DNA of 55,552 nucleotides from Rubritalea profundi (lineage in GTDB: Bacteria; Verrucomicrobiota; Verrucomicrobiia; Verrucomicrobiales; Akkermansiaceae), in NCBI RefSeq assembly GCF_002954445.1, contig NZ_MQWA01000001.1, positions 2,755,737 to 2,811,288 on the forward strand, written 5' to 3'. Both the position numbers and the translations under genes were made by a program. Numbering within the stretch: position 1 is the stretch's first letter; every line of letters starts with the position of its first letter. Below the pieces are notes generated by a model. That model searched no databases and was not told the DNA's origin. It saw nothing but the letters and a program-made list of their open reading frames with translations. Shown here piece after piece: positions 1 to 55,552 of the stretch.

Positions 1-900
1 AACTGGATTGTTAAATTTGGTGAGAGTGGCATCGATGGCTTGAGGCCTCGTAAACGAGGTCCCAAGTTGACGACTAAACTTAAAATTAGCGTCGAGCAGC
101 AAGCTCTTATCCGAGCTAAGCTAATCGACAAGACCCCAGAGCAATATAGGTTAGAGTTTGCGTTATGGACTAGAGAGGCTGTTTCAGAACTCATCAAACA
201 GGAGACAGGCCTGGAACTCGACCGTCGATTAGTTGGGAGCTATTTAAAGAGATGGGGCTTCACCCCTCAACGACCAACGAAGAGAGCGTACCAACGTGAT
301 GACAAAAAAGTGAAGGCTTGGCTGGAGGAGCAGTATCCCGAGATTGAAGCAGCAGCAAAAAAAGAAGGAGCCCAAATTCAATGGACTGATGAGGCTGGGA
401 TGAAAAGTCACGATCATCGTGGCAGAGGTTATGCACCAAAAGGAAAGACTCCTATACGGAAGCCCAACCCAAGTTACGAAAAGATAAACATTATTAGTTC
501 TGTTACCAATTTGGGAGAGCTCACATGGATGTGCTACAAGGAGAGTTTTACAACCAAGGTGTTTCACCAATACTTGAAGAAACTCATTGAGAAAGCTGTT
601 GGCCGCAAGCAATACGTGATACTAGATAATCTCAGAGTGCATCACTCCAAGCTTATTAAGCGCTGGGCTCGCCGCTACCCGACACTGATCGAGTTGAAGT
701 ACCTTCCCAGCTACTCTCCTGATTTGAACCCCGATGAATATTTTAACTACGACTTAAAAACCGAGCTATCCAAGCGGCCAGAGAGGAGAACGAAGGGTAA
801 GTGGAGTTCAACAGTCACAGATTGCCTTGTCGAAATGGAAGATAAGCCACTCAGACTGAAATCGTATTTTAAATCTAAGCACATAGCGTACGCGGCATAA
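1..900 (+). CDS. IS630-family transposase, 5' end outside the window
   Basis: DDE transposase of an IS630/Tc1-mariner-type insertion sequence, catalysing cut-and-paste movement of its element. The reading frame is open from base 1 and begins inside the N-terminal helix-turn-helix (FGESGIDGLRPRKRG), so the gene starts left of the window; the TTG at 40 is not a convincing start. The three acidic residues are visible: D in WTDEAG, D in ILDNLRVHHS and E in LNPDEYFNYDLK. The C-terminal part looks complete and ends at TAA. The right inverted repeat of the element was not identified in the 150 bases that follow. The next gene downstream is a wrecked ammonium transporter, so the insertion sequence may have contributed to that decay. 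Confidence 0.9.
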   Translation, partial: NWIVKFGESGIDGLRPRKRGPKLTTKLKISVEQQALIRAKLIDKTPEQYRLEFALWTREAVSELIKQETGLELDRRLVGSYLKRWGFTPQRPTKRAYQRDDKKVKAWLEEQYPEIEAAAKKEGAQIQWTDEAGMKSHDHRGRGYAPKGKTPIRKPNPSYEKINIISSVTNLGELTWMCYKESFTTKVFHQYLKKLIEKAVGRKQYVILDNLRVHHSKLIKRWARRYPTLIELKYLPSYSPDLNPDEYFNYDLKTELSKRPERRTKGKWSSTVTDCLVEMEDKPLRLKSYFKSKHIAYAA

Positions 901-1051
901 GTTAGACCCACCTAAATAGGCGGCGAGTTAATATATTGTCGGAATGATGGGTTTGTTAGTTAGATTTAAGCAGCAGAGCTGAATCGAAGAGGGGCTCTGA
1001 GCCTTTCAAGTTCTCAGAGTCATTCCGAAAATATAACAGCTCAAATAGTAT

Positions 1052-1549
1052 TAGCTGTTTTTTTGGAAAAGATTGATCGGGCTCATCTCTAACAAACCTA
1101 CAGCAGTCGGTACTGCTGCTGGAGTAATTGTTGGACTTGTGGTTATTACTCCTGCTGCAGGATCTATTGATGTAATGGGGAGCATTCTATATTGGCTCTA
1201 CCTCTACCGTTGTCTGTTATCTAGCTGCTACTAAGCTCAAGCTCGCATTCAATTACGATGATCGCCTAGATGTCTTCAGTGTACATGGAGTCGGTGGTAT
1301 TGTTGGTGCTCTTCTAACGAGAGCGTTTATCAGAGAAAGCTACGTTGATACTAATGGTTGCGGTCAACAGTTCTGGGTTCAGGCTAAAAGTGTGATGTTT
1401 ATGGCTCTTTGGAGTGCTGCTAGCAGTGAGCGTCGCTATATTGATGGCATATATATATATGTAATGGTCTTCGCGTTGATGGCGACGTGGAATATGTTGG
1501 GCTAGACCTGAGTTGTCACTGTGAAGAAACCTATGGATCAGATAGTTAA
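1052..1549 (+). pseudogene. amt: Remnant of ammonium transporter (Amt) gene
   Basis: Three collinear pieces of an Amt/AmtB C-terminal half are readable in different frames. The first (from about 1085) gives SNKPTAVGTAAGVIVGLV and TPAAGSIDVMG, matching the Amt helix around GKPTAVG. After a +1 shift near 1175 comes YDDRLDVFSVHGVGGIVGAL, the conserved DxFxVHGxGG segment. After another shift near 1490 comes EYVGLDLSCHCEETYG, the typical cytoplasmic tail (EGLDLSxHGEE), ending at TAA 1549. The pore histidine of the VHG motif survives. No start codon or N-terminal half is present. In many bacteria amt sits beside glnK and a TorF-type porin gene, and such a porin follows here. Bases 901-1051, between the transposase and this remnant, hold nothing I recognise. 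Confidence 0.85.
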
Positions 1550-1699
1550 AGTGCTCTTTAAACGATCAAGATAGTCGGTGAATGTTAACTAGGTAGTCGA
1601 TCGAGCTAGGGGTTCTGAGGTAATTTTTTAAAATAAATATGAAAAAAATGTTACTTTTTTGTTTTACGTGAGAGCCAGATGTGCTAACAAGAACTCGTT

Positions 1700-2473
1700 A
1701 TGAATAACAATATTACATTATCCCTACTCGGTGGTGCACTTGTTTCTGGTTCTGCTTTCGCAGGCGAAGTAGTTGCTCCAGTTGTTGAAGCAGCTCCTTG
1801 TTACGAAGCTGACGTTATGGTCGGTGCACACTCTGACTACATCTGGCGTGGCGCACGTCAAGGTTCTAATCTTGTTGATGCTGCAGTTAACCTTTCTAAG
1901 TCAGCTTGGGGTCTCGACTTCACTGCTGGTGCTTGGTACGGTTCTTTCGAAGAAGAAGTTTCAGGTTATGACTCAAACCTTGACGAGCTTGACCTTACAT
2001 TCGGTGTAAGCAAGGACTTCGGTTTTGCTCGTTTCAACACTGGCTACATCTACTACAACACTGACACACTCATCGGTAACGATGAAGCGTCTGAAATTTA
2101 CGTAGGTTTCAGCAAAGAGCTTTGCTACGGCCTTAGCTCAAGCCTCACTTACTTCATCAACACATCTGGTGATCTTGGTGGAGACAGTGAGTATGATAAC
2201 AACGGCTACTCAGTGCTCTCACTCGCTAAGTCAGACCTCTTCCTTGAAGGTCTCACACTCAGCAACGACCTCGGTTACCTCGTTGAAAAAGGTCAACTCA
2301 ACCACAACACAACCACACTTGGTTACGATTACGCTCTCTCTGAGAACGCAACAATCACACCATACCTCGCTTACACTTGGGAGCTTGACGCTCTTGAAGA
2401 GCACGGTGCTTCATTGACTGGTTCAGAGCAAAACCGTTTCCACGGTGGTGTAGCTCTCACAGTTAGCTTCTAA
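1700..2473 (+). CDS. TorF-family putative outer-membrane porin
   Basis: A 257-residue exported beta-barrel protein. The N-terminus is a short signal sequence (MNNNITLSLLGGALVSGSAF, likely cleaved after AFA). The mature part begins with the family hallmark HSDYIWRGARQ, followed by alternating aromatic/polar strands, and ends in a terminal phenylalanine (ALTVSF), as outer-membrane barrels do. This resembles the TIGR02001/TorF family, often encoded next to ammonium transporter genes and thought to form a general porin. The codon choice (CTC, GGT, AAC) looks like that of a highly expressed gene. A strong terminator follows at once. The start is the only ATG before the signal sequence; no clear Shine-Dalgarno sequence is visible. 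The cargo is unknown. Confidence 0.8.
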   Translation: MNNNITLSLLGGALVSGSAFAGEVVAPVVEAAPCYEADVMVGAHSDYIWRGARQGSNLVDAAVNLSKSAWGLDFTAGAWYGSFEEEVSGYDSNLDELDLTFGVSKDFGFARFNTGYIYYNTDTLIGNDEASEIYVGFSKELCYGLSSSLTYFINTSGDLGGDSEYDNNGYSVLSLAKSDLFLEGLTLSNDLGYLVEKGQLNHNTTTLGYDYALSENATITPYLAYTWELDALEEHGASLTGSEQNRFHGGVALTVSF

Positions 2474-2503
2474 TCCAAGCTAATTAGTAAACATTAATTT
2501 TTG

Positions 2504-2536
2504 CGGGCAAGACTTCGGTCTTGCCCGTATTTTTTT
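2504..2536 (+). terminator. Rho-independent terminator of the porin gene
   Basis: A perfect 10-bp stem (CGGGCAAGAC/GTCTTGCCCG) closed by a stable TTCG tetraloop and followed by a T-rich run, 30 bases after the porin stop codon. Confidence 0.93.
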
Positions 2537-2544
2537 AGCCCAAT

Positions 2545-2580
2545 AAAAAACCGCAAAGGAGAGTATCCGTTACGGTTTTT
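2545..2580 (-). terminator. Probable terminator downstream of the lpxA-like gene
   Basis: On the minus strand AAACCGTAA pairs with TTGCGGTTT (one G-T pair) and is followed by a T run. It lies 25 bases beyond the stop codon of the lpxA-like gene, so this short gap seems to hold back-to-back terminators for two convergent units. Confidence 0.65.
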
Positions 2581-2604
2581 CTATTAGAATAAAGAGTGCG
2601 TCAG

Positions 2605-3375
2605 TTAGGTCATCATGATGCCTTTGCGCGATGGATACTTAGCAGCGTTGATGAGTAAGAGTGTATGCTCTTCCCAAGTGCGTCGATCAGCCTCAGCGAG
2701 AGCGTCAGTCATGCTCATGCCGCTTTTAAACAACAGGCTATAGGCGCTTTTGATTTCTTTGCGCTGCTCAGCATTGAAGCCAGCACGGCGTAGTCCAATG
2801 ACATTGAGGCCGACCAGCTGATTTTGGCTGTGGACCATGCAGTAGGGTGGGATGTCCTTGCTGATGGAGGCATTACCTTGGCAAAATGAGTAATCTCCAA
2901 TCTTAAGGAATTGGTGGAAACCAGCCCCACCGCCAAGAAAGCAAAAGCTGCCGATTTGGACATGACCAGCAACGAGCAAGTTATTGGCGAGGTTGTTGCT
3001 GTCACCGACTTGTACATCGTGTGCAAGGTGGCTATTGATCATAAGCATGTTGTTATCACCGACTGCAGTGAAGCCTCCTTCGCTGGTGCTTCGGTGAATG
3101 GTAACGTGCTCACGGATGGTGTTATTCTCTCCGATGATGACGCCTGAGTTGATAGATTTGTCGAAGGTCGTGTCTTGTGGGTTTCCTCCAATGTGTGAGC
3201 CAAAGCCAACAAAGTTCTTTTTACCGAGGGTGGTGTGGCCGCTTATCCATACGTGGGGATCGATGGTGCAGTCATCGCCGAGTGTTACGTCGGCATCAAT
3301 GATGGTGAATGCTCCAATGCTGAGGTTAGAGCCAATCGTGGCGTCCGGGTGAATGATAGCAGTAGGGTGGATCAT
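2605..3375 (-). CDS. LpxA-like acyl-ACP--UDP-GlcNAc O-acyltransferase, paralogue 1
   Basis: A left-handed parallel beta-helix acyltransferase of about 256 residues. LpxA proteins transfer an R-3-hydroxyacyl chain from ACP to UDP-GlcNAc, the first step of lipid A synthesis. Hexapeptide repeats begin at MIHPTAIIHPDATIG. IREHVTIHRST and the catalytic-histidine region NSHLAHDVQVG are present, as is the LpxA-type C-terminal helical domain (IGLRRAGFNAEQRKEI). It departs from canonical LpxA where QDLKYxGE would stand (here GGNPQDTTFDKS) and in GGGAGFHQF, and a second, more canonical lpxA lies at 12962-13735. It may have a different acyl or sugar preference. The start was set at ATG 3375, eight bases after the radC stop, because the longer ORF would overlap radC. 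Last gene of a four-gene minus-strand operon. Confidence 0.8.
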   Translation of the reverse strand: MIHPTAIIHPDATIGSNLSIGAFTIIDADVTLGDDCTIDPHVWISGHTTLGKKNFVGFGSHIGGNPQDTTFDKSINSGVIIGENNTIREHVTIHRSTSEGGFTAVGDNNMLMINSHLAHDVQVGDSNNLANNLLVAGHVQIGSFCFLGGGAGFHQFLKIGDYSFCQGNASISKDIPPYCMVHSQNQLVGLNVIGLRRAGFNAEQRKEIKSAYSLLFKSGMSMTDALAEADRRTWEEHTLLLINAAKYPSRKGIMMT

Positions 3376-3382
3376 GGAAATG

Positions 3383-4081
3383 TTAGTGGATGAGTCCGTG
3401 TTCACGGAATGAAAAGTAGGCATCACGCTGGGCTGAGGGTGAGCCAATGATGAGGTGGTCTATGCAACGGACCTGAAGGAGCTCAGCTGCTGCATGAACC
3501 TGCTGGGTCATTTGTTTGTCGGCCTGACTGGGGCTTGGGTCACCAGATGGATGGTTATGTACAAGTATAAACCCCCATGCTTGGTGGAGGATAACGTGGT
3601 GGAGTACGTCTCTTGGGTGGCAGAGAGTCTCATTGATCGTACCATGAGAGAGCTCGATGGTGCGCATGTGTTTTAGGCGTGCGTCAGCTAACAGGAGAAA
3701 GAGTTTCTCATAGTTTTGATGATCCACAATGGGACGCATCAGATTGTAGATTTCTTCAGGCGTTGCGATCGAGGCGTTGTTGATCTCTTCCTTTGCGGAG
3801 CGCAGACCTAGCTCAAAGGCTGCTGCGATTTGGGCGGCTTTGGCGGGGCCAATTCCGTGTTGCTTAGCAATTTCTTTGAGCGGGCTACGACCAAGGGCTC
3901 GGAGATTGCCGTGGGAGGTGAGTAATTCTTGCGCTATGTCGATGGCGCTCTGGCCAGCCACGCCAACCCTGAGGAAGATGGCGATGAGTTCAGCATTGCT
4001 GAGTGCCGCAGGCCCCCATTTGGCGAGTTTTTCTCTCGGGCGATCTTCCTCTGGGAGGTCGCTGATGCGGCTACTTTGCAT
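3383..4081 (-). CDS. radC: RadC family JAB-domain protein
   Basis: A 232-residue RadC/YeeS-type protein. It has an N-terminal helix-hairpin-helix region (SRISDLPEEDRPREKLAKWG, ALSNAELIAIFLR, HGIGPAKAAQI) and a C-terminal JAB/MPN metalloprotease-like domain with the metal-binding pattern HNHPSGDPSPS followed by D. The cellular role of RadC is unsettled; the old link to DNA repair is not well supported. ATG 4081 was chosen because it leaves a 4-base gap after ispF and begins with the conserved family N-terminus; upstream in-frame codons lie inside ispF. Its place between ispF and an lpxA-like gene suggests co-transcription rather than a shared function. Confidence 0.9.
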   Translation of the reverse strand: MQSSRISDLPEEDRPREKLAKWGPAALSNAELIAIFLRVGVAGQSAIDIAQELLTSHGNLRALGRSPLKEIAKQHGIGPAKAAQIAAAFELGLRSAKEEINNASIATPEEIYNLMRPIVDHQNYEKLFLLLADARLKHMRTIELSHGTINETLCHPRDVLHHVILHQAWGFILVHNHPSGDPSPSQADKQMTQQVHAAAELLQVRCIDHLIIGSPSAQRDAYFSFREHGLIH

Positions 4082-4085
4082 TAGA

Positions 4086-4571
4086 TTATTTATTAGGAAT
4101 GATGAGGCAACAGGTGGCCATGGCGGCGATGCCTTCTTTTCTGCCGACAAATCCCATGGTCTCGTTAGTCGTGGCTTTGATGCCGATGTCTTCAGGTTCT
4201 ATACCGAGAGCTGCTGAAATATTTTTCTTCATGGCTGTGAGATGTGGCATGACTTTTGGAGCCTCGGCAACAATGGCTGAGTCGACGTTCTGTAGTTCGG
4301 CTCCTTTTTCGTCAGCGAGAGCTCGGCACTTTTTGAGAATGTCGAGCGAGCAGATGCCCTCTATGCTGGCGTCTTCAGGTGGGAAATAGAAGCCGATGTC
4401 TGGCAGGCCTAGAGCGCCGAGTACGGCATCGGCAATGGCGTGGCAAAGCACGTCAGCATCTGAGTGGCCTAACAATCCTACGGAATGTGGGATATCGACA
4501 CCTCCGAGGATACACTTGCGACCTTCGGCGAATTGGTGGACATCGTAGCCGATGCCTGTACGGATTTTCAT
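4086..4571 (-). CDS. ispF: 2-C-methyl-D-erythritol 2,4-cyclodiphosphate synthase
   Basis: Forms the cyclic diphosphate MEcPP from CDP-ME 2-phosphate in the non-mevalonate isoprenoid pathway; a cytosolic homotrimer with zinc. The 161 residues are the usual length. Metal ligands appear in GYDVHQF (Asp, His) and GHSDADVLCHAIADAVLGA (His), and the CDP-binding segment near the C-terminus is IKATTNETMGFVGRKEGIAA. DIGFYFPPED replaces the more common DIGxHFPDTDP, a mild deviation. The start ATG matches the conserved N-terminus MKIRTGIGYDVH. It lies 14 bases after the UPF0173 gene and 4 bases before radC. No other MEP-pathway gene is in the window. Confidence 0.95.
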   Translation of the reverse strand: MKIRTGIGYDVHQFAEGRKCILGGVDIPHSVGLLGHSDADVLCHAIADAVLGALGLPDIGFYFPPEDASIEGICSLDILKKCRALADEKGAELQNVDSAIVAEAPKVMPHLTAMKKNISAALGIEPEDIGIKATTNETMGFVGRKEGIAAMATCCLIIPNK

Positions 4572-4585
4572 AAGATAAAAGTGAG

Positions 4586-5266
4586 TTAGATTGTGATAGT
4601 TTCCCCAATAGCTGGGAGAAAGAGTTGCTTGCCTTTGCTGGCGAAATGTTCGCTTGCGGCAGAGTGATCAATTTCGATGTAGGGGAAGGTGTCAAAGTGG
4701 GTGCCCAATACTTTATCGACGCCAATCCAATCAGCACAGATGGCCGCGTCTCCATAGCCCATGGTGAAGTTGTCGCCGATACAGAGGACCGCCCAGTCGA
4801 GCTTGTGGAACTCACCGAGTAATTTCATGTCATAAGTGAGCGCGGTGTCTCCAGAGAAGTAAAAGTTACCTTCGTCGGACTCGATAACAAAGCCACCAGG
4901 GTTGCCGCCGTATGTTCCATCAGGCAGGACGGATGAATGCACGGCATTGACGAATTTGACTTTACCGAAGGGGAGTTGGACCGAGCCTCCGTGGTTGAGC
5001 GGGTGGCTTTTCTCGTGGCCTTTTTCACCAAACCAACAGACAATTTCATAATTGGAGATGAGGGTGGCACCCGTGCGCTTGAGGATTTCTTCAGCGTCAG
5101 CAATATGGTCTTCGTGACCGTGTGAAATGAAGACGAAATCTGCTTCGATGTCCTCTATGTTTATTCTTTCAGCTTTTGGATTGGGTGAAATGAAAGGGTC
5201 GAAGAGGATCTTGTATCCATTGATTTCGACTGAGAAGCATGAGTGACCATAAAAGGTTGTGTTCAT
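4586..5266 (-). CDS. UPF0173 family metal-dependent hydrolase
   Basis: A 226-residue metallo-beta-lactamase-fold protein of the UPF0173/YtkL group. It begins with YGHSCFSVEINGYKILFDPF, and the metal-binding motif SHGHEDHIAD (HxHxDH) lies at about residues 48-57. Later ligands appear as VNAVHSS, FSGDTALTYDM and LGTHFDTFP. The substrate is unknown for the family. No signal peptide, so cytosolic. First gene of the minus-strand group ending in the lpxA-like gene; a terminator for the neighbouring FKBP gene lies just upstream, so this operon probably has its own promoter in the short gap at 5267-5300. Confidence 0.88.
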   Translation of the reverse strand: MNTTFYGHSCFSVEINGYKILFDPFISPNPKAERINIEDIEADFVFISHGHEDHIADAEEILKRTGATLISNYEIVCWFGEKGHEKSHPLNHGGSVQLPFGKVKFVNAVHSSVLPDGTYGGNPGGFVIESDEGNFYFSGDTALTYDMKLLGEFHKLDWAVLCIGDNFTMGYGDAAICADWIGVDKVLGTHFDTFPYIEIDHSAASEHFASKGKQLFLPAIGETITI

Positions 5267-5301
5267 GTTAGGAATATGAAGCGGAATAGATATTTTAGAA
5301 G

Positions 5302-5334
5302 AAAAAAAGCCGCTGATTCATCATCAGCGGCTTT
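5302..5334 (-). terminator. Terminator of the FKBP isomerase gene
   Basis: On the minus strand an 11-bp perfect stem (AAAGCCGCTGA with its complement, 7-base loop) is followed by a run of seven Ts, 27 bases past the FKBP stop codon. Confidence 0.92.
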
Positions 5335-5360
5335 GAAGTTGTTTTATAAATGTGGGTCGA

Positions 5361-6185
5361 CTATCGTCTAGGTTGTCCCTGAGGCATTGCTCCTGGAGGC
5401 ATCTGGAATGGCATGCCTTGTGGTGCTGGGCGTTTGCCGATCTTGGTGAGCTCGACTTCAAAAATGAGTGTTGAGTTTGGTCCAAGCTTTGCGCCTGAGC
5501 GACGCTCGCCGTAGCCGAGCTTAGCTGGGATGAATATCTTCCATTTGGAGCCAATTGGCATGATCTTCAATGCTTCAGAGAAACCTGGGACAACCTGTAG
5601 GGTGAATGGGACTGGCTGGCCTTCAGGGGACTTGTCGAACTCTGTTCCGTCGATCAATGTGCCGCGGTAGTTGACGAAGAATTCTGACTGCGTGTCTGCT
5701 CCACCGGGAGCGTCCTTTGGTACTTCGTATTTTTTGTCGCCACCTTTTTCAAGAATGAGGTACTGGAGGCCGCTTTCAGTCGTTTTGATGCCATCTCTCT
5801 TCGCGTTTTCTGCGAGGAAAGCAGTGCCTTTTTCGAGGTTTTCTTCACCGATCTTTTTGTCGCGCGCCATCAGCGATGCCTGCATTGTTTGCATGGCTGC
5901 ATCGAGTTGCTCAGGGGTGAACTTGCGCTCTGCTCCTGAGAGAGCTTCGGTGAAGCCGCTCAAAAATGCGTCTTTATCAAAGTCGGATACGATTAAGCCC
6001 GCGTCAGCGAGTTGGAGAGCGCTTTGATAGCCAATTCCATAGAAAGTACGTGATTTGACGACTTCAGGAGAGAGTTGCTCAGCTTTTTTTTCTGCAGCTG
6101 GAGCTGCAGGAGTTTTTGGCTCTTGAGCGAATGATGTTGCCGTGAAGGCGAGGCCGATTGCGGCGATGCTTAGTTGCTTTTTCAT
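5361..6185 (-). CDS. Exported FKBP-type peptidyl-prolyl cis-trans isomerase (Mip-like)
   Basis: A 274-residue secreted prolyl isomerase expected to help fold proteins in the periplasm or at the outer membrane. The signal peptide is MKKQLSIAAIGLAFTATSFA with likely cleavage before QEP. A proline/alanine-rich linker leads to a Mip-type N-terminal helical dimerisation region (residues about 35-135) and a C-terminal FKBP domain with FFVNYRGTLIDGTEFDKS, VPGFSEALKIMPIGSKWKI and PAKLGYGERRSGAKLGPNST. The tail is rich in Pro, Gly, Met and Gln. ATG 6185 was chosen because the upstream extension would only add residues before a clean signal peptide. Monocistronic, with its own terminator. Confidence 0.92.
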   Translation of the reverse strand: MKKQLSIAAIGLAFTATSFAQEPKTPAAPAAEKKAEQLSPEVVKSRTFYGIGYQSALQLADAGLIVSDFDKDAFLSGFTEALSGAERKFTPEQLDAAMQTMQASLMARDKKIGEENLEKGTAFLAENAKRDGIKTTESGLQYLILEKGGDKKYEVPKDAPGGADTQSEFFVNYRGTLIDGTEFDKSPEGQPVPFTLQVVPGFSEALKIMPIGSKWKIFIPAKLGYGERRSGAKLGPNSTLIFEVELTKIGKRPAPQGMPFQMPPGAMPQGQPRR

Positions 6186-6296
6186 GATATGAATTTGAGG
6201 AAATAGGAAAATAGGTTTCACCTAGTAGTCTGTCGAGAGTTTAGCGTGTCCTTTTACCTAGAGCGGTGGAGAGCTGAAACATTGTTTAAAAATGAT

Positions 6297-7651
6297 TTAG
6301 ATGGAGTACTTCTTCCCAGGGGTTGGAATAATGCAATCTGTTTGCGGAAGTTTGAGGGTGATTTGCTGGTGGAACCACTCGATCGCGGCAATATCCCCGT
6401 GTACCAAGAAGACCTGCTTAGGTGCTACCCGGAGGATGTAGTCGAGGATGGCATCGCGGTAGAATGTCCTGAGAAATCAAAGATCTCCACTGGGCAGTTA
6501 AGGACGACAGCTGGGTGTTCCTTGTTGAGTTTTACTGTGTCACCCTTCTTCGTTTGGCGGATGACTCCACCAGGTGTTTGCGGGTCACAATAGCCGACAA
6601 AGAGTAAGCTGTTGTTTGGGTTGCTTATGAATGTTTGTGCGAAGTTATTAGAGGTGGTTTTCTCCGTCATCATGCCGCTAGAGAGGCAGAAAATGGCACC
6701 TGGTCGGTAAGTGATGGGTGCGCGTTTTTGATTCTTCGAGCCAGTATTGATGTCCATGTCTTCAAGAATCTTGAAATCAGGAACCTTGCGGCTGGTAGAG
6801 TCGGAGAGTTCGTCGAAGAGTAAGGTCATTTTGGTGCTGAGCCCACCCATGTAGACGGGTGTCTTTGCCGGGATGCGTCCATCTGTCTTGAACTTGTGAA
6901 TCATCGTCATGACTTCCTGAGTCTTGCCCATGGCAAATACTGGTATGAGGGCTGAGCCACCGCGCTCGAGTGTGTCGAGAATCGCCTGACAGAGATTGTT
7001 TTCCTCTGTGTCGCGGTCATAATCTGGTTTTCTAGGCGCAGCTCCACGAGTGGTTTCTACGATGAGAGTGTCGATGTTCTCCTCTGGGAAACGTGCGCCG
7101 CTGATCAGGGTTTGATCGTCAAACTGGATGTCGCCAGTGTAAAAAACACGCTTGTTGTCGGACTCGATCATTACCCCTGCAGAGCCTAAAATATGACCAG
7201 CGTCGTGGAGTGTGAGTTGGGTGTCGCGATTTATTTTCCACGGTTCTTTGTACTTTTTTGGCTCCCAGCGTGTCGCAAGGCGGTCGAGTTCGCGGTGACC
7301 GTAAAGTGGGTATTCCGTGATGCCGAGTTCTAAGCGCTTACTTTGCATCACATTCACTGAGTTATGCAAAAGTGCTTTGGCTAAAGCTGCTGTAGCTTCA
7401 GTGAGGTAGAGTGGGGCGTCTTGCTGGTCACGCATCAGCACTGGGATCGTCCCAGTGTGGTCAAGGTGTGCGTGGCTTAGGACGATAGCGTCTACGCTGT
7501 GAGGTGAGAGTTCGTGGTGAGCTGGAAGCGCAGCGATACCTTCTTCCTTCGGATGCATCCCCGAATCTAACACAACCTTACTGTCGCTCGTTTCTAGGAG
7601 GTAGCAGTTGGCTCCGATTTCATTTTTGCGTGCTAGATTTTGAAAAAACAT
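6297..7651 (-). pseudogene. MBL-fold beta-CASP RNA-processing-type hydrolase, frameshifted near the C-terminus
   Basis: Metallo-beta-lactamase/beta-CASP protein of the YSH1/CPSF-73 class, a group that includes ribonucleases. The metal motif SHAHLDHTG is followed by DAGHILGSAG, FYTGDIQFDD, a beta-CASP domain (GGSALIPVFAMGKTQEVM) and the end of the RMMBL region FDFSGHST. At about 6458 the frame changes: the uninterrupted ORF runs into ...AMPSSTTSSG and stops at 6425. The next frame restores DAILDYILRVAPKQVFLVHG and IPTPGKKYSI and ends at TAA 6297, giving the expected length of about 451 residues. A single missing base (HST-R-DAIL expected) explains it. The lost part carries a catalytic histidine region (LVHG), so the protein as written would probably be inactive. 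Real decay and sequencing error cannot be separated here. Confidence 0.85.
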
Positions 7652-7797
7652 AAATTGATCGGACGCAGTCTGGTTGAGGTTTCTAGCAAAAGCGAGTGGT
7701 TTTTTTTGGTACTAAATTCCAGCCTCTTCTATGGTCGGCCCGTATAAAGGCAAAGAGATGTATTGCCTCTCACCGAATTCGTGATAGAAGTAGGGTT

Positions 7798-7968
7798 ATG
7801 GCTATATTTAAACTACTTATCGGTGTTAGCGCAGTGGCGTTGGCTCTATCTACAACTTCATGCTGCAACTGGGGCAGCACAAACACATCCTGTAGTAAGG
7901 GTGACTGTGATCTCTGGCCAGTGGTGCAGGATCATGCAGGATACAGTAACGCATGTAAATCAGACTAA
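7798..7968 (+). CDS. Small cysteine-rich putative lipoprotein
   Basis: A 56-residue protein with a hydrophobic N-terminus (MAIFKLLIGVSAVALALSTT) followed by SCCNWGSTNTSCSKGDCDLW; the Cys after TTS could be a lipidation site although the lipobox is imperfect. Five cysteines lie in a short stretch. The ATG at 7798 is preceded by a weak purine-rich AGTAGGG; the longer ORF upstream has no sensible N-terminus. A good terminator directly downstream on the same strand supports a real transcript. No function recognised. Confidence 0.5.
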   Translation: MAIFKLLIGVSAVALALSTTSCCNWGSTNTSCSKGDCDLWPVVQDHAGYSNACKSD

Positions 7969-7995
7969 AAGGCGTAGACCTTCTAATTTATTTTG

Positions 7996-8030
7996 AAACC
8001 TTTCAGGTGAAAGCTTGAAAGGTTTTTCTT
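7996..8030 (+). terminator. Rho-independent terminator after the small lipoprotein gene
   Basis: AAACCTTTCA pairs perfectly with TGAAAGGTTT around a 10-base loop and is followed by TTCTTTG. Lies 27 bases downstream of the stop codon; also separates this gene from the convergent selO gene. Confidence 0.85.
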
Positions 8031-8043
8031 TGTGTCTGGCTGA

Positions 8044-9494
<1,451 letters not shown>

Positions 9495-9570
9495 CGTATG
9501 GATAGCTACCGAAGTCTGGACGGCTGACTCAGCTTATGCGAGAGCGTTTTTCGCCATGGATACGTGGCGC

Positions 9571-9600
9571 AAAAAAGCCTCACATATGTGAGACTTTTTT
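9571..9600 (-). terminator. Terminator of tRNA-Leu
   Basis: Near-perfect palindrome centred on CTCACATATGTGAG with AAAAAAG and CTTTTTT arms, immediately downstream of the tRNA on the minus strand. It is symmetrical enough to work in both directions. Confidence 0.85.
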
Positions 9601-9603
9601 AAA

Positions 9604-9693
<90 letters not shown>

Positions 9694-9783
9694 TGTTGTT
9701 TGGTCTGGGTGGTTTCTAGGCGATATCCGCCTGTTGGCAAGGGATTTCTGCTAAAAAAGTAGAAGAGCAGTGTTCTGGGCGTG

Positions 9784-9815
9784 AAAAAGCCCACCAATGG
9801 TAGTAGGTGGGCTTT
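9784..9815 (-). terminator. Terminator of the cyclophilin gene
   Basis: AAAGCCCACC pairs with GGTGGGCTTT around a 10-base loop; on the minus strand it is followed by a T run. It lies 37 bases past the cyclophilin stop. Confidence 0.9.
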
Positions 9816-9852
9816 AGTAAAGTAACTAGATGAAATTTAGTGGATCAAGGGA

Positions 9853-10362
9853 TTAGCCAAGTTGCTTGTTCCAATCAGTGATACGGTCAGCGTGCGCTGC
9901 GAAGAGTGCTGCTGTGTCGCCGTGGATCTTGATGCTTTCGATCTTGTCGCCTTGGACGATGGAGTTGATCACGTCTTGACCCTTGGTTGTCTCACCGAAG
10001 ACCGTGTGGTTGCCGTCGAGGTGTGGAGTAGGACCGTGAGTGATGAAGAACTGAGAACCGTTGGTGTTAGGTCCAGCGTTCGCCATGGAAAGGATACCTG
10101 GCTTGTCGTGCTTGCGAATTGCGGGCTTGCACTCACACTCGAACTTGTAGCCTGGGCCACCCATGCCTGTACCAGTCGGGTCGCCACCTTGGACCATGAA
10201 GTTGTCGATTACGCGGTGGAAAACGATGCCATCGTAGAATCCGCGTGAAGCAAGATTAAGGAAGCTGGCACATGTGACAGGTGCGTCGGCTGAGAAAAGT
10301 GTGATGTCGATGTCACCCTTGTTGGTGGTGACTGTGATGTTGATGTCTGCGAGATCGCTCAT
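9853..10362 (-). CDS. Cyclophilin-type peptidyl-prolyl cis-trans isomerase
   Basis: A 169-residue cytosolic cyclophilin (no signal peptide) that catalyses proline isomerisation during protein folding. The fold signature is complete: [19 protein letters not shown] (with the catalytic Arg), [39 protein letters not shown] and [14 protein letters not shown] short C-terminal extension ([11 protein letters not shown]) follows the barrel. It is a single transcription unit with a terminator; upstream on the same strand is the toxin-antitoxin-like pair, separated by a 7-nt-period tract. Confidence 0.94.
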
Positions 10363-10385
10363 AGTGGCGGGAATTTAGAGTGGGA

Positions 10386-10428
10386 TGGGCAAAGGATAAA
10401 GGAAAAAGGGTGAGAAGTGAGAAGTGAT
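10386..10428. repeat. Purine-rich tract with 7-nt period
   Basis: Reads as successive heptamers GGCAAAG, GATAAAG, GAAAAAG, GGTGAGA, AGTGAGA. It fills the gap between two minus-strand genes. One of at least a dozen such tracts in the window (see findings). Confidence 0.6.
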
Positions 10429-10677
10429 TTACTGGCCACGGATGTCTAGGATTGAAATGTGGCCGTCTTGAATGATCCAGCTGATGGCGTAGCCGACAAC
10501 AACGGTGACTTGAGTGGGGCTGGGTGCGAGGAACACTGACCATTGGAAATCTCCGCCACGTTCGGGGGTTACTTGGATCTGGCGTAGTTGCTTGAGCAGC
10601 ATGTCGCGGCGTTGGCCGGTGGGGGGTAACTGCGCGAGCGCTTTGCTGTGCAACAATAGTTTGGGGAGTCCCTGCAT
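10429..10677 (-). CDS. Small protein, possible RelE/ParE-like toxin partner
   Basis: 82 residues (MQGLPKLLLHSKALAQLPP...). The C-terminal half, WSVFLAPSPTQVTVVVGYA then GHISILDIRGQ, has the beta-strand pattern and ILDI ending seen in RelE/ParE-fold toxins, but I see no firm catalytic signature. Its ATG lies 3 bases after the stop of a 58-residue acidic ORF, the classic antitoxin-first spacing. A toxin role is inference from size, order and fold impression only; it could also be an unrelated small protein pair. Confidence 0.5.
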   Translation of the reverse strand: MQGLPKLLLHSKALAQLPPTGQRRDMLLKQLRQIQVTPERGGDFQWSVFLAPSPTQVTVVVGYAISWIIQDGHISILDIRGQ

Positions 10678-10680
10678 GGC

Positions 10681-10857
10681 TTAAAGGTCGTCGAGGTCTT
10701 TCCAAGATTGTTCTAACTGGTCGTTCATCCGGCTGCGCAGGGTCTCAAAGTAGTTGCTGTCGTCGACTAACTCTAGGTGGGTGAGAAAGATCCCCAGCTC
10801 ACCACGTTGCTCGGCGGGAAGCTCGCGGATGGCTTCTTTGATAGTTTCTAACTCCAT
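10681..10857 (-). CDS. 58-aa acidic protein, possible antitoxin
   Basis: Begins MELETIKEAIRELPAEQRGE and ends QLEQSWKDLDDL. The ELPAEQRGELG-type helix resembles the short addiction-module antitoxins that precede RelE-like genes. Acidic, with no hydrophobic segment. Its stop codon is 3 bases before the start of the 82-residue partner, so the two are almost certainly co-translated. No clear Shine-Dalgarno sequence precedes it. Confidence 0.55.
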   Translation of the reverse strand: MELETIKEAIRELPAEQRGELGIFLTHLELVDDSNYFETLRSRMNDQLEQSWKDLDDL

Positions 10858-10985
10858 GGGGGAAGTGTGTGGCGGCGGTTTCTAACCGCCAAGCCTTATC
10901 TTTGACCAGTAGGTTGGAAACCTCCGTCACCGGGAATTTCTCTTGTTGAGGGTAGATAAAGAACTGGTATAAGACGGAGGTGGAT

Positions 10986-12426
10986 ATGGAGAAAAATGCA
11001 GGGGAGTGCTGGGCAATGTGTCCGGACTGCCAGGGGCGAGGGAGGAGAAGCCGCAGGCTTTCAAAAAAAAGTGCGGCGGAACTACCAGAGGGAGTTGGAT
11101 GAGTTTGAAAAAAATAACAGTGGCGGGCTGGCTCCGATACGGCCCAAGGGGCACCTCGATGCTTGCTTAATCTGTAATGGATCAGGGCTAGTTCCTGCTG
11201 CCCATTTCCCTGTAGTTGATACTGAGAACTATCCACATGTTGCGATTATTGGTGGGGGAATTGGTGGGATAGCTCTTGCTGTGGCTTGCTTGCACCGTGG
11301 TATTCCTTTTACTATCTATGAGCGTGACGGTGGCTTTGGTGTGCGCTCTCAGGGGTATGGGCTGACTCTGCAGCAGGCGAGTAAAGCGATAGAGGGGCTG
11401 GGGGTTTTCACCCTAGAGGAGGGAGTTATTTCGACAAGGCATGTGGTGCATACTACCGAGGGTAAAGTGGTCGGAGAATGGGGGATGAGGAAATGGGGAA
11501 GGTCCGATTCTAAGGCTGCATCGAGACGTACCAATGTCCACATAGCGCGGCAGTCGTTGCGCGCAGCTCTGCTTGAGGAACTCGGTGGGCACGATGCGGT
11601 GCAGTGGGGACACCAGTTGGTCGATTTTAAAGAAAACGAGGGCGAAGGGGTAGATCTCCATTTCCAAGTGGAGGGCGAGATAAAGAGCATCAAGGCAGAT
11701 CTTGTAGTGGGGGCGGATGGGATTCGTAGCTCGGTGCGGAGGCTTCTTATCGGCGAGGAGGCTTCACTATTGCGCTACCTTGGTTGTATTGTGATCTTAG
11801 GGATTTGTCCTTTGGAGAATCTCGGAGGTATTGAGAATCCTCTGTTGGACTCAGCTACGGTGTTTCAAACGGCCAATGGCAATGAGCGGATGTATATGAT
11901 GCCTTATTCGTCGGACTCTGTGATGTGGCAGCTCAGCTTCCCTATGCCTGAAGAGCAGGCGAAAGTGCTCAGTGCTCGTGGAGCTCAAGCTCTCAAGGAC
12001 GAAGCCTGTCGTAGATGCGATTGGCATGATCCGATCCCTCAGATTCTAGCAGCCACTGATCACTCGCTGATCTCTGGCTATCCCGTGTATGATCGAGCAT
12101 TGCTCCAGCCTGAACTGTTGGAGAGTGGATCTCAGGTGACTTTGATAGGAGACGCTGCGCACCCGATGAGTCCCTTCAAAGGACAGGGAGCGAATCAGGC
12201 GCTGCTAGATGCGCTGGCATTGGCTCGGGCTATCACCAAAGGCTGTGGGCCATTCGCTGATGGAGAAAAAAGAAGCTTGAGGGAAGCTGTGTTAACAGAG
12301 TTCGAGTCAGAAATGTTGGAGCGTAGTGCTACAAAAGTGAAGGATTCAGCAGAAGCCGCAGAGTTCCTCCACTCCGAAGTCGCCATCCACGAAAGTGATG
12401 CGCCGAGAGGGCGGTGTCGGGATTAG
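10986..12426 (+). CDS. FAD-dependent monooxygenase with N-terminal CxxC motifs, interrupted at an A8 run
   Basis: A group A flavoprotein hydroxylase (PheA/TetX/UbiH-like). The Rossmann FAD site is VAIIGGGIGGIALAVAC, the DG-type motif is GADGIRSSVRR, and the GD motif is LIGDAAHPMSPFKGQGANQA. Before the FAD domain is a cysteine-rich segment: frame 0 from ATG 10986 gives CPDCQGRGRRSRRLSKK, and frame +1 gives VRRNYQRELDEFEKNN and later CLICNGSGLVP. The frames meet exactly in a run of eight As at 11063-11070; seven As would give a continuous SKKVRRNYQ. So either one A is extra, or the gene uses slippage at the homopolymer. The alternative start at ATG 10996 would bypass the first CxxC. The substrate is unknown. 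Full length is about 479 residues. Confidence 0.8.
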
Positions 12427-12478
12427 TCATTGGTCATTTGAAAACGAAACGGTAAGTGTGACAGCCACTGAGGTGAAG

Positions 12479-12740
12479 TCAGATATTGAGCTGGTAGCGT
12501 GTGTAGCGTGTGTAGCGTAACTCACCAGTCTTCTTAAAGGCGCCTTTTTCAGCGAGGTCTGGTAGATCACGGGTCGCGTTTGGCTGGGATATCTGCGTGT
12601 TAGTCATGTAGATTTTAGCGCTTAGTCCGCCTTCGAAGCCCTCAACGCCTTCTCTAAACATTCGATGCACCATTTTTAGCTGACGCTCATTGAGTTGGTT
12701 TTGGTGCTGACTGAGGTTGCAGCCTGATGATGTGTATCGG
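12479..12740 (-). pseudogene. C-terminal fragment of a Fic-family protein
   Basis: The readable stretch HQNQLNERQLKMVHRMFREG, then EGFEGGLSAKIYMTNTQISQ and ATRDLPDLAEKGAFKKTGEL, matches the winged-helix tail that ends many Fic/DOC AMP-transferase proteins. The catalytic Fic motif (HPFxxGNGR) and everything before this tail are missing. The end is disturbed by a direct duplication (GTGTAGC repeated), giving RYTRYTRYQLNI. No start codon suits the upstream part. A dead remnant. Confidence 0.65.
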
Positions 12741-12827
12741 CGACGTCCAATACTACGAGTTATTGATGGAATGGTGTCGACGGGTTACATGACTTTTATC
12801 AGTAGAAAGCGGCGGATGTTTTCCGTG

Positions 12828-12928
12828 GCGCGACCGTCTCGGTCGCTTTAATCTTCTAGTGTAGCCTGGCTTTCAGCCAACAGATAGCGCTGCGCCGGAA
12901 GACGTTTAAGCGAGCGAGACGGTCGCGC
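12828..12928. repeat. Inverted-repeat element with CGCGACCGTCTCGGTCGC core
   Basis: Arms of 24 bases (12828-12851 and 12905-12928) starting GCGCGACCGTCTCG are almost perfect reverse complements, enclosing 53 bases. Each arm contains its own small palindrome (GCGACCG...CGGTCGC). The arrangement is that of a REP/MITE-like extragenic palindrome between the Fic remnant and lpxA. Not a terminator (no T run). Confidence 0.75.
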
Positions 12929-12961
12929 TACTTTGTGACCAGCTACTATGCAGAATGCACA

Positions 12962-13735
12962 CTACCGAATAACCCCGCGTTCCGCGGTATCGAGGAACTT
13001 GATGAGGTGCTTGACGTGCTTGTTGTTGGCGCTGTCGGCGATTTTTAGTTCGGCGAGTGATACTGCGAGGTTGGTGTTCTTCTTGAGGAAGATCCTTTTA
13101 TACGCACGGCGCAGGTAGGCGATGTCTTGGTCGGTGAAGCCTCGGCGCTGGAGGCCGATTTGGTTGATCGAGCGGACGGCTGCGGGTGCGCCATCGACGA
13201 TGGTGAATGGTGGCACGTCTTGCACGACCTTGGTGCAGCCGCCGATGAGCGAATGGGCACCGAGTCTGCAGAACTGATGGACGCCGGAGAGTCCAGAAAT
13301 GATGACGTAGTCTTCGACTGCGACATGCCCGCCAATAGTGGCGTTGTTAGAAAAGATGCAATTGTTGCCGATGATGCAGTCGTGTGCGACGTGCGAGTAG
13401 GCGAGGAAGTTGTTATCATCACCGATGGTGGTGGGCGTTTCCTCAATGGTAGAGCGATGGATGGTGGTGTTCTCGCGGAAGGTGTTGCGGTTACCAATCT
13501 TGAGATGGGTGGGCTCACCGATGTATTTGAGGTCCTGGGTGCGCTGGCCGATGGCGGAGAATGGATAGAAGATGTTCTCTTCGCCAATGGCTGTGGTTCC
13601 ATCGATCACAACGTGTGATTTCAGCTCACATCGGTCGCCGATGGAGACGTTGTCACCAATCATACAAAAGGGGCCAATGGTAACGTCGTTACCAATGGTG
13701 GCAGAATCTGAAATGACGGCTGTCGGGTGAATCAT
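12962..13735 (-). CDS. lpxA: Acyl-ACP--UDP-N-acetylglucosamine O-acyltransferase
   Basis: First enzyme of lipid A synthesis, cytosolic trimer. The 257 residues show the hexapeptide beta-helix from MIHPTAVISDSATIGNDVTI onward and the canonical LpxA signatures QRTQDLKYIGEPTHLKIG, FRENTTIHRST, YSHVAHDC (catalytic His region), SGVHQFCRLGAHSLIGGC and VQDVPPFTIVDGAPA. The tail GLQRRGFTDQDIAYLRRAYK...AERGVIR is the usual helical domain. This is the copy closest to textbook LpxA; the paralogue is at 2605-3375. It seems to be transcribed alone, with heptad tracts and intergenic DNA around it. lpxD, fabZ and lpxB are not adjacent, unlike in proteobacteria. Confidence 0.95.
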   Translation of the reverse strand: MIHPTAVISDSATIGNDVTIGPFCMIGDNVSIGDRCELKSHVVIDGTTAIGEENIFYPFSAIGQRTQDLKYIGEPTHLKIGNRNTFRENTTIHRSTIEETPTTIGDDNNFLAYSHVAHDCIIGNNCIFSNNATIGGHVAVEDYVIISGLSGVHQFCRLGAHSLIGGCTKVVQDVPPFTIVDGAPAAVRSINQIGLQRRGFTDQDIAYLRRAYKRIFLKKNTNLAVSLAELKIADSANNKHVKHLIKFLDTAERGVIR

Positions 13736-13741
13736 GGGATT

Positions 13742-13886
13742 TAGTTAGTAGGAGAAAGGGGGGAAGGAGAAAGTAAAAAACTCTAAGATTAGGAAAACTC
13801 ATCTCTTTGGTTATCTCCGTTCAGGCGCTATGTGGGGGTTTTCTCTAGGTTTCAACTAGCCGGCCTAATGACCCGTGACTAATGAC
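13742..13886. repeat. Two 7-nt-period tracts upstream of lpxA
   Basis: 13742-13780 is purine-rich (GAAAGGG, GGGAAGG, AGAAAGT). 13863-13886 reads TGACCCG, TGACTAA, TGACAGC. Both are separated by ordinary sequence and belong to the dispersed heptamer family. Confidence 0.5.
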
Positions 13887-13899
13887 AGCAACTCCGCTG

Positions 13900-15114
13900 C
13901 TACCGCAACATCGTGGCTGCCTTTCTGACGGCGTTGATGAGAGTTTCTACTTCTTGCTCGGTGTTGTAGATGGCGAATGAGGCTCGGGTGGTGCCGGTGA
14001 TGCCGAAGCGCTGCATCAGCGGCTGGCAACAATGGTGGCCGGTGCGGACGCCGACTCCCATTTGATCCATCAGCGTGCCGAGGTCAAAGTGGTGGATGCC
14101 TTCAATACCGAAGGAGAGGACGGATGCCTTGTTGGGAGCGGTGCCGTAGATTTTGATACCATCAATTTCTGAAATTGCTTCAGTTGCGAGCATGAGCAGT
14201 TTGTCTTCGTGCGCGGTAATGGTGTCGAGTCCGATGTCTTGCATCCATTCGAGAGCGGCTGCTAGAGCTATTCCACCCTCGATGTTCGGTGTGCCAGCCT
14301 CATATTTGAATGGAAGTTCGTTGTAGGTGGTTTTTTCGAAGGTGACTTGTTTGATCATTTCACCGCCACCACGCCATGGTGGCAGCATCTCGAGTAGCTC
14401 TGTGCGTCCCCATAGGATGCCAATGCCGGTTGGGGCGTAGGTCTTGTGGCCTGAGAATACGAAGAAGTCACATCCAATCGCTTGGACGTCGATCGCCATG
14501 TGCGGAGCGGACTGGGCGCCATCAATAAGCGTCCAGGCTCCGACTTTTTTCGCTTTGGCGATGAGGATGTCGATCGGGTTGATGGTTCCGAGGGCATTGG
14601 AGACTTGGCTGACTGCAACGAGCTTGGTCTTTTCGGTGAGTAGTGAGTCGATGTCGCTGAGGTCGCATTCTCCAGAATCGGTGACGGGGATGACATCGAG
14701 TGTGGCTCCTGTCCGCTGGCAGAGCATTTGCCAAGGGACTATGTTAGAATGGTGTTCGAGCCCAGAGATGAGGATGCGGTCGCCGGTGGTGATTTTACCT
14801 GAAAGGCTGAGTGTGTCGGCGACGAGGTTGATGCCATCGGTGGTGCCGGAGGTGAAAATGACTTCGTGCTCGTGTGGTGCGTTGAGGTGTTTCGCGATGC
14901 TGGTGCGGGCTTTCTCGTGGGCATCGGTGGCCTTGCGCGAGAGGTAGTGAACGCCGCGGTGGATGTTGGCATTGAGCTCAGAGTAGTATGCGCGGGAGAC
15001 GTCGAGCACGGCTTGGGGCTTCTGGACTGTGGCGGCATTGTCTAGGTAGACGAGTGGTCTGCCATTGATCTCTTGGTGGAGGATCGGGAATTGTGCACGA
15101 AGGTCTGCGTTCAT
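13900..15114 (-). CDS. sufS: Cysteine desulfurase, SufS type
   Basis: PLP enzyme that removes sulfur from cysteine to supply Fe-S cluster assembly. The 404 residues match the SufS/group II length. Visible: YLDNAATVQKPQAV, NANIHRGVHYLSRKAT, EVIFTSGTTDGINLV, ISGLEHHSNIVPWQ, LIDGAQSAPHM, the PLP lysine in FSGHKTYAPTGIG, and the catalytic cysteine in GVRTGHHCCQPLM. The start MNADLRAQFPILHQEING is standard. The rest of the suf operon (sufBCD, sufE/U) is not nearby in this window, so this copy is either a lone gene or separated from its partners. Confidence 0.93.
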   Translation of the reverse strand: MNADLRAQFPILHQEINGRPLVYLDNAATVQKPQAVLDVSRAYYSELNANIHRGVHYLSRKATDAHEKARTSIAKHLNAPHEHEVIFTSGTTDGINLVADTLSLSGKITTGDRILISGLEHHSNIVPWQMLCQRTGATLDVIPVTDSGECDLSDIDSLLTEKTKLVAVSQVSNALGTINPIDILIAKAKKVGAWTLIDGAQSAPHMAIDVQAIGCDFFVFSGHKTYAPTGIGILWGRTELLEMLPPWRGGGEMIKQVTFEKTTYNELPFKYEAGTPNIEGGIALAAALEWMQDIGLDTITAHEDKLLMLATEAISEIDGIKIYGTAPNKASVLSFGIEGIHHFDLGTLMDQMGVGVRTGHHCCQPLMQRFGITGTTRASFAIYNTEQEVETLINAVRKAATMLR

Positions 15115-15223
15115 TAAGAATTTAAGATTGGAAATTTAAGATTGGTACAAGAGGAGCATTCATTTGGTTTCAACTTGATGGCCCAATGACTCTTGACTGA
15201 TGACTGATGACTGATGACTTCCT
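15115..15223. repeat. 7-nt-period tracts between sufS and the DUF4340 gene
   Basis: 15115-15147 alternates TAAGATT and GGAAATT; 15176-15223 contains ACTGATG three times exactly at 7-base spacing with degenerate heptamers on both sides. Nothing else recognised in this gap. Confidence 0.65.
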
Positions 15224-15228
15224 GTGGG

Positions 15229-17172
15229 TTACTCTTCTTCGAAAAGGTCGAGGGCGGCGAGCTTACCAACCGTATAGAGGCTAAGGATGAAATAGCCGTC
15301 GATGTTGCTCGCTTTGGCGTAATAGAATGCGCTTCTGCCAGATTTTGAGGATTTTCCGAGTGTGAGTGTGTAGGTGGACAATTGCGACGGCATTCCCTCG
15401 TTGTCAAATTCTTGGACGCTGATCGAGGCGGTGAATGCTGGAGTTTTTAGGGCTTCGATCGCAGCGGTATTGTTCGGGCTGAGGCGTTTTTGGGCGATGA
15501 GAAGATGGTTTGCGTTGAGGAAGAATTTGGCGCGTTCGGGGAGAAGCTGGTCACTCATGTCTTTGTCGCCGAGTTTAGCAACGAGGCTGTCCTCTAAGTA
15601 ATTGTAGTCGACTGTGAGTTTTTCTTTGCCGGTTTGTTGGGCTGTGAATTGTTTGATGTCGATGACTGGGAGGTTCCAGATATCCTTGGGTTGCCAACTC
15701 CAATAGCGGGTTGGAATGCTGGAGACGATCTCGGGTGTGACTTCCCAGACTATTTGTGTGCCACGGAGGCTGGCGTAGTAGCTTTCGGTGTTGGTTCCGT
15801 CCTCGGCTTTGCGTGTGACTTTGCCGAAAAGCAATTGCATGTGCTTGGATTCGAAGAATAAGAAGTCAACGATGATAGACGGCTTATCCAGTCCGAAAGG
15901 TGAAAGGTCTACGGCAGCATCGCTGGCGAAATCTTTGATCGGTGTGAGGGCAATTTTTTGCATCAGCTCAGCAAACACGCTTTCGTCGATGGCTTCTTTC
16001 TTGTTGCTAGGAGTGATGAGTTTGTAGGGGGAGCCCGGAATGCGCGCGACGATGACTGGTTCTGCTGGGGTTTGAGGGCTGCGTACAATGATGGAGCGAA
16101 GGTCGGACCGTGTGTGCTTGGACCACTGCATCATTTGGCGGGAGCGTAGTTCGTTCACTGAATTGGGAAGTTGGGTGATGTAGTTAGATGTCTTCTGGGT
16201 TGCTATGAGTGGGAGCTCAAACACGACGTCTCGGTTGCTGATAGTGGCGTAGCTGGAACCAGCACCTTCGGATGGTGGATAAACTTTGAGAGTGATTTCC
16301 TCATCAGCGCCAAAGCTAGTGACTGCGACTTCGAGCGTGTCCTCTGGGGTGTCGGGAAGGGTGATAGATCCGGTAGGGTGGAGAGCAATGGCTTCGAGTT
16401 TCGAGAGGTTAGCTAGAAACTTCATGACTGCATTGCCGTCGGTGGCCAGCTCCAGTGGTTTGGTTAACACCCAAGGGGCATCAGGTCGCGGGTGGCTCAG
16501 GACTATCTCGGTCTTGCCGCGCAGTAGTCGAACTTGCTGGAGTGTGGATTTGTTGAGTGCGAAGGGGCGATGATCGCGGAAGGCGCGAAATTTATCTTCG
16601 AATAGTGAGTGGATGTCACCCGTGGTGTCCGTGCAAAGGTAGATGTGATCGTCTGCATCTGGGCCCTTTAGGCGGAGATAGACGGTGGGCAGGAGGATTT
16701 CTTTTTCTCCTTTGATTTTCTTTTTCCAGGCTGATGACTTGCCAATGCTGAAGTCGGCTATGGTGTCGCCTAGGCTGTTAGTGAACCGGGCATGGATGGC
16801 TTTTTCATCAAATCCGAGCTCTTTGATGGTCTCAGCGTTCACTTCGATGTGGTCTTGGATTTCAGCATTGTGAGCAAAGAGTATCAGAGACTCGATGGCT
16901 TTAGGTCCATCGGCTCTGTCCTGCCAAGGCTCGGTGCCAAACCATAATCTATTTTCAGGATCGAAGGAAAATTTCATTTTGGCTTGGTCGGCAGTTTTGA
17001 TGACGACGCTGGAGGTGGCCAGCAGATTATGATCGAAGAGCGGGGCGAAGTCTTCTTTGGCTGGCTCGGTGGAGAAGCTATCGAGGAAATCTACGCGCCC
17101 AAGTTGTTGCAGGCTTAGAGTAGCTAAGCCTGCAGTGCAAAGAATGAGGATGATGGAGACGAAGATCTTCAA
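15229..17172 (-). CDS. DUF4340 domain protein of a GldFG-type ABC cluster
   Basis: A 647-residue protein with a single N-terminal membrane segment (MKIFVSIILILCTAGLATLS) and a large exported part. The repeated pattern of short beta-rich segments with W/F-P-x-L-type turns (for example DHRPFALNKSTLQQVRLLRG, SPFGLDKPSIIVDFLFF, ESYYASLRGTQIVWEV) is that of DUF4340 proteins, which are commonly encoded after GldG-like ABC accessory proteins. The family's function is unknown; a role in a membrane complex at the cell envelope is inferred from context. It starts 18 bases after the GldG-like gene and is the last of three genes in the unit. Confidence 0.8.
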   Translation of the reverse strand: MKIFVSIILILCTAGLATLSLQQLGRVDFLDSFSTEPAKEDFAPLFDHNLLATSSVVIKTADQAKMKFSFDPENRLWFGTEPWQDRADGPKAIESLILFAHNAEIQDHIEVNAETIKELGFDEKAIHARFTNSLGDTIADFSIGKSSAWKKKIKGEKEILLPTVYLRLKGPDADDHIYLCTDTTGDIHSLFEDKFRAFRDHRPFALNKSTLQQVRLLRGKTEIVLSHPRPDAPWVLTKPLELATDGNAVMKFLANLSKLEAIALHPTGSITLPDTPEDTLEVAVTSFGADEEITLKVYPPSEGAGSSYATISNRDVVFELPLIATQKTSNYITQLPNSVNELRSRQMMQWSKHTRSDLRSIIVRSPQTPAEPVIVARIPGSPYKLITPSNKKEAIDESVFAELMQKIALTPIKDFASDAAVDLSPFGLDKPSIIVDFLFFESKHMQLLFGKVTRKAEDGTNTESYYASLRGTQIVWEVTPEIVSSIPTRYWSWQPKDIWNLPVIDIKQFTAQQTGKEKLTVDYNYLEDSLVAKLGDKDMSDQLLPERAKFFLNANHLLIAQKRLSPNNTAAIEALKTPAFTASISVQEFDNEGMPSQLSTYTLTLGKSSKSGRSAFYYAKASNIDGYFILSLYTVGKLAALDLFEEE

Positions 17173-17190
17173 AATATCTGACTAGAGAGG

Positions 17191-18798
17191 TTAGGATCTG
17201 CGACTATTCCAGAGTACCAGACCAAAGAGTAGCGAGGCAAATGGCATATAGATCAAAATGATTTGATCGATGAATGATTTGTGGGCGGATTGGACCGTGA
17301 TTTTCTTTCGAAATACAGGTTTTGGACCAATGCCGATGAGGCTTTCGCGCCCGACGAGCCAGTTGATTGTGGAGTTGATGAAGTAGGACATCTCCTCGCG
17401 AGCGTTCTCTGGACGTAAAAAATCAGTATTGGCGATGACGACCATGCGAGAGGTGAGTGGGTTGGTGAGGTCACTATTCTGACGGCCTCGGACAACTGCA
17501 GCAGCAAGGTTCACGGGAGTTGGGTTGACTGCCCCTTTGATGACTCCTTGGTCTTCTCGCGGGTCAAAGGATGGATTGAGTTCAGTGTATTTGCTTTCTC
17601 CCCACCAGCCGTCTGCGGCTTTGAGCAAGGAGAAGGGGGAGATGTTGCTGATGGCGAGTCGGTCATTGGTGCTCATGACTTCGAGGCCTAAGCTGGGGCC
17701 GTCTAGTTGCGTGGCTTGGTGGGCGAGACCTTTGTTGACTTCGGGACCCTGGGTGAAGAAGGCCCGTGCAGACGTCAGTGACTGACCTGATTTACTCACG
17801 CTCATCACGCGGTTGTCCTGCGGTGAAATCCCGTACTCGCGTAAGAACCGGTTGAAGTGCTTGAGTTTGGCACTGGGGTCGAGAGTGATGAAAAGGCTAG
17901 CAGATTCGCGGCCCCAGTACTCGGTGAGTTTGCCGATCTCATGCTCACTAAAGTCGAAGGCTGGCCCGATAATAGCGATGCCTTCTGCGTCGTCAGGGAT
18001 TTCCAGCGTGGAGGAAATCTGGAGGGGAGAGAGCTGGATGTTCTGAGCTAGAAGCAATGATTGGAAGTTTTTCCACGCTGGAGTTCCTTTGTTTGCTTCG
18101 TCGATCCGGGCTTTATCGACAATGAAGTAGAAGCGACGAGGATTGCCTTCTACCGCGCTTACCAGATAGGAGGTGATGTAGGATTCATCGTTCCAGGTCG
18201 AGATGAACTTCTTATTGAATCTATCAAACTCCTCAATGAACAAGGACTTTACTGGGATTGTGCGGATGTGTTTCACCAGATCAATTTTCTCTTCTTCTGG
18301 AGAGAGTTTCGCATCTGCGATGGTGTTCCTGGCGTCGATGAGAATAGTTTCCTCAGTGATGTCGCGCTGGTAGGTGGTGACGAAGTCTTGTAGGCGATCT
18401 CGGTCAAGTGTCGGGTCTATGAATTCGAGCTCAATGTTGTTGCCTGAAAAGAGTTGGTAGTTCTCTAGCTGTCCTCGTAGTTGGAGGTAGTAGGGCGACT
18501 TTTGTTTTAGGATTGCCACCATTTTGATAGGTAGCTGACGTTGAAGGACTTCTGGACTGGCTAAGTACTGAGTCGTAGTCTCAGCGAGAGTGAAGTCAGC
18601 GTGGCGTGTTAGGTCAAAGCGTTTGTTGTTCGTGCACGAAAGGAAATTGAGCAAGATGACGCAGATCACAGCGAGGACAAGCTGGAAGATAGCGAGCGAG
18701 CCCAGGCCGAAGCGATTGATTTTTTTGACAGGACTAGATGCAGGAGAGCCGTTCGACTCATCGAGTTCGTCCTCATTTTTTTGAGATATTTCTGACAT
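17191..18798 (-). CDS. GldG-family ABC transporter auxiliary protein
   Basis: 535 residues. A charged N-terminal tail is followed by a membrane helix (LGSLAIFQLVLAVICVILLN), a long extracytoplasmic region (ABC_transp_aux/GldG-like, with FDLTRHADFTLAETTTQYL and VEGNPRRFYFIVDKARI) and a C-terminal membrane helix (IDQIILIYMPFASLLFGLVL) ending NSRRS. In Bacteroidetes GldG works with GldA and GldF in gliding and type IX secretion. In Verrucomicrobia similar clusters exist without known function. Located between the permease (9-base gap) and the DUF4340 gene. Confidence 0.85.
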   Translation of the reverse strand: MSEISQKNEDELDESNGSPASSPVKKINRFGLGSLAIFQLVLAVICVILLNFLSCTNNKRFDLTRHADFTLAETTTQYLASPEVLQRQLPIKMVAILKQKSPYYLQLRGQLENYQLFSGNNIELEFIDPTLDRDRLQDFVTTYQRDITEETILIDARNTIADAKLSPEEEKIDLVKHIRTIPVKSLFIEEFDRFNKKFISTWNDESYITSYLVSAVEGNPRRFYFIVDKARIDEANKGTPAWKNFQSLLLAQNIQLSPLQISSTLEIPDDAEGIAIIGPAFDFSEHEIGKLTEYWGRESASLFITLDPSAKLKHFNRFLREYGISPQDNRVMSVSKSGQSLTSARAFFTQGPEVNKGLAHQATQLDGPSLGLEVMSTNDRLAISNISPFSLLKAADGWWGESKYTELNPSFDPREDQGVIKGAVNPTPVNLAAAVVRGRQNSDLTNPLTSRMVVIANTDFLRPENAREEMSYFINSTINWLVGRESLIGIGPKPVFRKKITVQSAHKSFIDQIILIYMPFASLLFGLVLWNSRRS

Positions 18799-18807
18799 GC
18801 TATGGTA

Positions 18808-19560
18808 TCAGTGTTTCCAGCGTCGGTAGTCGACGAGGTGGTGAGTGAAAAGAAGGGTGAGCACGCTCATGGAGAGGTAGAATACAATCGGCCGCAGATC
18901 TATTAAGCCTCTAGAAAAGTAAGAAAGATGCTCGTGTACTGAAATATAATGGAAGAGTGGAGCTCCTTGGAAAGAGTCGCCTGCAATACTTGGGATGAGA
19001 CCCATGAAGATGAGGAAGACCAACAGCCCAAACGTGATGATCGCGGCTATAATCTGGCTCGATGTGAGCGCCGAGGCAAATATGCCCACGGCAATAAAGA
19101 AGGAACCGATAAGTAAAAGGATGCCGAATGATCCTAGCATTTCAGGCGTCGAGACGGGGGCTGGTGAGCCAGTTACCCAGGTGAAGACCTTGACGTGCAG
19201 GAAAACTGGAATCCAGAGAATCGCGTAAAAGGTGTATGAGGAAAGGTATTTAGAGAAAACGACCTGCCAGGTAGTCACTGGGGCAGTCATCAGGCTTTCC
19301 AGTGTGCCGCTGCGTTCTTCTTCGGCAAATTGTTTCATTGTGATCAATGGAAAAATGAAAATGAAGTAGAACCAGAAGATCGGCGTAGAGAGACAGGAAT
19401 AGAGCATGTTTACCTGGATCGGAGCCTTCTCGTATTGCTCTAACACCGATGTAAGGGAGAAGCCCTGCAATAGCATGATAAAGGAAAGCACAACCCAACC
19501 AAACGGTGTGGTGAGAAAGTGTTTAAGCTCTTTTTTATAAAGAATGTATAGAGTGCGCAT
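18808..19560 (-). CDS. ABC transporter permease, GldF/ABC-2 type
   Basis: 250-residue ABC-2 family inner-membrane permease with about six hydrophobic helices, for example GWVVLSFIMLLQGFSLTSVL, IFWFYFIFIFPLITM, FGILLLIGSFFIAVGIFASA and IIAAIITFGLLVFLIFMGL. The cytoplasmic coupling segment EEERSGTLESLMTAPVTTWQ is the standard ABC-2 signature. ATG 19560 (MRTLYILYKKELKHF) fits better than the ORF start three codons upstream. First gene of the three-gene unit. An ATP-binding subunit would normally precede it, but rpsU with its own terminator lies upstream instead, so the ATPase must be encoded elsewhere. Confidence 0.88.
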   Translation of the reverse strand: MRTLYILYKKELKHFLTTPFGWVVLSFIMLLQGFSLTSVLEQYEKAPIQVNMLYSCLSTPIFWFYFIFIFPLITMKQFAEEERSGTLESLMTAPVTTWQVVFSKYLSSYTFYAILWIPVFLHVKVFTWVTGSPAPVSTPEMLGSFGILLLIGSFFIAVGIFASALTSSQIIAAIITFGLLVFLIFMGLIPSIAGDSFQGAPLFHYISVHEHLSYFSRGLIDLRPIVFYLSMSVLTLLFTHHLVDYRRWKH

Positions 19561-19644
19561 GATGTTCAACTACTGGGCAGAGTTGTAGAGTTAAAGCACT
19601 CCCTTTCCAAGCATCAAGTTGGGGAAATGCGTATCGAGGAAGAC

Positions 19645-19674
19645 AAAAAAGGGCATCCTCGTAAAAGGATGCCC
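19645..19674 (-). terminator. Terminator of rpsU
   Basis: GGGCATCCT pairs with AGGATGCCC around a 6-base loop, followed on the minus strand by a run of six Ts; 27 bases past the rpsU stop. It separates rpsU from the ABC permease unit. Confidence 0.9.
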
Positions 19675-19701
19675 GTGAAAGAGACCTGAAATCAGGTTTG
19701 C

Positions 19702-19953
19702 TTAAGCTTCAGCTGCGATGCGAGCTGCTTTTGCTGCTGCTGCTGCTGCGTCTTGTGTTGGGCTAGTGTAGCGGAAACGCTGGCGGTTACGCTTAGAAGC
19801 TGTACGGCACTTGCGCTTAGCGCGAAGTACTGGTGTTTCGAATGCACGACGACGGCGCATTTCTTCGAGGATGCCCTCGTTATCGAGAAGTGATTTGAGA
19901 CGCTTAAGGGCGCGATCTACTGGCTCGCCTTTGTTGATTGTTACTCCACGCAT
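19702..19953 (-). CDS. rpsU: 30S ribosomal protein S21
   Basis: Small-subunit protein needed for translation initiation. The 83-residue protein starts MRGVTINKGEPVDRALKRLK, the conserved S21 N-terminus, and has the basic segment EEMRRRRAFETPVLRAKRKC. It is longer than E. coli S21 (about 71 residues) through an alanine-rich tail (DAAAAAAKAARIAAEA). The longer ORF upstream was rejected because the S21 family begins at this ATG. Single gene with a terminator. Confidence 0.94.
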   Translation of the reverse strand: MRGVTINKGEPVDRALKRLKSLLDNEGILEEMRRRRAFETPVLRAKRKCRTASKRNRQRFRYTSPTQDAAAAAAKAARIAAEA

Positions 19954-20060
19954 GGTATATATATGAAAATTTTTGTTAATTTCAGGTTGGGAGGCGGAAC
20001 CTAAAAAGGATTCCAGCATCTGTCAAGCATGTGAGTGAGAAATATTCGGATTCGTTGAGG

Positions 20061-20504
20061 TCAATCCGAATGATTGAGAGCTTGACTCTTTCGATTGCTC
20101 CAAGTGGCCGTGTATTTTAGGACGAGAATCATGACGATGGCACCGGTGAAACTACCAAGGGTGTCAGCAGTCCAATCACCAATGTCATTACCTGAGCGTC
20201 CAGGAGTGAAGGTTTGGTGATATTCGTCGATCACGCCAACTAGAGAGCCTACTAGAGTCGTGATGCCAATGCATAAAACAGCATTAAGCTTATTAAATTG
20301 GTGTCTGAGCCAGCCGCAGAGCAATCCGCCGCCGCCGAAGAAAAACCCAAAGTGGGCAATTTTGTCGAGGTGGGGGATTTTAGGAACGTTCTCTGGAGCA
20401 GGTGTGCCTGAAGATAGAAGCCACAGGGTGACGAACCATAAGGACCAAGCAAAGATCCATGCTTTTGGCCGTTTTTGACCAAAGCGGGTAAAGCGTCTTA
20501 ACAT
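20061..20504 (-). CDS. VanZ-family membrane protein
   Basis: 147 residues with about four membrane helices. The VanZ-like signature is DKIAHFGFFFGGGGLLCGWL followed by DEYHQTFTPGRSGNDIGDWT and ADTLGSFTGA. VanZ relatives are associated with teicoplanin resistance in enterococci, but in Gram-negative bacteria their job is unknown. The gene starts 14 bases after the BrnA-like antitoxin and could be read from the same transcript. Confidence 0.88.
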   Translation of the reverse strand: MLRRFTRFGQKRPKAWIFAWSLWFVTLWLLSSGTPAPENVPKIPHLDKIAHFGFFFGGGGLLCGWLRHQFNKLNAVLCIGITTLVGSLVGVIDEYHQTFTPGRSGNDIGDWTADTLGSFTGAIVMILVLKYTATWSNRKSQALNHSD

Positions 20505-20518
20505 TCTAACGAATGGTT

Positions 20519-20803
20519 TCAGTCTGATTGGTCAGCGCGACGGGCTTCTTCCTCAAGTCGTTCAGAAAGCCATTGCTTCATCATCGATTGGTAGTTGAGG
20601 TAGCGTGAGCGGGCCATGCGCTTGATCCGTGAAAGCATACGTGGGTCAAAGCGTAGGGTGATGGTCGTGGACTCTTTAGAGTCGCGCTCGTGGACCGAAC
20701 CCACCATCAGCTTTGCATCCAACTCATGCGTTTGCCAAAAAGCAGATTCTTCCAGCTCGTCTTGAAATTCTGGTATCTCGGACCACTTATAAATCGTATT
20801 CAT
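20519..20803 (-). CDS. BrnA/CopG-like antitoxin
   Basis: 94 residues, with an N-terminal toxin-binding region (KWSEIPEFQDELEESAFWQTH) and a C-terminal ribbon-helix-helix: TTITLRFDPRMLSRIKRMA, then YLNYQSMMKQWLSERLEEE. This matches the DUF2191/BrnA and CopG type of antitoxin that binds DNA as a dimer and represses its own operon. The toxin-like gene precedes it by 9 bases, the toxin-first order typical of brnTA. Confidence 0.8.
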   Translation of the reverse strand: MNTIYKWSEIPEFQDELEESAFWQTHELDAKLMVGSVHERDSKESTTITLRFDPRMLSRIKRMARSRYLNYQSMMKQWLSERLEEEARRADQSD

Positions 20804-20812
20804 CGTGCTATT

Positions 20813-21091
20813 CTATTTGTATTGAGCGTATTTACGGTCGTAAAATCGATTCTCACCATCGGTCATTTCGCGAACAGCATAGATGCGGGCCTTTTTACCA
20901 TCAGTAGAGAAGGCTAGGAATAAGAACCTGTCGGCCACTGTACGGCCTAGCATATAATAGCGTGACTCGCCATCCTGCCGGTCGTGATCGGGTAAGAAAC
21001 GTACGGCAAACGGGTCTTCGAGAATTTCCTCAATTTCTCTTGGAGAAAAGGAGTTGAGATCAATTTGTGCATCAATAAGGTCAAGTTCCAT
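20813..21091 (-). CDS. BrnT-like toxin
   Basis: 92 residues from ATG 21091 (the longer ORF begins with TTG and adds 12 residues). The BrnT/DUF497 pattern is visible: FSPREIEEILEDPFAVRFLP, RYYMLGRTVADRFLFLAFST, then ARIYAVREMTDGENRFY, corresponding to the G-R-FxxF and I-x-x-R-E-M-T-x-x-E-x-x-x-Y core. BrnT is a RelE-fold ribonuclease held by BrnA. The Arg and the Glu/Tyr of the last helix are retained, so it may be active. Confidence 0.78.
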   Translation of the reverse strand: MELDLIDAQIDLNSFSPREIEEILEDPFAVRFLPDHDRQDGESRYYMLGRTVADRFLFLAFSTDGKKARIYAVREMTDGENRFYDRKYAQYK

Positions 21092-21315
21092 AACGGCTGA
21101 TTGATAGACTCTAATGAAATCTATCAAATGGCAACAAAATTGCTACAAGCCTTATTATAACAAGATGGTTTCGAAGCATTAACAAGATTCATGCTTGTGA
21201 TGATTAGCAGTATCAAGAAATAGACGAACTTTCCAATGGTTGTACGGATTCACCTTGACCGTTCTGTGTCATACCACTAGAAGCCGAACGTTACGCCATG
21301 AAGGCGTTCATATCC

Positions 21316-22500
21316 ATGAATATTCACGAGTATCAAGCCAAAGAGCTGTTCGAGAAGTTCGGTGTGCCAAGTCCTAATGGGATGGTAGCAAGCACAGCGG
21401 AAGAGGCGGTAGCTGCAGCCAATGCAATTGGCGGCAACGACCTTGTTATAAAGGCGCAAGTCCACGCAGGTGGCCGCGGTAAAGGCACTTTCACAAATGG
21501 TTTTAAAGGTGGAGTTCACTTCCCTAAAACTCCAGCTGAAGCAGGTGATCTTGCGAGCAAGATGCTCGGACAGACACTTGTCACTCACCAGACAGGTGAA
21601 GCTGGACGTCTTGTTTCCAAGGTGATGATAGCTGAAGCAGCTGACATCTCCCGCGAACTCTATCTCGCTATTCTTCTCGACCGCGAAACATCACAGCCTG
21701 TGATCGTAGCATCTACAGAAGGTGGCATGGATATTGAGGAAGTGGCTGAGAAGACTCCTGAGAAATTGGTTCGCCAGTTCGTTCACCCACTTGCAGGCCT
21801 CCAGCCATACGAAGTGCGTAAACTCGCAGGTGCTCTTGAACTCTCCGGTGACCAAGCTAAGCAATTTTCTAAGCTGATCAAAAACCTCTACAAGCTCTTC
21901 ATCGATTGTGATTGCGACATGGTTGAGATCAACCCACTGGTGGTAACTCCTACTGGCGACGTGCTCGCTCTCGACGCCAAGTTTGGCTTCGACGATAACG
22001 CACTTTACCGTCACCCAGAGATCGTTGCAATGCGCGATACATCAGAAGAAGACCCACGTGAAGTGGAAGCTTCTACATTCGATCTCAACTACATCGGACT
22101 CGACGGCAACATCGCTTGTCTGGTAAACGGTGCAGGCCTAGCAATGGCAACAATGGACATCATCAAGCACTTCGGTGGTGATCCAGCAAACTTCCTCGAC
22201 GTAGGAGGTGGGGCAACTAAAGAGCAGGTTTCTGCAGCGTTCAAGATCATCCTTTCTGACCCTAAGGTCGAAGGTATCCTCGTGAACATCTTTGGTGGTA
22301 TCATGCAGTGTGACATCATTGCTGAAGGCATCCTCGCAGCAGCAGCTGAGCTTGAACTTAACATCCCGCTCGTTGTTCGCCTCGAAGGCACTAACGTAGC
22401 GCTAGGTAAGAAGCTCATCGCTGAATCCGACCTCGCTGTTATCGGCGCAGACAACCTTAACGACGCAGCCAAGAAGATTGTAGCTGCAGTTAAAGGCTAA
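21316..22500 (+). CDS. sucC: Succinate--CoA ligase (ADP-forming) subunit beta
   Basis: Makes succinate and ATP from succinyl-CoA in the TCA cycle; heterodimer or heterotetramer with SucD. The 394 residues start at [20 protein letters not shown], the conserved N-terminus, so the ATG at 21298 was not used. ATP-grasp signatures: [39 protein letters not shown] and INPL. The CoA-ligase part has [19 protein letters not shown] and [16 protein letters not shown]. Codon use is biased as in highly expressed genes. sucD follows after 34 bases. A weak promoter-like TTGACC lies at 21255. Confidence 0.96.
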
Positions 22501-22533
22501 TTCCTAATTCTTAATTTCTAACTCATAATTTAA
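22499..22533. repeat. 7-nt-period tract between sucC and sucD
   Basis: Reads TAATTCC, TAATTCT, TAATTTC, TAACTCA, TAATTTA, directly before the sucD ATG; it therefore occupies the place where a ribosome binding site would be expected. Confidence 0.65.
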
Positions 22534-22534
22534 T

Positions 22535-23428
22535 ATGGCTATTTTAGTAGATGAAAACACCAAGGTACTCATTCAGGGTATCACAGGTGGCTTCGGTGGT
22601 AAGCACGCACAGCTTTCCCTCGACTACGGCACTCAGATCGTTGCTGGTGTGACCCCTGGTAAGGGCGGTCAGACATTCGGCGCGGCTACTCCGATTTACG
22701 ATTCAGTTTCCGACGCTGCCAAGCAGTCCGGCGCCACTGTTTCCGCAATCTTCGTTCCACCACCATTCGCAGCTGATGCTATCCTCGAAGCTGTTGACGC
22801 AGATCTCGACCTCGTTATCTGTATCACTGAGGGAATCCCGGTGGCTGACATGATGCGTGTGAAAGCTGCTATGGCTGGTAAGAAGACTCGTCTCATCGGG
22901 CCTAACTGTCCAGGTGTTGTTACTCCAGGAACTGGTAAAGACTCACACGGCGGTTGCCGTATCGGTATCGCTCCAGGTTACATTCATAAGCGTGGTAACG
23001 TTGGTGTTGTGTCCCGTTCTGGCACACTCACATACGAGGCTGTTTACCAGCTCACTCATCTCGGTTACGGCCAGTCCACATGTGTAGGTATCGGTGGTGA
23101 CCCAATCAACGGCACTTCCCACCTCGACGTTCTCAAGATGTTCAACGACGACGACGAAACTGAAGCAATCATCATGATCGGTGAGATCGGTGGTAACGCA
23201 GAAGCTGAAGCTGCTCGTTGGGCTGCTGAGCACTGCTCCAAGCCAATCGCTGGTTTCATCGCTGGTGCTACAGCGCCTCCGGGACGCCGTATGGGCCACG
23301 CTGGCGCTATCGTCGGTGGTGAAGACGACACAGCAGAAGCAAAGAAGCGTATCCTCGCTGAGTGCGGAATCGCAGTCTCCGAGACTCCTTCTGAGATGGG
23401 CCGCACGCTCGTCGACATGCTTAAGTAG
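22535..23428 (+). CDS. sucD: Succinate--CoA ligase subunit alpha
   Basis: CoA-binding, phosphohistidine-carrying partner of SucC. The 297 residues contain the CoA site GITGGFGGKHAQLSLDYGT, VTPGKGG, GPNCPGVVTPG, RSGTLTYEAVYQLT, GGDPINGTSHLDVL and the active-site histidine in RMGHAGAIVGG. The start MAILVDENTKVLIQGITGG is the usual one. No Shine-Dalgarno sequence is visible in the AT-rich heptad tract before it. Co-transcribed with sucC and followed by a terminator. Confidence 0.96.
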   Translation: MAILVDENTKVLIQGITGGFGGKHAQLSLDYGTQIVAGVTPGKGGQTFGAATPIYDSVSDAAKQSGATVSAIFVPPPFAADAILEAVDADLDLVICITEGIPVADMMRVKAAMAGKKTRLIGPNCPGVVTPGTGKDSHGGCRIGIAPGYIHKRGNVGVVSRSGTLTYEAVYQLTHLGYGQSTCVGIGGDPINGTSHLDVLKMFNDDDETEAIIMIGEIGGNAEAEAARWAAEHCSKPIAGFIAGATAPPGRRMGHAGAIVGGEDDTAEAKKRILAECGIAVSETPSEMGRTLVDMLK

Positions 23429-23443
23429 TCGCCTTCGGCGGAG

Positions 23444-23476
23444 TTGGCAGTTTTCAGAATTCAGTTTTCAGACTGG
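23444..23476. repeat. 7-nt-period tract after sucD
   Basis: Reads TGGCAGT, TTTCAGA, ATTCAGT, TTTCAGA between the sucD stop and its terminator; two copies of TTTCAGA lie exactly 14 bases apart. Confidence 0.6.
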
Positions 23477-23504
23477 ATAGATGAAGCGCTAACGACTTTA
23501 TTTC

Positions 23505-23537
23505 CAAAACGCTCTCACTAAAGTGAGAGCGTTTTTT
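23505..23537 (+). terminator. Terminator of sucCD
   Basis: Perfect 12-bp stem AACGCTCTCACT/AGTGAGAGCGTT with a 2-base centre, followed by seven Ts. Confidence 0.93.
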
Positions 23538-23776
23538 TGTTAGTTTGCTAGTAGCCGCTGCTTCTTGGCGGATCAGCGTTGCTAACGTCGATCCTTCGTT
23601 AGGGGCGTTTGTGTTAGAACTAATGTGAGAGGGCTTGTAGCTCTGTTTGAGAGAGATCAGCTTGGATAAATATCGGCGTGACTGCTGTATTTTTTGTGTT
23701 GTGCAGGGGGGGAGTACTTTTACTGCGCTGTAAATCTGCTGTTCATTTTGATCTATGGCGCTACCGTGAAGGTTAT

Positions 23777-24409
23777 ATGATACATGATTTGCTAGGGCAC
23801 ATACTCACAGTCTTTCTTGGCTATTTTGCCATTATGAACCCAGTGGCTAACACGGCAGTTTTTATAGGGCTCACGGCAGACGAGACGGCACAGAAAAAGA
23901 AGAAAATAGCGAGAAAATCGTTGTTGATCGCATTCTGTGTGATCACTACATTTGCTTTGTTAGGTAACGCAATTTTCCACCTTTTCGGTATTACATTACC
24001 GGCGTTACGGGTGACTGGGGGAATCTTGGTTTTCTTAATTGGCTACCATATGCTCAATGGGGAACGTTCCAAAATGCACAAACCCCGAGGTGAAGACAAA
24101 GCGGACGAAGAGGATGCAGACGTTGCTGTTTCACCTCTAGCGGTTCCAATCTTAGCTGGCCCCGGAACGATAGCGACAACCATCAACTTCTCTAGCACGG
24201 GTGGCTGGAGTGAATCTTTAATCACAGTCGCCATGTTTGCTCTGCTTTGCGTGGTAACTTACTTCTTCTTTGTTTCTGGTGAGAAAATTGTGCGCTACCT
24301 CGGCCGCGGTGGAATCAATATTGTGACTCGCTTGATGGGACTTATCCTAGCGGTGATCGGTGTGCAGATGTTGATTGAGGGGGTGGCAGGGGCCATCGCA
24401 GCTAGCTAG
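23777..24409 (+). CDS. MarC-family inner-membrane protein
   Basis: 210-residue integral membrane protein with six predicted helices. MarC-family signatures: FLGYFAIMNPVANTAVFIGL, ALRVTGGILVFLIGYHMLNG, SPLAVPILAGPGTIATTINF and GINIVTRLMGLILAVIGVQM. Once thought linked to multiple antibiotic resistance; the transport role (NAAT family) is not firmly established. ATG 23777 has a GAAGG five bases upstream, an uncommon good Shine-Dalgarno sequence for this window, and removes an implausible 33-residue extension. A charged cytoplasmic loop (KPRGEDKADEEDADV) separates helices 3 and 4. Confidence 0.9.
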   Translation: MIHDLLGHILTVFLGYFAIMNPVANTAVFIGLTADETAQKKKKIARKSLLIAFCVITTFALLGNAIFHLFGITLPALRVTGGILVFLIGYHMLNGERSKMHKPRGEDKADEEDADVAVSPLAVPILAGPGTIATTINFSSTGGWSESLITVAMFALLCVVTYFFFVSGEKIVRYLGRGGINIVTRLMGLILAVIGVQMLIEGVAGAIAAS

Positions 24410-24421
24410 GCCCTCAGTGTT

Positions 24422-25144
24422 TTAACCTTTTTGATTAAGGTAGATTTCTTTATAGGGCTGGATGACGACGAAGCCTTCGCCTTCAAAAATCATCTGGAGA
24501 GACTCGCCTGAGGCTCGGCCGAAGAAAGTCTTCAGTGAAACATCAGTCTTGATGTTAGGTGAGAGTCCAGCGCTCCAAGCGACGGTGGCATTAGGGTCGG
24601 TAAAGACTGGGCAGCCAGGAGTGACACGCAGAGTGACAGGCTCGTAGTGGCTCGTGATAGCTAAAAGGCCACTACCATTGAATGCTACATTGAACAGGCC
24701 TCCCGCCATCATTCCCGCAACTTTCCTCATCATTGAGATCTTATGGTTGAGAGTGGGTTCAAATGCGAGGACATCATTTCCGTTCACAACAATACCTTCG
24801 TTGTCCAGGTTAAGAATTGAGATTTTCTTGCCGGCATCAGCGAGGTAAACTTTGCCCTGGCCGTCAGCATAGGTAAGGCGCATTCCTTCTCCTGAAATAG
24901 CTTTTTTAAGAAGGCTTCCAACGCCTTGGTCTAGAATTCCCTCACGGGTGAATTTCACCTCGCCACGGTAGGATACCATCGATCCGAGCTTAGTATGCAT
25001 TCTGCCGTTGAGATTTACTTCTAGCATGCGAGGGGTTTCCAGTTCGAAAACTCCGTGGCCGCGGTCTTGTTGTTCTGTGGCTTCGACAAATTCTGCGATG
25101 CTATAGCGACGTGATGGTTCGTTAAGTGTTGGAGGTTGGGTCAT
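24422..25144 (-). CDS. AIM24 family protein
   Basis: 240 residues. The AIM24/TrpRBP-like fold is suggested by repeated beta segments: FELETPRMLEVNLNGRMHTK, GSMVSYRGEVKFTREGI, GVGSLLKKAISGEGMRLTYA, GKVYLADAGKKISILNLD and VNGNDVLAFEPTL. Bacterial members have no settled function. There is no signal peptide. ATG 25144 (MTQPPTLNEPSRRYSIAEF) was preferred over a start 19 codons upstream. Convergent with marC, with 12 bases between the stop codons. Confidence 0.85.
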   Translation of the reverse strand: MTQPPTLNEPSRRYSIAEFVEATEQQDRGHGVFELETPRMLEVNLNGRMHTKLGSMVSYRGEVKFTREGILDQGVGSLLKKAISGEGMRLTYADGQGKVYLADAGKKISILNLDNEGIVVNGNDVLAFEPTLNHKISMMRKVAGMMAGGLFNVAFNGSGLLAITSHYEPVTLRVTPGCPVFTDPNATVAWSAGLSPNIKTDVSLKTFFGRASGESLQMIFEGEGFVVIQPYKEIYLNQKG

Positions 25145-25220
25145 GGTTTTATTTTGTATAATTGAGGGTGCTAGATGAACCAATTGTTCAATGAGTAGCA
25201 ATGGTGAAATGACGGCTATT

Positions 25221-25260
25221 TTGTAATTTAAAATTCAGCTAACTCTAACTCTAACTTGAT
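25221..25260. repeat. 7-nt-period tract downstream of the disulfide reductase gene
   Basis: Reads TAATTTA, AAATTCA, GCTAACT, CTAACTC, TAACTTG; two overlapping copies of CTAACT at 6-7 base spacing. The rest of the 187-base gap 25145-25331 shows nothing recognisable. Confidence 0.45.
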
Positions 25261-25331
25261 GCTGGCTGATGCAGAGGGAGGCTTCCCCTCGCCAAACTAT
25301 ATCGCGCCAATCGACACCTAGAATATGTCAG

Positions 25332-26717
25332 TTAGGTAAACTTAGCCTTCTTGATCACGTCGATGGCTGCGTCGAGGAATAGCTCAGGAAGCGCTGGGTG
25401 GATGTGAATCATTTTTGGCAACTCGCGGATGTCATTTTTCAAGTGCATCAGCATGAGGATCTGGTGAATCAATGTTGACGAATCTGGGCCTATGAGGTGG
25501 CAGCCGAGAACTGCATAGGTGTCTGGGCTGATGAGCAGTTTAGTGCGTGGGTAGTCCAGTTTGCTAGCCATCGCGCGGGCGCTAGATTTCCAGTCGCGTA
25601 GAGTGGATACATAGTTGATGCCTTTGTCTTGGAGTTCTTTTTCAGTGAAGCCGACAGATGCAACTTCAGGTTCCGTGAAAATAGCGTGTGGCACGGCACC
25701 GTAATCGAGAGCCTCAGTCGAGCCTTTCAAGATGGACTGGCGTAGGTAATGGATGTCGTAACTAGCGGTGTGCTGGAGAATATAGTTTCCTGCAATATCA
25801 CCCGCAGCATAGATACCAGGAACTGTTGAGCGAAGGTGGTCATCAGTCTTAATGAAGCCGCGATCATCTGTTTCAATGTCAGTGTTCTCTAGTCGAAGAG
25901 TATCAGAGTTTGCGACACGGCCAGTGGCGAAGAGTATGCGCTCACTGACGTGCTGATGGTTGGAGCCATCTGGGTGACTGAACGTGCAGGTGAACATTTC
26001 CCCGTCATAGGTCAAATCGCTCAATGACGATTCATAGTAGACTGGAGTGTGGTGTTCGAATTGCTCTTGGAAGATAGGAGCGAGTTCTGGATCGATACGT
26101 GGCAGTAGAGTTTTTCCGCGCACGTGGATGCTAGTCTCGGTGCCGATGGCTGAGAAAAACGCTCCAAGTTCACAGCCTATAAATCCGCCACCAATGATGG
26201 TGAGTGAGGCTGGAGGTGTGTTCTTTAGTGGGCAAATATTATCACTAGTCCAGACTGGGTACTCTGAATAAGGTGCTGGACGTGGACGTGTACCAGTCGC
26301 AATAACGATAGTCTCCGAGGTGATCTGAGCGACTTCTTCACCGTCTTTACCAGAGATGAGGACCTCATTGTTAGATAGGAATGAGCCCGTGCCGCGATAG
26401 AGGGTAATGTTGGCTGGTAGACGGGACTCATAGCGTGGATCGACTCCGCTGATCCATTCTGCGACTTCGTCAAACATCTTCTGGCGATCTATGCCGTTGA
26501 TTGTGGCATCGATATGGTGGCGTGAGGCCTCGCGCACGCGGCGAGCAGCCTCAGCATAACCGATCAGCAATTTTGATGGCACACAGCCGCGATTTGGGCA
26601 GGTGCCACCCAATGTATTTCGCTCGATGAGGGCTACTTTTTTGCCTTCCTGAGCAGCAGCAATGGCGAGTCCAGAAGCGCGGCCGCCACCGATGATTATG
26701 AGATCAAATTTTTCCAT
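25332..26717 (-). CDS. Class I pyridine nucleotide-disulfide oxidoreductase (dihydrolipoyl dehydrogenase/mycothione reductase-like)
   Basis: 461-residue FAD/NAD(P)H flavoprotein. Visible: FAD site DLIIIGGGRASGLAIAAAQE, redox-active disulfide GGTCPNRGCVPSKLLIGYA, NAD(P) site LTIIGGGFIGCELGAFFSAI, FAD motif GIYAAGDIAGNY, and the C-terminal dimer-interface base pair HIHPALPEL (His and Glu). The Cys-x4-Cys and the His-Glu dyad are intact, so a thiol-disulfide substrate is expected. Family-level features do not decide between lipoamide and a low-molecular-weight thiol. No 2-oxo acid dehydrogenase gene is adjacent, which argues mildly against a dedicated E3. Confidence 0.88.
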   Translation of the reverse strand: MEKFDLIIIGGGRASGLAIAAAQEGKKVALIERNTLGGTCPNRGCVPSKLLIGYAEAARRVREASRHHIDATINGIDRQKMFDEVAEWISGVDPRYESRLPANITLYRGTGSFLSNNEVLISGKDGEEVAQITSETIVIATGTRPRPAPYSEYPVWTSDNICPLKNTPPASLTIIGGGFIGCELGAFFSAIGTETSIHVRGKTLLPRIDPELAPIFQEQFEHHTPVYYESSLSDLTYDGEMFTCTFSHPDGSNHQHVSERILFATGRVANSDTLRLENTDIETDDRGFIKTDDHLRSTVPGIYAAGDIAGNYILQHTASYDIHYLRQSILKGSTEALDYGAVPHAIFTEPEVASVGFTEKELQDKGINYVSTLRDWKSSARAMASKLDYPRTKLLISPDTYAVLGCHLIGPDSSTLIHQILMLMHLKNDIRELPKMIHIHPALPELFLDAAIDVIKKAKFT

Positions 26718-26772
26718 GGTAATTTTTGTTAAAGAGAGAGTTTGGCATTAGGTTCATCTAGCTTATGCCTTG

Positions 26773-27129
26773 TTATGAGTGAAGGTGTGCTGATTTATTC
26801 CATTGGGTATGATCCTTGCAGTGAGGGCACTCTGGAATGATTTCGTTTTCCTGTAAGTCAATTTCTGTAACCGAGCATGCTGAGCATTTTAGTTGAGCGT
26901 CTTCTGCCGCGCGCATCCCAGAATCGAAACGCAATCGAGCAGCGGTGGCGGAGTAGATGGAGACCACCAAGGGAACACAGTAGGTGAGAAGTGCCTTTAG
27001 GATGTTGGGCGAGTCGAAGTCTAAATTGATAAGGTTAAGTAGTCTCCCGACAATGAGTGATGTATAAAAACCACGAAGCAGACTACTCCGATCTAGAGCG
27101 GTTTTGATAAAGAGTGAAGACTGCGACAT
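26773..27129 (-). CDS. NrtS-like small membrane protein with C-terminal zinc-ribbon-like motif
   Basis: 118 residues. Two hydrophobic segments, FYTSLIVGRLLNLINLDFDS and KALLTYCVPLVVSIYSATAA, resemble the NrtS nitrate/nitrite transporter family (SLxVxxVVGxxLNLINxGD ... KxxLTYxVPxxVSxY). A C-terminal extension has CSACSVTEIDLQENEIIPEC and a further PHCKDH, four cysteines plus a histidine spaced like a zinc ribbon. Nitrate transport is known for NrtS in other bacteria; for this variant it is inference. Starts 55 bases after the oxidoreductase start region on the same strand. Confidence 0.6.
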   Translation of the reverse strand: MSQSSLFIKTALDRSSLLRGFYTSLIVGRLLNLINLDFDSPNILKALLTYCVPLVVSIYSATAARLRFDSGMRAAEDAQLKCSACSVTEIDLQENEIIPECPHCKDHTQWNKSAHLHS

Positions 27130-27144
27130 GGAATGATTTTGTTG

Positions 27145-27897
27145 TCAGATGCTGCGTTTAGCCCAGGCCGCAATCAGATCGGCCGCTTGCTCAGCGGCAC
27201 CGGGCTTGAGTAGCAAGTGATCGGTGTTCGTGAGGGAGACGAAGCTCTTTGGATGCTTTGCGGCACTGTAGATTGCTGCAGCATTGTCGATGCCGACGAT
27301 GTCATCAGTGGGTGAGTGCAGGATCAGGAGATCGCGTTTGAGATTACCTATATGGCATGGTTGGCAGTGGTTTTCGACATCGTCGAGGAAGCGTTTGCCG
27401 ATTTTGAAAGGACGGCCAGCGAGACTGATCTCAGCGCTCCCCTTGGTTTTAATTTCGTCTAGATGTTGAGAGAAAAGGTGCTGTACGTGAGTTGGGTCTG
27501 CAGGAGCCCCGACAGTAGCAATCGTTTTCACCGAAGGGAGAAGGTGAGCTGTGGCGAGTACTGCTGCGCCGCCGAGCGAGTGACCAATCAAGATGCTAGG
27601 TGCGGCGAATTTTTCTTCTAGATAGTTAGCCGCTGCGACGAGGTCTTGCGTGTTGGTGAGGAAGGAGGTCTCCGCGAAATCTCCTTCACTTCTACCGAGT
27701 CCCGTGAAGTCAAAGCGCAGAGTGGCGATGCCTTGCTTTGCTAGAGCATTAGTGATGCGTGTGGCTCCACGGCTGGATTGACCACAGGTGAAGCAGTGCG
27801 CAAAAATGGCGTATGCTCGAGGTGTCTCGGCGGGTAACTCTAGAGTTGCTTATAGCGAGTTGCCTTGCTGATTGGTGAAACTGAGAGTCTTTCTACG
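27145..27897 (-). pseudogene. Alpha/beta hydrolase of the OsmC-partner type, with an in-frame TAA and no start codon
   Basis: The 3' part encodes the hydrolase core: RAYAIFAHCFTCGQSSRGAT, LRFDFTGLGRSEGDFAE, nucleophile elbow LIGHSLGGAAVL, VGAPADPTHVQHLF, HSPTDDIVGIDNAA and FVSLTNTDHLLL (His). This matches proteins found alone or fused to OsmC. The conserved N-terminus is also readable upstream (KTLSFTNQQGNSL), but a TAA at 27850-27852 interrupts it before ATLELPAETPRAY. The family has an ordinary residue at this position. No ATG, GTG or TTG follows the stop before the TTG at 27591, which lies inside the core. The catalytic residues are all intact, so this is a young lesion or a one-base error. 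Confidence 0.8.
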
Positions 27898-27902
27898 AGG
27901 TG

Positions 27903-28802
27903 TTATAGCTTGGCTAGCTGAGCTTCGAGTTTTTGATGTACATTGAGCTGCGTCCAAAGTGGAGTGAGCTCTTCGCTCCAGCCGTTAGCCGCTGTCAGGA
28001 TAATGGCGATGATGATTGCTCTAGCGGCGTTGTCACCGCCAGCGAGCGCGTTCTCGTTTAGAGCTTGACTGAGATCTGTTGGGTTTCTGAGAAGATAGAA
28101 AAGTGTCAGCGGGAATGCCTCTGGGTGCTGGCAGGTTAGGCCGAAGTTAGCTGCGACTTTGAGGTGCTCTGTTGAGTCGAGAGCAGCTTTAGCTTTTTCT
28201 AAATAGGCCGATGCGTCGAGGTGAGCGTAGTTGTGCTGCGCTGCGAACTCTAGCGCCTCGCTGAGGCTGGAGCCATTGAGGAGGAGCAGAGTGACGCGAG
28301 CAAAATACTCAGCGCTGTCCACAGTCTCAGGATCGCTGTGAGAAAATTTCACGTGCTGGCGAACTGCTGCAATACTCGCAGCTTGATCCGCAGTATCTAA
28401 AAATGCGATGAGTGAAAGAGCGAGTGCTGCGCCAGCTGAGTCGTTCGCCACGGAAGCGGGCGAGGTCTCAGGAGAATTGAGGTGATCGATGGTTTGCTGA
28501 GTTGCTCCATCGACGTAGCTCTCAGTATTGTTCCAGAACTCTAGCCAAGTGTGCTTGTAGAGTGAGTGACTCCATTTTCCGCTCAGCGCATGTGTATTGA
28601 GGATGAGAGTTAGAACGTCACCGTAGTGAGTAAAATCACCAGCAGTTTTCCCTGGATGATACTTGGTGGCTGGCGCCGCTAGTGTAAACACTCCATCAGC
28701 AAACTTACGCGCAAGCGCCGATTGATTGTAAACCCAATGTGGGCCGAGATTGAGCGAATCAGCGACCAGCGCTGCCTTTAAAAGATTTGGGTGGTGGATC
28801 AT
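27903..28802 (-). CDS. ADP-ribosylglycohydrolase family protein
   Basis: 299 residues, all-helical. N-terminus MIHHPNLLKAALVADSLNLG with GPHWVYN stands where the family has GDALGxPxE. The C-terminal metal-site region AGGDNAARAIIIAIILTAAN corresponds to GGDTDTxAxxxGxxxGAxxG. The family removes ADP-ribose from proteins or dinitrogenase reductase, but several acidic metal ligands of canonical members (TDD near the N-terminus) are replaced here (GDFTHYGD). The enzymatic activity is therefore uncertain. ATG 28802 was chosen over a start 24 codons upstream that would overlap aguA. 19 bases after aguA, so probably one transcript. Confidence 0.75.
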   Translation of the reverse strand: MIHHPNLLKAALVADSLNLGPHWVYNQSALARKFADGVFTLAAPATKYHPGKTAGDFTHYGDVLTLILNTHALSGKWSHSLYKHTWLEFWNNTESYVDGATQQTIDHLNSPETSPASVANDSAGAALALSLIAFLDTADQAASIAAVRQHVKFSHSDPETVDSAEYFARVTLLLLNGSSLSEALEFAAQHNYAHLDASAYLEKAKAALDSTEHLKVAANFGLTCQHPEAFPLTLFYLLRNPTDLSQALNENALAGGDNAARAIIIAIILTAANGWSEELTPLWTQLNVHQKLEAQLAKL

Positions 28803-28821
28803 GGAGTTATATTTATGTGAG

Positions 28822-29880
28822 TTACTCGACTTCGGGGATACTCGGTTGTTGTTGGGAGATACAATGCATTGCACCGCCTTCCCAGACTATGTCGCGGCAA
28901 TCGATTCCAGCAACTAATCTATCAGGAAAACATTCGCGAAGGATTCCTAGAGCGTGGTCGTCATTTTTAGCTTGCGCGAAAGTGGGGACAAGGACGGCGT
29001 CATTGAGGATGAGGAAATTGGCGTAACTTGCTGGTAGCTGATCGAGCCTCCAGTTTTCTGCGATCAGTGGATCGGGCATTGTTAGTTCGACTGTTTCTAC
29101 TCTGGAGCCACTGACAGTGCGTAGATCTTGCAGTATCTCTAAGTTACGCTGGAGTATCTTATAGTTCGGTTCTTGGCTGTTTTTTTCTACAACACTGACA
29201 ATGGCGTCTTCTTTGACAAAGCGCGTGAGATCATCGATATGGCCGTCTGTGTCGTCTCCTTCAATTCCTGAAGGTAGCCAAAAAATGTCGCTGACTCCAA
29301 GAGCCTTGCGAAGCTCGGTTTCCACATCAGACTTCGACCACTCAGGATTCCTGTTAGTATTGAGAGCGACAGCCCCCGTGGTGATGAGAGTTCCAGCTCC
29401 GTTGCCTTCTATGGCTCCGCCTTCGAAGAAAAGTGGTGAGCGATAATGTTCGGCTTTGGTCGCGGTAGCCATCTGAGCCGCGACAGCATCGTCGAGGTCC
29501 CATGGTGGAAACTTTCCGCCCCAGGCATTGAAGTTCCAATCGACGGCTCTGAGCTTATGAGTATTTTTGTTGATGACAAAGGTAGCTCCGTGATCTCGGC
29601 ACCAGACATCATTGGTGGCATGGTTGTGGAGAGTGATGTTACTTAGTTCGCAGTTAGAAGCTGCTAGGGTCTTTAAAATCCCTTTGTGTAACGACTCGTG
29701 AGCATTGATAGAAACCTGCTGAAATCGCGCAGCTATAGTGATGATGTGAGCAAACTGATGCTGAATCTGCGCAAGTTTTTCTGCCGGCCAAGTGTCTGAC
29801 CTGTGCGGCCATGAGAACCACACATGATCTTGTTTCTCCCATTCCGCTGGCCAGTGGAGGTGTTCGATTTGTGGGCTCAT
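28822..29880 (-). CDS. aguA: Agmatine deiminase
   Basis: Hydrolyses agmatine to N-carbamoylputrescine and ammonia. 352 residues of the PAD/AguA fold: HVWFSWPHRSDTW near the start, NDVWCRDHGATFV, FFEGGAIEGNGAGTLITT, GIEGDDTDGHIDD (catalytic Asp and His) and the nucleophilic cysteine in WEGGAMHCISQQQPSIP. The start MSPQIEHLHWPAEW is the family N-terminus. The preceding gene, aguB, ends only 6 bases upstream, and the two enzymes act in sequence. Confidence 0.94.
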   Translation of the reverse strand: MSPQIEHLHWPAEWEKQDHVWFSWPHRSDTWPAEKLAQIQHQFAHIITIAARFQQVSINAHESLHKGILKTLAASNCELSNITLHNHATNDVWCRDHGATFVINKNTHKLRAVDWNFNAWGGKFPPWDLDDAVAAQMATATKAEHYRSPLFFEGGAIEGNGAGTLITTGAVALNTNRNPEWSKSDVETELRKALGVSDIFWLPSGIEGDDTDGHIDDLTRFVKEDAIVSVVEKNSQEPNYKILQRNLEILQDLRTVSGSRVETVELTMPDPLIAENWRLDQLPASYANFLILNDAVLVPTFAQAKNDDHALGILRECFPDRLVAGIDCRDIVWEGGAMHCISQQQPSIPEVE

Positions 29881-29886
29881 TTGAAA

Positions 29887-30744
29887 TTAGTCGATGAAGC
29901 GTTCAGTGATCTGGCTGTAGCTGCCGATTCTGCGGTCTCGGAAAAACGGCCAAATCCGGCGATGTTCTTCTAACGCCTCCATGTCGAGGTCGGCTGTGAG
30001 GATTTTCTCTTCTGAGATCGGTGCCTTAGCGATGACTTGTCCATAGTGGTTTGAGACGAAGGACTGTCCCCAGAATTCTGTGTTACCTTCAGTGCTGGTG
30101 CGGTTGATGGCAACGACGTAGCAACTGTTAGCAACAGCATGACCACACTGGACAGCTTGCCAGGCGTTGTGTTGGGCTTCGCCTAGTTCGGCCTTTTCTT
30201 CAGGGAGCCATCCAATAGCGGTTGGGTAAATGAGGATTTCAGCCCCCTTGAGGGCGGTGAGTCTGGCGGCTTCTGGGTACCATTGGTCCCAGCAAATCAA
30301 GACTCCTATTTTTCCAAACTGGGTGTCGAATGCCTTGTATCCAGTGTCGCCTGGGGTGAAGTAGAACTTCTCTTCAAATCCCGGGTCTTGAGGGATGTGC
30401 ATTTTCCGATAATGGCCGAGGTAGGAGCCATCGGCGTCGATCACCCATGCAGTATTGTGATAGAGACCCGTCGCTCGCTTTTCGAAACCACTGGCGACAA
30501 TGACCACCCCTAGTTCTTTGGCTAGGGCTTGGTGGCTCTCAGTGAGAGGTCCAGGCAATTTGTCTGCTAGATCAAAGTTGCTGGTGTCCTGAGTGGTGCA
30601 AAAGTACTCGGTGGTAAAGAGTTCTTGGGTGCAGATGATTTGTGCACCCTCAGAGGCAGCCTGACGAATGGCTGCTTCGGTTTTACGAATATTTTTCTCA
30701 GGCTCAGCGAAGGCGGTGAGCTGAAGCAAGGCAATGCGTGGCAT
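29887..30744 (-). CDS. aguB: N-carbamoylputrescine amidase
   Basis: Nitrilase-superfamily enzyme that converts N-carbamoylputrescine to putrescine, CO2 and ammonia. The 285 residues carry the catalytic triad: Glu in ICTQELFTTEYF, Lys in GHYRKMHIPQDPGF and Cys in GVLICWDQWYPEAARL. Other family marks are QHNAWQAVQCGHAVANSCYV and AINRTSTEG. The start MPRIALLQLTAF is standard. First gene of the aguB-aguA-ADP-ribosylglycohydrolase unit. Arginine decarboxylase, which would make agmatine, is not in the window. Confidence 0.95.
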   Translation of the reverse strand: MPRIALLQLTAFAEPEKNIRKTEAAIRQAASEGAQIICTQELFTTEYFCTTQDTSNFDLADKLPGPLTESHQALAKELGVVIVASGFEKRATGLYHNTAWVIDADGSYLGHYRKMHIPQDPGFEEKFYFTPGDTGYKAFDTQFGKIGVLICWDQWYPEAARLTALKGAEILIYPTAIGWLPEEKAELGEAQHNAWQAVQCGHAVANSCYVVAINRTSTEGNTEFWGQSFVSNHYGQVIAKAPISEEKILTADLDMEALEEHRRIWPFFRDRRIGSYSQITERFID

Positions 30745-30763
30745 GGTATTTTACAGCGGTGCT

Positions 30764-30796
30764 CTAGTCATTGGTCAAGGGTCAATAGTCAAGGGG
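30764..30796. repeat. 7-nt-period tract upstream of aguB
   Basis: Reads CTAGTCA, TTGGTCA, AGGGTCA, ATAGTCA, AGGGGCT: the trinucleotide TCA recurs exactly every 7 bases four times. Confidence 0.7.
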
Positions 30797-30831
30797 CTCT
30801 GCTGATGAAGCGGAAAGGGACTAGTGGACGC

Positions 30832-31629
30832 TTAGATTTTGAAGTTTGGGCAGTTTTCTAGGAAACTTTTCGGGTTGTCGTAGATGACGCGCTCAATGGT
30901 TGCTTTGTCGTACTGGCGTTTGCCCATTTCTAGTGCTGTTTTGACGACGGCGAGTGGGTCTGAGACGCCCCAGTCGCAGGCTGAGTTCATCCAGATGTTT
31001 TCCATACCAAAGTTTTCGAGGATATCGACGGCGCGGGCTGGAGTGCACTTCGATTCTGGGTAGAGGGTCATTCCCGCCCAAAAACCATTATCTAACACTA
31101 GGCCAGCGGTGTGCTCTTCTACGTGGTCGATCACCACACGTGAGGAATCGACGTTGGCATTTTTTAGAGCATCGATGATCAGCTTTGTCCCTTTGAGTTT
31201 GTCTTCAAGGTGGGGGGTGTGGATGAGAATTGGTTGGTCGTATTTTTTAGCGATTTCAACATGCTCTTCAAAGATCGCGAGTTCGTTCTTGGTGTTCTTG
31301 TTGAGACCAATTTCACCGATGCCTAGTACTGTTGGTCTGTCGATGAACTCAGGGATAAGAGAAAGAACTTCACGGGCAAAGCCGGCGTCTTCTGATTCCT
31401 TTGGGTTGATACAGAGCCAGCAAAAGTGGGGGATGCCAAATTTGGCAGCTCGGGCTGGTTCGTATTCGGTGAGTTGGCGGAAATAGTCGTAAAATCCTTG
31501 GACTGAAGCGCGGTCGTAACCGGCCCAGAATGCGGGCTCGCAAATAGCTTCACAGCCAGCCATTGCCATTTTCTGATAGTCATCCGTGGTGCGGCTGACC
31601 ATATGGCCGTGTGGTTCGATGTATTTCAT
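30832..31629 (-). CDS. TatD-family metal-dependent hydrolase, EboB-like
   Basis: 265 residues from ATG 31629 (MKYIEPHGHMVSRTTDDYQK), which matches the N-terminus of the TatD-like EboB proteins of the eustigmatophyte/bacterial ebo clusters. Metal-site motifs: EPHGHM, GIGEIGLNKNTKNE, PILIHTPHLEDKLKGT, VVIDHVEEHTAGLVLDNGFW and MNSACDWGVSDPLAV. The ORF extends 25 codons upstream, but that part is a heptad tract. In other organisms Ebo proteins are linked to export or prenylation of secondary metabolites. Here none of the other ebo genes is adjacent. A 94-aa gene lies just upstream. Confidence 0.8.
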   Translation of the reverse strand: MKYIEPHGHMVSRTTDDYQKMAMAGCEAICEPAFWAGYDRASVQGFYDYFRQLTEYEPARAAKFGIPHFCWLCINPKESEDAGFAREVLSLIPEFIDRPTVLGIGEIGLNKNTKNELAIFEEHVEIAKKYDQPILIHTPHLEDKLKGTKLIIDALKNANVDSSRVVIDHVEEHTAGLVLDNGFWAGMTLYPESKCTPARAVDILENFGMENIWMNSACDWGVSDPLAVVKTALEMGKRQYDKATIERVIYDNPKSFLENCPNFKI

Positions 31630-31631
31630 TT

Positions 31632-31677
31632 CTATTAAGGAAAAGGGAAAAAGGTGAGAGGATAAAGAGAATAGTAG
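31632..31677. repeat. 7-nt-period purine tract
   Basis: Reads TATTAAG, GAAAAGG, GAAAAAG, GTGAGAG, GATAAAG between the stop of the 94-aa gene and the EboB-like start. Close to the tract at 10386. Confidence 0.6.
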
Positions 31678-31678
31678 A

Positions 31679-31963
31679 CTACTGGCTGTTGATGAGTGAC
31701 TCATCCGGGGCGCCGAAGGCTCCTTGAATGGTGGCGGCCGGGATGGGTGTTTCGCTGTGGTCAGAGAGAGCTAGCAGGACGGCTTCTGCCCGCGATTTGT
31801 CACCGGGGTTCTGCAGAGCCACGAGCGCTTTGTAAAATCCAGCGACGCGAAAGTCTTCTTCTCCTTCGTGACGATCTAAGCGATCGAGATAGGCTGCTAT
31901 TTCTATCAAGTCACGTCGGGCGGGCATGAAGTAGAGATCTAGTATGTCTTTCTTACTGGGCAT
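31679..31963 (-). CDS. Conserved small helical protein upstream of the EboB-like gene
   Basis: 94 residues: MPSKKDILDLYFMPARRDLI, then EIAAYLDRLDRHEGEEDFRV. Mostly helical and charged, with no signal peptide. I do not recognise a named family, but the PARRDLIEIAAYLDR segment looks conserved-protein-like rather than random. It ends 49 bases before the EboB-like start, so the pair is probably co-transcribed. Function unknown. Confidence 0.65.
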   Translation of the reverse strand: MPSKKDILDLYFMPARRDLIEIAAYLDRLDRHEGEEDFRVAGFYKALVALQNPGDKSRAEAVLLALSDHSETPIPAATIQGAFGAPDESLINSQ

Positions 31964-32058
31964 GGCTTTATTCTAGTGCTGATTCTTGTGAATAGCACGG
32001 AAGAATTACATCTTTTCAAGAGGGGGAGCTCAAAGCTTAAAGCTCTAAATAATTGTAC

Positions 32059-32667
32059 TTAGCGTAATCTAACGCTGAGGACGCAGGCCGGTGATTGGAG
32101 TTCTTTGAGGTAGAATGGGTGGTAGTTGCCTTTGCTGACCCAGAGGCCTGAGGAGTTTCCGGCGTTGAGCTGGTAGGCGGTGGTGTAGCGGATATTGCCC
32201 TTTCTACTGATGTGTTGAAGGGCTTTGGCCAGCTGCTGTTGGCTGATGGAGGGAGCGTATCCGATAGCCCATAGGTTCGCTCCATTGTGGAGCAGGAAGG
32301 TGCGTCGAGCGTGGTGCTTGCCATCGAGTCCGGCTGGGTTTCCGGTTTGAGAGAGCAAACAGGGGCCAATGGCTGATCCCGCATTTTTACCAGCAGTGAC
32401 TTTGAGTATGCCTTGTTGGGTGATGAGGGTGAATGTCTGCTCAGGTGAGGGAGTACCTAGGGCCACACCTGCGAGGTGGCTGCGGGTGTGGATGGCTGAT
32501 TCGATGCGCTTTGGTTTGGAATGGAGTTGGGCGGGGTTTTTGTGCGCATCGAAGTGATAAAGATGAAAGGAGAGAGAGCGGCCATCATTGTTCACCGGGG
32601 CATCGAGCTTTTGATATTGTGCCGAGGCGATGGTGATGCTGAGGAGGAAGAAGAGCAGAGCTTTCAT
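32059..32667 (-). CDS. Exported phosphodiester glycosidase-like protein, degenerate paralogue
   Basis: 202 residues with a signal peptide (MKALLFFLLSITIASAQ). The fold matches the NAGPA/phosphodiester glycosidase family of the adjacent gene: IESAIHTRSHLAGVALG, GPCLLSQTGNPAGLDGK and LWAIGYAPSISQQQLAKALQ. At the active-site position the neighbour has NLDGGRSSDLWV whereas this one reads QLNAGNSSGLWV, so the conserved DGG is lost. It is also shorter. Its ATG overlaps the stop of the upstream gene by 4 bases (ATGA), so translation is coupled. Probably a non-catalytic partner or a divergent enzyme. Confidence 0.75.
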   Translation of the reverse strand: MKALLFFLLSITIASAQYQKLDAPVNNDGRSLSFHLYHFDAHKNPAQLHSKPKRIESAIHTRSHLAGVALGTPSPEQTFTLITQQGILKVTAGKNAGSAIGPCLLSQTGNPAGLDGKHHARRTFLLHNGANLWAIGYAPSISQQQLAKALQHISRKGNIRYTTAYQLNAGNSSGLWVSKGNYHPFYLKELQSPACVLSVRLR

Positions 32668-33470
32668 TTCTTAGTGAGTAGGAGGAAGTTTCGAACGGGT
32701 TTATTCCACAGTGCGCGGAATGTCTTGTCGCCGTTCTGAACTGACGGGGAGACCCATAAGTCAGAGGAGCGGCCTCCGTCAAGGTTGATGGCGTGATAGA
32801 TGTTTACGTTGGCTAGGCGCTTTCCTGTCAAGGCTTTGCCAAGTTGCTCGAGTGTGGCACTTTCGGCGTAGCCTATGAGCCAGTGGTAAGAGCCATCGGT
32901 GGCGAGAAATGATCTGGTACGTGGGTTTTTACTGGAGAGTCCAGAGATAGCTGCTTTGCGGTAGCTGAGCATCGGGCCAGTTTGCAATAAATAAGTCGGA
33001 ACTAGTTGGCTGCGGATGCGGCTAAGATCTGATTTCCGAGCGATACCAGATTGCTTGCCGTTGGTGTAAAAAAAGCCAGCACCGAGCGAGGAGTTGTTGA
33101 TCAATCCTCGGGGTTTTCCGTCAGCTATGACGAGGCCGAGTGGTGAGCCATCGGGATTAAAGAATCCTGCATTGATGCAGGCGTGAGCACTTTTGGCTTT
33201 GCCTACACTTGAGGCAGTCGACCATTGGCTGGCTGGGCCAGAGGCTTGGTCGATGACTTGTAGTGCGCAGTTACGGGTGTCAAAGCTGACGAGGTGGAGT
33301 CGCACGCCATTGCTGGTGACCTTGTGGTAGCTAGGCTGGAGTAGTGGCTGGTTGTCTTCCTCGTCAATGACTAGTGCCTTTGGTGCTGCGTGAATACTGG
33401 CTGATAGAGCCAAGCTAATGGCTGCAGCTATCAGCGGGTGCTGACGACTCACTGAATGTAATATCCTGTC
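32664..33470 (-). CDS. Exported phosphodiester glycosidase family protein
   Basis: NAGPA-domain protein with ACINAGFFNPDGSPLGLVIA, GLINNSSLGAGFFYTNGK, QTGPMLSYRKAA and the active-site segment INLDGGRSSDLWVS. A signal-like segment precedes it (HPLIAAAISLALSASIHA). The reading frame extends into the methyltransferase gene upstream. A TTG at 33470, 13 bases after that gene's stop, is the most economical start, with a GTG at 33452 as alternative; neither has a clear Shine-Dalgarno sequence. The family includes the enzyme that uncovers mannose-6-phosphate and bacterial exopolysaccharide-linked proteins. Substrate unknown; acts outside the cytoplasm. Confidence 0.8.
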   Translation of the reverse strand, partial: DRILHSVSRQHPLIAAAISLALSASIHAAPKALVIDEEDNQPLLQPSYHKVTSNGVRLHLVSFDTRNCALQVIDQASGPASQWSTASSVGKAKSAHACINAGFFNPDGSPLGLVIADGKPRGLINNSSLGAGFFYTNGKQSGIARKSDLSRIRSQLVPTYLLQTGPMLSYRKAAISGLSSKNPRTRSFLATDGSYHWLIGYAESATLEQLGKALTGKRLANVNIYHAINLDGGRSSDLWVSPSVQNGDKTFRALWNKPVRNFLLLTKK

Positions 33471-33483
33471 CAAGATGTAAGAG

Positions 33484-34407
33484 CTAGGTGTTTGGCTTGC
33501 GCGCGGTGGCGAGCAATGTCTGGAAATGTGGTGGCTCATCTTCTTTGTCGACGATGGCAGTTTCCACGTTCTCGAATCCACTATCCTCTAACATCGAGGT
33601 GATAGAAAGCTCAGAAAATCCTAGCCAGGTGTCGAAGTACATTTCACGCGCTTGCTCGAAGTTGTGTTGGAGTAGATCGAGGACGACTAAGGTGCCTCCA
33701 GGCTGGAGGATTTCGAAAGCCTTTTGCAGTGCGCGCTCAGGGTGCTCAGCGTGGTGCAGGGCTTGGGAGAAAATCGCGAGATCGACTGAGCTGGGGTCGA
33801 TCGGTGGGTTCTCGATGTCGCCGAGTCGGTATTCTAGATTGGGTAATTTGTGGTCTTTGGCGAGCTGTTGGCCGAACTCGACCATCTTTTGCGAGTTGTC
33901 GACGGCGATGACCTTCTTTGCTCGTTGGGCGAGGAGCTGGGAAAGTGTGCCTTCGCCAGCACCGAGATCCGCGACAACATCGTAGTTGAGGATTTTGAGG
34001 AATGCTTCTGCCAGTCCTTTCCATGATCGACCAGGAACGTATTGGCGGCCGAATTTGCCCGCGAGTTCGTCAAAGTAGGTGCGAGCTCGATCCTTGCGTT
34101 TGCGCAGCGTGAGACGAAGAGCGGCGCGGTCAGTGGGGATTTCAGGGATTTCCTCAGCGGCTTGGCGGGCGACCTGAATCAAGGAATCCGGAGCGCTGGA
34201 CGAATACAGGTTGTTCTTTCCAACGCGTCGGTCGCTGACGAGACTTTCCTTCTTTAGCTGAGAAAGCTGAGTGGAGATCCTGCTTTGGCCCATGCCTAAA
34301 ATAGATTGCAGCTCAGCCACACTAAGTTCCTCAGATTCCAACAAAATAAGCAAACGCAGACGGGTGGGATCGGAAATGAGTTTTAGAGAATTTAAAATTG
34401 ACGGCAT
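33484..34407 (-). CDS. ArsR-family regulator fused to a SAM-dependent methyltransferase
   Basis: 307 residues. The N-terminal ~90 residues are an ArsR winged helix (LKLISDPTRLRLLILLESEE, then LSVAELQSILGMGQSRISTQ). The rest is a class I methyltransferase with the SAM motif VVADLGAGEGTLSQLLAQ, acidic VIAVDNSQKM, LGDIENPPI and LVVLDLLQHN. It faces away from metK-ahcY across a 64-base gap. In proteobacteria ArsR-type SahR proteins control SAM-cycle genes, so this fusion is a plausible sensor of SAM or SAH that represses metK and itself; that is inference. ATG 34407 is the family-like start; a longer ORF would run into the shared promoter region. Confidence 0.88.
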   Translation of the reverse strand: MPSILNSLKLISDPTRLRLLILLESEELSVAELQSILGMGQSRISTQLSQLKKESLVSDRRVGKNNLYSSSAPDSLIQVARQAAEEIPEIPTDRAALRLTLRKRKDRARTYFDELAGKFGRQYVPGRSWKGLAEAFLKILNYDVVADLGAGEGTLSQLLAQRAKKVIAVDNSQKMVEFGQQLAKDHKLPNLEYRLGDIENPPIDPSSVDLAIFSQALHHAEHPERALQKAFEILQPGGTLVVLDLLQHNFEQAREMYFDTWLGFSELSITSMLEDSGFENVETAIVDKEDEPPHFQTLLATARKPNT

Positions 34408-34439
34408 TAGGATCTGGGTTATAGCTACACATATCAACG

Positions 34440-34454
34440 CATCAAGATTTGATG
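34440..34454. promoter_or_regulatory. Candidate operator between the ArsR-methyltransferase gene and metK
   Basis: Inverted repeat CATCAA-GAT-TTGATG in the middle of the 64-base divergent gap, with a further ATATCAACG half-like sequence just upstream (34431). Size and symmetry fit an ArsR dimer. A TATAAT at 34464-34469 lies too close to the metK ATG (34472) to be its ordinary -10 unless the mRNA is leaderless. Binding is not shown. Confidence 0.5.
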
Positions 34455-34471
34455 ATGCAACTCTATAATTC

Positions 34472-35644
34472 ATGAATCAATCCTACATTTTCTCTTCGGA
34501 GTCCGTAACTGAAGGCCATCCTGATAAAATCAGTGATACTATCAGTGACTACATCGTGGACCGCTGTCTCGAGCAGGATCCTAATAGCCGCGTGGCGTGT
34601 GAAACTCTGGTGAAGGACAATATGGTTGTGCTCGCTGGTGAGATCCGCACGGATGCAAAATTCAACTACCAGACAGCAGTTTACGAAGCTATCAAGGAGA
34701 TCGGATACACCCACGATGACTGCGATTTCCATGCTGAAAAATTTGTATTCATCAACGCGCTAGGCCAACAGTCTACTGACATCGCACAAGGTGTGGATGA
34801 TGTGGAAGCTGAAGGTAAGGATCACGATGAACAGGGTGCTGGAGATCAGGGCCTCATGTTTGGTTACGCTTCTAATGAAACAAAGGAGCTGATGCCAGCT
34901 CCGATCATTTACAGCCACCGACTCGCGCAAGAAGTGACACGTATCCGCAAGGCTGGCGAACTAGCTTGGCTCCGCCCAGATGCTAAAACTCAGGTTTCTT
35001 GCCGCTATGTTGATGGCAAAGTGACTGAGATTACAGCTGTAGTGATTTCCACTATGCACGCAGACGGTATCAGCCACGCAGAGATCGTCGAAGCGATGAC
35101 TGAAAAGGTAATCAAGAAGGTGCTTCCACAAGAACTCATCTCAGAAAATACTGAACTACTCATCAACCCAACTGGTAACTTCGTTATCGGTGGACCCGTT
35201 GGTGATTGTGGTCTTACTGGCCGTAAGATTATTGTAGATACCTACGGTGGCATGGGCCGCCACGGTGGTGGTGCTTTCTCTGGTAAAGATCCATCAAAGG
35301 TGGACCGCTCAGCAGCCTACATGTGCCGTTGGGTTGCTAAGAATATCGTGGCCGCTGAGTTGGCTGATAAGTGTGAAATCCAGGTGGCTTACGCGATCGG
35401 ACACCCGCACCCAGTAAGTATCAGCATCGATTGCTTTGAAACTAACAAAGTTGATGAAGACGCCATCATCGCAGCTGTGAATGAAGTGTTTTCCTTCAAG
35501 CCTGCTGACATCGTATCTCAGCTCAACCTACTGCGCCCAATCTACAGCAGAACAACGAACTACGGTCACTTCGGCCGTGAAAACGCAGACCTTCCTTGGG
35601 AAGAGACTGACAAAGTCGATGCCCTCAAAGCTGCAATTAAATAA
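34472..35644 (+). CDS. metK: S-adenosylmethionine synthetase
   Basis: Makes SAM from methionine and ATP; cytosolic tetramer. 390 residues with all hallmark segments: [76 protein letters not shown] and [20 protein letters not shown]. The start [12 protein letters not shown] fits the family. There is no Shine-Dalgarno sequence in the few bases between the candidate operator and the ATG. ahcY follows after 33 bases, so SAM production and SAH removal are co-transcribed. Confidence 0.97.
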
Positions 35645-35677
35645 CTCATTCTAACACTCACAAAAACTAAAACTATT

Positions 35678-37108
35678 ATGTCTACTGCAACACTAAAAAA
35701 AACTAGCGACTACAAAATCGCTGACATCAGCTTGGCGGGCTTTGGCCGCAAGGAAATCGATATAGCTGAACACGAAATGCCGGGTCTCATGTCGATCCGT
35801 GAAAAGTACTCCGCAGAGAAGCCTCTGCAGGACGTACGTATCATGGGTTCACTTCACATGACAATCCAGACAGCAGTTCTCATCGAGACTCTGGTAGATC
35901 TCGGTGCTGACGTACGTTGGTGCTCATGCAACATTTTCTCTACTCAAGACCACGCTGCTGCAGCGATCGCTGAAGCTGGTGTTCCAGTGTTCGCTTGGAA
36001 GGGCGAGACACTTGAAGAGTACTGGGACTGCACATGGAATGCTATCGTAAACCTCAAGGGCGAAGGCCCTGAACTCATCGTCGACGACGGTGGTGACGCA
36101 ACACTTTTCATCCACAAGGGCTACGAGCTTGAGAATGGATCTGATTGGGTAAACGAGCCAGCAGAATCTGCTGAAGAGCAGGTGATCAAGAATCTCCTCA
36201 AGAAGGTGCACGCTGAGCAGCCAGGAATCTTCGCTAAGATTATTGCTGACTGGAAGGGTGTTTCTGAAGAGACAACTACTGGTGTGCACCGTCTCATCCA
36301 GATGGCTGAAGAGGGCAAACTCCTCGTTCCAGCTATCAATGTGAACGACTCTGTTACTAAATCAAAGTTCGACAACCTCTACGGTTGCCGTGAGTCACTC
36401 GTAGACGGCATCAAGCGTGCTACTGACGTGATGATCTCTGGCAAAGTCGGCGTTGTTTGTGGTTACGGTGACGTGGGCAAGGGCTGTGCTCAGGCACTCC
36501 GCGCTCAAGGTGCTCAGGTTGTTGTGACCGAGGTCGACCCAATCTGTGCGCTTCAGGCTGCAATGGAAGGCTTCCGCGTTCTCACAGTAGAAGACACACT
36601 CGGCTGGGGTGACATCTACGTTACCACTACTGGTAACTACAACATCATCCGCCTCGAGCACATGGAGAAGATGAAGGACCAAGCAATCGTCTGCAACATC
36701 GGTCACTTCGACAACGAGATCCAACTCGACAACCTCAACAATGCTCCCGGTGTTGAACTGCTCAACATCAAGCCGCAGGTGGATCGTTACACATTCCCAA
36801 CGGGCAACTGCATCTATATGCTTGCTGAAGGTCGCCTCGTGAACCTCGGTTGTGCAACCGGCCACCCATCCTTCGTGATGTCTAACTCTTTCGCCAACCA
36901 GATACTCGCTCAGATCGACCTCTGGAAGAACAAAGACAACTACAAGGCCGGCCAAGTCACAGTGCTGCCTAAGCACCTCGACGAAGAAGTAGCTCGCCTC
37001 CACCTCAACAAGATCGGAGCTAAGCTCACAACTCTTTCACAGGATCAAGCAGACTACATCAACGTACCAGTCGAAGGCCCATTCAAGCCTGAGACGTATC
37101 GTTACTAA
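35678..37108 (+). CDS. ahcY: Adenosylhomocysteinase
   Basis: NAD-dependent hydrolase that splits S-adenosylhomocysteine into adenosine and homocysteine, relieving product inhibition of methyltransferases. 476 residues. Visible: [77 protein letters not shown], the NAD site [19 protein letters not shown], and the tail [13 protein letters not shown] that ends all family members. Codon bias is strong. Ends in a terminator. Confidence 0.97.
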
Positions 37109-37144
37109 TCAAGTAACGAGTAGTCAGTAGCAAGTGGCTAGCAT
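37109..37144. repeat. 7-nt-period tract after ahcY
   Basis: Reads AAGTAAC, GAGTAGT, CAGTAGC, AAGTGGC, TAGC between the ahcY stop codon and its terminator; AGT recurs every 7 bases four times. Confidence 0.65.
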
Positions 37145-37153
37145 CAATCAACA

Positions 37154-37186
37154 GCGTCAACTCGTTAGATCGAGTTGGCGCTTTTT
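37154..37186 (+). terminator. Terminator of metK-ahcY
   Basis: GCGTCAACTCG pairs with CGAGTTGGCGC (one G-T pair) around a 6-base loop and is followed by five Ts. The remaining gap to 37419 holds nothing I recognise. Confidence 0.9.
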
Positions 37187-37419
37187 CGTAGAAGAGGCTT
37201 CCAGCCTCTTTAATTGTTGGTTTATGGAGCCTTCTCAGTTCAACCGACTTCTACTCGAAAATTACAAGAACGGCAGCGATTGTAGTTCCCGAAGGTTCCC
37301 TTAAAGATTGAAAGCTAGCAGGGGAGGAGTCTTCAGCTGAGCTTCGTGAAGGGAACTTGTCAAAAGCGGCTGCTGATTTTTTAAGTTTATATTAAATATT
37401 GTCGGGCTAACTTCAGCGC

Positions 37420-38214
37420 ATGCGCGTATTGGATTATCCAGCAGAGGTACGAGGAATCTTATCATTTGATTTTGATGGCACTCTATTTCTTCCTGAGAAT
37501 GAGGTGGTTTTGGAGCCTGTATTTTATGAGACAATTGAAAAGCTGCGTCAGGATGGATGGCTCTGGGCAATCAATACGGGTAGGTCATTGCTCTTCATGC
37601 TAGAAGGGTTTGAGCAAAGTAGCTTCCCCTTTTCACCTGACTTCCTAGTGGCGCGCGAGCGTGAAATCTACACACCGGGTGACCGTTTTGGACGATGGCA
37701 TAGGCTAGAGGATTGGCATGAAAATTACATGAGAGATACCGCTCATTTTATGAAAGAATCAGCTGGATTCATCGACCTTATGAAACAATACATTGAGGAT
37801 GAGACTGCAGCCCAGTGGATTGAGGAAGAGGGGGATCCGGCTGGCATTATTGCAAGTTCGGAAGATGAAATGATAGTCATTGCGGAATTTGTGGAAGAGC
37901 AACGAAAGAGCTATGATCTAGTTGGGGTGTTGCGAAATTCGATCTACATGCGCTTCACCCATAAGGATTACCATAAAGGCACTTCATTACAGGAATTGGC
38001 AAGGAGGCTGCAGGTGCCAGTCGAGAGAGTCTTTGCCATCGGCGACGGCCACAATGACATTGATAAGCTCCACCCAGATGTCGCTGGGATGATTGCCTGT
38101 GTCGGAAATTCCCAACAAGAGGTGAAAGACTATGTCAGCAGCCATGGTGGCTACGTGGCAAAGGCACACGGCAGCTTGGGCAGCGTCGAAGCTCTCAACT
38201 ACTTTTTAGCTTAG
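37420..38214 (+). CDS. HAD-superfamily hydrolase, Cof type
   Basis: 264 residues. Motif I FDFDGTLFLP carries the nucleophile Asp, motif II is AINTGRS, a Lys is likely in the HKDYHKGTSLQELA segment, and motif IV is IGDGHNDIDKL. The cap domain between motifs is large and mostly helical, as in Cof/sugar-phosphatase members. The substrate cannot be told. The final codon overlaps by 3 bases the stop codon of the convergent MobA-MoaD gene. Confidence 0.9.
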   Translation: MRVLDYPAEVRGILSFDFDGTLFLPENEVVLEPVFYETIEKLRQDGWLWAINTGRSLLFMLEGFEQSSFPFSPDFLVAREREIYTPGDRFGRWHRLEDWHENYMRDTAHFMKESAGFIDLMKQYIEDETAAQWIEEEGDPAGIIASSEDEMIVIAEFVEEQRKSYDLVGVLRNSIYMRFTHKDYHKGTSLQELARRLQVPVERVFAIGDGHNDIDKLHPDVAGMIACVGNSQQEVKDYVSSHGGYVAKAHGSLGSVEALNYFLA

Positions 38215-39029
38215 CCACCGGCAACAGGTGGAATGAAGACGACTTCATCACCTGCTTTGAGTGGAGTGGCCCAATCTGAAAAGTCGTCATTGATCGCTAG
38301 CATCAGCTGCTTTTGTTTGTGCGGAAAGGCGTGGCGAGATTTGAGTTCTTCGTAGAGGCCGGACGACGTGACGGAGTCAGTGGTGACCGATTCCTCGTCG
38401 CAACCAGCAAGTTCACGAAGTTGAGCAAAATAGCGGACGGTGATTGTTTTAGACATACGAGAATGGGTGAGATGACTGCGGACCTCTAATGTGTCAGCTG
38501 GGCTATTAGCATTATCGAGCGCGTGTGGCGACTTTAGAACGATGAGTTTAGTGTCGATGGTCTCTAGCACCTTGCGTGGGCAGCGAGATCCATTTTTGAC
38601 TGCCTGGCTGATGGCTTCGGCCGAACTGGGTTCGTAGATCGCGCAAAGCGGTTCAGCTCGGTGGTCCACTCGGCTGCGGTAGCTAGTCGCTTGGTTGTCC
38701 CTCGTTGAACTGGCTATTAGTTCGGCAATGGTAGGAGACTCGAGTAGTGGAAGGTCGCAGGCAATCACTAGCCAACGGGCGTGCGGGTGGGCTTGTTGCG
38801 CCGCATGGATGGCGCAGAGCGGGCCCTCAGCGGGGTCGATGATGGCGTCCACACCAAATTCTTGATCGGCACGGTGGCTCAGAAAGGATTTCTCGCAGTG
38901 CTCACTGAGCAGGCTGTGCAAACGTATCCACTCAGGTTGGTCGTCACGGTAGATGAGCTGGGCCTTATCCTGACCCATGCGGGTGGATTTGCCGCCGACG
39001 AGAAGGAGTCCGTAGAGTGGTGCTGCCAT
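38211..39029 (-). CDS. Fused MobA-like guanylyltransferase and MoaD-like sulfur carrier
   Basis: 272 residues in one uninterrupted frame. Residues 1-185 are a MobA-type nucleotidyltransferase: LLLVGGKSTRMGQDKAQLIY, DPAEGPLCAIHAA and VIACDLPLLESP. Residues 192-272 are a MoaD/ThiS ubiquitin-like carrier: TVRYFAQLRELAGCDEESV ending VVFIPPVAGG with the C-terminal Gly-Gly needed for adenylation and thiocarboxylation. Both act in molybdenum cofactor synthesis but at different steps. An internal ATG at codon 192 could also allow separate production of the carrier; there is no good Shine-Dalgarno sequence before it. No other mo(b/a) genes are in the window. Confidence 0.85.
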   Translation of the reverse strand: MAAPLYGLLLVGGKSTRMGQDKAQLIYRDDQPEWIRLHSLLSEHCEKSFLSHRADQEFGVDAIIDPAEGPLCAIHAAQQAHPHARWLVIACDLPLLESPTIAELIASSTRDNQATSYRSRVDHRAEPLCAIYEPSSAEAISQAVKNGSRCPRKVLETIDTKLIVLKSPHALDNANSPADTLEVRSHLTHSRMSKTITVRYFAQLRELAGCDEESVTTDSVTSSGLYEELKSRHAFPHKQKQLMLAINDDFSDWATPLKAGDEVVFIPPVAGG

Positions 39030-39253
39030 GATGAGAGTAGTAGTGGGCTATCTAGCTACTTCGAGCAATAGTGATTTTAGAGGAAATGATATCAGATGCA
39101 CTAAGTTGCCGGTCATCACCTTCTCATCTTGTTCTGCGTCTTCGATTGGAAGGGCAGAGCCCTTTGCATAGGCTGGTATCAAATTGGCCTTTGGCCAATA
39201 GGTAGTTTTAACCTTCACAGACAAACCACGCGGAGATAAAAGAAGTGCCAATA

Positions 39254-40216
39254 ATGATAACGCTCACCCACTACGCCAGATTCACCGTGATGCTTTGGAT
39301 ATTATTCATGGGCATTGCCCCAATCCATGTTTCAGCCGAAACGAAAACCAGCAGTCCTCCGGTCAAGGTGTTTATCCTCGCCGGTCAGTCGAATATGGAA
39401 GGTCAGGATGTTGTTTCCTTGGATCATGCCAAGCACTACAACGGTGGTAAGGGGAACCTGGTTTGGTCGATGAAAAATTCTGCAAGTGCCGGTCAAATGA
39501 AACATTTGAAAGATAAAAACGGTGAGTGGGCTGTTCGTGATGACGTGCAGATTTCCTACAAAGTCCGTGACAAGGTGCGCAAGGGCGGCCTCACGGTTGG
39601 CTACACGGGGTACGGCAGCAACAGCCATATCGGCCCGGAGCTTCAGTTCGGCCATGTCATCGGCGATCACTTTGATGCGCCGGTTTTGCTGATCAAGACA
39701 GCATGGGGCGGCAAGAGCTTCTGCACAGATTTCCGCCCGCCCAGTGCCGGCGGCAAGGTCGGGCCCTACTATCAGAAAATGATCGAGGAAATCCACGCCG
39801 CTCTGGCAGATCTTCAGAATGACAATTACGAACTTGCCGGGTTCATCTGGATGTAGGGATGGAATGACATGTGCACGCCAGCGGCGATCCCGGAATATCC
39901 CGACAACTTGGAGCATCTAGCCAAGGATGTTCGCAAAGAGTTCAAGGCACCGAACTTGTCAATGATCGTGGGTGAACTCGGCAATGGCGGGCCGGTAAAA
40001 AAAGCCGGGGCGATGGCCGACCTCAGAAAAGCCCAGCAGCAGGGAGCCTCCCGTATAAAAAATGCAGTCTTCGTAAATACCACCGCCTTTGCCCGCCCCA
40101 ATAATCTGTCACCTAACACTGGCCACGGTCACCACTGGTTCGGAAACGCCGAAAGCTATTTCCTGGTAGGGGATGCTCTGGCAAAGGCAACTATCGAACT
40201 CATCGAAAAAAAATGA
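39254..40216 (+). pseudogene. Secreted SGNH/sialate O-acetylesterase-like protein with in-frame TAG
   Basis: SASA-domain esterase of about 320 residues with a signal peptide (FTVMLWILFMGIAPIHVSA). Motifs: nucleophile Ser in VFILAGQSNMEGQD, VLLIKTAWGGKSFCTDFRP, then the block III region reads GFIWM-stop-GWNDMC where the family has WxQGxxD, and the catalytic His region GHGHHWFGNAESYFLVGDAL. A single C-to-T change (CAG to TAG at 39854-39856) explains the stop. The rest of the frame to 40216 is undamaged. As written, a protein ending at the TAG would lack the catalytic His. A GTG at 39245 could be the start instead of ATG 39254. The stop overlaps the start of the next esterase (ATGA). Confidence 0.85.
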
Positions 40217-41685
40217 ACACACTATTATGTCGCTCGCGGATGATGGGCATCGGGTTAATTATTCTTGGTATCCTAACAACTTCAGTCACAGCGGAGATCA
40301 AGCTCGGATCTCTGTTTCAGGACCACATGGTTCTGCAACGGAACATGCCTGTCCCCGTGTGGGGATGGGCGGAACCCGGCACCGCCCTAACCGTCGAGTT
40401 TGCCCATCAGAAAAAAACCACCACCGCCGGCGACGATGGCAAGTGGATGCTCAAGCTTGACCCACTGAAAGCCAATGCCCACCCGCAGGCCATGGTGGTT
40501 TCCGATGACTCGGGTAGCACCCAAACCCTTAACAACATTCTAGTCGGTGAAGTCTGGATCTGCTCCGGCCAATCTAACATGGACTGGAAGATGAATCAAC
40601 TTGGTGACCGCTACGACAAAGAAATTGCCCAAGCTAACAACCCTAAACTACGACTGTGCGTCGTCAGCGACATCTATGCCGCAGCACCTCAGCAACGTAA
40701 TGAAAAAAAGTGGCAAGCATGCACGCCGGAGCAAGCCCGTGAGTTCAGTGCTGTCGCCTTCTTTTTTGGCACAAAACTTCTCAGTGAGTTAGACGTGCCG
40801 ATTGGGCTGGTCGAATGCGCCAGAGGTGGTTCCCCGGTGGAGGCGTGGATGAGTGAAAAAAACTTACGTAAAGAGTTTCCCGAATTTAACACCAAACTCG
40901 ACACCTTTCCGGCGATTATCAAAAAAACTGGTGGCGTGTTTGATCACCGCAAAAAGAGCAAGGTGTTTGGGATCACCCAGATTACACCCAGTGTTTTATA
41001 CAACGGCTATATCCACCCGCTGATTCCCTTCGCCATCCGCGGTGTGATCTGGTATCAGGGAGAAAGTAACGTCAAGAGACCGGAGCAATATCGCAAACTC
41101 TTTCCCGCGATGATTCGCCAGTGGAGAGCCGACTGGAACCAGGGCGACTTCCCCTTTTACTATGTCCAGATCGCCCCCTGTGGTTACAAAGATCTATCCG
41201 CCGCCTACCTGCGGGAAGCCCAGATGATGGCGCTCTCCGTCCCCAATACCGGCATGGCAGTCACCATGGATCTGGGGGATGAAAAAAACATCCATCCGCC
41301 GGAGAAAAAACCGGTCGGTGAACGCCTCGCACGAATCGCCTTGGCCAAGGACTACGGCAGAAACAACTTGGTCTATTCCGGCCCATCCATCAAACAAAGC
41401 AGCATCGAAAAAAATAGCATCCGACTCACCTTCGACCACGTCGCCGGCGGACTTGTTAGTCGGGATGGAAAGCCCTTGAGCCACTTCACCATCGCCGCCA
41501 AAGACCAACAATTTGTTGAAGCAACAGCCGTGATCGACGGCGAAAGCATCATTGTATCAAGCCCCGCAGTACCGAGCCCCGTGGCCGTCCGCTTCGCCTG
41601 GGGCAGTGCCGACATCCCAAACCTAATCAATAAACAAGGCCTCCCCGCATCCTCATTCCGCACCGATCAGGCTAGTAGCCAGTAG
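40213..41685 (+). CDS. Secreted sialate O-acetylesterase
   Basis: 490 residues of the SIAE/GDSL type, removing O-acetyl groups from sialic acids or other polysaccharides outside the cytoplasm. It begins with a signal peptide (MMGIGLIILGILTTSVTA), then IKLGSLFQDHMVLQRNMPVP and VWGWAEPGTALTVEF. The nucleophile Ser is in VGEVWICSGQSNMDWKM, block III in VIWYQGESNVKRPEQY, and the Asp/His block in DEKNIHPPEKKPVGERLARI. The gene overlaps the preceding esterase by 4 bases, so the two form an operon. Its place upstream of the CxxCH dehydrogenase-like gene is typical of PVC polysaccharide-degradation loci. Confidence 0.92.
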   Translation: MNTLLCRSRMMGIGLIILGILTTSVTAEIKLGSLFQDHMVLQRNMPVPVWGWAEPGTALTVEFAHQKKTTTAGDDGKWMLKLDPLKANAHPQAMVVSDDSGSTQTLNNILVGEVWICSGQSNMDWKMNQLGDRYDKEIAQANNPKLRLCVVSDIYAAAPQQRNEKKWQACTPEQAREFSAVAFFFGTKLLSELDVPIGLVECARGGSPVEAWMSEKNLRKEFPEFNTKLDTFPAIIKKTGGVFDHRKKSKVFGITQITPSVLYNGYIHPLIPFAIRGVIWYQGESNVKRPEQYRKLFPAMIRQWRADWNQGDFPFYYVQIAPCGYKDLSAAYLREAQMMALSVPNTGMAVTMDLGDEKNIHPPEKKPVGERLARIALAKDYGRNNLVYSGPSIKQSSIEKNSIRLTFDHVAGGLVSRDGKPLSHFTIAAKDQQFVEATAVIDGESIIVSSPAVPSPVAVRFAWGSADIPNLINKQGLPASSFRTDQASSQ

Positions 41686-41727
41686 TTAGCACTTTCCCCT
41701 TTTTCCTTTCTCCTCACTTCACATTGA
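41670..41727. repeat. 7-nt-period tracts after the sialate esterase gene
   Basis: GCTAGTA, GCCAGTA, GTTAGCA at 41670-41692, then a pyrimidine tract CTTTCCC, CTTTTTC, CTTTCTC, CTCACTT to 41727. The second is the reverse-strand form of the purine tracts seen elsewhere. Confidence 0.6.
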
Positions 41728-41765
41728 CAGAATTGGATTTCTGAAGCGTATTGTCTGCAGATCCT

Positions 41766-44700
41766 ATGAAATACGCTGCGACCACCATTTTCTCAATCTG
41801 TCTAACAATCACCCCGAGCTTTGCCGAAACCGAGCTCGTTCCCAGCGAGGTAGTCCCGGGTCTTGGAATTCTTCCGGATACCACACTTCAAATATTTGCC
41901 GACCAGAAATCTCAAGGAGTCACATCCCCCACAGCTCTAACAATCGATGAAAAAGGGCGCGTACTGATCACTGAAACGTGGCGTTTTGGAGAAAACCTAG
42001 GCATTGACGACAACCGCCGCCGCACCCACTGGCTGCTTGATGACATTGCATCACAGACGACCGATGACCGCTTGGCGATGTACAAAAAGTGGCACCACAA
42101 ACACCCGCCAGAAACCTACACCACACACACCGAGAAAATCCGTATGTTGGTCGATGAGAACGGCGACGGGGTAGCGGACAAGCACACGATCTTCGCCGAA
42201 GGCTTCAACAAGACACTCGACGGCACCGCAGCGGGTATATACTCCTACAATGGCGATGTTTACGTCGCCTGTATTCCAAACATCTGGTTACTCAATGACA
42301 AGAATGACGATGGCGTCGCCGACTCTCGCAAGTCGCTGCAAGACGGATTCGGCGTGCGCGTTTCACTTTCTGGTCACGACCTAAACGGCTTCACCTATGG
42401 CCCAGACGGCAGGATCTACGCCACCATCGGCGACCGCGGATTCAACTTCACAACAAAGGAAGGCAAGCACTACGCCTACCCAGATCAGGGCGCCATCCTT
42501 CGCTTTGAGCCAGACGGTTCAAACATCGAGGTCATCCACACCGGCCTGCGCAACCCCAAGGAAATAGCCTTCGACCAGTTTGGTAACCCAATCACCGTCG
42601 ACAACAACTCCGACCAAGGTGACCAGGCCCGCATCGTTTACATCATGGAGGGCGCTGATTCGGGTTGGCGCATGGAGCATCAGGTAATGTACACCTTCAA
42701 CCGCCAAGCTGGATTCACCTCACTCCCGACCAACCGCTGGATGCTTGAGAAAATGTGGCAACCACGCACTGAGAAAAATAAGCACCTCCTGCCAGCCTAC
42801 GTTCTCCCACCGCTGATGAACCTGAGCAATGGCCCCTCCGGACTCACTTACCATCCCGGCCCCGCCTCCTATCCTGGCAAGCAAGGAAACTTCCTATTTT
42901 GCGACTACAAGGGCGCCCCCAGTAAATCCCTCATCCACTCATTCGCTGTCACCAACGAAGGCGCAGGCATGCGCGTCACGGAAAACTCAGTCTTCAACGA
43001 TGGTGTCGCAGCCACCGACGTAGAATACGGATACGACGGCAAAGTCTACGTCACCGACTTCATCAAAGGCTGGGCATCAAAAGCCCAAGGACGCGTCTAC
43101 TCTATCAGCAAAAATGGTAGCAAAAACGACGCCACCATCCAGAGCGTTAAGGACCTAGTCACCAAAGATTTCTCAAAATTAAGCGACGCCAAACTGCTGG
43201 CACTGCTCCAGCACGCCGACATGCGCATCAGGCTACGCGCCCAGTTCGCCCTCGCCGATGCCAAGAAAACCACACTCCTCGACAACTCTATCGGCAAAAA
43301 CCAAGGCAAGGTCATCGCCCAACTCCACGGCATTTGGGGGCTGGGAATCATCGCCCGAAAGGGAGATGCCACCGCCACCGCACGTCTCCTCCACCACGCC
43401 AGCCAGGACCACCCCGTCGAACTCAAAGCACGCATCGCCCAATGTCTGGGTGAGGTCAGCTCCAGTGAAAAAGTCGACGCCGCACTCATGCACCTGCTCG
43501 TGGACAGCTCCCCCCGTGTCCAGTCCTTTGCCGCGACTTCCCTCGGCAGAAGAGGACACAAGGCTGCATTTGAAACCTTCGTCAGCCTGATTGCCAAAAA
43601 CAACGACCAAGACGCCTTCCTGCGTCACGCCCTCATTATGGGACTCCTCGGAGCCGCCGACGAAAATCAGATCGCTCAGCTCAGCGACCACGACTCGCCC
43701 GCCGTACAGCTCGCAGCCATCGTTGCTCTACGCAGACACCGCAGCCCGCAAATTGCCAAATTCATAGGCAAGTCACGCCAAGTTTCACGCGAGGCTATCC
43801 GTGCCATCCACGACCTCCAGATCGAGTCAGCTCTCCACAAAGTAGCTGATCTCCTGCCCCAGCTAACCAACTCCACCAGCAAAGCCGACGCCTTCACCCC
43901 CATGACCCAGCGCCGCATCATCAACTCAGCCTTCCGCATCGGAGGAGATAAAAACATCCACGCTCTGCTCGCCTATATTGGCTCAAAAAATAGCCAGATC
44001 GACGCCAAGCAACGCCGCGAGGCCGTCCGCCTGATTTCCCTATGGAACACCCCACCACAGGTCGACCAAGCACTCGGGCGCTGGTCTCCCATGCCCAAGC
44101 GCAACAACCCCAATCTGATCAAAATTCTCCAGCAGGATCTGCCTAAACTCATCGATGTCTCCAACCCCGCCGTTGCCGAACTCATCGCGCTCATCAGTCA
44201 TTTCAAACCGCACCTCAATTCCATCCCCGCAGAAAAATTGCTCGCCATCACCCGCGACCCAAAAATCAACAGCGCCGCACGCGCCGAAGCACTGCGCAGC
44301 GCAGCCGTCAACCCACCCGTAAATTTCGACTCACTGCTCAAAGAATTCGTAGCCGACAAGCAACCAGAAGTAGCAGCCACCGCACTCCGTCTCCACCTCG
44401 AGCGCCACCCCGAGGCATCCTACAGCCTGCTGATACAAGCCTCAGCTGCAGATAGACCCGCCGCACTTCGCCAAACAGCATGGTCACTCACTGCCGATTT
44501 GAAAAAAATCGACAGCAGCCTAGCCGAACGCCTCAACCACGAGCTTGCCAAGTTGCTTCAGCTGAAGCCGACCAACACGCCGCACTCGAAATCCTCAACG
44601 CCGCAGAAAAGCACCCGCAGGTAGCAGCAGCTCTGAAAAAATACCAGGCATCGCTCGACCCAAAAAAACCACTCTTACCCTACCTAGTAGCACTCAAAGG

Positions 44701-44983
44701 TGGCGACAAGAAGCGCGGCAGAGCCCTCTTCCGCTCACACCCCGCTGCCCAGTGCTCACGCTGTCACACCACCTCAAAAAACCACGATGCAGCCATGGCT
44801 GGTCCAAATCTGTATGGCGTCGCCGAGCGCGGTGACCGACTCTTCTTACTCGAATCACTCGTCGCACCCAATGCCAAGATCGCAGAAGGCTTCGGCACTG
44901 TTTCCGCTATGCCTCCGATGGGTCTGCTTTTGAAAAAGCACGAAATCCGCGACCTAGTGGAATACCTAACCACCCTCAATTAG
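41766..44983 (+). pseudogene. PVC-type heme-binding CxxCH protein (membrane-bound dehydrogenase domain), frameshifted
   Basis: About 1072 residues if joined. Signal peptide MKYAATTIFSICLTITPSFA, then a beta-propeller dehydrogenase-like domain (TSPTALTIDEKGRVLITETW, EGFNKTLDGTAAGIYSYNGD, FTYGPDGRIYATIGDRGFNF, GLRNPKEIAFDQFGNPITVD), a long HEAT-repeat region (about residues 470-900) and a C-terminal cytochrome c domain with the heme site CSRCH. At about 44551-44562 the frame changes by one missing base. The first frame stops at 44624 without the heme domain, and the second frame reads AEADQHAALEILNAAEKHPQ through CSRCHTTS to LVEYLTTLN. ATG 41766 starts the signal peptide. These proteins are abundant in Planctomycetes and Verrucomicrobia and thought to oxidise sugars in the periplasm. 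Confidence 0.88.
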
Positions 44984-44989
44984 TGGTAG

Positions 44990-45380
44990 GCTCCCGAACT
45001 CCCAAATTTCTGGCGCCTCCCGCTGTCGATAGTCCCAAAGTCGAAGCTAAGAAGTCTGGTAACTTCAATCTCAAAAAATCCATCGCGACCACGCGATCTA
45101 ACCAGACCTTAGACCCTCCGACCTTAGACACAACCGTACTCCAAAAGTCTCCCCAACTTCAAAACTCCCCACTCCCGAACTCCCAAATTTCTAGCGCCTC
45201 CCGCTGTCGAAAGTCAAAAGTCCCAAAGTCAAAAACTAGGAAGTCTGGTGACTTCAATTTATAAAAATAACCATCGCGACCACGCGATCTAACCAGACTT
45301 TAGACTTTCCGACCTCAGACACGTCCGACCTTAGACACTTCCGTACTCCAAAAGTCTCCCGAACTTCAAGACTTCGGCAC
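44990..45380. repeat. Two diverged tandem copies of a ~181-207 bp heptamer-built repeat
   Basis: Copy 1 starts at 44993 and copy 2 at 45174, both with CCCGAACTCCCAAATTTCT followed by GCGCCTCCCGCTGTCGA. Both also share CATCGCGACCACGCGATCT, TAACCAGAC and CCGTACTCCAAAAGTCTCC. Inside, the sequence falls into heptamers (CAGACTT, TAGACTT, TCCGACC, TCAGACA). Copy 2 has an internal duplication of the ACCT(C/T)AGACAC unit. Both copies carry the small palindrome ATCGCG-ACCA-CGCGAT. No coding sense. Confidence 0.8.
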
Positions 45381-45698
45381 TACGCCCACCGTGCCGCCCT
45401 CTATGAACTCGGCGTCGATCTTACTCTGGCGGGTATCTTCTTTCCCGCGCCGGATGTTATTAGCCCAGCGCACGATCCGGTTCACCATGAGTTGGTCATT
45501 CCAGCGGCCATGCGAGATCGACGGCTCGAAGCGCTTGAAATACGGGGCCTTCTCGATGCAGATCAACGAAACATCCTGCGGCACCCCGAGTCTCCGGTTG
45601 AGCAGGAATTGGGTGGTGGCGGAGTATTGTGTCGCGCTGTAGATGAGAATCGCGGTGGGCGGGGTCCTAGCAAACAGTGATTCCAGGCATCTGAACAC
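45366..45698 (-). pseudogene. C-terminal fragment of a LacI/XylR-type transcription regulator
   Basis: 110 residues: RRLGVPQDVSLICIEKAPYF, then RWNDQLMVNRIVRWANNIRR and DAEFIEGGTVGVV, matching the last third of the periplasmic-binding-protein-like sensor domain of LacI-family regulators (the EFVxGGTxG ending). No helix-turn-helix and no upstream two-thirds of the protein are present; directly upstream on the same strand is a piece of an unrelated transposase. A deletion fragment. Confidence 0.78.
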
Positions 45699-45713
45699 AT
45701 AAAAGTAGACAGA

Positions 45714-45914
45714 CTAGTAGCAAGGTACTACGACAATATGAAAATGATTGCTCATGATGCAATACGTCAGCACGCGAACCCCGTAGTACTCCTCATACAT
45801 TCGCATGTAGCGGACGAATTTTTCCTTGCCTTTACTATCTAGCAGGAAGTCCTGCCCCACAATGCGTGATACAACGTGATAATTTGCGGAACGATCTTCC
45901 TCCCCTACTCACGG
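45714..45914 (-). pseudogene. N-terminal fragment of a REP-associated tyrosine transposase (Y1/IS200-like)
   Basis: In one frame: DRSANYHVVSRIVGQDFLLD, then GKEKFVRYMRMYEEYYGVRV and YCIMSNHFHIVVVPCY before a stop at 45714. This is the RAYT N-terminal half including the HFH (HUH) metal-binding motif. The catalytic tyrosine half is absent, and a TGA sits in frame just upstream in place of a start. RAYTs act on REP palindromes; inverted-repeat elements occur at 12828 and 52788, though no link is shown. Confidence 0.75.
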
Positions 45915-46066
45915 TGCCAATAAACGAGCTTTAGAAATTTCTATAAACCTCTCGTATTCAGCGATTTAGATCAAGTTGATTCGTGCTCTATAGAGCCTTA
46001 TAGGAGGGTCATCATTTTGCAGAATCTATATGGAATATAGGATAGAAGCATCTTCCTTTTTTATTA

Positions 46067-46130
46067 GTCTGTCTTTTTCTGTGTGTCTTTTTCTGTGTTT
46101 CTTTTTCTGTGTTTCTTTTTCTGTGTGTCT
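46067..46130. repeat. 14-bp minisatellite (2 x 7)
   Basis: About 4.5 units of GTGTTTCTTTTTCT or GTGTGTCTTTTTCT. The 14-bp unit is twice the 7-base period seen in the other intergenic tracts. ORFs spanning it on both strands are artefacts of the repeat. The following gap up to 46405 shows no gene. Confidence 0.85.
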
Positions 46131-46405
46131 TGTGCGGAAAACAAACCATCATTCCAACCCACTCCCGATCACCGGGGCGTGGGGTTTTTTCGTTATTTTC
46201 AATATCCAACAGCTAGCAAGGAATATCCAACCGAACAAGGAGCACACGAATCACCTAAAACACATAGGTATCCGTAAGCATTGACTACGAACTGTAAGTT
46301 CCTATCGCTGATATCTCCCAACCTGCGTCACTGTATTTTTGTTGACCTTGCATGGTTATAATGCATACTATAAATATCTTATTTTTGCTACTACAGATAT
46401 ACTAT

Positions 46406-47005
46406 ATGAATAAACCACTCAACAAAAGCGCGCTTGACCAAGCGATGAGGTCGCTGGCTATTCGTTTGCAGGACAACCATGCGGCGGCGGTTGAGATAGT
46501 GATTTGCGGCGGCTCGGCCTTGATTCTTACTGGTATGGTGCCGCGCACCACGAAGGATGTGGATATTGTTGCGTTGATTTGTTCGGGGGAACTGACCTCA
46601 CCGGCACCGTTACCCGACGAGCTTATTCTGGCTGCTGCTGAGGTTGCCGAGGATCTGGCGCTGGCTCCGGAATGGTTGAACAACGGACCCAGCCGGGCTG
46701 ATGGCGGACTGTTTCAAATGGGACTTCCGGACGGCTTTGCGGGTCGGTTGACATCCGTGGACTACGGTGATCGGCTGACGGCTCACTTCATCGATCGCCT
46801 CGACCAGATTTTTTTCAAACTCTATGCGGCGGCTGACCGTGGTGGTTACCACATCGAGGACCTCCTCAGCCTGGCCCCATCACCCAACGAAATGGAATCC
46901 GCCTGCCGATGGTGCACCACTCACGATGTGTCCGATGGTTTTAAGATGATTCTCAAACATTTGTTAAAAGAACTGGATTATGAAAACGTTGCTAACCGAA
47001 TTTAA
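46406..47005 (+). CDS. DUF6036/AbiEii-like nucleotidyltransferase
   Basis: 199 residues. The polymerase-beta-fold nucleotidyltransferase core is EIVICGGSALILTGMVPRTT followed by KDVDIV, giving the GGS turn and the DxD metal pair. The later segment HFIDRLDQIFFKLYAAADRG then HIEDLLSLAP is the conserved K-x-x-A...R...D-x-x-DL region of MNT/AbiEii-like proteins. ATG 46406 (MNKPLNKSALDQAMRSL) was chosen because the longer ORF adds only AT-rich residues. The stop lies 26 bases inside the next gene, so the two are translated together. Related enzymes act as toxins by modifying tRNA or partner proteins; for this one that is inference. Confidence 0.82.
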   Translation: MNKPLNKSALDQAMRSLAIRLQDNHAAAVEIVICGGSALILTGMVPRTTKDVDIVALICSGELTSPAPLPDELILAAAEVAEDLALAPEWLNNGPSRADGGLFQMGLPDGFAGRLTSVDYGDRLTAHFIDRLDQIFFKLYAAADRGGYHIEDLLSLAPSPNEMESACRWCTTHDVSDGFKMILKHLLKELDYENVANRI

Positions 47006-48023
47006 AAAGGAGTTTCAGGACCGGGTGTTCGACATCCTTTGGCGACAATGGAGTGCATTCGGGGTCGCTGGCCACGGTGACGTGTGGCGCGGTTCACTGA
47101 TCGACCCCGAAGCCTTACTGTTGATCACCTGTACAGTGGGGCGTTATGATGCCCGGATGTTTGACGCTATGGTCGAGTGGATGGGCATCAATGGTCGGTA
47201 TATCAACGTGCAACGCCTGAAACGGATCATGGCGAGTGAGCAATTCGCCGGCGAGCAGGTTGTCCGGGCGGTTGCCGCCATGACGCGTGATTCCGTCTCG
47301 GCGGCGAAGTGGTCGGGTACGGCTAAGCCGGGGGAAGCTAAGCCAGGAGAAGCCGAGGCCCCGCCTTGCCTGCTTTTTTTCCTGAGCAACGGCAAACCGA
47401 TGCCCGTTATACAGGAGCCCGACCCGGTTTTCAGTGATCACGGGCTGTTGAGAACCCGGTATGAAACACGGAACGTGGCGCAGCTCTTCCGGCCCGAGCC
47501 GGTGTGCAATCTCATGTTACGCCTCCGGGCGTTTCTAGGTGTCAACGCCCGTTGCGAGATCATCGCCTACCTACTGCTCCATGAGAAAGGCTCACCCGGC
47601 CCACTGGCTCGGGACGCTTACTATTTTTCACTAACGATTTCCAAGGCGATGGCCGAGATGCGCGACTCGGGGTTTTTGGCGTCGCGTATCCAGGGTAGAC
47701 GTAGGGACCACCGGCTGGCGCCCGGGATTTGGAACGATCTATTTCTAGGTCACGAGCAACCTCGTTGGATTGTGTGGCCACGTTCATTCCGCGCGATCGA
47801 AGTGCTTTGGATATTTTTCCAGGACACTGACCTCACCCAAATCGATGCTCTGGCACAGGCATCGGCGTTGCGGCGAGTCTTGATCAAATCAGTGGTGGAC
47901 CGGTCGGAAACCTCCGGCCTGAACTACTCGTTCGGCGATCTTTCCGGCTACCCGGGCGAGGAACTCATTCCATTTTTCATCGACCGAATCACCGCGATGC
48001 TCGACGCCTTATCAGAACCGTAA
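46980..48023 (+). CDS. Winged-helix partner of the nucleotidyltransferase
   Basis: 347 residues with no signal peptide. The N-terminal part (DILWRQWSAFGVAGHGDVW and ALLLITCTVGRYDARMFDAM) is conserved-looking but unnamed to me. The middle has a winged helix (AFLGVNARCEIIAYLLLHEK, SLTISKAMAEMRDSGFLAS, then GRRRDHRLAPGIWNDLF), so it may bind DNA. There is a short tandem duplication GEAKPGEAE. The start overlaps the nucleotidyltransferase by 26 bases. The order and pairing resemble AbiE-like type IV toxin-antitoxin modules, with this protein as candidate antitoxin and autorepressor. Confidence 0.7.
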   Translation: MKTLLTEFKKEFQDRVFDILWRQWSAFGVAGHGDVWRGSLIDPEALLLITCTVGRYDARMFDAMVEWMGINGRYINVQRLKRIMASEQFAGEQVVRAVAAMTRDSVSAAKWSGTAKPGEAKPGEAEAPPCLLFFLSNGKPMPVIQEPDPVFSDHGLLRTRYETRNVAQLFRPEPVCNLMLRLRAFLGVNARCEIIAYLLLHEKGSPGPLARDAYYFSLTISKAMAEMRDSGFLASRIQGRRRDHRLAPGIWNDLFLGHEQPRWIVWPRSFRAIEVLWIFFQDTDLTQIDALAQASALRRVLIKSVVDRSETSGLNYSFGDLSGYPGEELIPFFIDRITAMLDALSEP

Positions 48024-48464
48024 TGTAATGGCTCATGGCTCCAAGTATCGATGCAAAAAAAGGGGTCAGGTGATAAATCTTATAATTCTCTGTTTAACAT
48101 CTCGCTATTCTTTGCTGCTTGGCATGGGTAGCTTCAACTCCTTCGCCAATTTGCTCACATAGGGGGCACTGCCCATGTGAAGGGTTTGCTAGATCCATTT
48201 TTGCGGCACGCTGGTTTGTTCCGTGATGATGTGCGCAAGCAGGGCTTTGGCTGGGGCGCTCTTCGAAAGCAGCGAAGGTGAAAACCTCGCGCAGAGCAGC
48301 GGTGAGCGAAGGTTTCATAAGATCATCATGGATCCAAAGGGACCATGTTCCGCTGGAGAATTGTCTTCCCGTGTGGGGTTGGGTGTGGAGACTTCGACTG
48401 CTTCTTATGGATTCGCGAATGGATAGATTCGCGTGAACCACCTAACAAGAAAATCTAACAAATT
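48024..48464. other. Gap without a recognisable gene
   Basis: Contains AAAAAAAGGGGTCAGGTGAT at about 48054, the kind of sequence often seen beside REP-associated transposases, so it may be transposon debris. A 115-codon ORF on the minus strand (48094-48441) shows no family resemblance and no ribosome site; I do not call it. Confidence 0.4.
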
Positions 48465-48494
48465 ATTAAATTAAGCTCGCCGATAAAAATTCTC

Positions 48495-50792
48495 TTGCCC
48501 CTAAGTCTGTGCTTCATCGCGGGTGCCGGCCTGCTGCAGGCCAAGTCATCCGGTCATCTGCTGGGGCCTACCGGCATGCTTGGCACTAACAGCAAGACGG
48601 ACATCAAAGTGACCAAGGTCGACAAGGGATCACCCGCTGATGGCAAGGTCAAGGTGGGGGATGTGATCATCGGGGTGAACGGCGCAAAACTTCAGAACAA
48701 CCCGCGCCGGGAAATAGCAGCCGCCATTGATAAGTCCGAGGGCAAGGCGATGCGGGGCCGGCTCACAGTCGAACTCAAGGGCGGCAAGAAGGCAGAGCTG
48801 AAGCTCAAAGTTTTCGGCGACTTCAGCCGCACCGCACCCGCTAACTGCGCCAAGACCGATGCCCTGGTGACGGCGGTGGCCGAGCAATTGATCACCGATG
48901 AAAAACAACTCCAGGGCGACATCCTTGCCATTGGTTGGATGGGCCTGATGGCGACCGGTGAGAAAAAGTATCTCGATTTTGTAAAAGCCAACCTGCCCAA
49001 GCAGGAGTGGGCGAAACCGGATCGAGCCAGAATGCTGGATATCGTCAATGGCGGTAAGGACGGGGGTTACGTCGGCTGGTATTGGGGTTATGAACTCATC
49101 GCACTTTCCGAGTATTATTTACTGACTGGTGACAAGTCGGTGCTGCCGGGTATCGAGGCCTACGCCATTGCGCTGTCGAAGGGGCAGGATGCCTCCGGCA
49201 TCTGGGGCCACCGGATGACTTCGCCAAAACGGCGCGGTCGCTTGCCCGGCTACGCCCACATCAAGCAACCCAGCCTGACCTGTTTCATGGGGCTGACCCT
49301 GGCCCAAGCCTGCGGGGTGAAGGACCCCGATCTGCAGAGGGCAATCGAGAAGTACCGCGGGTTTTACAACACCTTTGTCGGCAAGGGCACCATTCCCTCC
49401 GGTGTGAGCGCTGCTTACAGTGGAGCCTATAACAACAACAACAACGGCATGAGCGGCTCGGCGGCTATCGCGATGTCCTTTGTTGGCGACAAAAAAGCGG
49501 CGAAGTTTTTCTCCCGCCAAGTCGCCACCGACTATGACCGGCTCGAGACCGGCCATGCCACCCACTTCTTCAACGTGCTGTGGTCGCCGCTGGGCGCAAA
49601 TGTCGCCGGCCCCGAGGTGACCAGCGAATACCATCAACGCTCGCGCTGGCTCTACACGCTCTACCGTTCATGGGACGACCGCTTCACCCACGATGGCAAC
49701 AATCAAAAAGCGCTCTGCACCAGCGGAACTCTGCTGCTCAACTATTGCACGCCACGCAAGCAGTTGTTTATCACTGGCAAGAAGGCGGATCAGTCGCTGT
49801 GGGCGAAGGGGGCTGAAGTGGAGGGAATTATGAACCTCAGCCAGATCGACTACGCCAAGCTGAGTATCGACGATTTACTGGCGATGTTCGGCCACGAGGC
49901 ACCGCAAGTCCGCAGAGGTGCGGTGTGGACCCTGCGCGATCGTAAGGGAAGTTTTCTCCGAAAAATCGAGCAACTGATTCTCAAGGGCACGGATCTGGAG
50001 CAGGAAAGTGCTATCGGATTTTTTGGATACAGGTGCCCTCCGGAATGGGCGCTGCCGCGCATCAAAATGATCGGCAAGGTGCTGCGTGACTCTTCTGAAA
50101 ATGTGGAAGTGCGGGCCGCCGCCTACGCGCTCTGCTGGCACAAGCCGCAGGGGCAGGCCTACTTCAATGACATGCTGCGCCTGGTCCTTAAGGACAAGCC
50201 GGGGGATCCCTTTGGGTTGATCAACGATGGTGTAGCCAAATCTCTGGTGATTACTTCGGAGAACCCATTCGCCGATGGTCTGGTGACCGACAAGGACTTG
50301 TTCTATAAAGCCGTTCACAAACTTTCCCAGCATCCCCGCCAGCAGGCCCGTGGTTCTGCGATGACTTTGCTGGTGCACATGCCGGCCAAGGACTTTTCCA
50401 GAGCGGCTGATGACGTGAAAATCTTGTTCCTCAATCGGGCTCCGTCCTCCCATTCTTACAGTAATCCGCGCTCGACCCTGCTGCCCGGAGGCCAATTGCT
50501 GGCCCGCCTCGGCATCAAGGAGGGGCCGGAATGGGCCCTGGAAGTGTTGCGCACCGAGGATGGCAAGGGCAGCTTCAAGGCCATCGCGGTCAACAGCGTT
50601 CTCAATGCCTACGGCGCCAATGCCAAGCAGACGATCGAGGAGATCAAGGCTGACCCAAAATTGTTGGGGTGGTTGTCGGGAGGCCGCTGGTCCAAGGGCT
50701 GGAACGCGGCGGTGAAAGCAGTCGAGTCCGGCAAGGGAGCCAAGCCGATGATTTCCTTCGAAGAGGCAAAGAAGGGCAAGCTCGCCAAGTAA
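48495..50792 (+). CDS. DUF6288 protein with N-terminal PDZ domain
   Basis: About 765 residues, exported. A PDZ-like domain (about residues 25-105: TDIKVTKVDKGSPADGKVKV, GDVIIGVNGAKL) is followed by the DUF6288 body with an alpha/alpha barrel look (GGYVGWYWGYELIALSEYYL, WGHRMTSPKRRGRLPGYAHI, YSGAYNNNNNGMSGSAAIAM). The C-terminal third has HEAT-like helices (MFGHEAPQVRRGAVWTLRDR). The start is doubtful. TTG 48495 is the first standard start but cuts into the signal peptide. In frame just upstream, ATT AAA TTA AGC at 48465 would encode a perfect signal N-terminus if ATT were ATG. The family is common in Planctomycetes and Verrucomicrobia and is of unknown function. Confidence 0.8.
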   Translation: MPLSLCFIAGAGLLQAKSSGHLLGPTGMLGTNSKTDIKVTKVDKGSPADGKVKVGDVIIGVNGAKLQNNPRREIAAAIDKSEGKAMRGRLTVELKGGKKAELKLKVFGDFSRTAPANCAKTDALVTAVAEQLITDEKQLQGDILAIGWMGLMATGEKKYLDFVKANLPKQEWAKPDRARMLDIVNGGKDGGYVGWYWGYELIALSEYYLLTGDKSVLPGIEAYAIALSKGQDASGIWGHRMTSPKRRGRLPGYAHIKQPSLTCFMGLTLAQACGVKDPDLQRAIEKYRGFYNTFVGKGTIPSGVSAAYSGAYNNNNNGMSGSAAIAMSFVGDKKAAKFFSRQVATDYDRLETGHATHFFNVLWSPLGANVAGPEVTSEYHQRSRWLYTLYRSWDDRFTHDGNNQKALCTSGTLLLNYCTPRKQLFITGKKADQSLWAKGAEVEGIMNLSQIDYAKLSIDDLLAMFGHEAPQVRRGAVWTLRDRKGSFLRKIEQLILKGTDLEQESAIGFFGYRCPPEWALPRIKMIGKVLRDSSENVEVRAAAYALCWHKPQGQAYFNDMLRLVLKDKPGDPFGLINDGVAKSLVITSENPFADGLVTDKDLFYKAVHKLSQHPRQQARGSAMTLLVHMPAKDFSRAADDVKILFLNRAPSSHSYSNPRSTLLPGGQLLARLGIKEGPEWALEVLRTEDGKGSFKAIAVNSVLNAYGANAKQTIEEIKADPKLLGWLSGGRWSKGWNAAVKAVESGKGAKPMISFEEAKKGKLAK

Positions 50793-50851
50793 CTAGGCTT
50801 CGAAAAACTAACAATAGGAAGACAGAGATTGCTAGAAATTTGCTTTTTGCT

Positions 50852-50892
50852 GGGTGCCCCTGAAGACGTTGTTGAGGAGATCGGAGAGGGGA
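50852..50892. repeat. 41-bp repeat, copy A
   Basis: 38 of 41 bases match copy B at 55137-55177, in the same orientation (core GACGTTGTTGAGGAGATCGG). On the minus strand it encodes PLSDLLNNVFRGTQQKANF and then stops, similar to the start of the 94-aa protein at 54916-55200. Confidence 0.75.
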
Positions 50893-50971
50893 AGGGTGGC
50901 TGACACACACTACATTTTAGGGGGAGTCCTTGGACCTCAACGATTTATGTGGGACCGACGGCTGTTGCTAA

Positions 50972-52441
50972 CTACTTTTGGAAATCAAAATTAAGACCCA
51001 TCCGCATAGCCGTCTCGTAACCAATCGCTCTCGCCTTCCAGCTCTTCCATTCTGGCGCAGCTTTATCCTTAGGCTCATCGCCGCGCGGATCTTTCCCTGT
51101 AATGAGAGTCACGATAAATGTACCACTTGCGGCGTCGGCGAGTCGGCTCATATGCCAATTATCACGGAGCGGCCGCAGCACTGGATCGAGGTCCTGGATT
51201 TTTGCCCACATTAGACGAATCGGAACTGCTCGGATATTTTTCTCAACTTCTTTGTCACGACACATATCATACGCAACCCCAAGGTCTGTTCCATCATCAT
51301 AACTTTGTTTGTTAAAGTAGCGTTTATCAATTCCATAAAGCATAGAGACCGCAGCAGTTCCTTTTGCTTCCTGCATCGGGAATCCATAGGATCGATGGAA
51401 TTTTCTGGGATCAACTTTATAACGCTTGTTGGATTCAAAATTACTATTGGCTCGGCCGTAGTTGAAATCGATCAGCCCTTGATCTAGATTTTTGACCTCT
51501 TGCGGGGTGATTTTGCATTGTTTCATGGCATTGATAATACCGCCCTTGATACCCTGTTCCGAGCTACTACCCGTTTGATTAAATGTGAGAACAGACTTGT
51601 CCATAAACTCCATGGTGAAGGGAGTAGGCTTCGAGTATGGATTTGTGAACACGGGTTTGGATCGGTTTTTAAGAATCGTGGCCATGGCCCTCTTAGCGTT
51701 GGCTCGACTACCCCATGATTCCCTGCCACTGAGGGTGCTGAATACTGATGCTGCCGCGAGGTATGCAGAATCACCCCTACCGATCGCGCCAGCTTTGGTG
51801 ACAGTCTCGCCAGCAGGCGCCACTGGGATATCTAACCCTTGTCCGACTCTATAAACGACCTCACTGAGGTGGCTCGTGGCGTCTGCATTTTCCAGCCATG
51901 GAGCAAGTAGTACAGTCTTGGTTTTGCCATTGGCCATTAAATCGTTTGCAATGAGGTGCACACCTTCAGCAAAAATTCCGGGCATTTTATCGATCAAATA
52001 AGGATCCCCAACAATCACTGCATAATCCCAGTTGGTTCCAGCATCTCCTTTGAGTTGCTTTAAGCGAGCCTCTCGTCCCTCTGGCCAAAAATAATACTGC
52101 GCTAGACTGTGACAATGAAACTCAGTTGGAACCACTCTCCCACCAGCGCCCAAAGCGATTGGCGTCTCCTTGGTGCGGTAAATGTCCTCAAACTTGACCT
52201 TGGATGACCCATCTCTCTTACCTTTATTGAGGATTTTGGCCAACTCCTCAGCCACTGATTTTGGATCGAGCCGCTTCCCTTGCTTCCCCCCTTCTTTCTG
52301 ATCGAAGTGATAACTAGAACCAATCAAAAGGACATTCACTCCTGCTTGTAGCTGGATCGGTAGCATAACGCCAAGGGAGAGAGTGATCATTAAAAAAAAG
52401 AATGCCAATTTCTGTGGAAGTTTCACCTTGGCAGTTTGCAT
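50972..52441 (-). CDS. Secreted protein of unknown function
   Basis: 489 residues from ATG 52441, chosen because it gives a proper signal peptide (KLAFFFLMITLSLGVMLPIQ ending LQAGV). The mature part starts NVLLIGSSYHFDQKEGGKQG, which recalls an SGNH/flavodoxin-like first strand, and continues with WDYAVIVGDPYLIDKMPGIF, ANGKTKTVLLAPWLENADAT and SRANAKRAMATILKNRSK. I see no complete catalytic signature. It resembles the long exported hypothetical proteins common in Planctomycetes and Verrucomicrobia. It stands alone on the minus strand between the DUF6288 gene and the MITE-like element. Confidence 0.7.
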   Translation of the reverse strand: MQTAKVKLPQKLAFFFLMITLSLGVMLPIQLQAGVNVLLIGSSYHFDQKEGGKQGKRLDPKSVAEELAKILNKGKRDGSSKVKFEDIYRTKETPIALGAGGRVVPTEFHCHSLAQYYFWPEGREARLKQLKGDAGTNWDYAVIVGDPYLIDKMPGIFAEGVHLIANDLMANGKTKTVLLAPWLENADATSHLSEVVYRVGQGLDIPVAPAGETVTKAGAIGRGDSAYLAAASVFSTLSGRESWGSRANAKRAMATILKNRSKPVFTNPYSKPTPFTMEFMDKSVLTFNQTGSSSEQGIKGGIINAMKQCKITPQEVKNLDQGLIDFNYGRANSNFESNKRYKVDPRKFHRSYGFPMQEAKGTAAVSMLYGIDKRYFNKQSYDDGTDLGVAYDMCRDKEVEKNIRAVPIRLMWAKIQDLDPVLRPLRDNWHMSRLADAASGTFIVTLITGKDPRGDEPKDKAAPEWKSWKARAIGYETAMRMGLNFDFQK

Positions 52442-52787
52442 TTTGTCACTCAATTGACGAGCGGCGGTGAACTTGGATCGAGAGTGGGATGGTAAGCGGG
52501 ATTGAGATTTGATCGATTTCATGAGATGTAGATGGCAGCAGTTTCATTCACTTTAGATGAGGGATATCTTACATGGAGTATCACACTACACGACAAAAAT
52601 CTAAGCACTGGATTCTACAATCAATGTGATCGCTCAGTGTGACAAAACCACGGAGTACTGGGGCTTGACGCAGCTCTGGTGAGGCTGTGGCTTGACACAT
52701 GGGGTAGGAGGATTTCAGCTTTCCGTGTTCCGACCGATAGGATGAAGCCTGTTGCTGATTGTGTGGTCTGAGAGGTAGGGGAGTGGT
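52442..52787. other. Gap without a recognisable gene
   Basis: 346 bases that include the presumed promoter region of the secreted-protein gene. I see no RNA structure, ORF or repeat that I can support here. Confidence 0.5.
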
Positions 52788-53039
52788 TATACCAACTGAA
52801 CAGTCATCTTACCATAATGATAGGTTTTTAAGGTTGGGTGAGATAGTCAGCGGAGCTGAGGCCGAAGGGGCGCCGAATGATTGGATTCTAGCGGCGTCGG
52901 CGTTTGCTGCTCGGCCCCTGCGGGATTGGCTATCTCGCTCCGCTCGATTGTCACATAGCTCGCTATGCTCCTTCCTTGCGCCTTGCTACAATCCAATCAT
53001 TCGACGTCATTACGATAATCTGACTGTTCAAATGGTATA
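52788..53039. mobile_element. MITE-like palindromic element of about 252 bp
   Basis: Terminal inverted repeats of 33 bases (52788-52820 and 53007-53039; 27 of 33 match), beginning TATACCA and containing TGAACAGTCA. Inside lies a second, stronger inverted repeat of 19 bases (52874-52892 and 52985-53003, CGAATGATTGGATT, 18 of 19 match). The centre is GC-rich and also partly self-complementary (GCGGAGC/GCTCCGC-like pieces). No transposase is encoded; the 93-codon ORF across it is a by-product. The ends (TATA...TATA) hint at TA target choice, as used by Tc1/mariner/IS630 transposases such as the one at the left edge; that link is speculative. Confidence 0.75.
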
Positions 53040-53158
53040 ATATGAAACTGTGAAGCTGAAAACACGTCAAACAAGGGGCCTGATTTTCAGCTTGAGAGTC
53101 TCGTTCATGAATTGTCTATTAATTTATTTGGTCGCAAATATGGGCAGTCTGCCGCCAC

Positions 53159-54919
53159 TTAAAGTAGGGGCTTTAAGACACTGCCGAATATGCGTGTGAG
53201 GCTTGCCAGTACCGACTTCGCTTGGAAACTGGGCACCATGGGAAAGCTACCCACTCTGTGGTAGCAGGTATGAAAATCGGCATGGTTACAGGGGACAGGT
53301 GATTGGCCATCTCTTAGTGCGTAGTTCGTTGTGTAGAAGTTTGGTAACAGGTCAATTGTCGTCATGCGAAAAACCAACTCGTTGCTGTGCTCAAGCAATT
53401 GGACCGCGGGTTTTAAGGGGCGCGGCCAATACTGCTTGGCCACGAGCCAGCTATTGCCGCCGGCTATGTCGCTATGGATAACTGCAGTCAATTCTTCAGC
53501 AAAGGCTTCGTCTTCAACAACAAGGGCCACTTCGGTGTTCAAATTAGCTGAACGTGGGTCCAAATTGTAGGAGCCGACACAGGCAATCTTGCCGTCAATC
53601 ACCAGCGACTTGGCGTGCAGACAAAAATAGGGAACTTTAGTCAAATCCGAGGAGGCTCTCGATGACACATTACTAGGCCTCCCTTTTTTGCTGTGCGCTT
53701 GCATCTGTTGTTTGATGCTATCGTAATCGGGCCAAAGGTTTCGCAGGTCATCCGGCAGGGGTTTATACTCGTAAAGTTGTAGATCATGATTGTGAACGAG
53801 ACGGCGCTTCTGACGGTGAAAAATCCCGTAGGTGGTCCAATTGTCAGTGGCGGCCAGACTATTGGTGGAAACTGTCATACGAATCCCCTTTTGATTCAAT
53901 TGCGTGAACAGTTTTGTTGCACGCTTGGTGAGAACAAAATAGGGGCTCTGTATGAGGAGCTCTTTCTTCGCTGTTAGGGCCAAGCCCACGAGTTGCTCGT
54001 TCATTCGGCCACTATCGTCAAAGCCATTGCCGTCATTCTTGCCGGGCTCGTCCGTCAGAAAGGCAATGCGCTCGACCCTCCGGAATTTTGCCTCAAACTG
54101 TCGGTCAAAGCCCTGCAGCCTAGTGCTGACCAACTGGCGCAGCGGACTATTGCTACTGTCTGGTAAGTCTTTGGGACGGCTAGCGCCAGCTACCATTTTT
54201 TTACGCACATCGATGAGATCCATGCAGGCGACAGCCAAGGGATGCTTCCAGTAGTTATCAAACGAGCGCCGAATATCATCCAAAACTGGACCGCGGACAA
54301 CCAGTTCTCGATCTCGAAAATTCATCCCTTTGGCCAGGTCAAAATAGGCATCTTCGATATTGCGACCGCCAACAATGGCGGTCTTACCATCAACAATCAT
54401 TACTTTGTTGTGCATGCGTTGATTAAGCCGATGAGGATTGAACAGACTTTCGCCAAATGACTGAGCGAGGTTGGGCGAAAGTCGATGGCTCACCGGGTTA
54501 TAAATTTTGAAGATGAGATTGGGGTGGAGGCCCGCGACATAGGCTAGCAGGTCCGCATCTGCTTCTGAGAATATTTGATCCACCAGAATTTGGCATCGGA
54601 CGCCGCGCAGTGCAGCATCAACAGTTCGTATGTGATAAGCCTTCCCGAGCGGTCGTTGTTGTAGATAGATGTTTGCAGGTCTACTGATGTTTGCGCTTCG
54701 CGGATCAGGTGAACGTGGGCTAGTAGAGCTTCGCTTCCTTGGTCCAGAAGACATACGCTGTGATCACCGGATTGCAGGTGGATGGGAAGTCCAACACCTG
54801 TGCGCGTGGGGCTGCAAACTGATGCAACTTGACGATAACAGAAGCACTGCGGCAAGTGTCACCCTCAGCAGCGATCTGCCAATACAAGAATGATTGTGTA
54901 GATGCCAATTCATCATCAT
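53159..54919 (-). pseudogene. Phospholipase D/cardiolipin synthase-like lipoprotein with two frameshifts
   Basis: About 586 residues if repaired. From ATG 54919 the first frame gives a lipoprotein signal (RSLLRVTLAAVLLLSSSC). The conserved GSEALLAHVHLIREAQTSVD and YNNDRSGRLITYELL follow in the next frame. The original frame resumes near 54617 with DAALRGVRCQILVDQ and runs to the stop. So there is an extra base somewhere at about 54790-54830 and a missing base at about 54615-54620 (ELL-DAALRG expected). Both HKD motifs are present: HNKVMIVDGKTAIVGGRN and HAKSLVIDGKIACVGSYNLD. The family makes or cleaves phosphodiester bonds in phospholipids. The ATG overlaps the stop of the 94-aa gene (ATGA). 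The 10-bp inverted repeat at 53053-53093 lies downstream of its stop. Confidence 0.82.
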
Positions 54920-55200
54920 TTTTTTACTAGCTGAGATGTTGAGATTGTCACCTGCGGACTATCAAGCTCGTCGCCGTATCGTTTCTCCATCTGATTGTGG
55001 ATATCGGTCACACGATGATGAGCCGCATCAGAACAGGCGAAGTCATCAACCGGCCAAGGATCAAGAGAACCAGTCTCATCAATATCAGTGAAATGCTTCA
55101 ATGTTAGGGCGTATTGCATTGTTAGGATTTTTTTAGGGGTGTCCCTGAGGACGTTGTTGAGGAGATCGGAAAGGGGAGATCGGAGCTTACTTTCCTTCAC
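54916..55200 (-). CDS. 94-aa protein coupled to the phospholipase D-like gene
   Basis: Starts MKESKLRSPLSDLLNNVLRD and continues TMQYALTLKHFTDIDETGSL; soluble and charged, with no signal peptide. Its TGA overlaps the ATG of the lipoprotein gene by 4 bases, which argues that both are real and translationally coupled. The segment PLSDLLNNV is repeated in a broken copy at 50852-50892. I know no family for it. Confidence 0.5.
   Translation of the reverse strand: MKESKLRSPLSDLLNNVLRDTPKKILTMQYALTLKHFTDIDETGSLDPWPVDDFACSDAAHHRVTDIHNQMEKRYGDELDSPQVTISTSQLVKK
55137..55177. repeat. 41-bp repeat, copy B
   Basis: Matches copy A (50852-50892) at 38 of 41 bases, same orientation, 4.3 kb apart. It lies inside the 94-aa gene and encodes its N-terminal PLSDLLNNVLRDTP segment on the minus strand. 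Confidence 0.75.
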
Positions 55201-55300
55201 TCCCGACGATGGAGCATCGAGCGCGGTTGCGGGGCGTCAAGGCCACCATGAAAATGGAGCGCATCAGGTGTGGCCACGACCGAGACGGCACTCAAGATGA

Positions 55301-55444
55301 TCACTGACCGGTCAATCCGGCACCAAAACCGAGACCGGCACCGATGAGTGCGCCCGCTTCTGTGTCCCCAGCGAGTGCGCCGATACCGGCACCTATACCG
55401 CCACCGACTAAAGCGCCACACATGGCGCCGCAGCTGGTCAACAT
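55301..55444 (-). CDS. Small glycine-zipper lipoprotein, N-terminus uncertain
   Basis: Glycine-zipper outer-membrane lipoprotein type: lipobox LTSC, then GALVGGGIGAGIGALAGDTE and AGALIGAGLGFGAGLTGQ. ATG 55444 leaves only four residues before the lipid-bearing Cys. The frame upstream reads LNIGILVVSS, a good signal h-region, but no ATG precedes it before a stop; a GTG at 55456 is the nearest alternative. So the true start may have been lost or be non-standard. Same strand and just upstream of the 94-aa and phospholipase D-like genes, suggesting one envelope-related operon. Confidence 0.6.
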   Translation of the reverse strand: MLTSCGAMCGALVGGGIGAGIGALAGDTEAGALIGAGLGFGAGLTGQ

Positions 55445-55552
55445 TGACGATACCACAAGAATTCCAATATTGAGGTGGACCCCGTTCTCCGTCTGTTAGA
55501 TTTAGCTATTAAGTTATGATGGGAGGATGAGTTAGGTGATAATATAGGAGTC

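Follow-up and report, generated by a model that had tools for sequence, protein, structure and literature searches.

A MobA-MoaD fusion in Rubritalea profundi and its relatives: a probably working sulfur carrier at the C-terminus of a MobA-like protein

In the molybdenum cofactor pathway, MobA and MoaD serve steps that are not consecutive. In the window (the whole stretch of 55,552 nt of Rubritalea profundi analysed here, 2.756-2.811 Mb of a 4.16-Mb contig) both are encoded in one gene. This raises the question whether the joined protein works as such, whether free MoaD is made in addition, or whether the fused carrier is a remnant. The locus has the following features.

38211..39029, minus strand: MobA-MoaD fusion gene, 272 aa, ATG start, TAA stop, a single open frame
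38562..39011, minus strand: MobA-like NTP-transferase domain, residues 7-156 (Pfam PF12804)
38580..38582, minus strand: codon of Cys150 in the motif C-P/A-R-K/R, the residue covarying with MoaD linkage
38451..38465, minus strand: inter-domain linker, residues 189-193 (AlphaFold2 secondary structure)
38454..38456, minus strand: internal ATG at codon 192, a possible but unsupported second start with no SD-like motif
38214..38438, minus strand: MoaD sulfur-carrier domain, residues 198-272 (Pfam PF02597; phmmer match to E. coli MoaD)
38214..38219, minus strand: C-terminal Gly271-Gly272, the GG end kept in most fused proteins
37420..38214, plus strand: HAD hydrolase gene, convergent neighbour whose stop overlaps that of the fusion

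A sequence-only reading of the window had proposed a fusion in one frame with the carrier at the C-terminus, and both points hold. The frame is uninterrupted, with no stop codon between the domains, and two Pfam domains lie above their cut-offs: NTP_transf_3 (MobA-like) on residues 7-156 with 82.8 bits (E 4e-23, cut-off 27) and ThiS (MoaD/ThiS) on residues 198-272 with 65.5 bits (E 7e-18, cut-off 22.5). The protein ends with PPVAGG, leaving Gly-Gly free. The C-terminal Gly-Gly of MoaD is the site which is adenylated and thiocarboxylated. A Pfam scan of the fusion protein finds no MoaE domain, hence it is not a MoaD-MoaE fusion of the MoaX type. The convergent HAD hydrolase gene has no evident tie to the molybdenum cofactor.

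The MobA-like core runs past the end of the Pfam match to about residue 180 and includes an NxN motif (173-175), with which the NVNTPEE of E. coli MobA aligns. In an alignment of 56 sequences L10, G12, G13, S15, R17, M18, K22, D65, D92, N173 and N175 are invariant and D21 nearly so. The LxGGxSxRMGxDK loop (residues 10-22), the metal Asp (D92) and the C-terminal NxN (N173/N175) are what we take to be the hallmarks of MobA. None of the NCBIfam MobA-type models scanned with the fusion protein reaches its cut-off, and the MobA equivalog TIGR02665 gives 63.5 bits (cut-off 151.85). Judged by fold and motifs, the MobA half is MobA-like and belongs to a divergent subfamily outside this equivalog. The moaD model TIGR01682 (cut-off 66.15 bits) scores 66.0 in the protein scan and 68.7 in the genome scan, and phmmer matches the fusion to E. 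coli MoaD (1fm0_D) with E 1.3e-8. The AlphaFold2 model (mean pLDDT 93, pTM 0.86) places the last MobA helix at 177-188, a linker of about five residues at 189-193 and the first MoaD strand at 194-200. Foldseek against the PDB returns E. coli MobA (1h4d/1e5k) as top folds, with a mycobacterial MoaD/ThiS protein following at rank 45.

The distribution of the architecture was assessed by counting as fused any single frame spanning from residue 14 or less to residue 260 or more. Protein matches occur in 119 of the 195 genomes of the window's family and the one-frame architecture in 87, three of which (G006, G079, G124) have a decayed MoaD end and have lost GG. Rubritalea marina (G032), of the same genus as the window, also carries the fusion, seen in strain DSM 17716 at locus L046. 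Phylum-wide, the protein has matches at E 1e-10 in 91 of 387 genomes. Scanning the contigs of named genomes yielded 208 relatives; the 80 best, chosen by likeness to the window protein, were examined. These best 80 of 208 comprise 55 proteobacterial, 18 verrucomicrobial and two Omnitrophota loci and one each from Kiritimatiellia, Lentisphaerae, Fibrobacteres, 'Euryarchaeota' and an unclassified source; 79 are fused, 78 of them with a GG end. The contig ends just after GG in L051 and inside MoaD in L122; L119 is a tandem with a stop between the domains. A homologue of MoaE, MoeA, MoaA or MoeB lies within the flanks (up to 4 kb) in 74 of the 80 named loci, with MoaE itself in 69. A search among relatives, which had been proposed as a check, recovers the same fusion in the 87 family genomes. 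The assumption that the two proteins are normally separate applies to E. coli but fails in these relatives, where the fusion is common. An assembly artefact is ruled out by the same architecture in many genomes together with a second intact copy in the window genome. As far as sequence comparison reaches, the fusion is real, old and common to many bacteria. Annotators may count moaD as missing in genomes that bear it.

In related lineages mobA and moaD are found as tandem, mostly abutting genes. Of 40 split tandem loci, 35 offer a candidate moaD start that either overlaps the mobA stop or directly adjoins it. At 45 places of mobA outside the family (within the phylum), 26 are fused or in tandem with moaD, while 19 are without moaD in the ~2 kb taken. 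Most likely the fusion came about when tandem mobA and moaD lost the stop codon that separated them; the tandem is taken as the ancestral state from gene order. On the MobA tree, which is unrooted, the fused label has to change five times, and supported branches force at least four of these changes. Other architectures occur as well. In L157 (G061, positions 535-1842) MobA is fused C-terminally to MOSC instead of MoaD, in a genome with separate moaD-moaE. In the split-gene genus (L128-L144) the moaE frames mostly have about 315-340 aa, twice the usual length, which suggests that MoaE is fused to another part or that the frame runs on. A third domain at the N-terminus was considered for some Proteobacteria, which show long in-frame stretches upstream of the fusion (up to 343 aa), but is doubtful, as their first residues look like a composition-driven open frame by eye.

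The window genome holds a second intact copy of the fusion, again of 272 aa, on the same contig (3,036,311-3,037,126), 242 kb off and with 93% amino acid identity. The DNA match between the copies (89% over 893 bp) spans the gene and ~73 bp upstream only. Both copies are sisters in the tree (100/100; dN 0.034, dS 0.41). Their MoaD parts differ by 13 nt (dN 0.006, dS 0.25), and dS of the MobA part is 0.52; the MoaD half of copy 2 is far less diverged from the window copy than its MobA half, as if by gene conversion. A HAD homologue occurs near the fusion of G009, a genome of the same genus, within the stretch fetched there (L196), and the 19.9 kb around copy 2 contain none; the window copy therefore probably occupies the original site. 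At 40-900 of the window a frame resembles an IS630-type transposase by eye.

With respect to cofactor genes, three frames of the window genome match the ThiS family: both fusion copies and, at C1:3341883, one of 68 aa, which is likely ThiS. TIGR01682 matches the two fusion copies only. A single MoaE (C1:3214785, 122.6 bits) provides the partner a MoaD requires and is adjoined by frames that by eye are MoeA-like and MoaA-like. A ThiF-rhodanese (MoeB-like) protein of 375 aa is encoded at C1:2732322, and PF00384 has nine stretches, eight above the cut-off, read as about six loci.

Is the fused MoaD the one that the cell uses? The fused frame is the sole TIGR01682 match in 70 of the 87 fused family genomes. 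A further, mostly weak match is present in 14, and a separate moaD alone matches in three. It is likewise the sole match in 16/16 genomes behind named loci, three of which (G032, G030, G113, identical coordinates) were already counted with the family and 13 lie outside it. MoaE is located within 300 nt downstream of the fusion in 68 of the 87 family genomes and elsewhere in 17; in two it was sought and not found. Gly-Gly terminates 122 of 127 distinct fused proteins and all 27 fetched later. The five proteins without it fall into one clade; in four of these genomes another moaD lies next to a moaE, and the fifth genome has a completeness of 72%. The genus concerned is informative: 17 of its 18 genomes have the fusion (all except G101), and the 11 in which the fused MoaD is the only one keep GG without exception (11/11). 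Five more (G006, G019, G079, G124, G128) also carry a separate moaD adjoining a divergent moaE, and here the fused GG was lost in four and kept only in G128. In G132, the genome of 72% completeness, the fused end reads GGV and no second moaD was found. Since these six genomes form one clade (97/52), the pattern is one replacement followed by decay and not five independent tests.

Even so, the pattern suggests that the fused GG is retained because it is used. Since the fused domain is usually the sole MoaD found, it presumably works as MoaD, and that the MoaD half of the fusion is the cell's MoaD is strongly supported by these comparisons. The cautious earlier statement that the fusion could be functional is borne out insofar as the MoaD half appears to be in use: it is the sole MoaD in most carriers, and GG is kept except in one clade with a second moaD. 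One could argue that the fused MoaD is a passive remnant and that MoaE is served by a different carrier, for instance the ThiS-like 68-aa frame of the window genome. Such a frame does exist, and decayed fused MoaD domains are known from one genus of the family. Against this stand the retention of GG in nearly all fused proteins, the confinement of the GG-less ones to a single clade and the low divergence (13 nt, dN 0.006) between the MoaD parts of the two copies in the window genome, and we consider a passive remnant highly improbable.

A different possibility is that two products are made, with ATG192 also yielding a free MoaD as the working carrier and the fusion acting mainly as MobA. The ATG is located at the MoaD boundary and is present in both window-genome copies. 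An SD-like motif 3-12 nt upstream is absent in a simple scan, but it is absent at the main start too, and such motifs are rare even at separate tandem moaD genes (9/40), so that its absence says little. Conservation is more telling. An ATG occurs in the linker zone of only 28 of 127 distinct fused proteins (7 with SD-like motif) as opposed to the boundary of 39 of 40 separate tandem moaD genes. Allowing ATG, GTG or TTG, 94/127 have a candidate and 33/127 have none. Because of this difference the internal start is, judging from these counts, not maintained after fusion, and it is rejected as a general mechanism. The earlier suggestion of free MoaD from ATG192 is therefore not sustained in general form, though in the window species this start or proteolysis could give some free MoaD. 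Taken as the main route to the carrier, the two-product explanation seems unlikely to us.

A hint that the two halves work together comes from Cys150, which in the AlphaFold2 model directly precedes the helix 151-157. The residue (in CPRK, also CARK or CARR) is found in 121 of 122 distinct GG-ended fused rows of the alignment, the exception being G128 with its second moaD, as well as in all 27 further fused family rows fetched later. It is absent from 5/5 fused rows with lost GG and from both MobA rows with long C-terminal extensions other than MoaD, G061 (MOSC) and G157 (similar by eye). It is also absent from four of 22 split rows (G026, G045, G090, G163), in which moaD is on another contig. 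Outside the family 25 of 26 fused or tandem (linked) rows have Cys150 vs 2 of 19 unlinked rows, with G460, a gap at this position, counted among the 17 unlinked rows without Cys. Within one genome, G494, the tandem copy has Cys and the solo copy Ser. Exceptions are G507 and G479 (unlinked with Cys), G385 (linked with Ser) and G128 (linked with His). G128 keeps the fused GG while having His at this place and a second moaD-moaE, and may represent an intermediate. Two further cysteines are frequent in fused rows, C91 (117/122) and C129 (120/122).

The first 190 rows comprise 163 linked with Cys, two linked without, two unlinked with and 23 unlinked without. Fisher's test, which ignores kinship, gives p 3.5e-25 for Cys150 and 1.4e-8 for the next column (93). 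With the rows fetched later added and near-identicals removed, the set comprises 216 rows, with Cys150 in 184/186 linked vs 2/30 unlinked ones. All these rows stem from similarity searches with the window protein and are not a random MobA sample. Dropped before counting were G169 (mobA at a contig edge, linkage unclear), L122 (cut by the contig end) and L133 and L188 (no MobA row); identical fused proteins were counted once, and G259, G305, G433 and G356, which duplicate named loci, were removed from the 216-row count.

Kinship was considered by a custom Pagel-type test (4 d.f.) on a quick, midpoint-rooted tree of 151 rows, built without columns 148-154; 39 of the 190 rows were dropped, all proteobacterial, linked and with Cys, and rows fetched later were not included. 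The likelihood ratio for Cys150 against linkage is 59.4, and it is at most 21.8 for 19 other columns, which were chosen for high ranks in earlier column tests, though not all ranked high. C91 and C129 reach 10.2 and 2.2, far below Cys150. On well-supported branches four independent pairs are available. Cys150 goes with linkage in 3.6 of them on average and against it in none, which is the highest score of 304 column-residue choices, though four pairs cannot reach significance.

Two causes other than linkage were rejected. Proximity of MoaE does not account for Cys150, as the MoaE of the window genome is distant and Cys150 is still kept. MoaD sequence type fails as well: Cys150 is lacking in seven unlinked genomes from outside the family whose MoaD is 39-49% identical to that of the window protein. 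Common descent has to be taken more seriously: a Cys-type MobA subfamily may simply have stayed beside moaD with no functional tie. Many unlinked non-family rows fall into a few separate clades of the quick tree, the independent pairs are too few for significance, and four rows break the rule. On the other hand, Cys150 was lost at about four separate places within the family, each time with an unlinked or second moaD, the two copies of G494 differ as linkage would predict, and the phylogenetic likelihood ratio exceeds that of all 19 comparison columns. We regard mere descent as a real possibility, albeit not the one we favour. The behaviour of Cys150 suggests that the MobA and MoaD halves cooperate. 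Cys150 probably marks a MobA physically tied to a working MoaD, and because it tracks this linkage the two halves probably touch or exchange chemistry.

Taken together, we consider it quite likely that the locus encodes one two-domain protein, derived from tandem genes by stop loss, whose MoaD is loaded and works in place and whose Cys150 marks linkage to this working MoaD. The Gly-Gly end would be adenylated and thiocarboxylated while attached to MobA, by the MoeB-like protein at C1:2732322. The MoaD half would then dock in the separately encoded MoaE to yield molybdopterin, and the MobA half would later add GMP to give bis-MGD for the molybdopterin oxidoreductases of the genome. Neither cleavage nor an internal start would be needed, as the reactive end is the C-terminus. 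Since GG is free and the internal start is not conserved, we infer loading and function in place without cleavage.

The role of Cys150 itself is a matter of speculation. It might be a partner site to which the thiocarboxylated Gly-Gly of MoaD bonds transiently (acyl disulfide or persulfide exchange), with MobA as holder or sulfur relay for the carrier. A precedent for the chemistry is Urm1, which in its thiocarboxylated form makes an acyl disulfide with oxidised cysteines (PMC12954526). If so, the fusion would make the exchange between Gly-Gly and Cys150 intramolecular; and where MoaD is replaced by a moaD elsewhere, Cys150 would no longer be under selection and would disappear, perhaps earlier than the fused GG. 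We hold such chemistry to be doubtful, and a contact or folding role for Cys150 is more likely than a direct chemical one. In either case the covariation points to a tie between the halves that is undescribed in the literature searched and that can be addressed by a one-residue experiment.

The fusion may finally be compared with known systems. A partial literature collection with few subscription journals, in part excerpts (including PMC6147048, PMC2408646, PMC9103625, PMC9370521, PMC8832034, PMC5720804 and PMC12954526), holds no description of a MobA-MoaD fusion that we could find, and relative to these sources the fusion is new. Already known are MoaD-MoaE fusions (MoaX, DR2607) and fusions of MobA with MobB or MoaC. 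The closest MobA models in NCBIfam, PRK14490 (MobA/MobB) and PRK14500 (MoaC/MobA), both at E about 1e-38, describe fusions themselves, but their partners are MobB and MoaC and, by profile positions, on the N-terminal side, whereas here it is MoaD; the fusion protein falls far short of both cut-offs (133 of 354 bits and 132 of 606 bits, respectively). E. coli MobA (1e5k/1h4d) and MoaD (1fm0_D) share folds and hallmark residues with the fusion, whose profile aligns with 1e5k at profile positions 3-196 and, in the MoaD part, with 1fm0_D. In E. coli, however, both are separate proteins, and in its MobA Arg aligns with Cys150 and Ile with Cys129; among solved structures no E. coli MobA variants at the Cys150 place were seen. 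Gephyrin and Cnx1 (MogA-MoeA) are fusions of cofactor enzymes too, but of different steps; this type has been proposed to help channelling (PMC9370521). MoaX of M. tuberculosis, a moaD-moaE fusion (PMC5720804), and DR2607 of D. radiodurans resemble the present protein in that MoaD is part of a larger cofactor protein. In those MoaD comes first and its GG is internal, and DR2607 is cut by DRJAMM to give a C-terminal Gly (PMC8832034). In the MobA-MoaD fusion, in contrast, GG is the free C-terminus. The fusion indicates that in many bacteria the sulfur carrier of molybdopterin synthase can work, and can serve as the cell's sole MoaD, while permanently attached by its N-terminus to an enzyme that acts later in the pathway.
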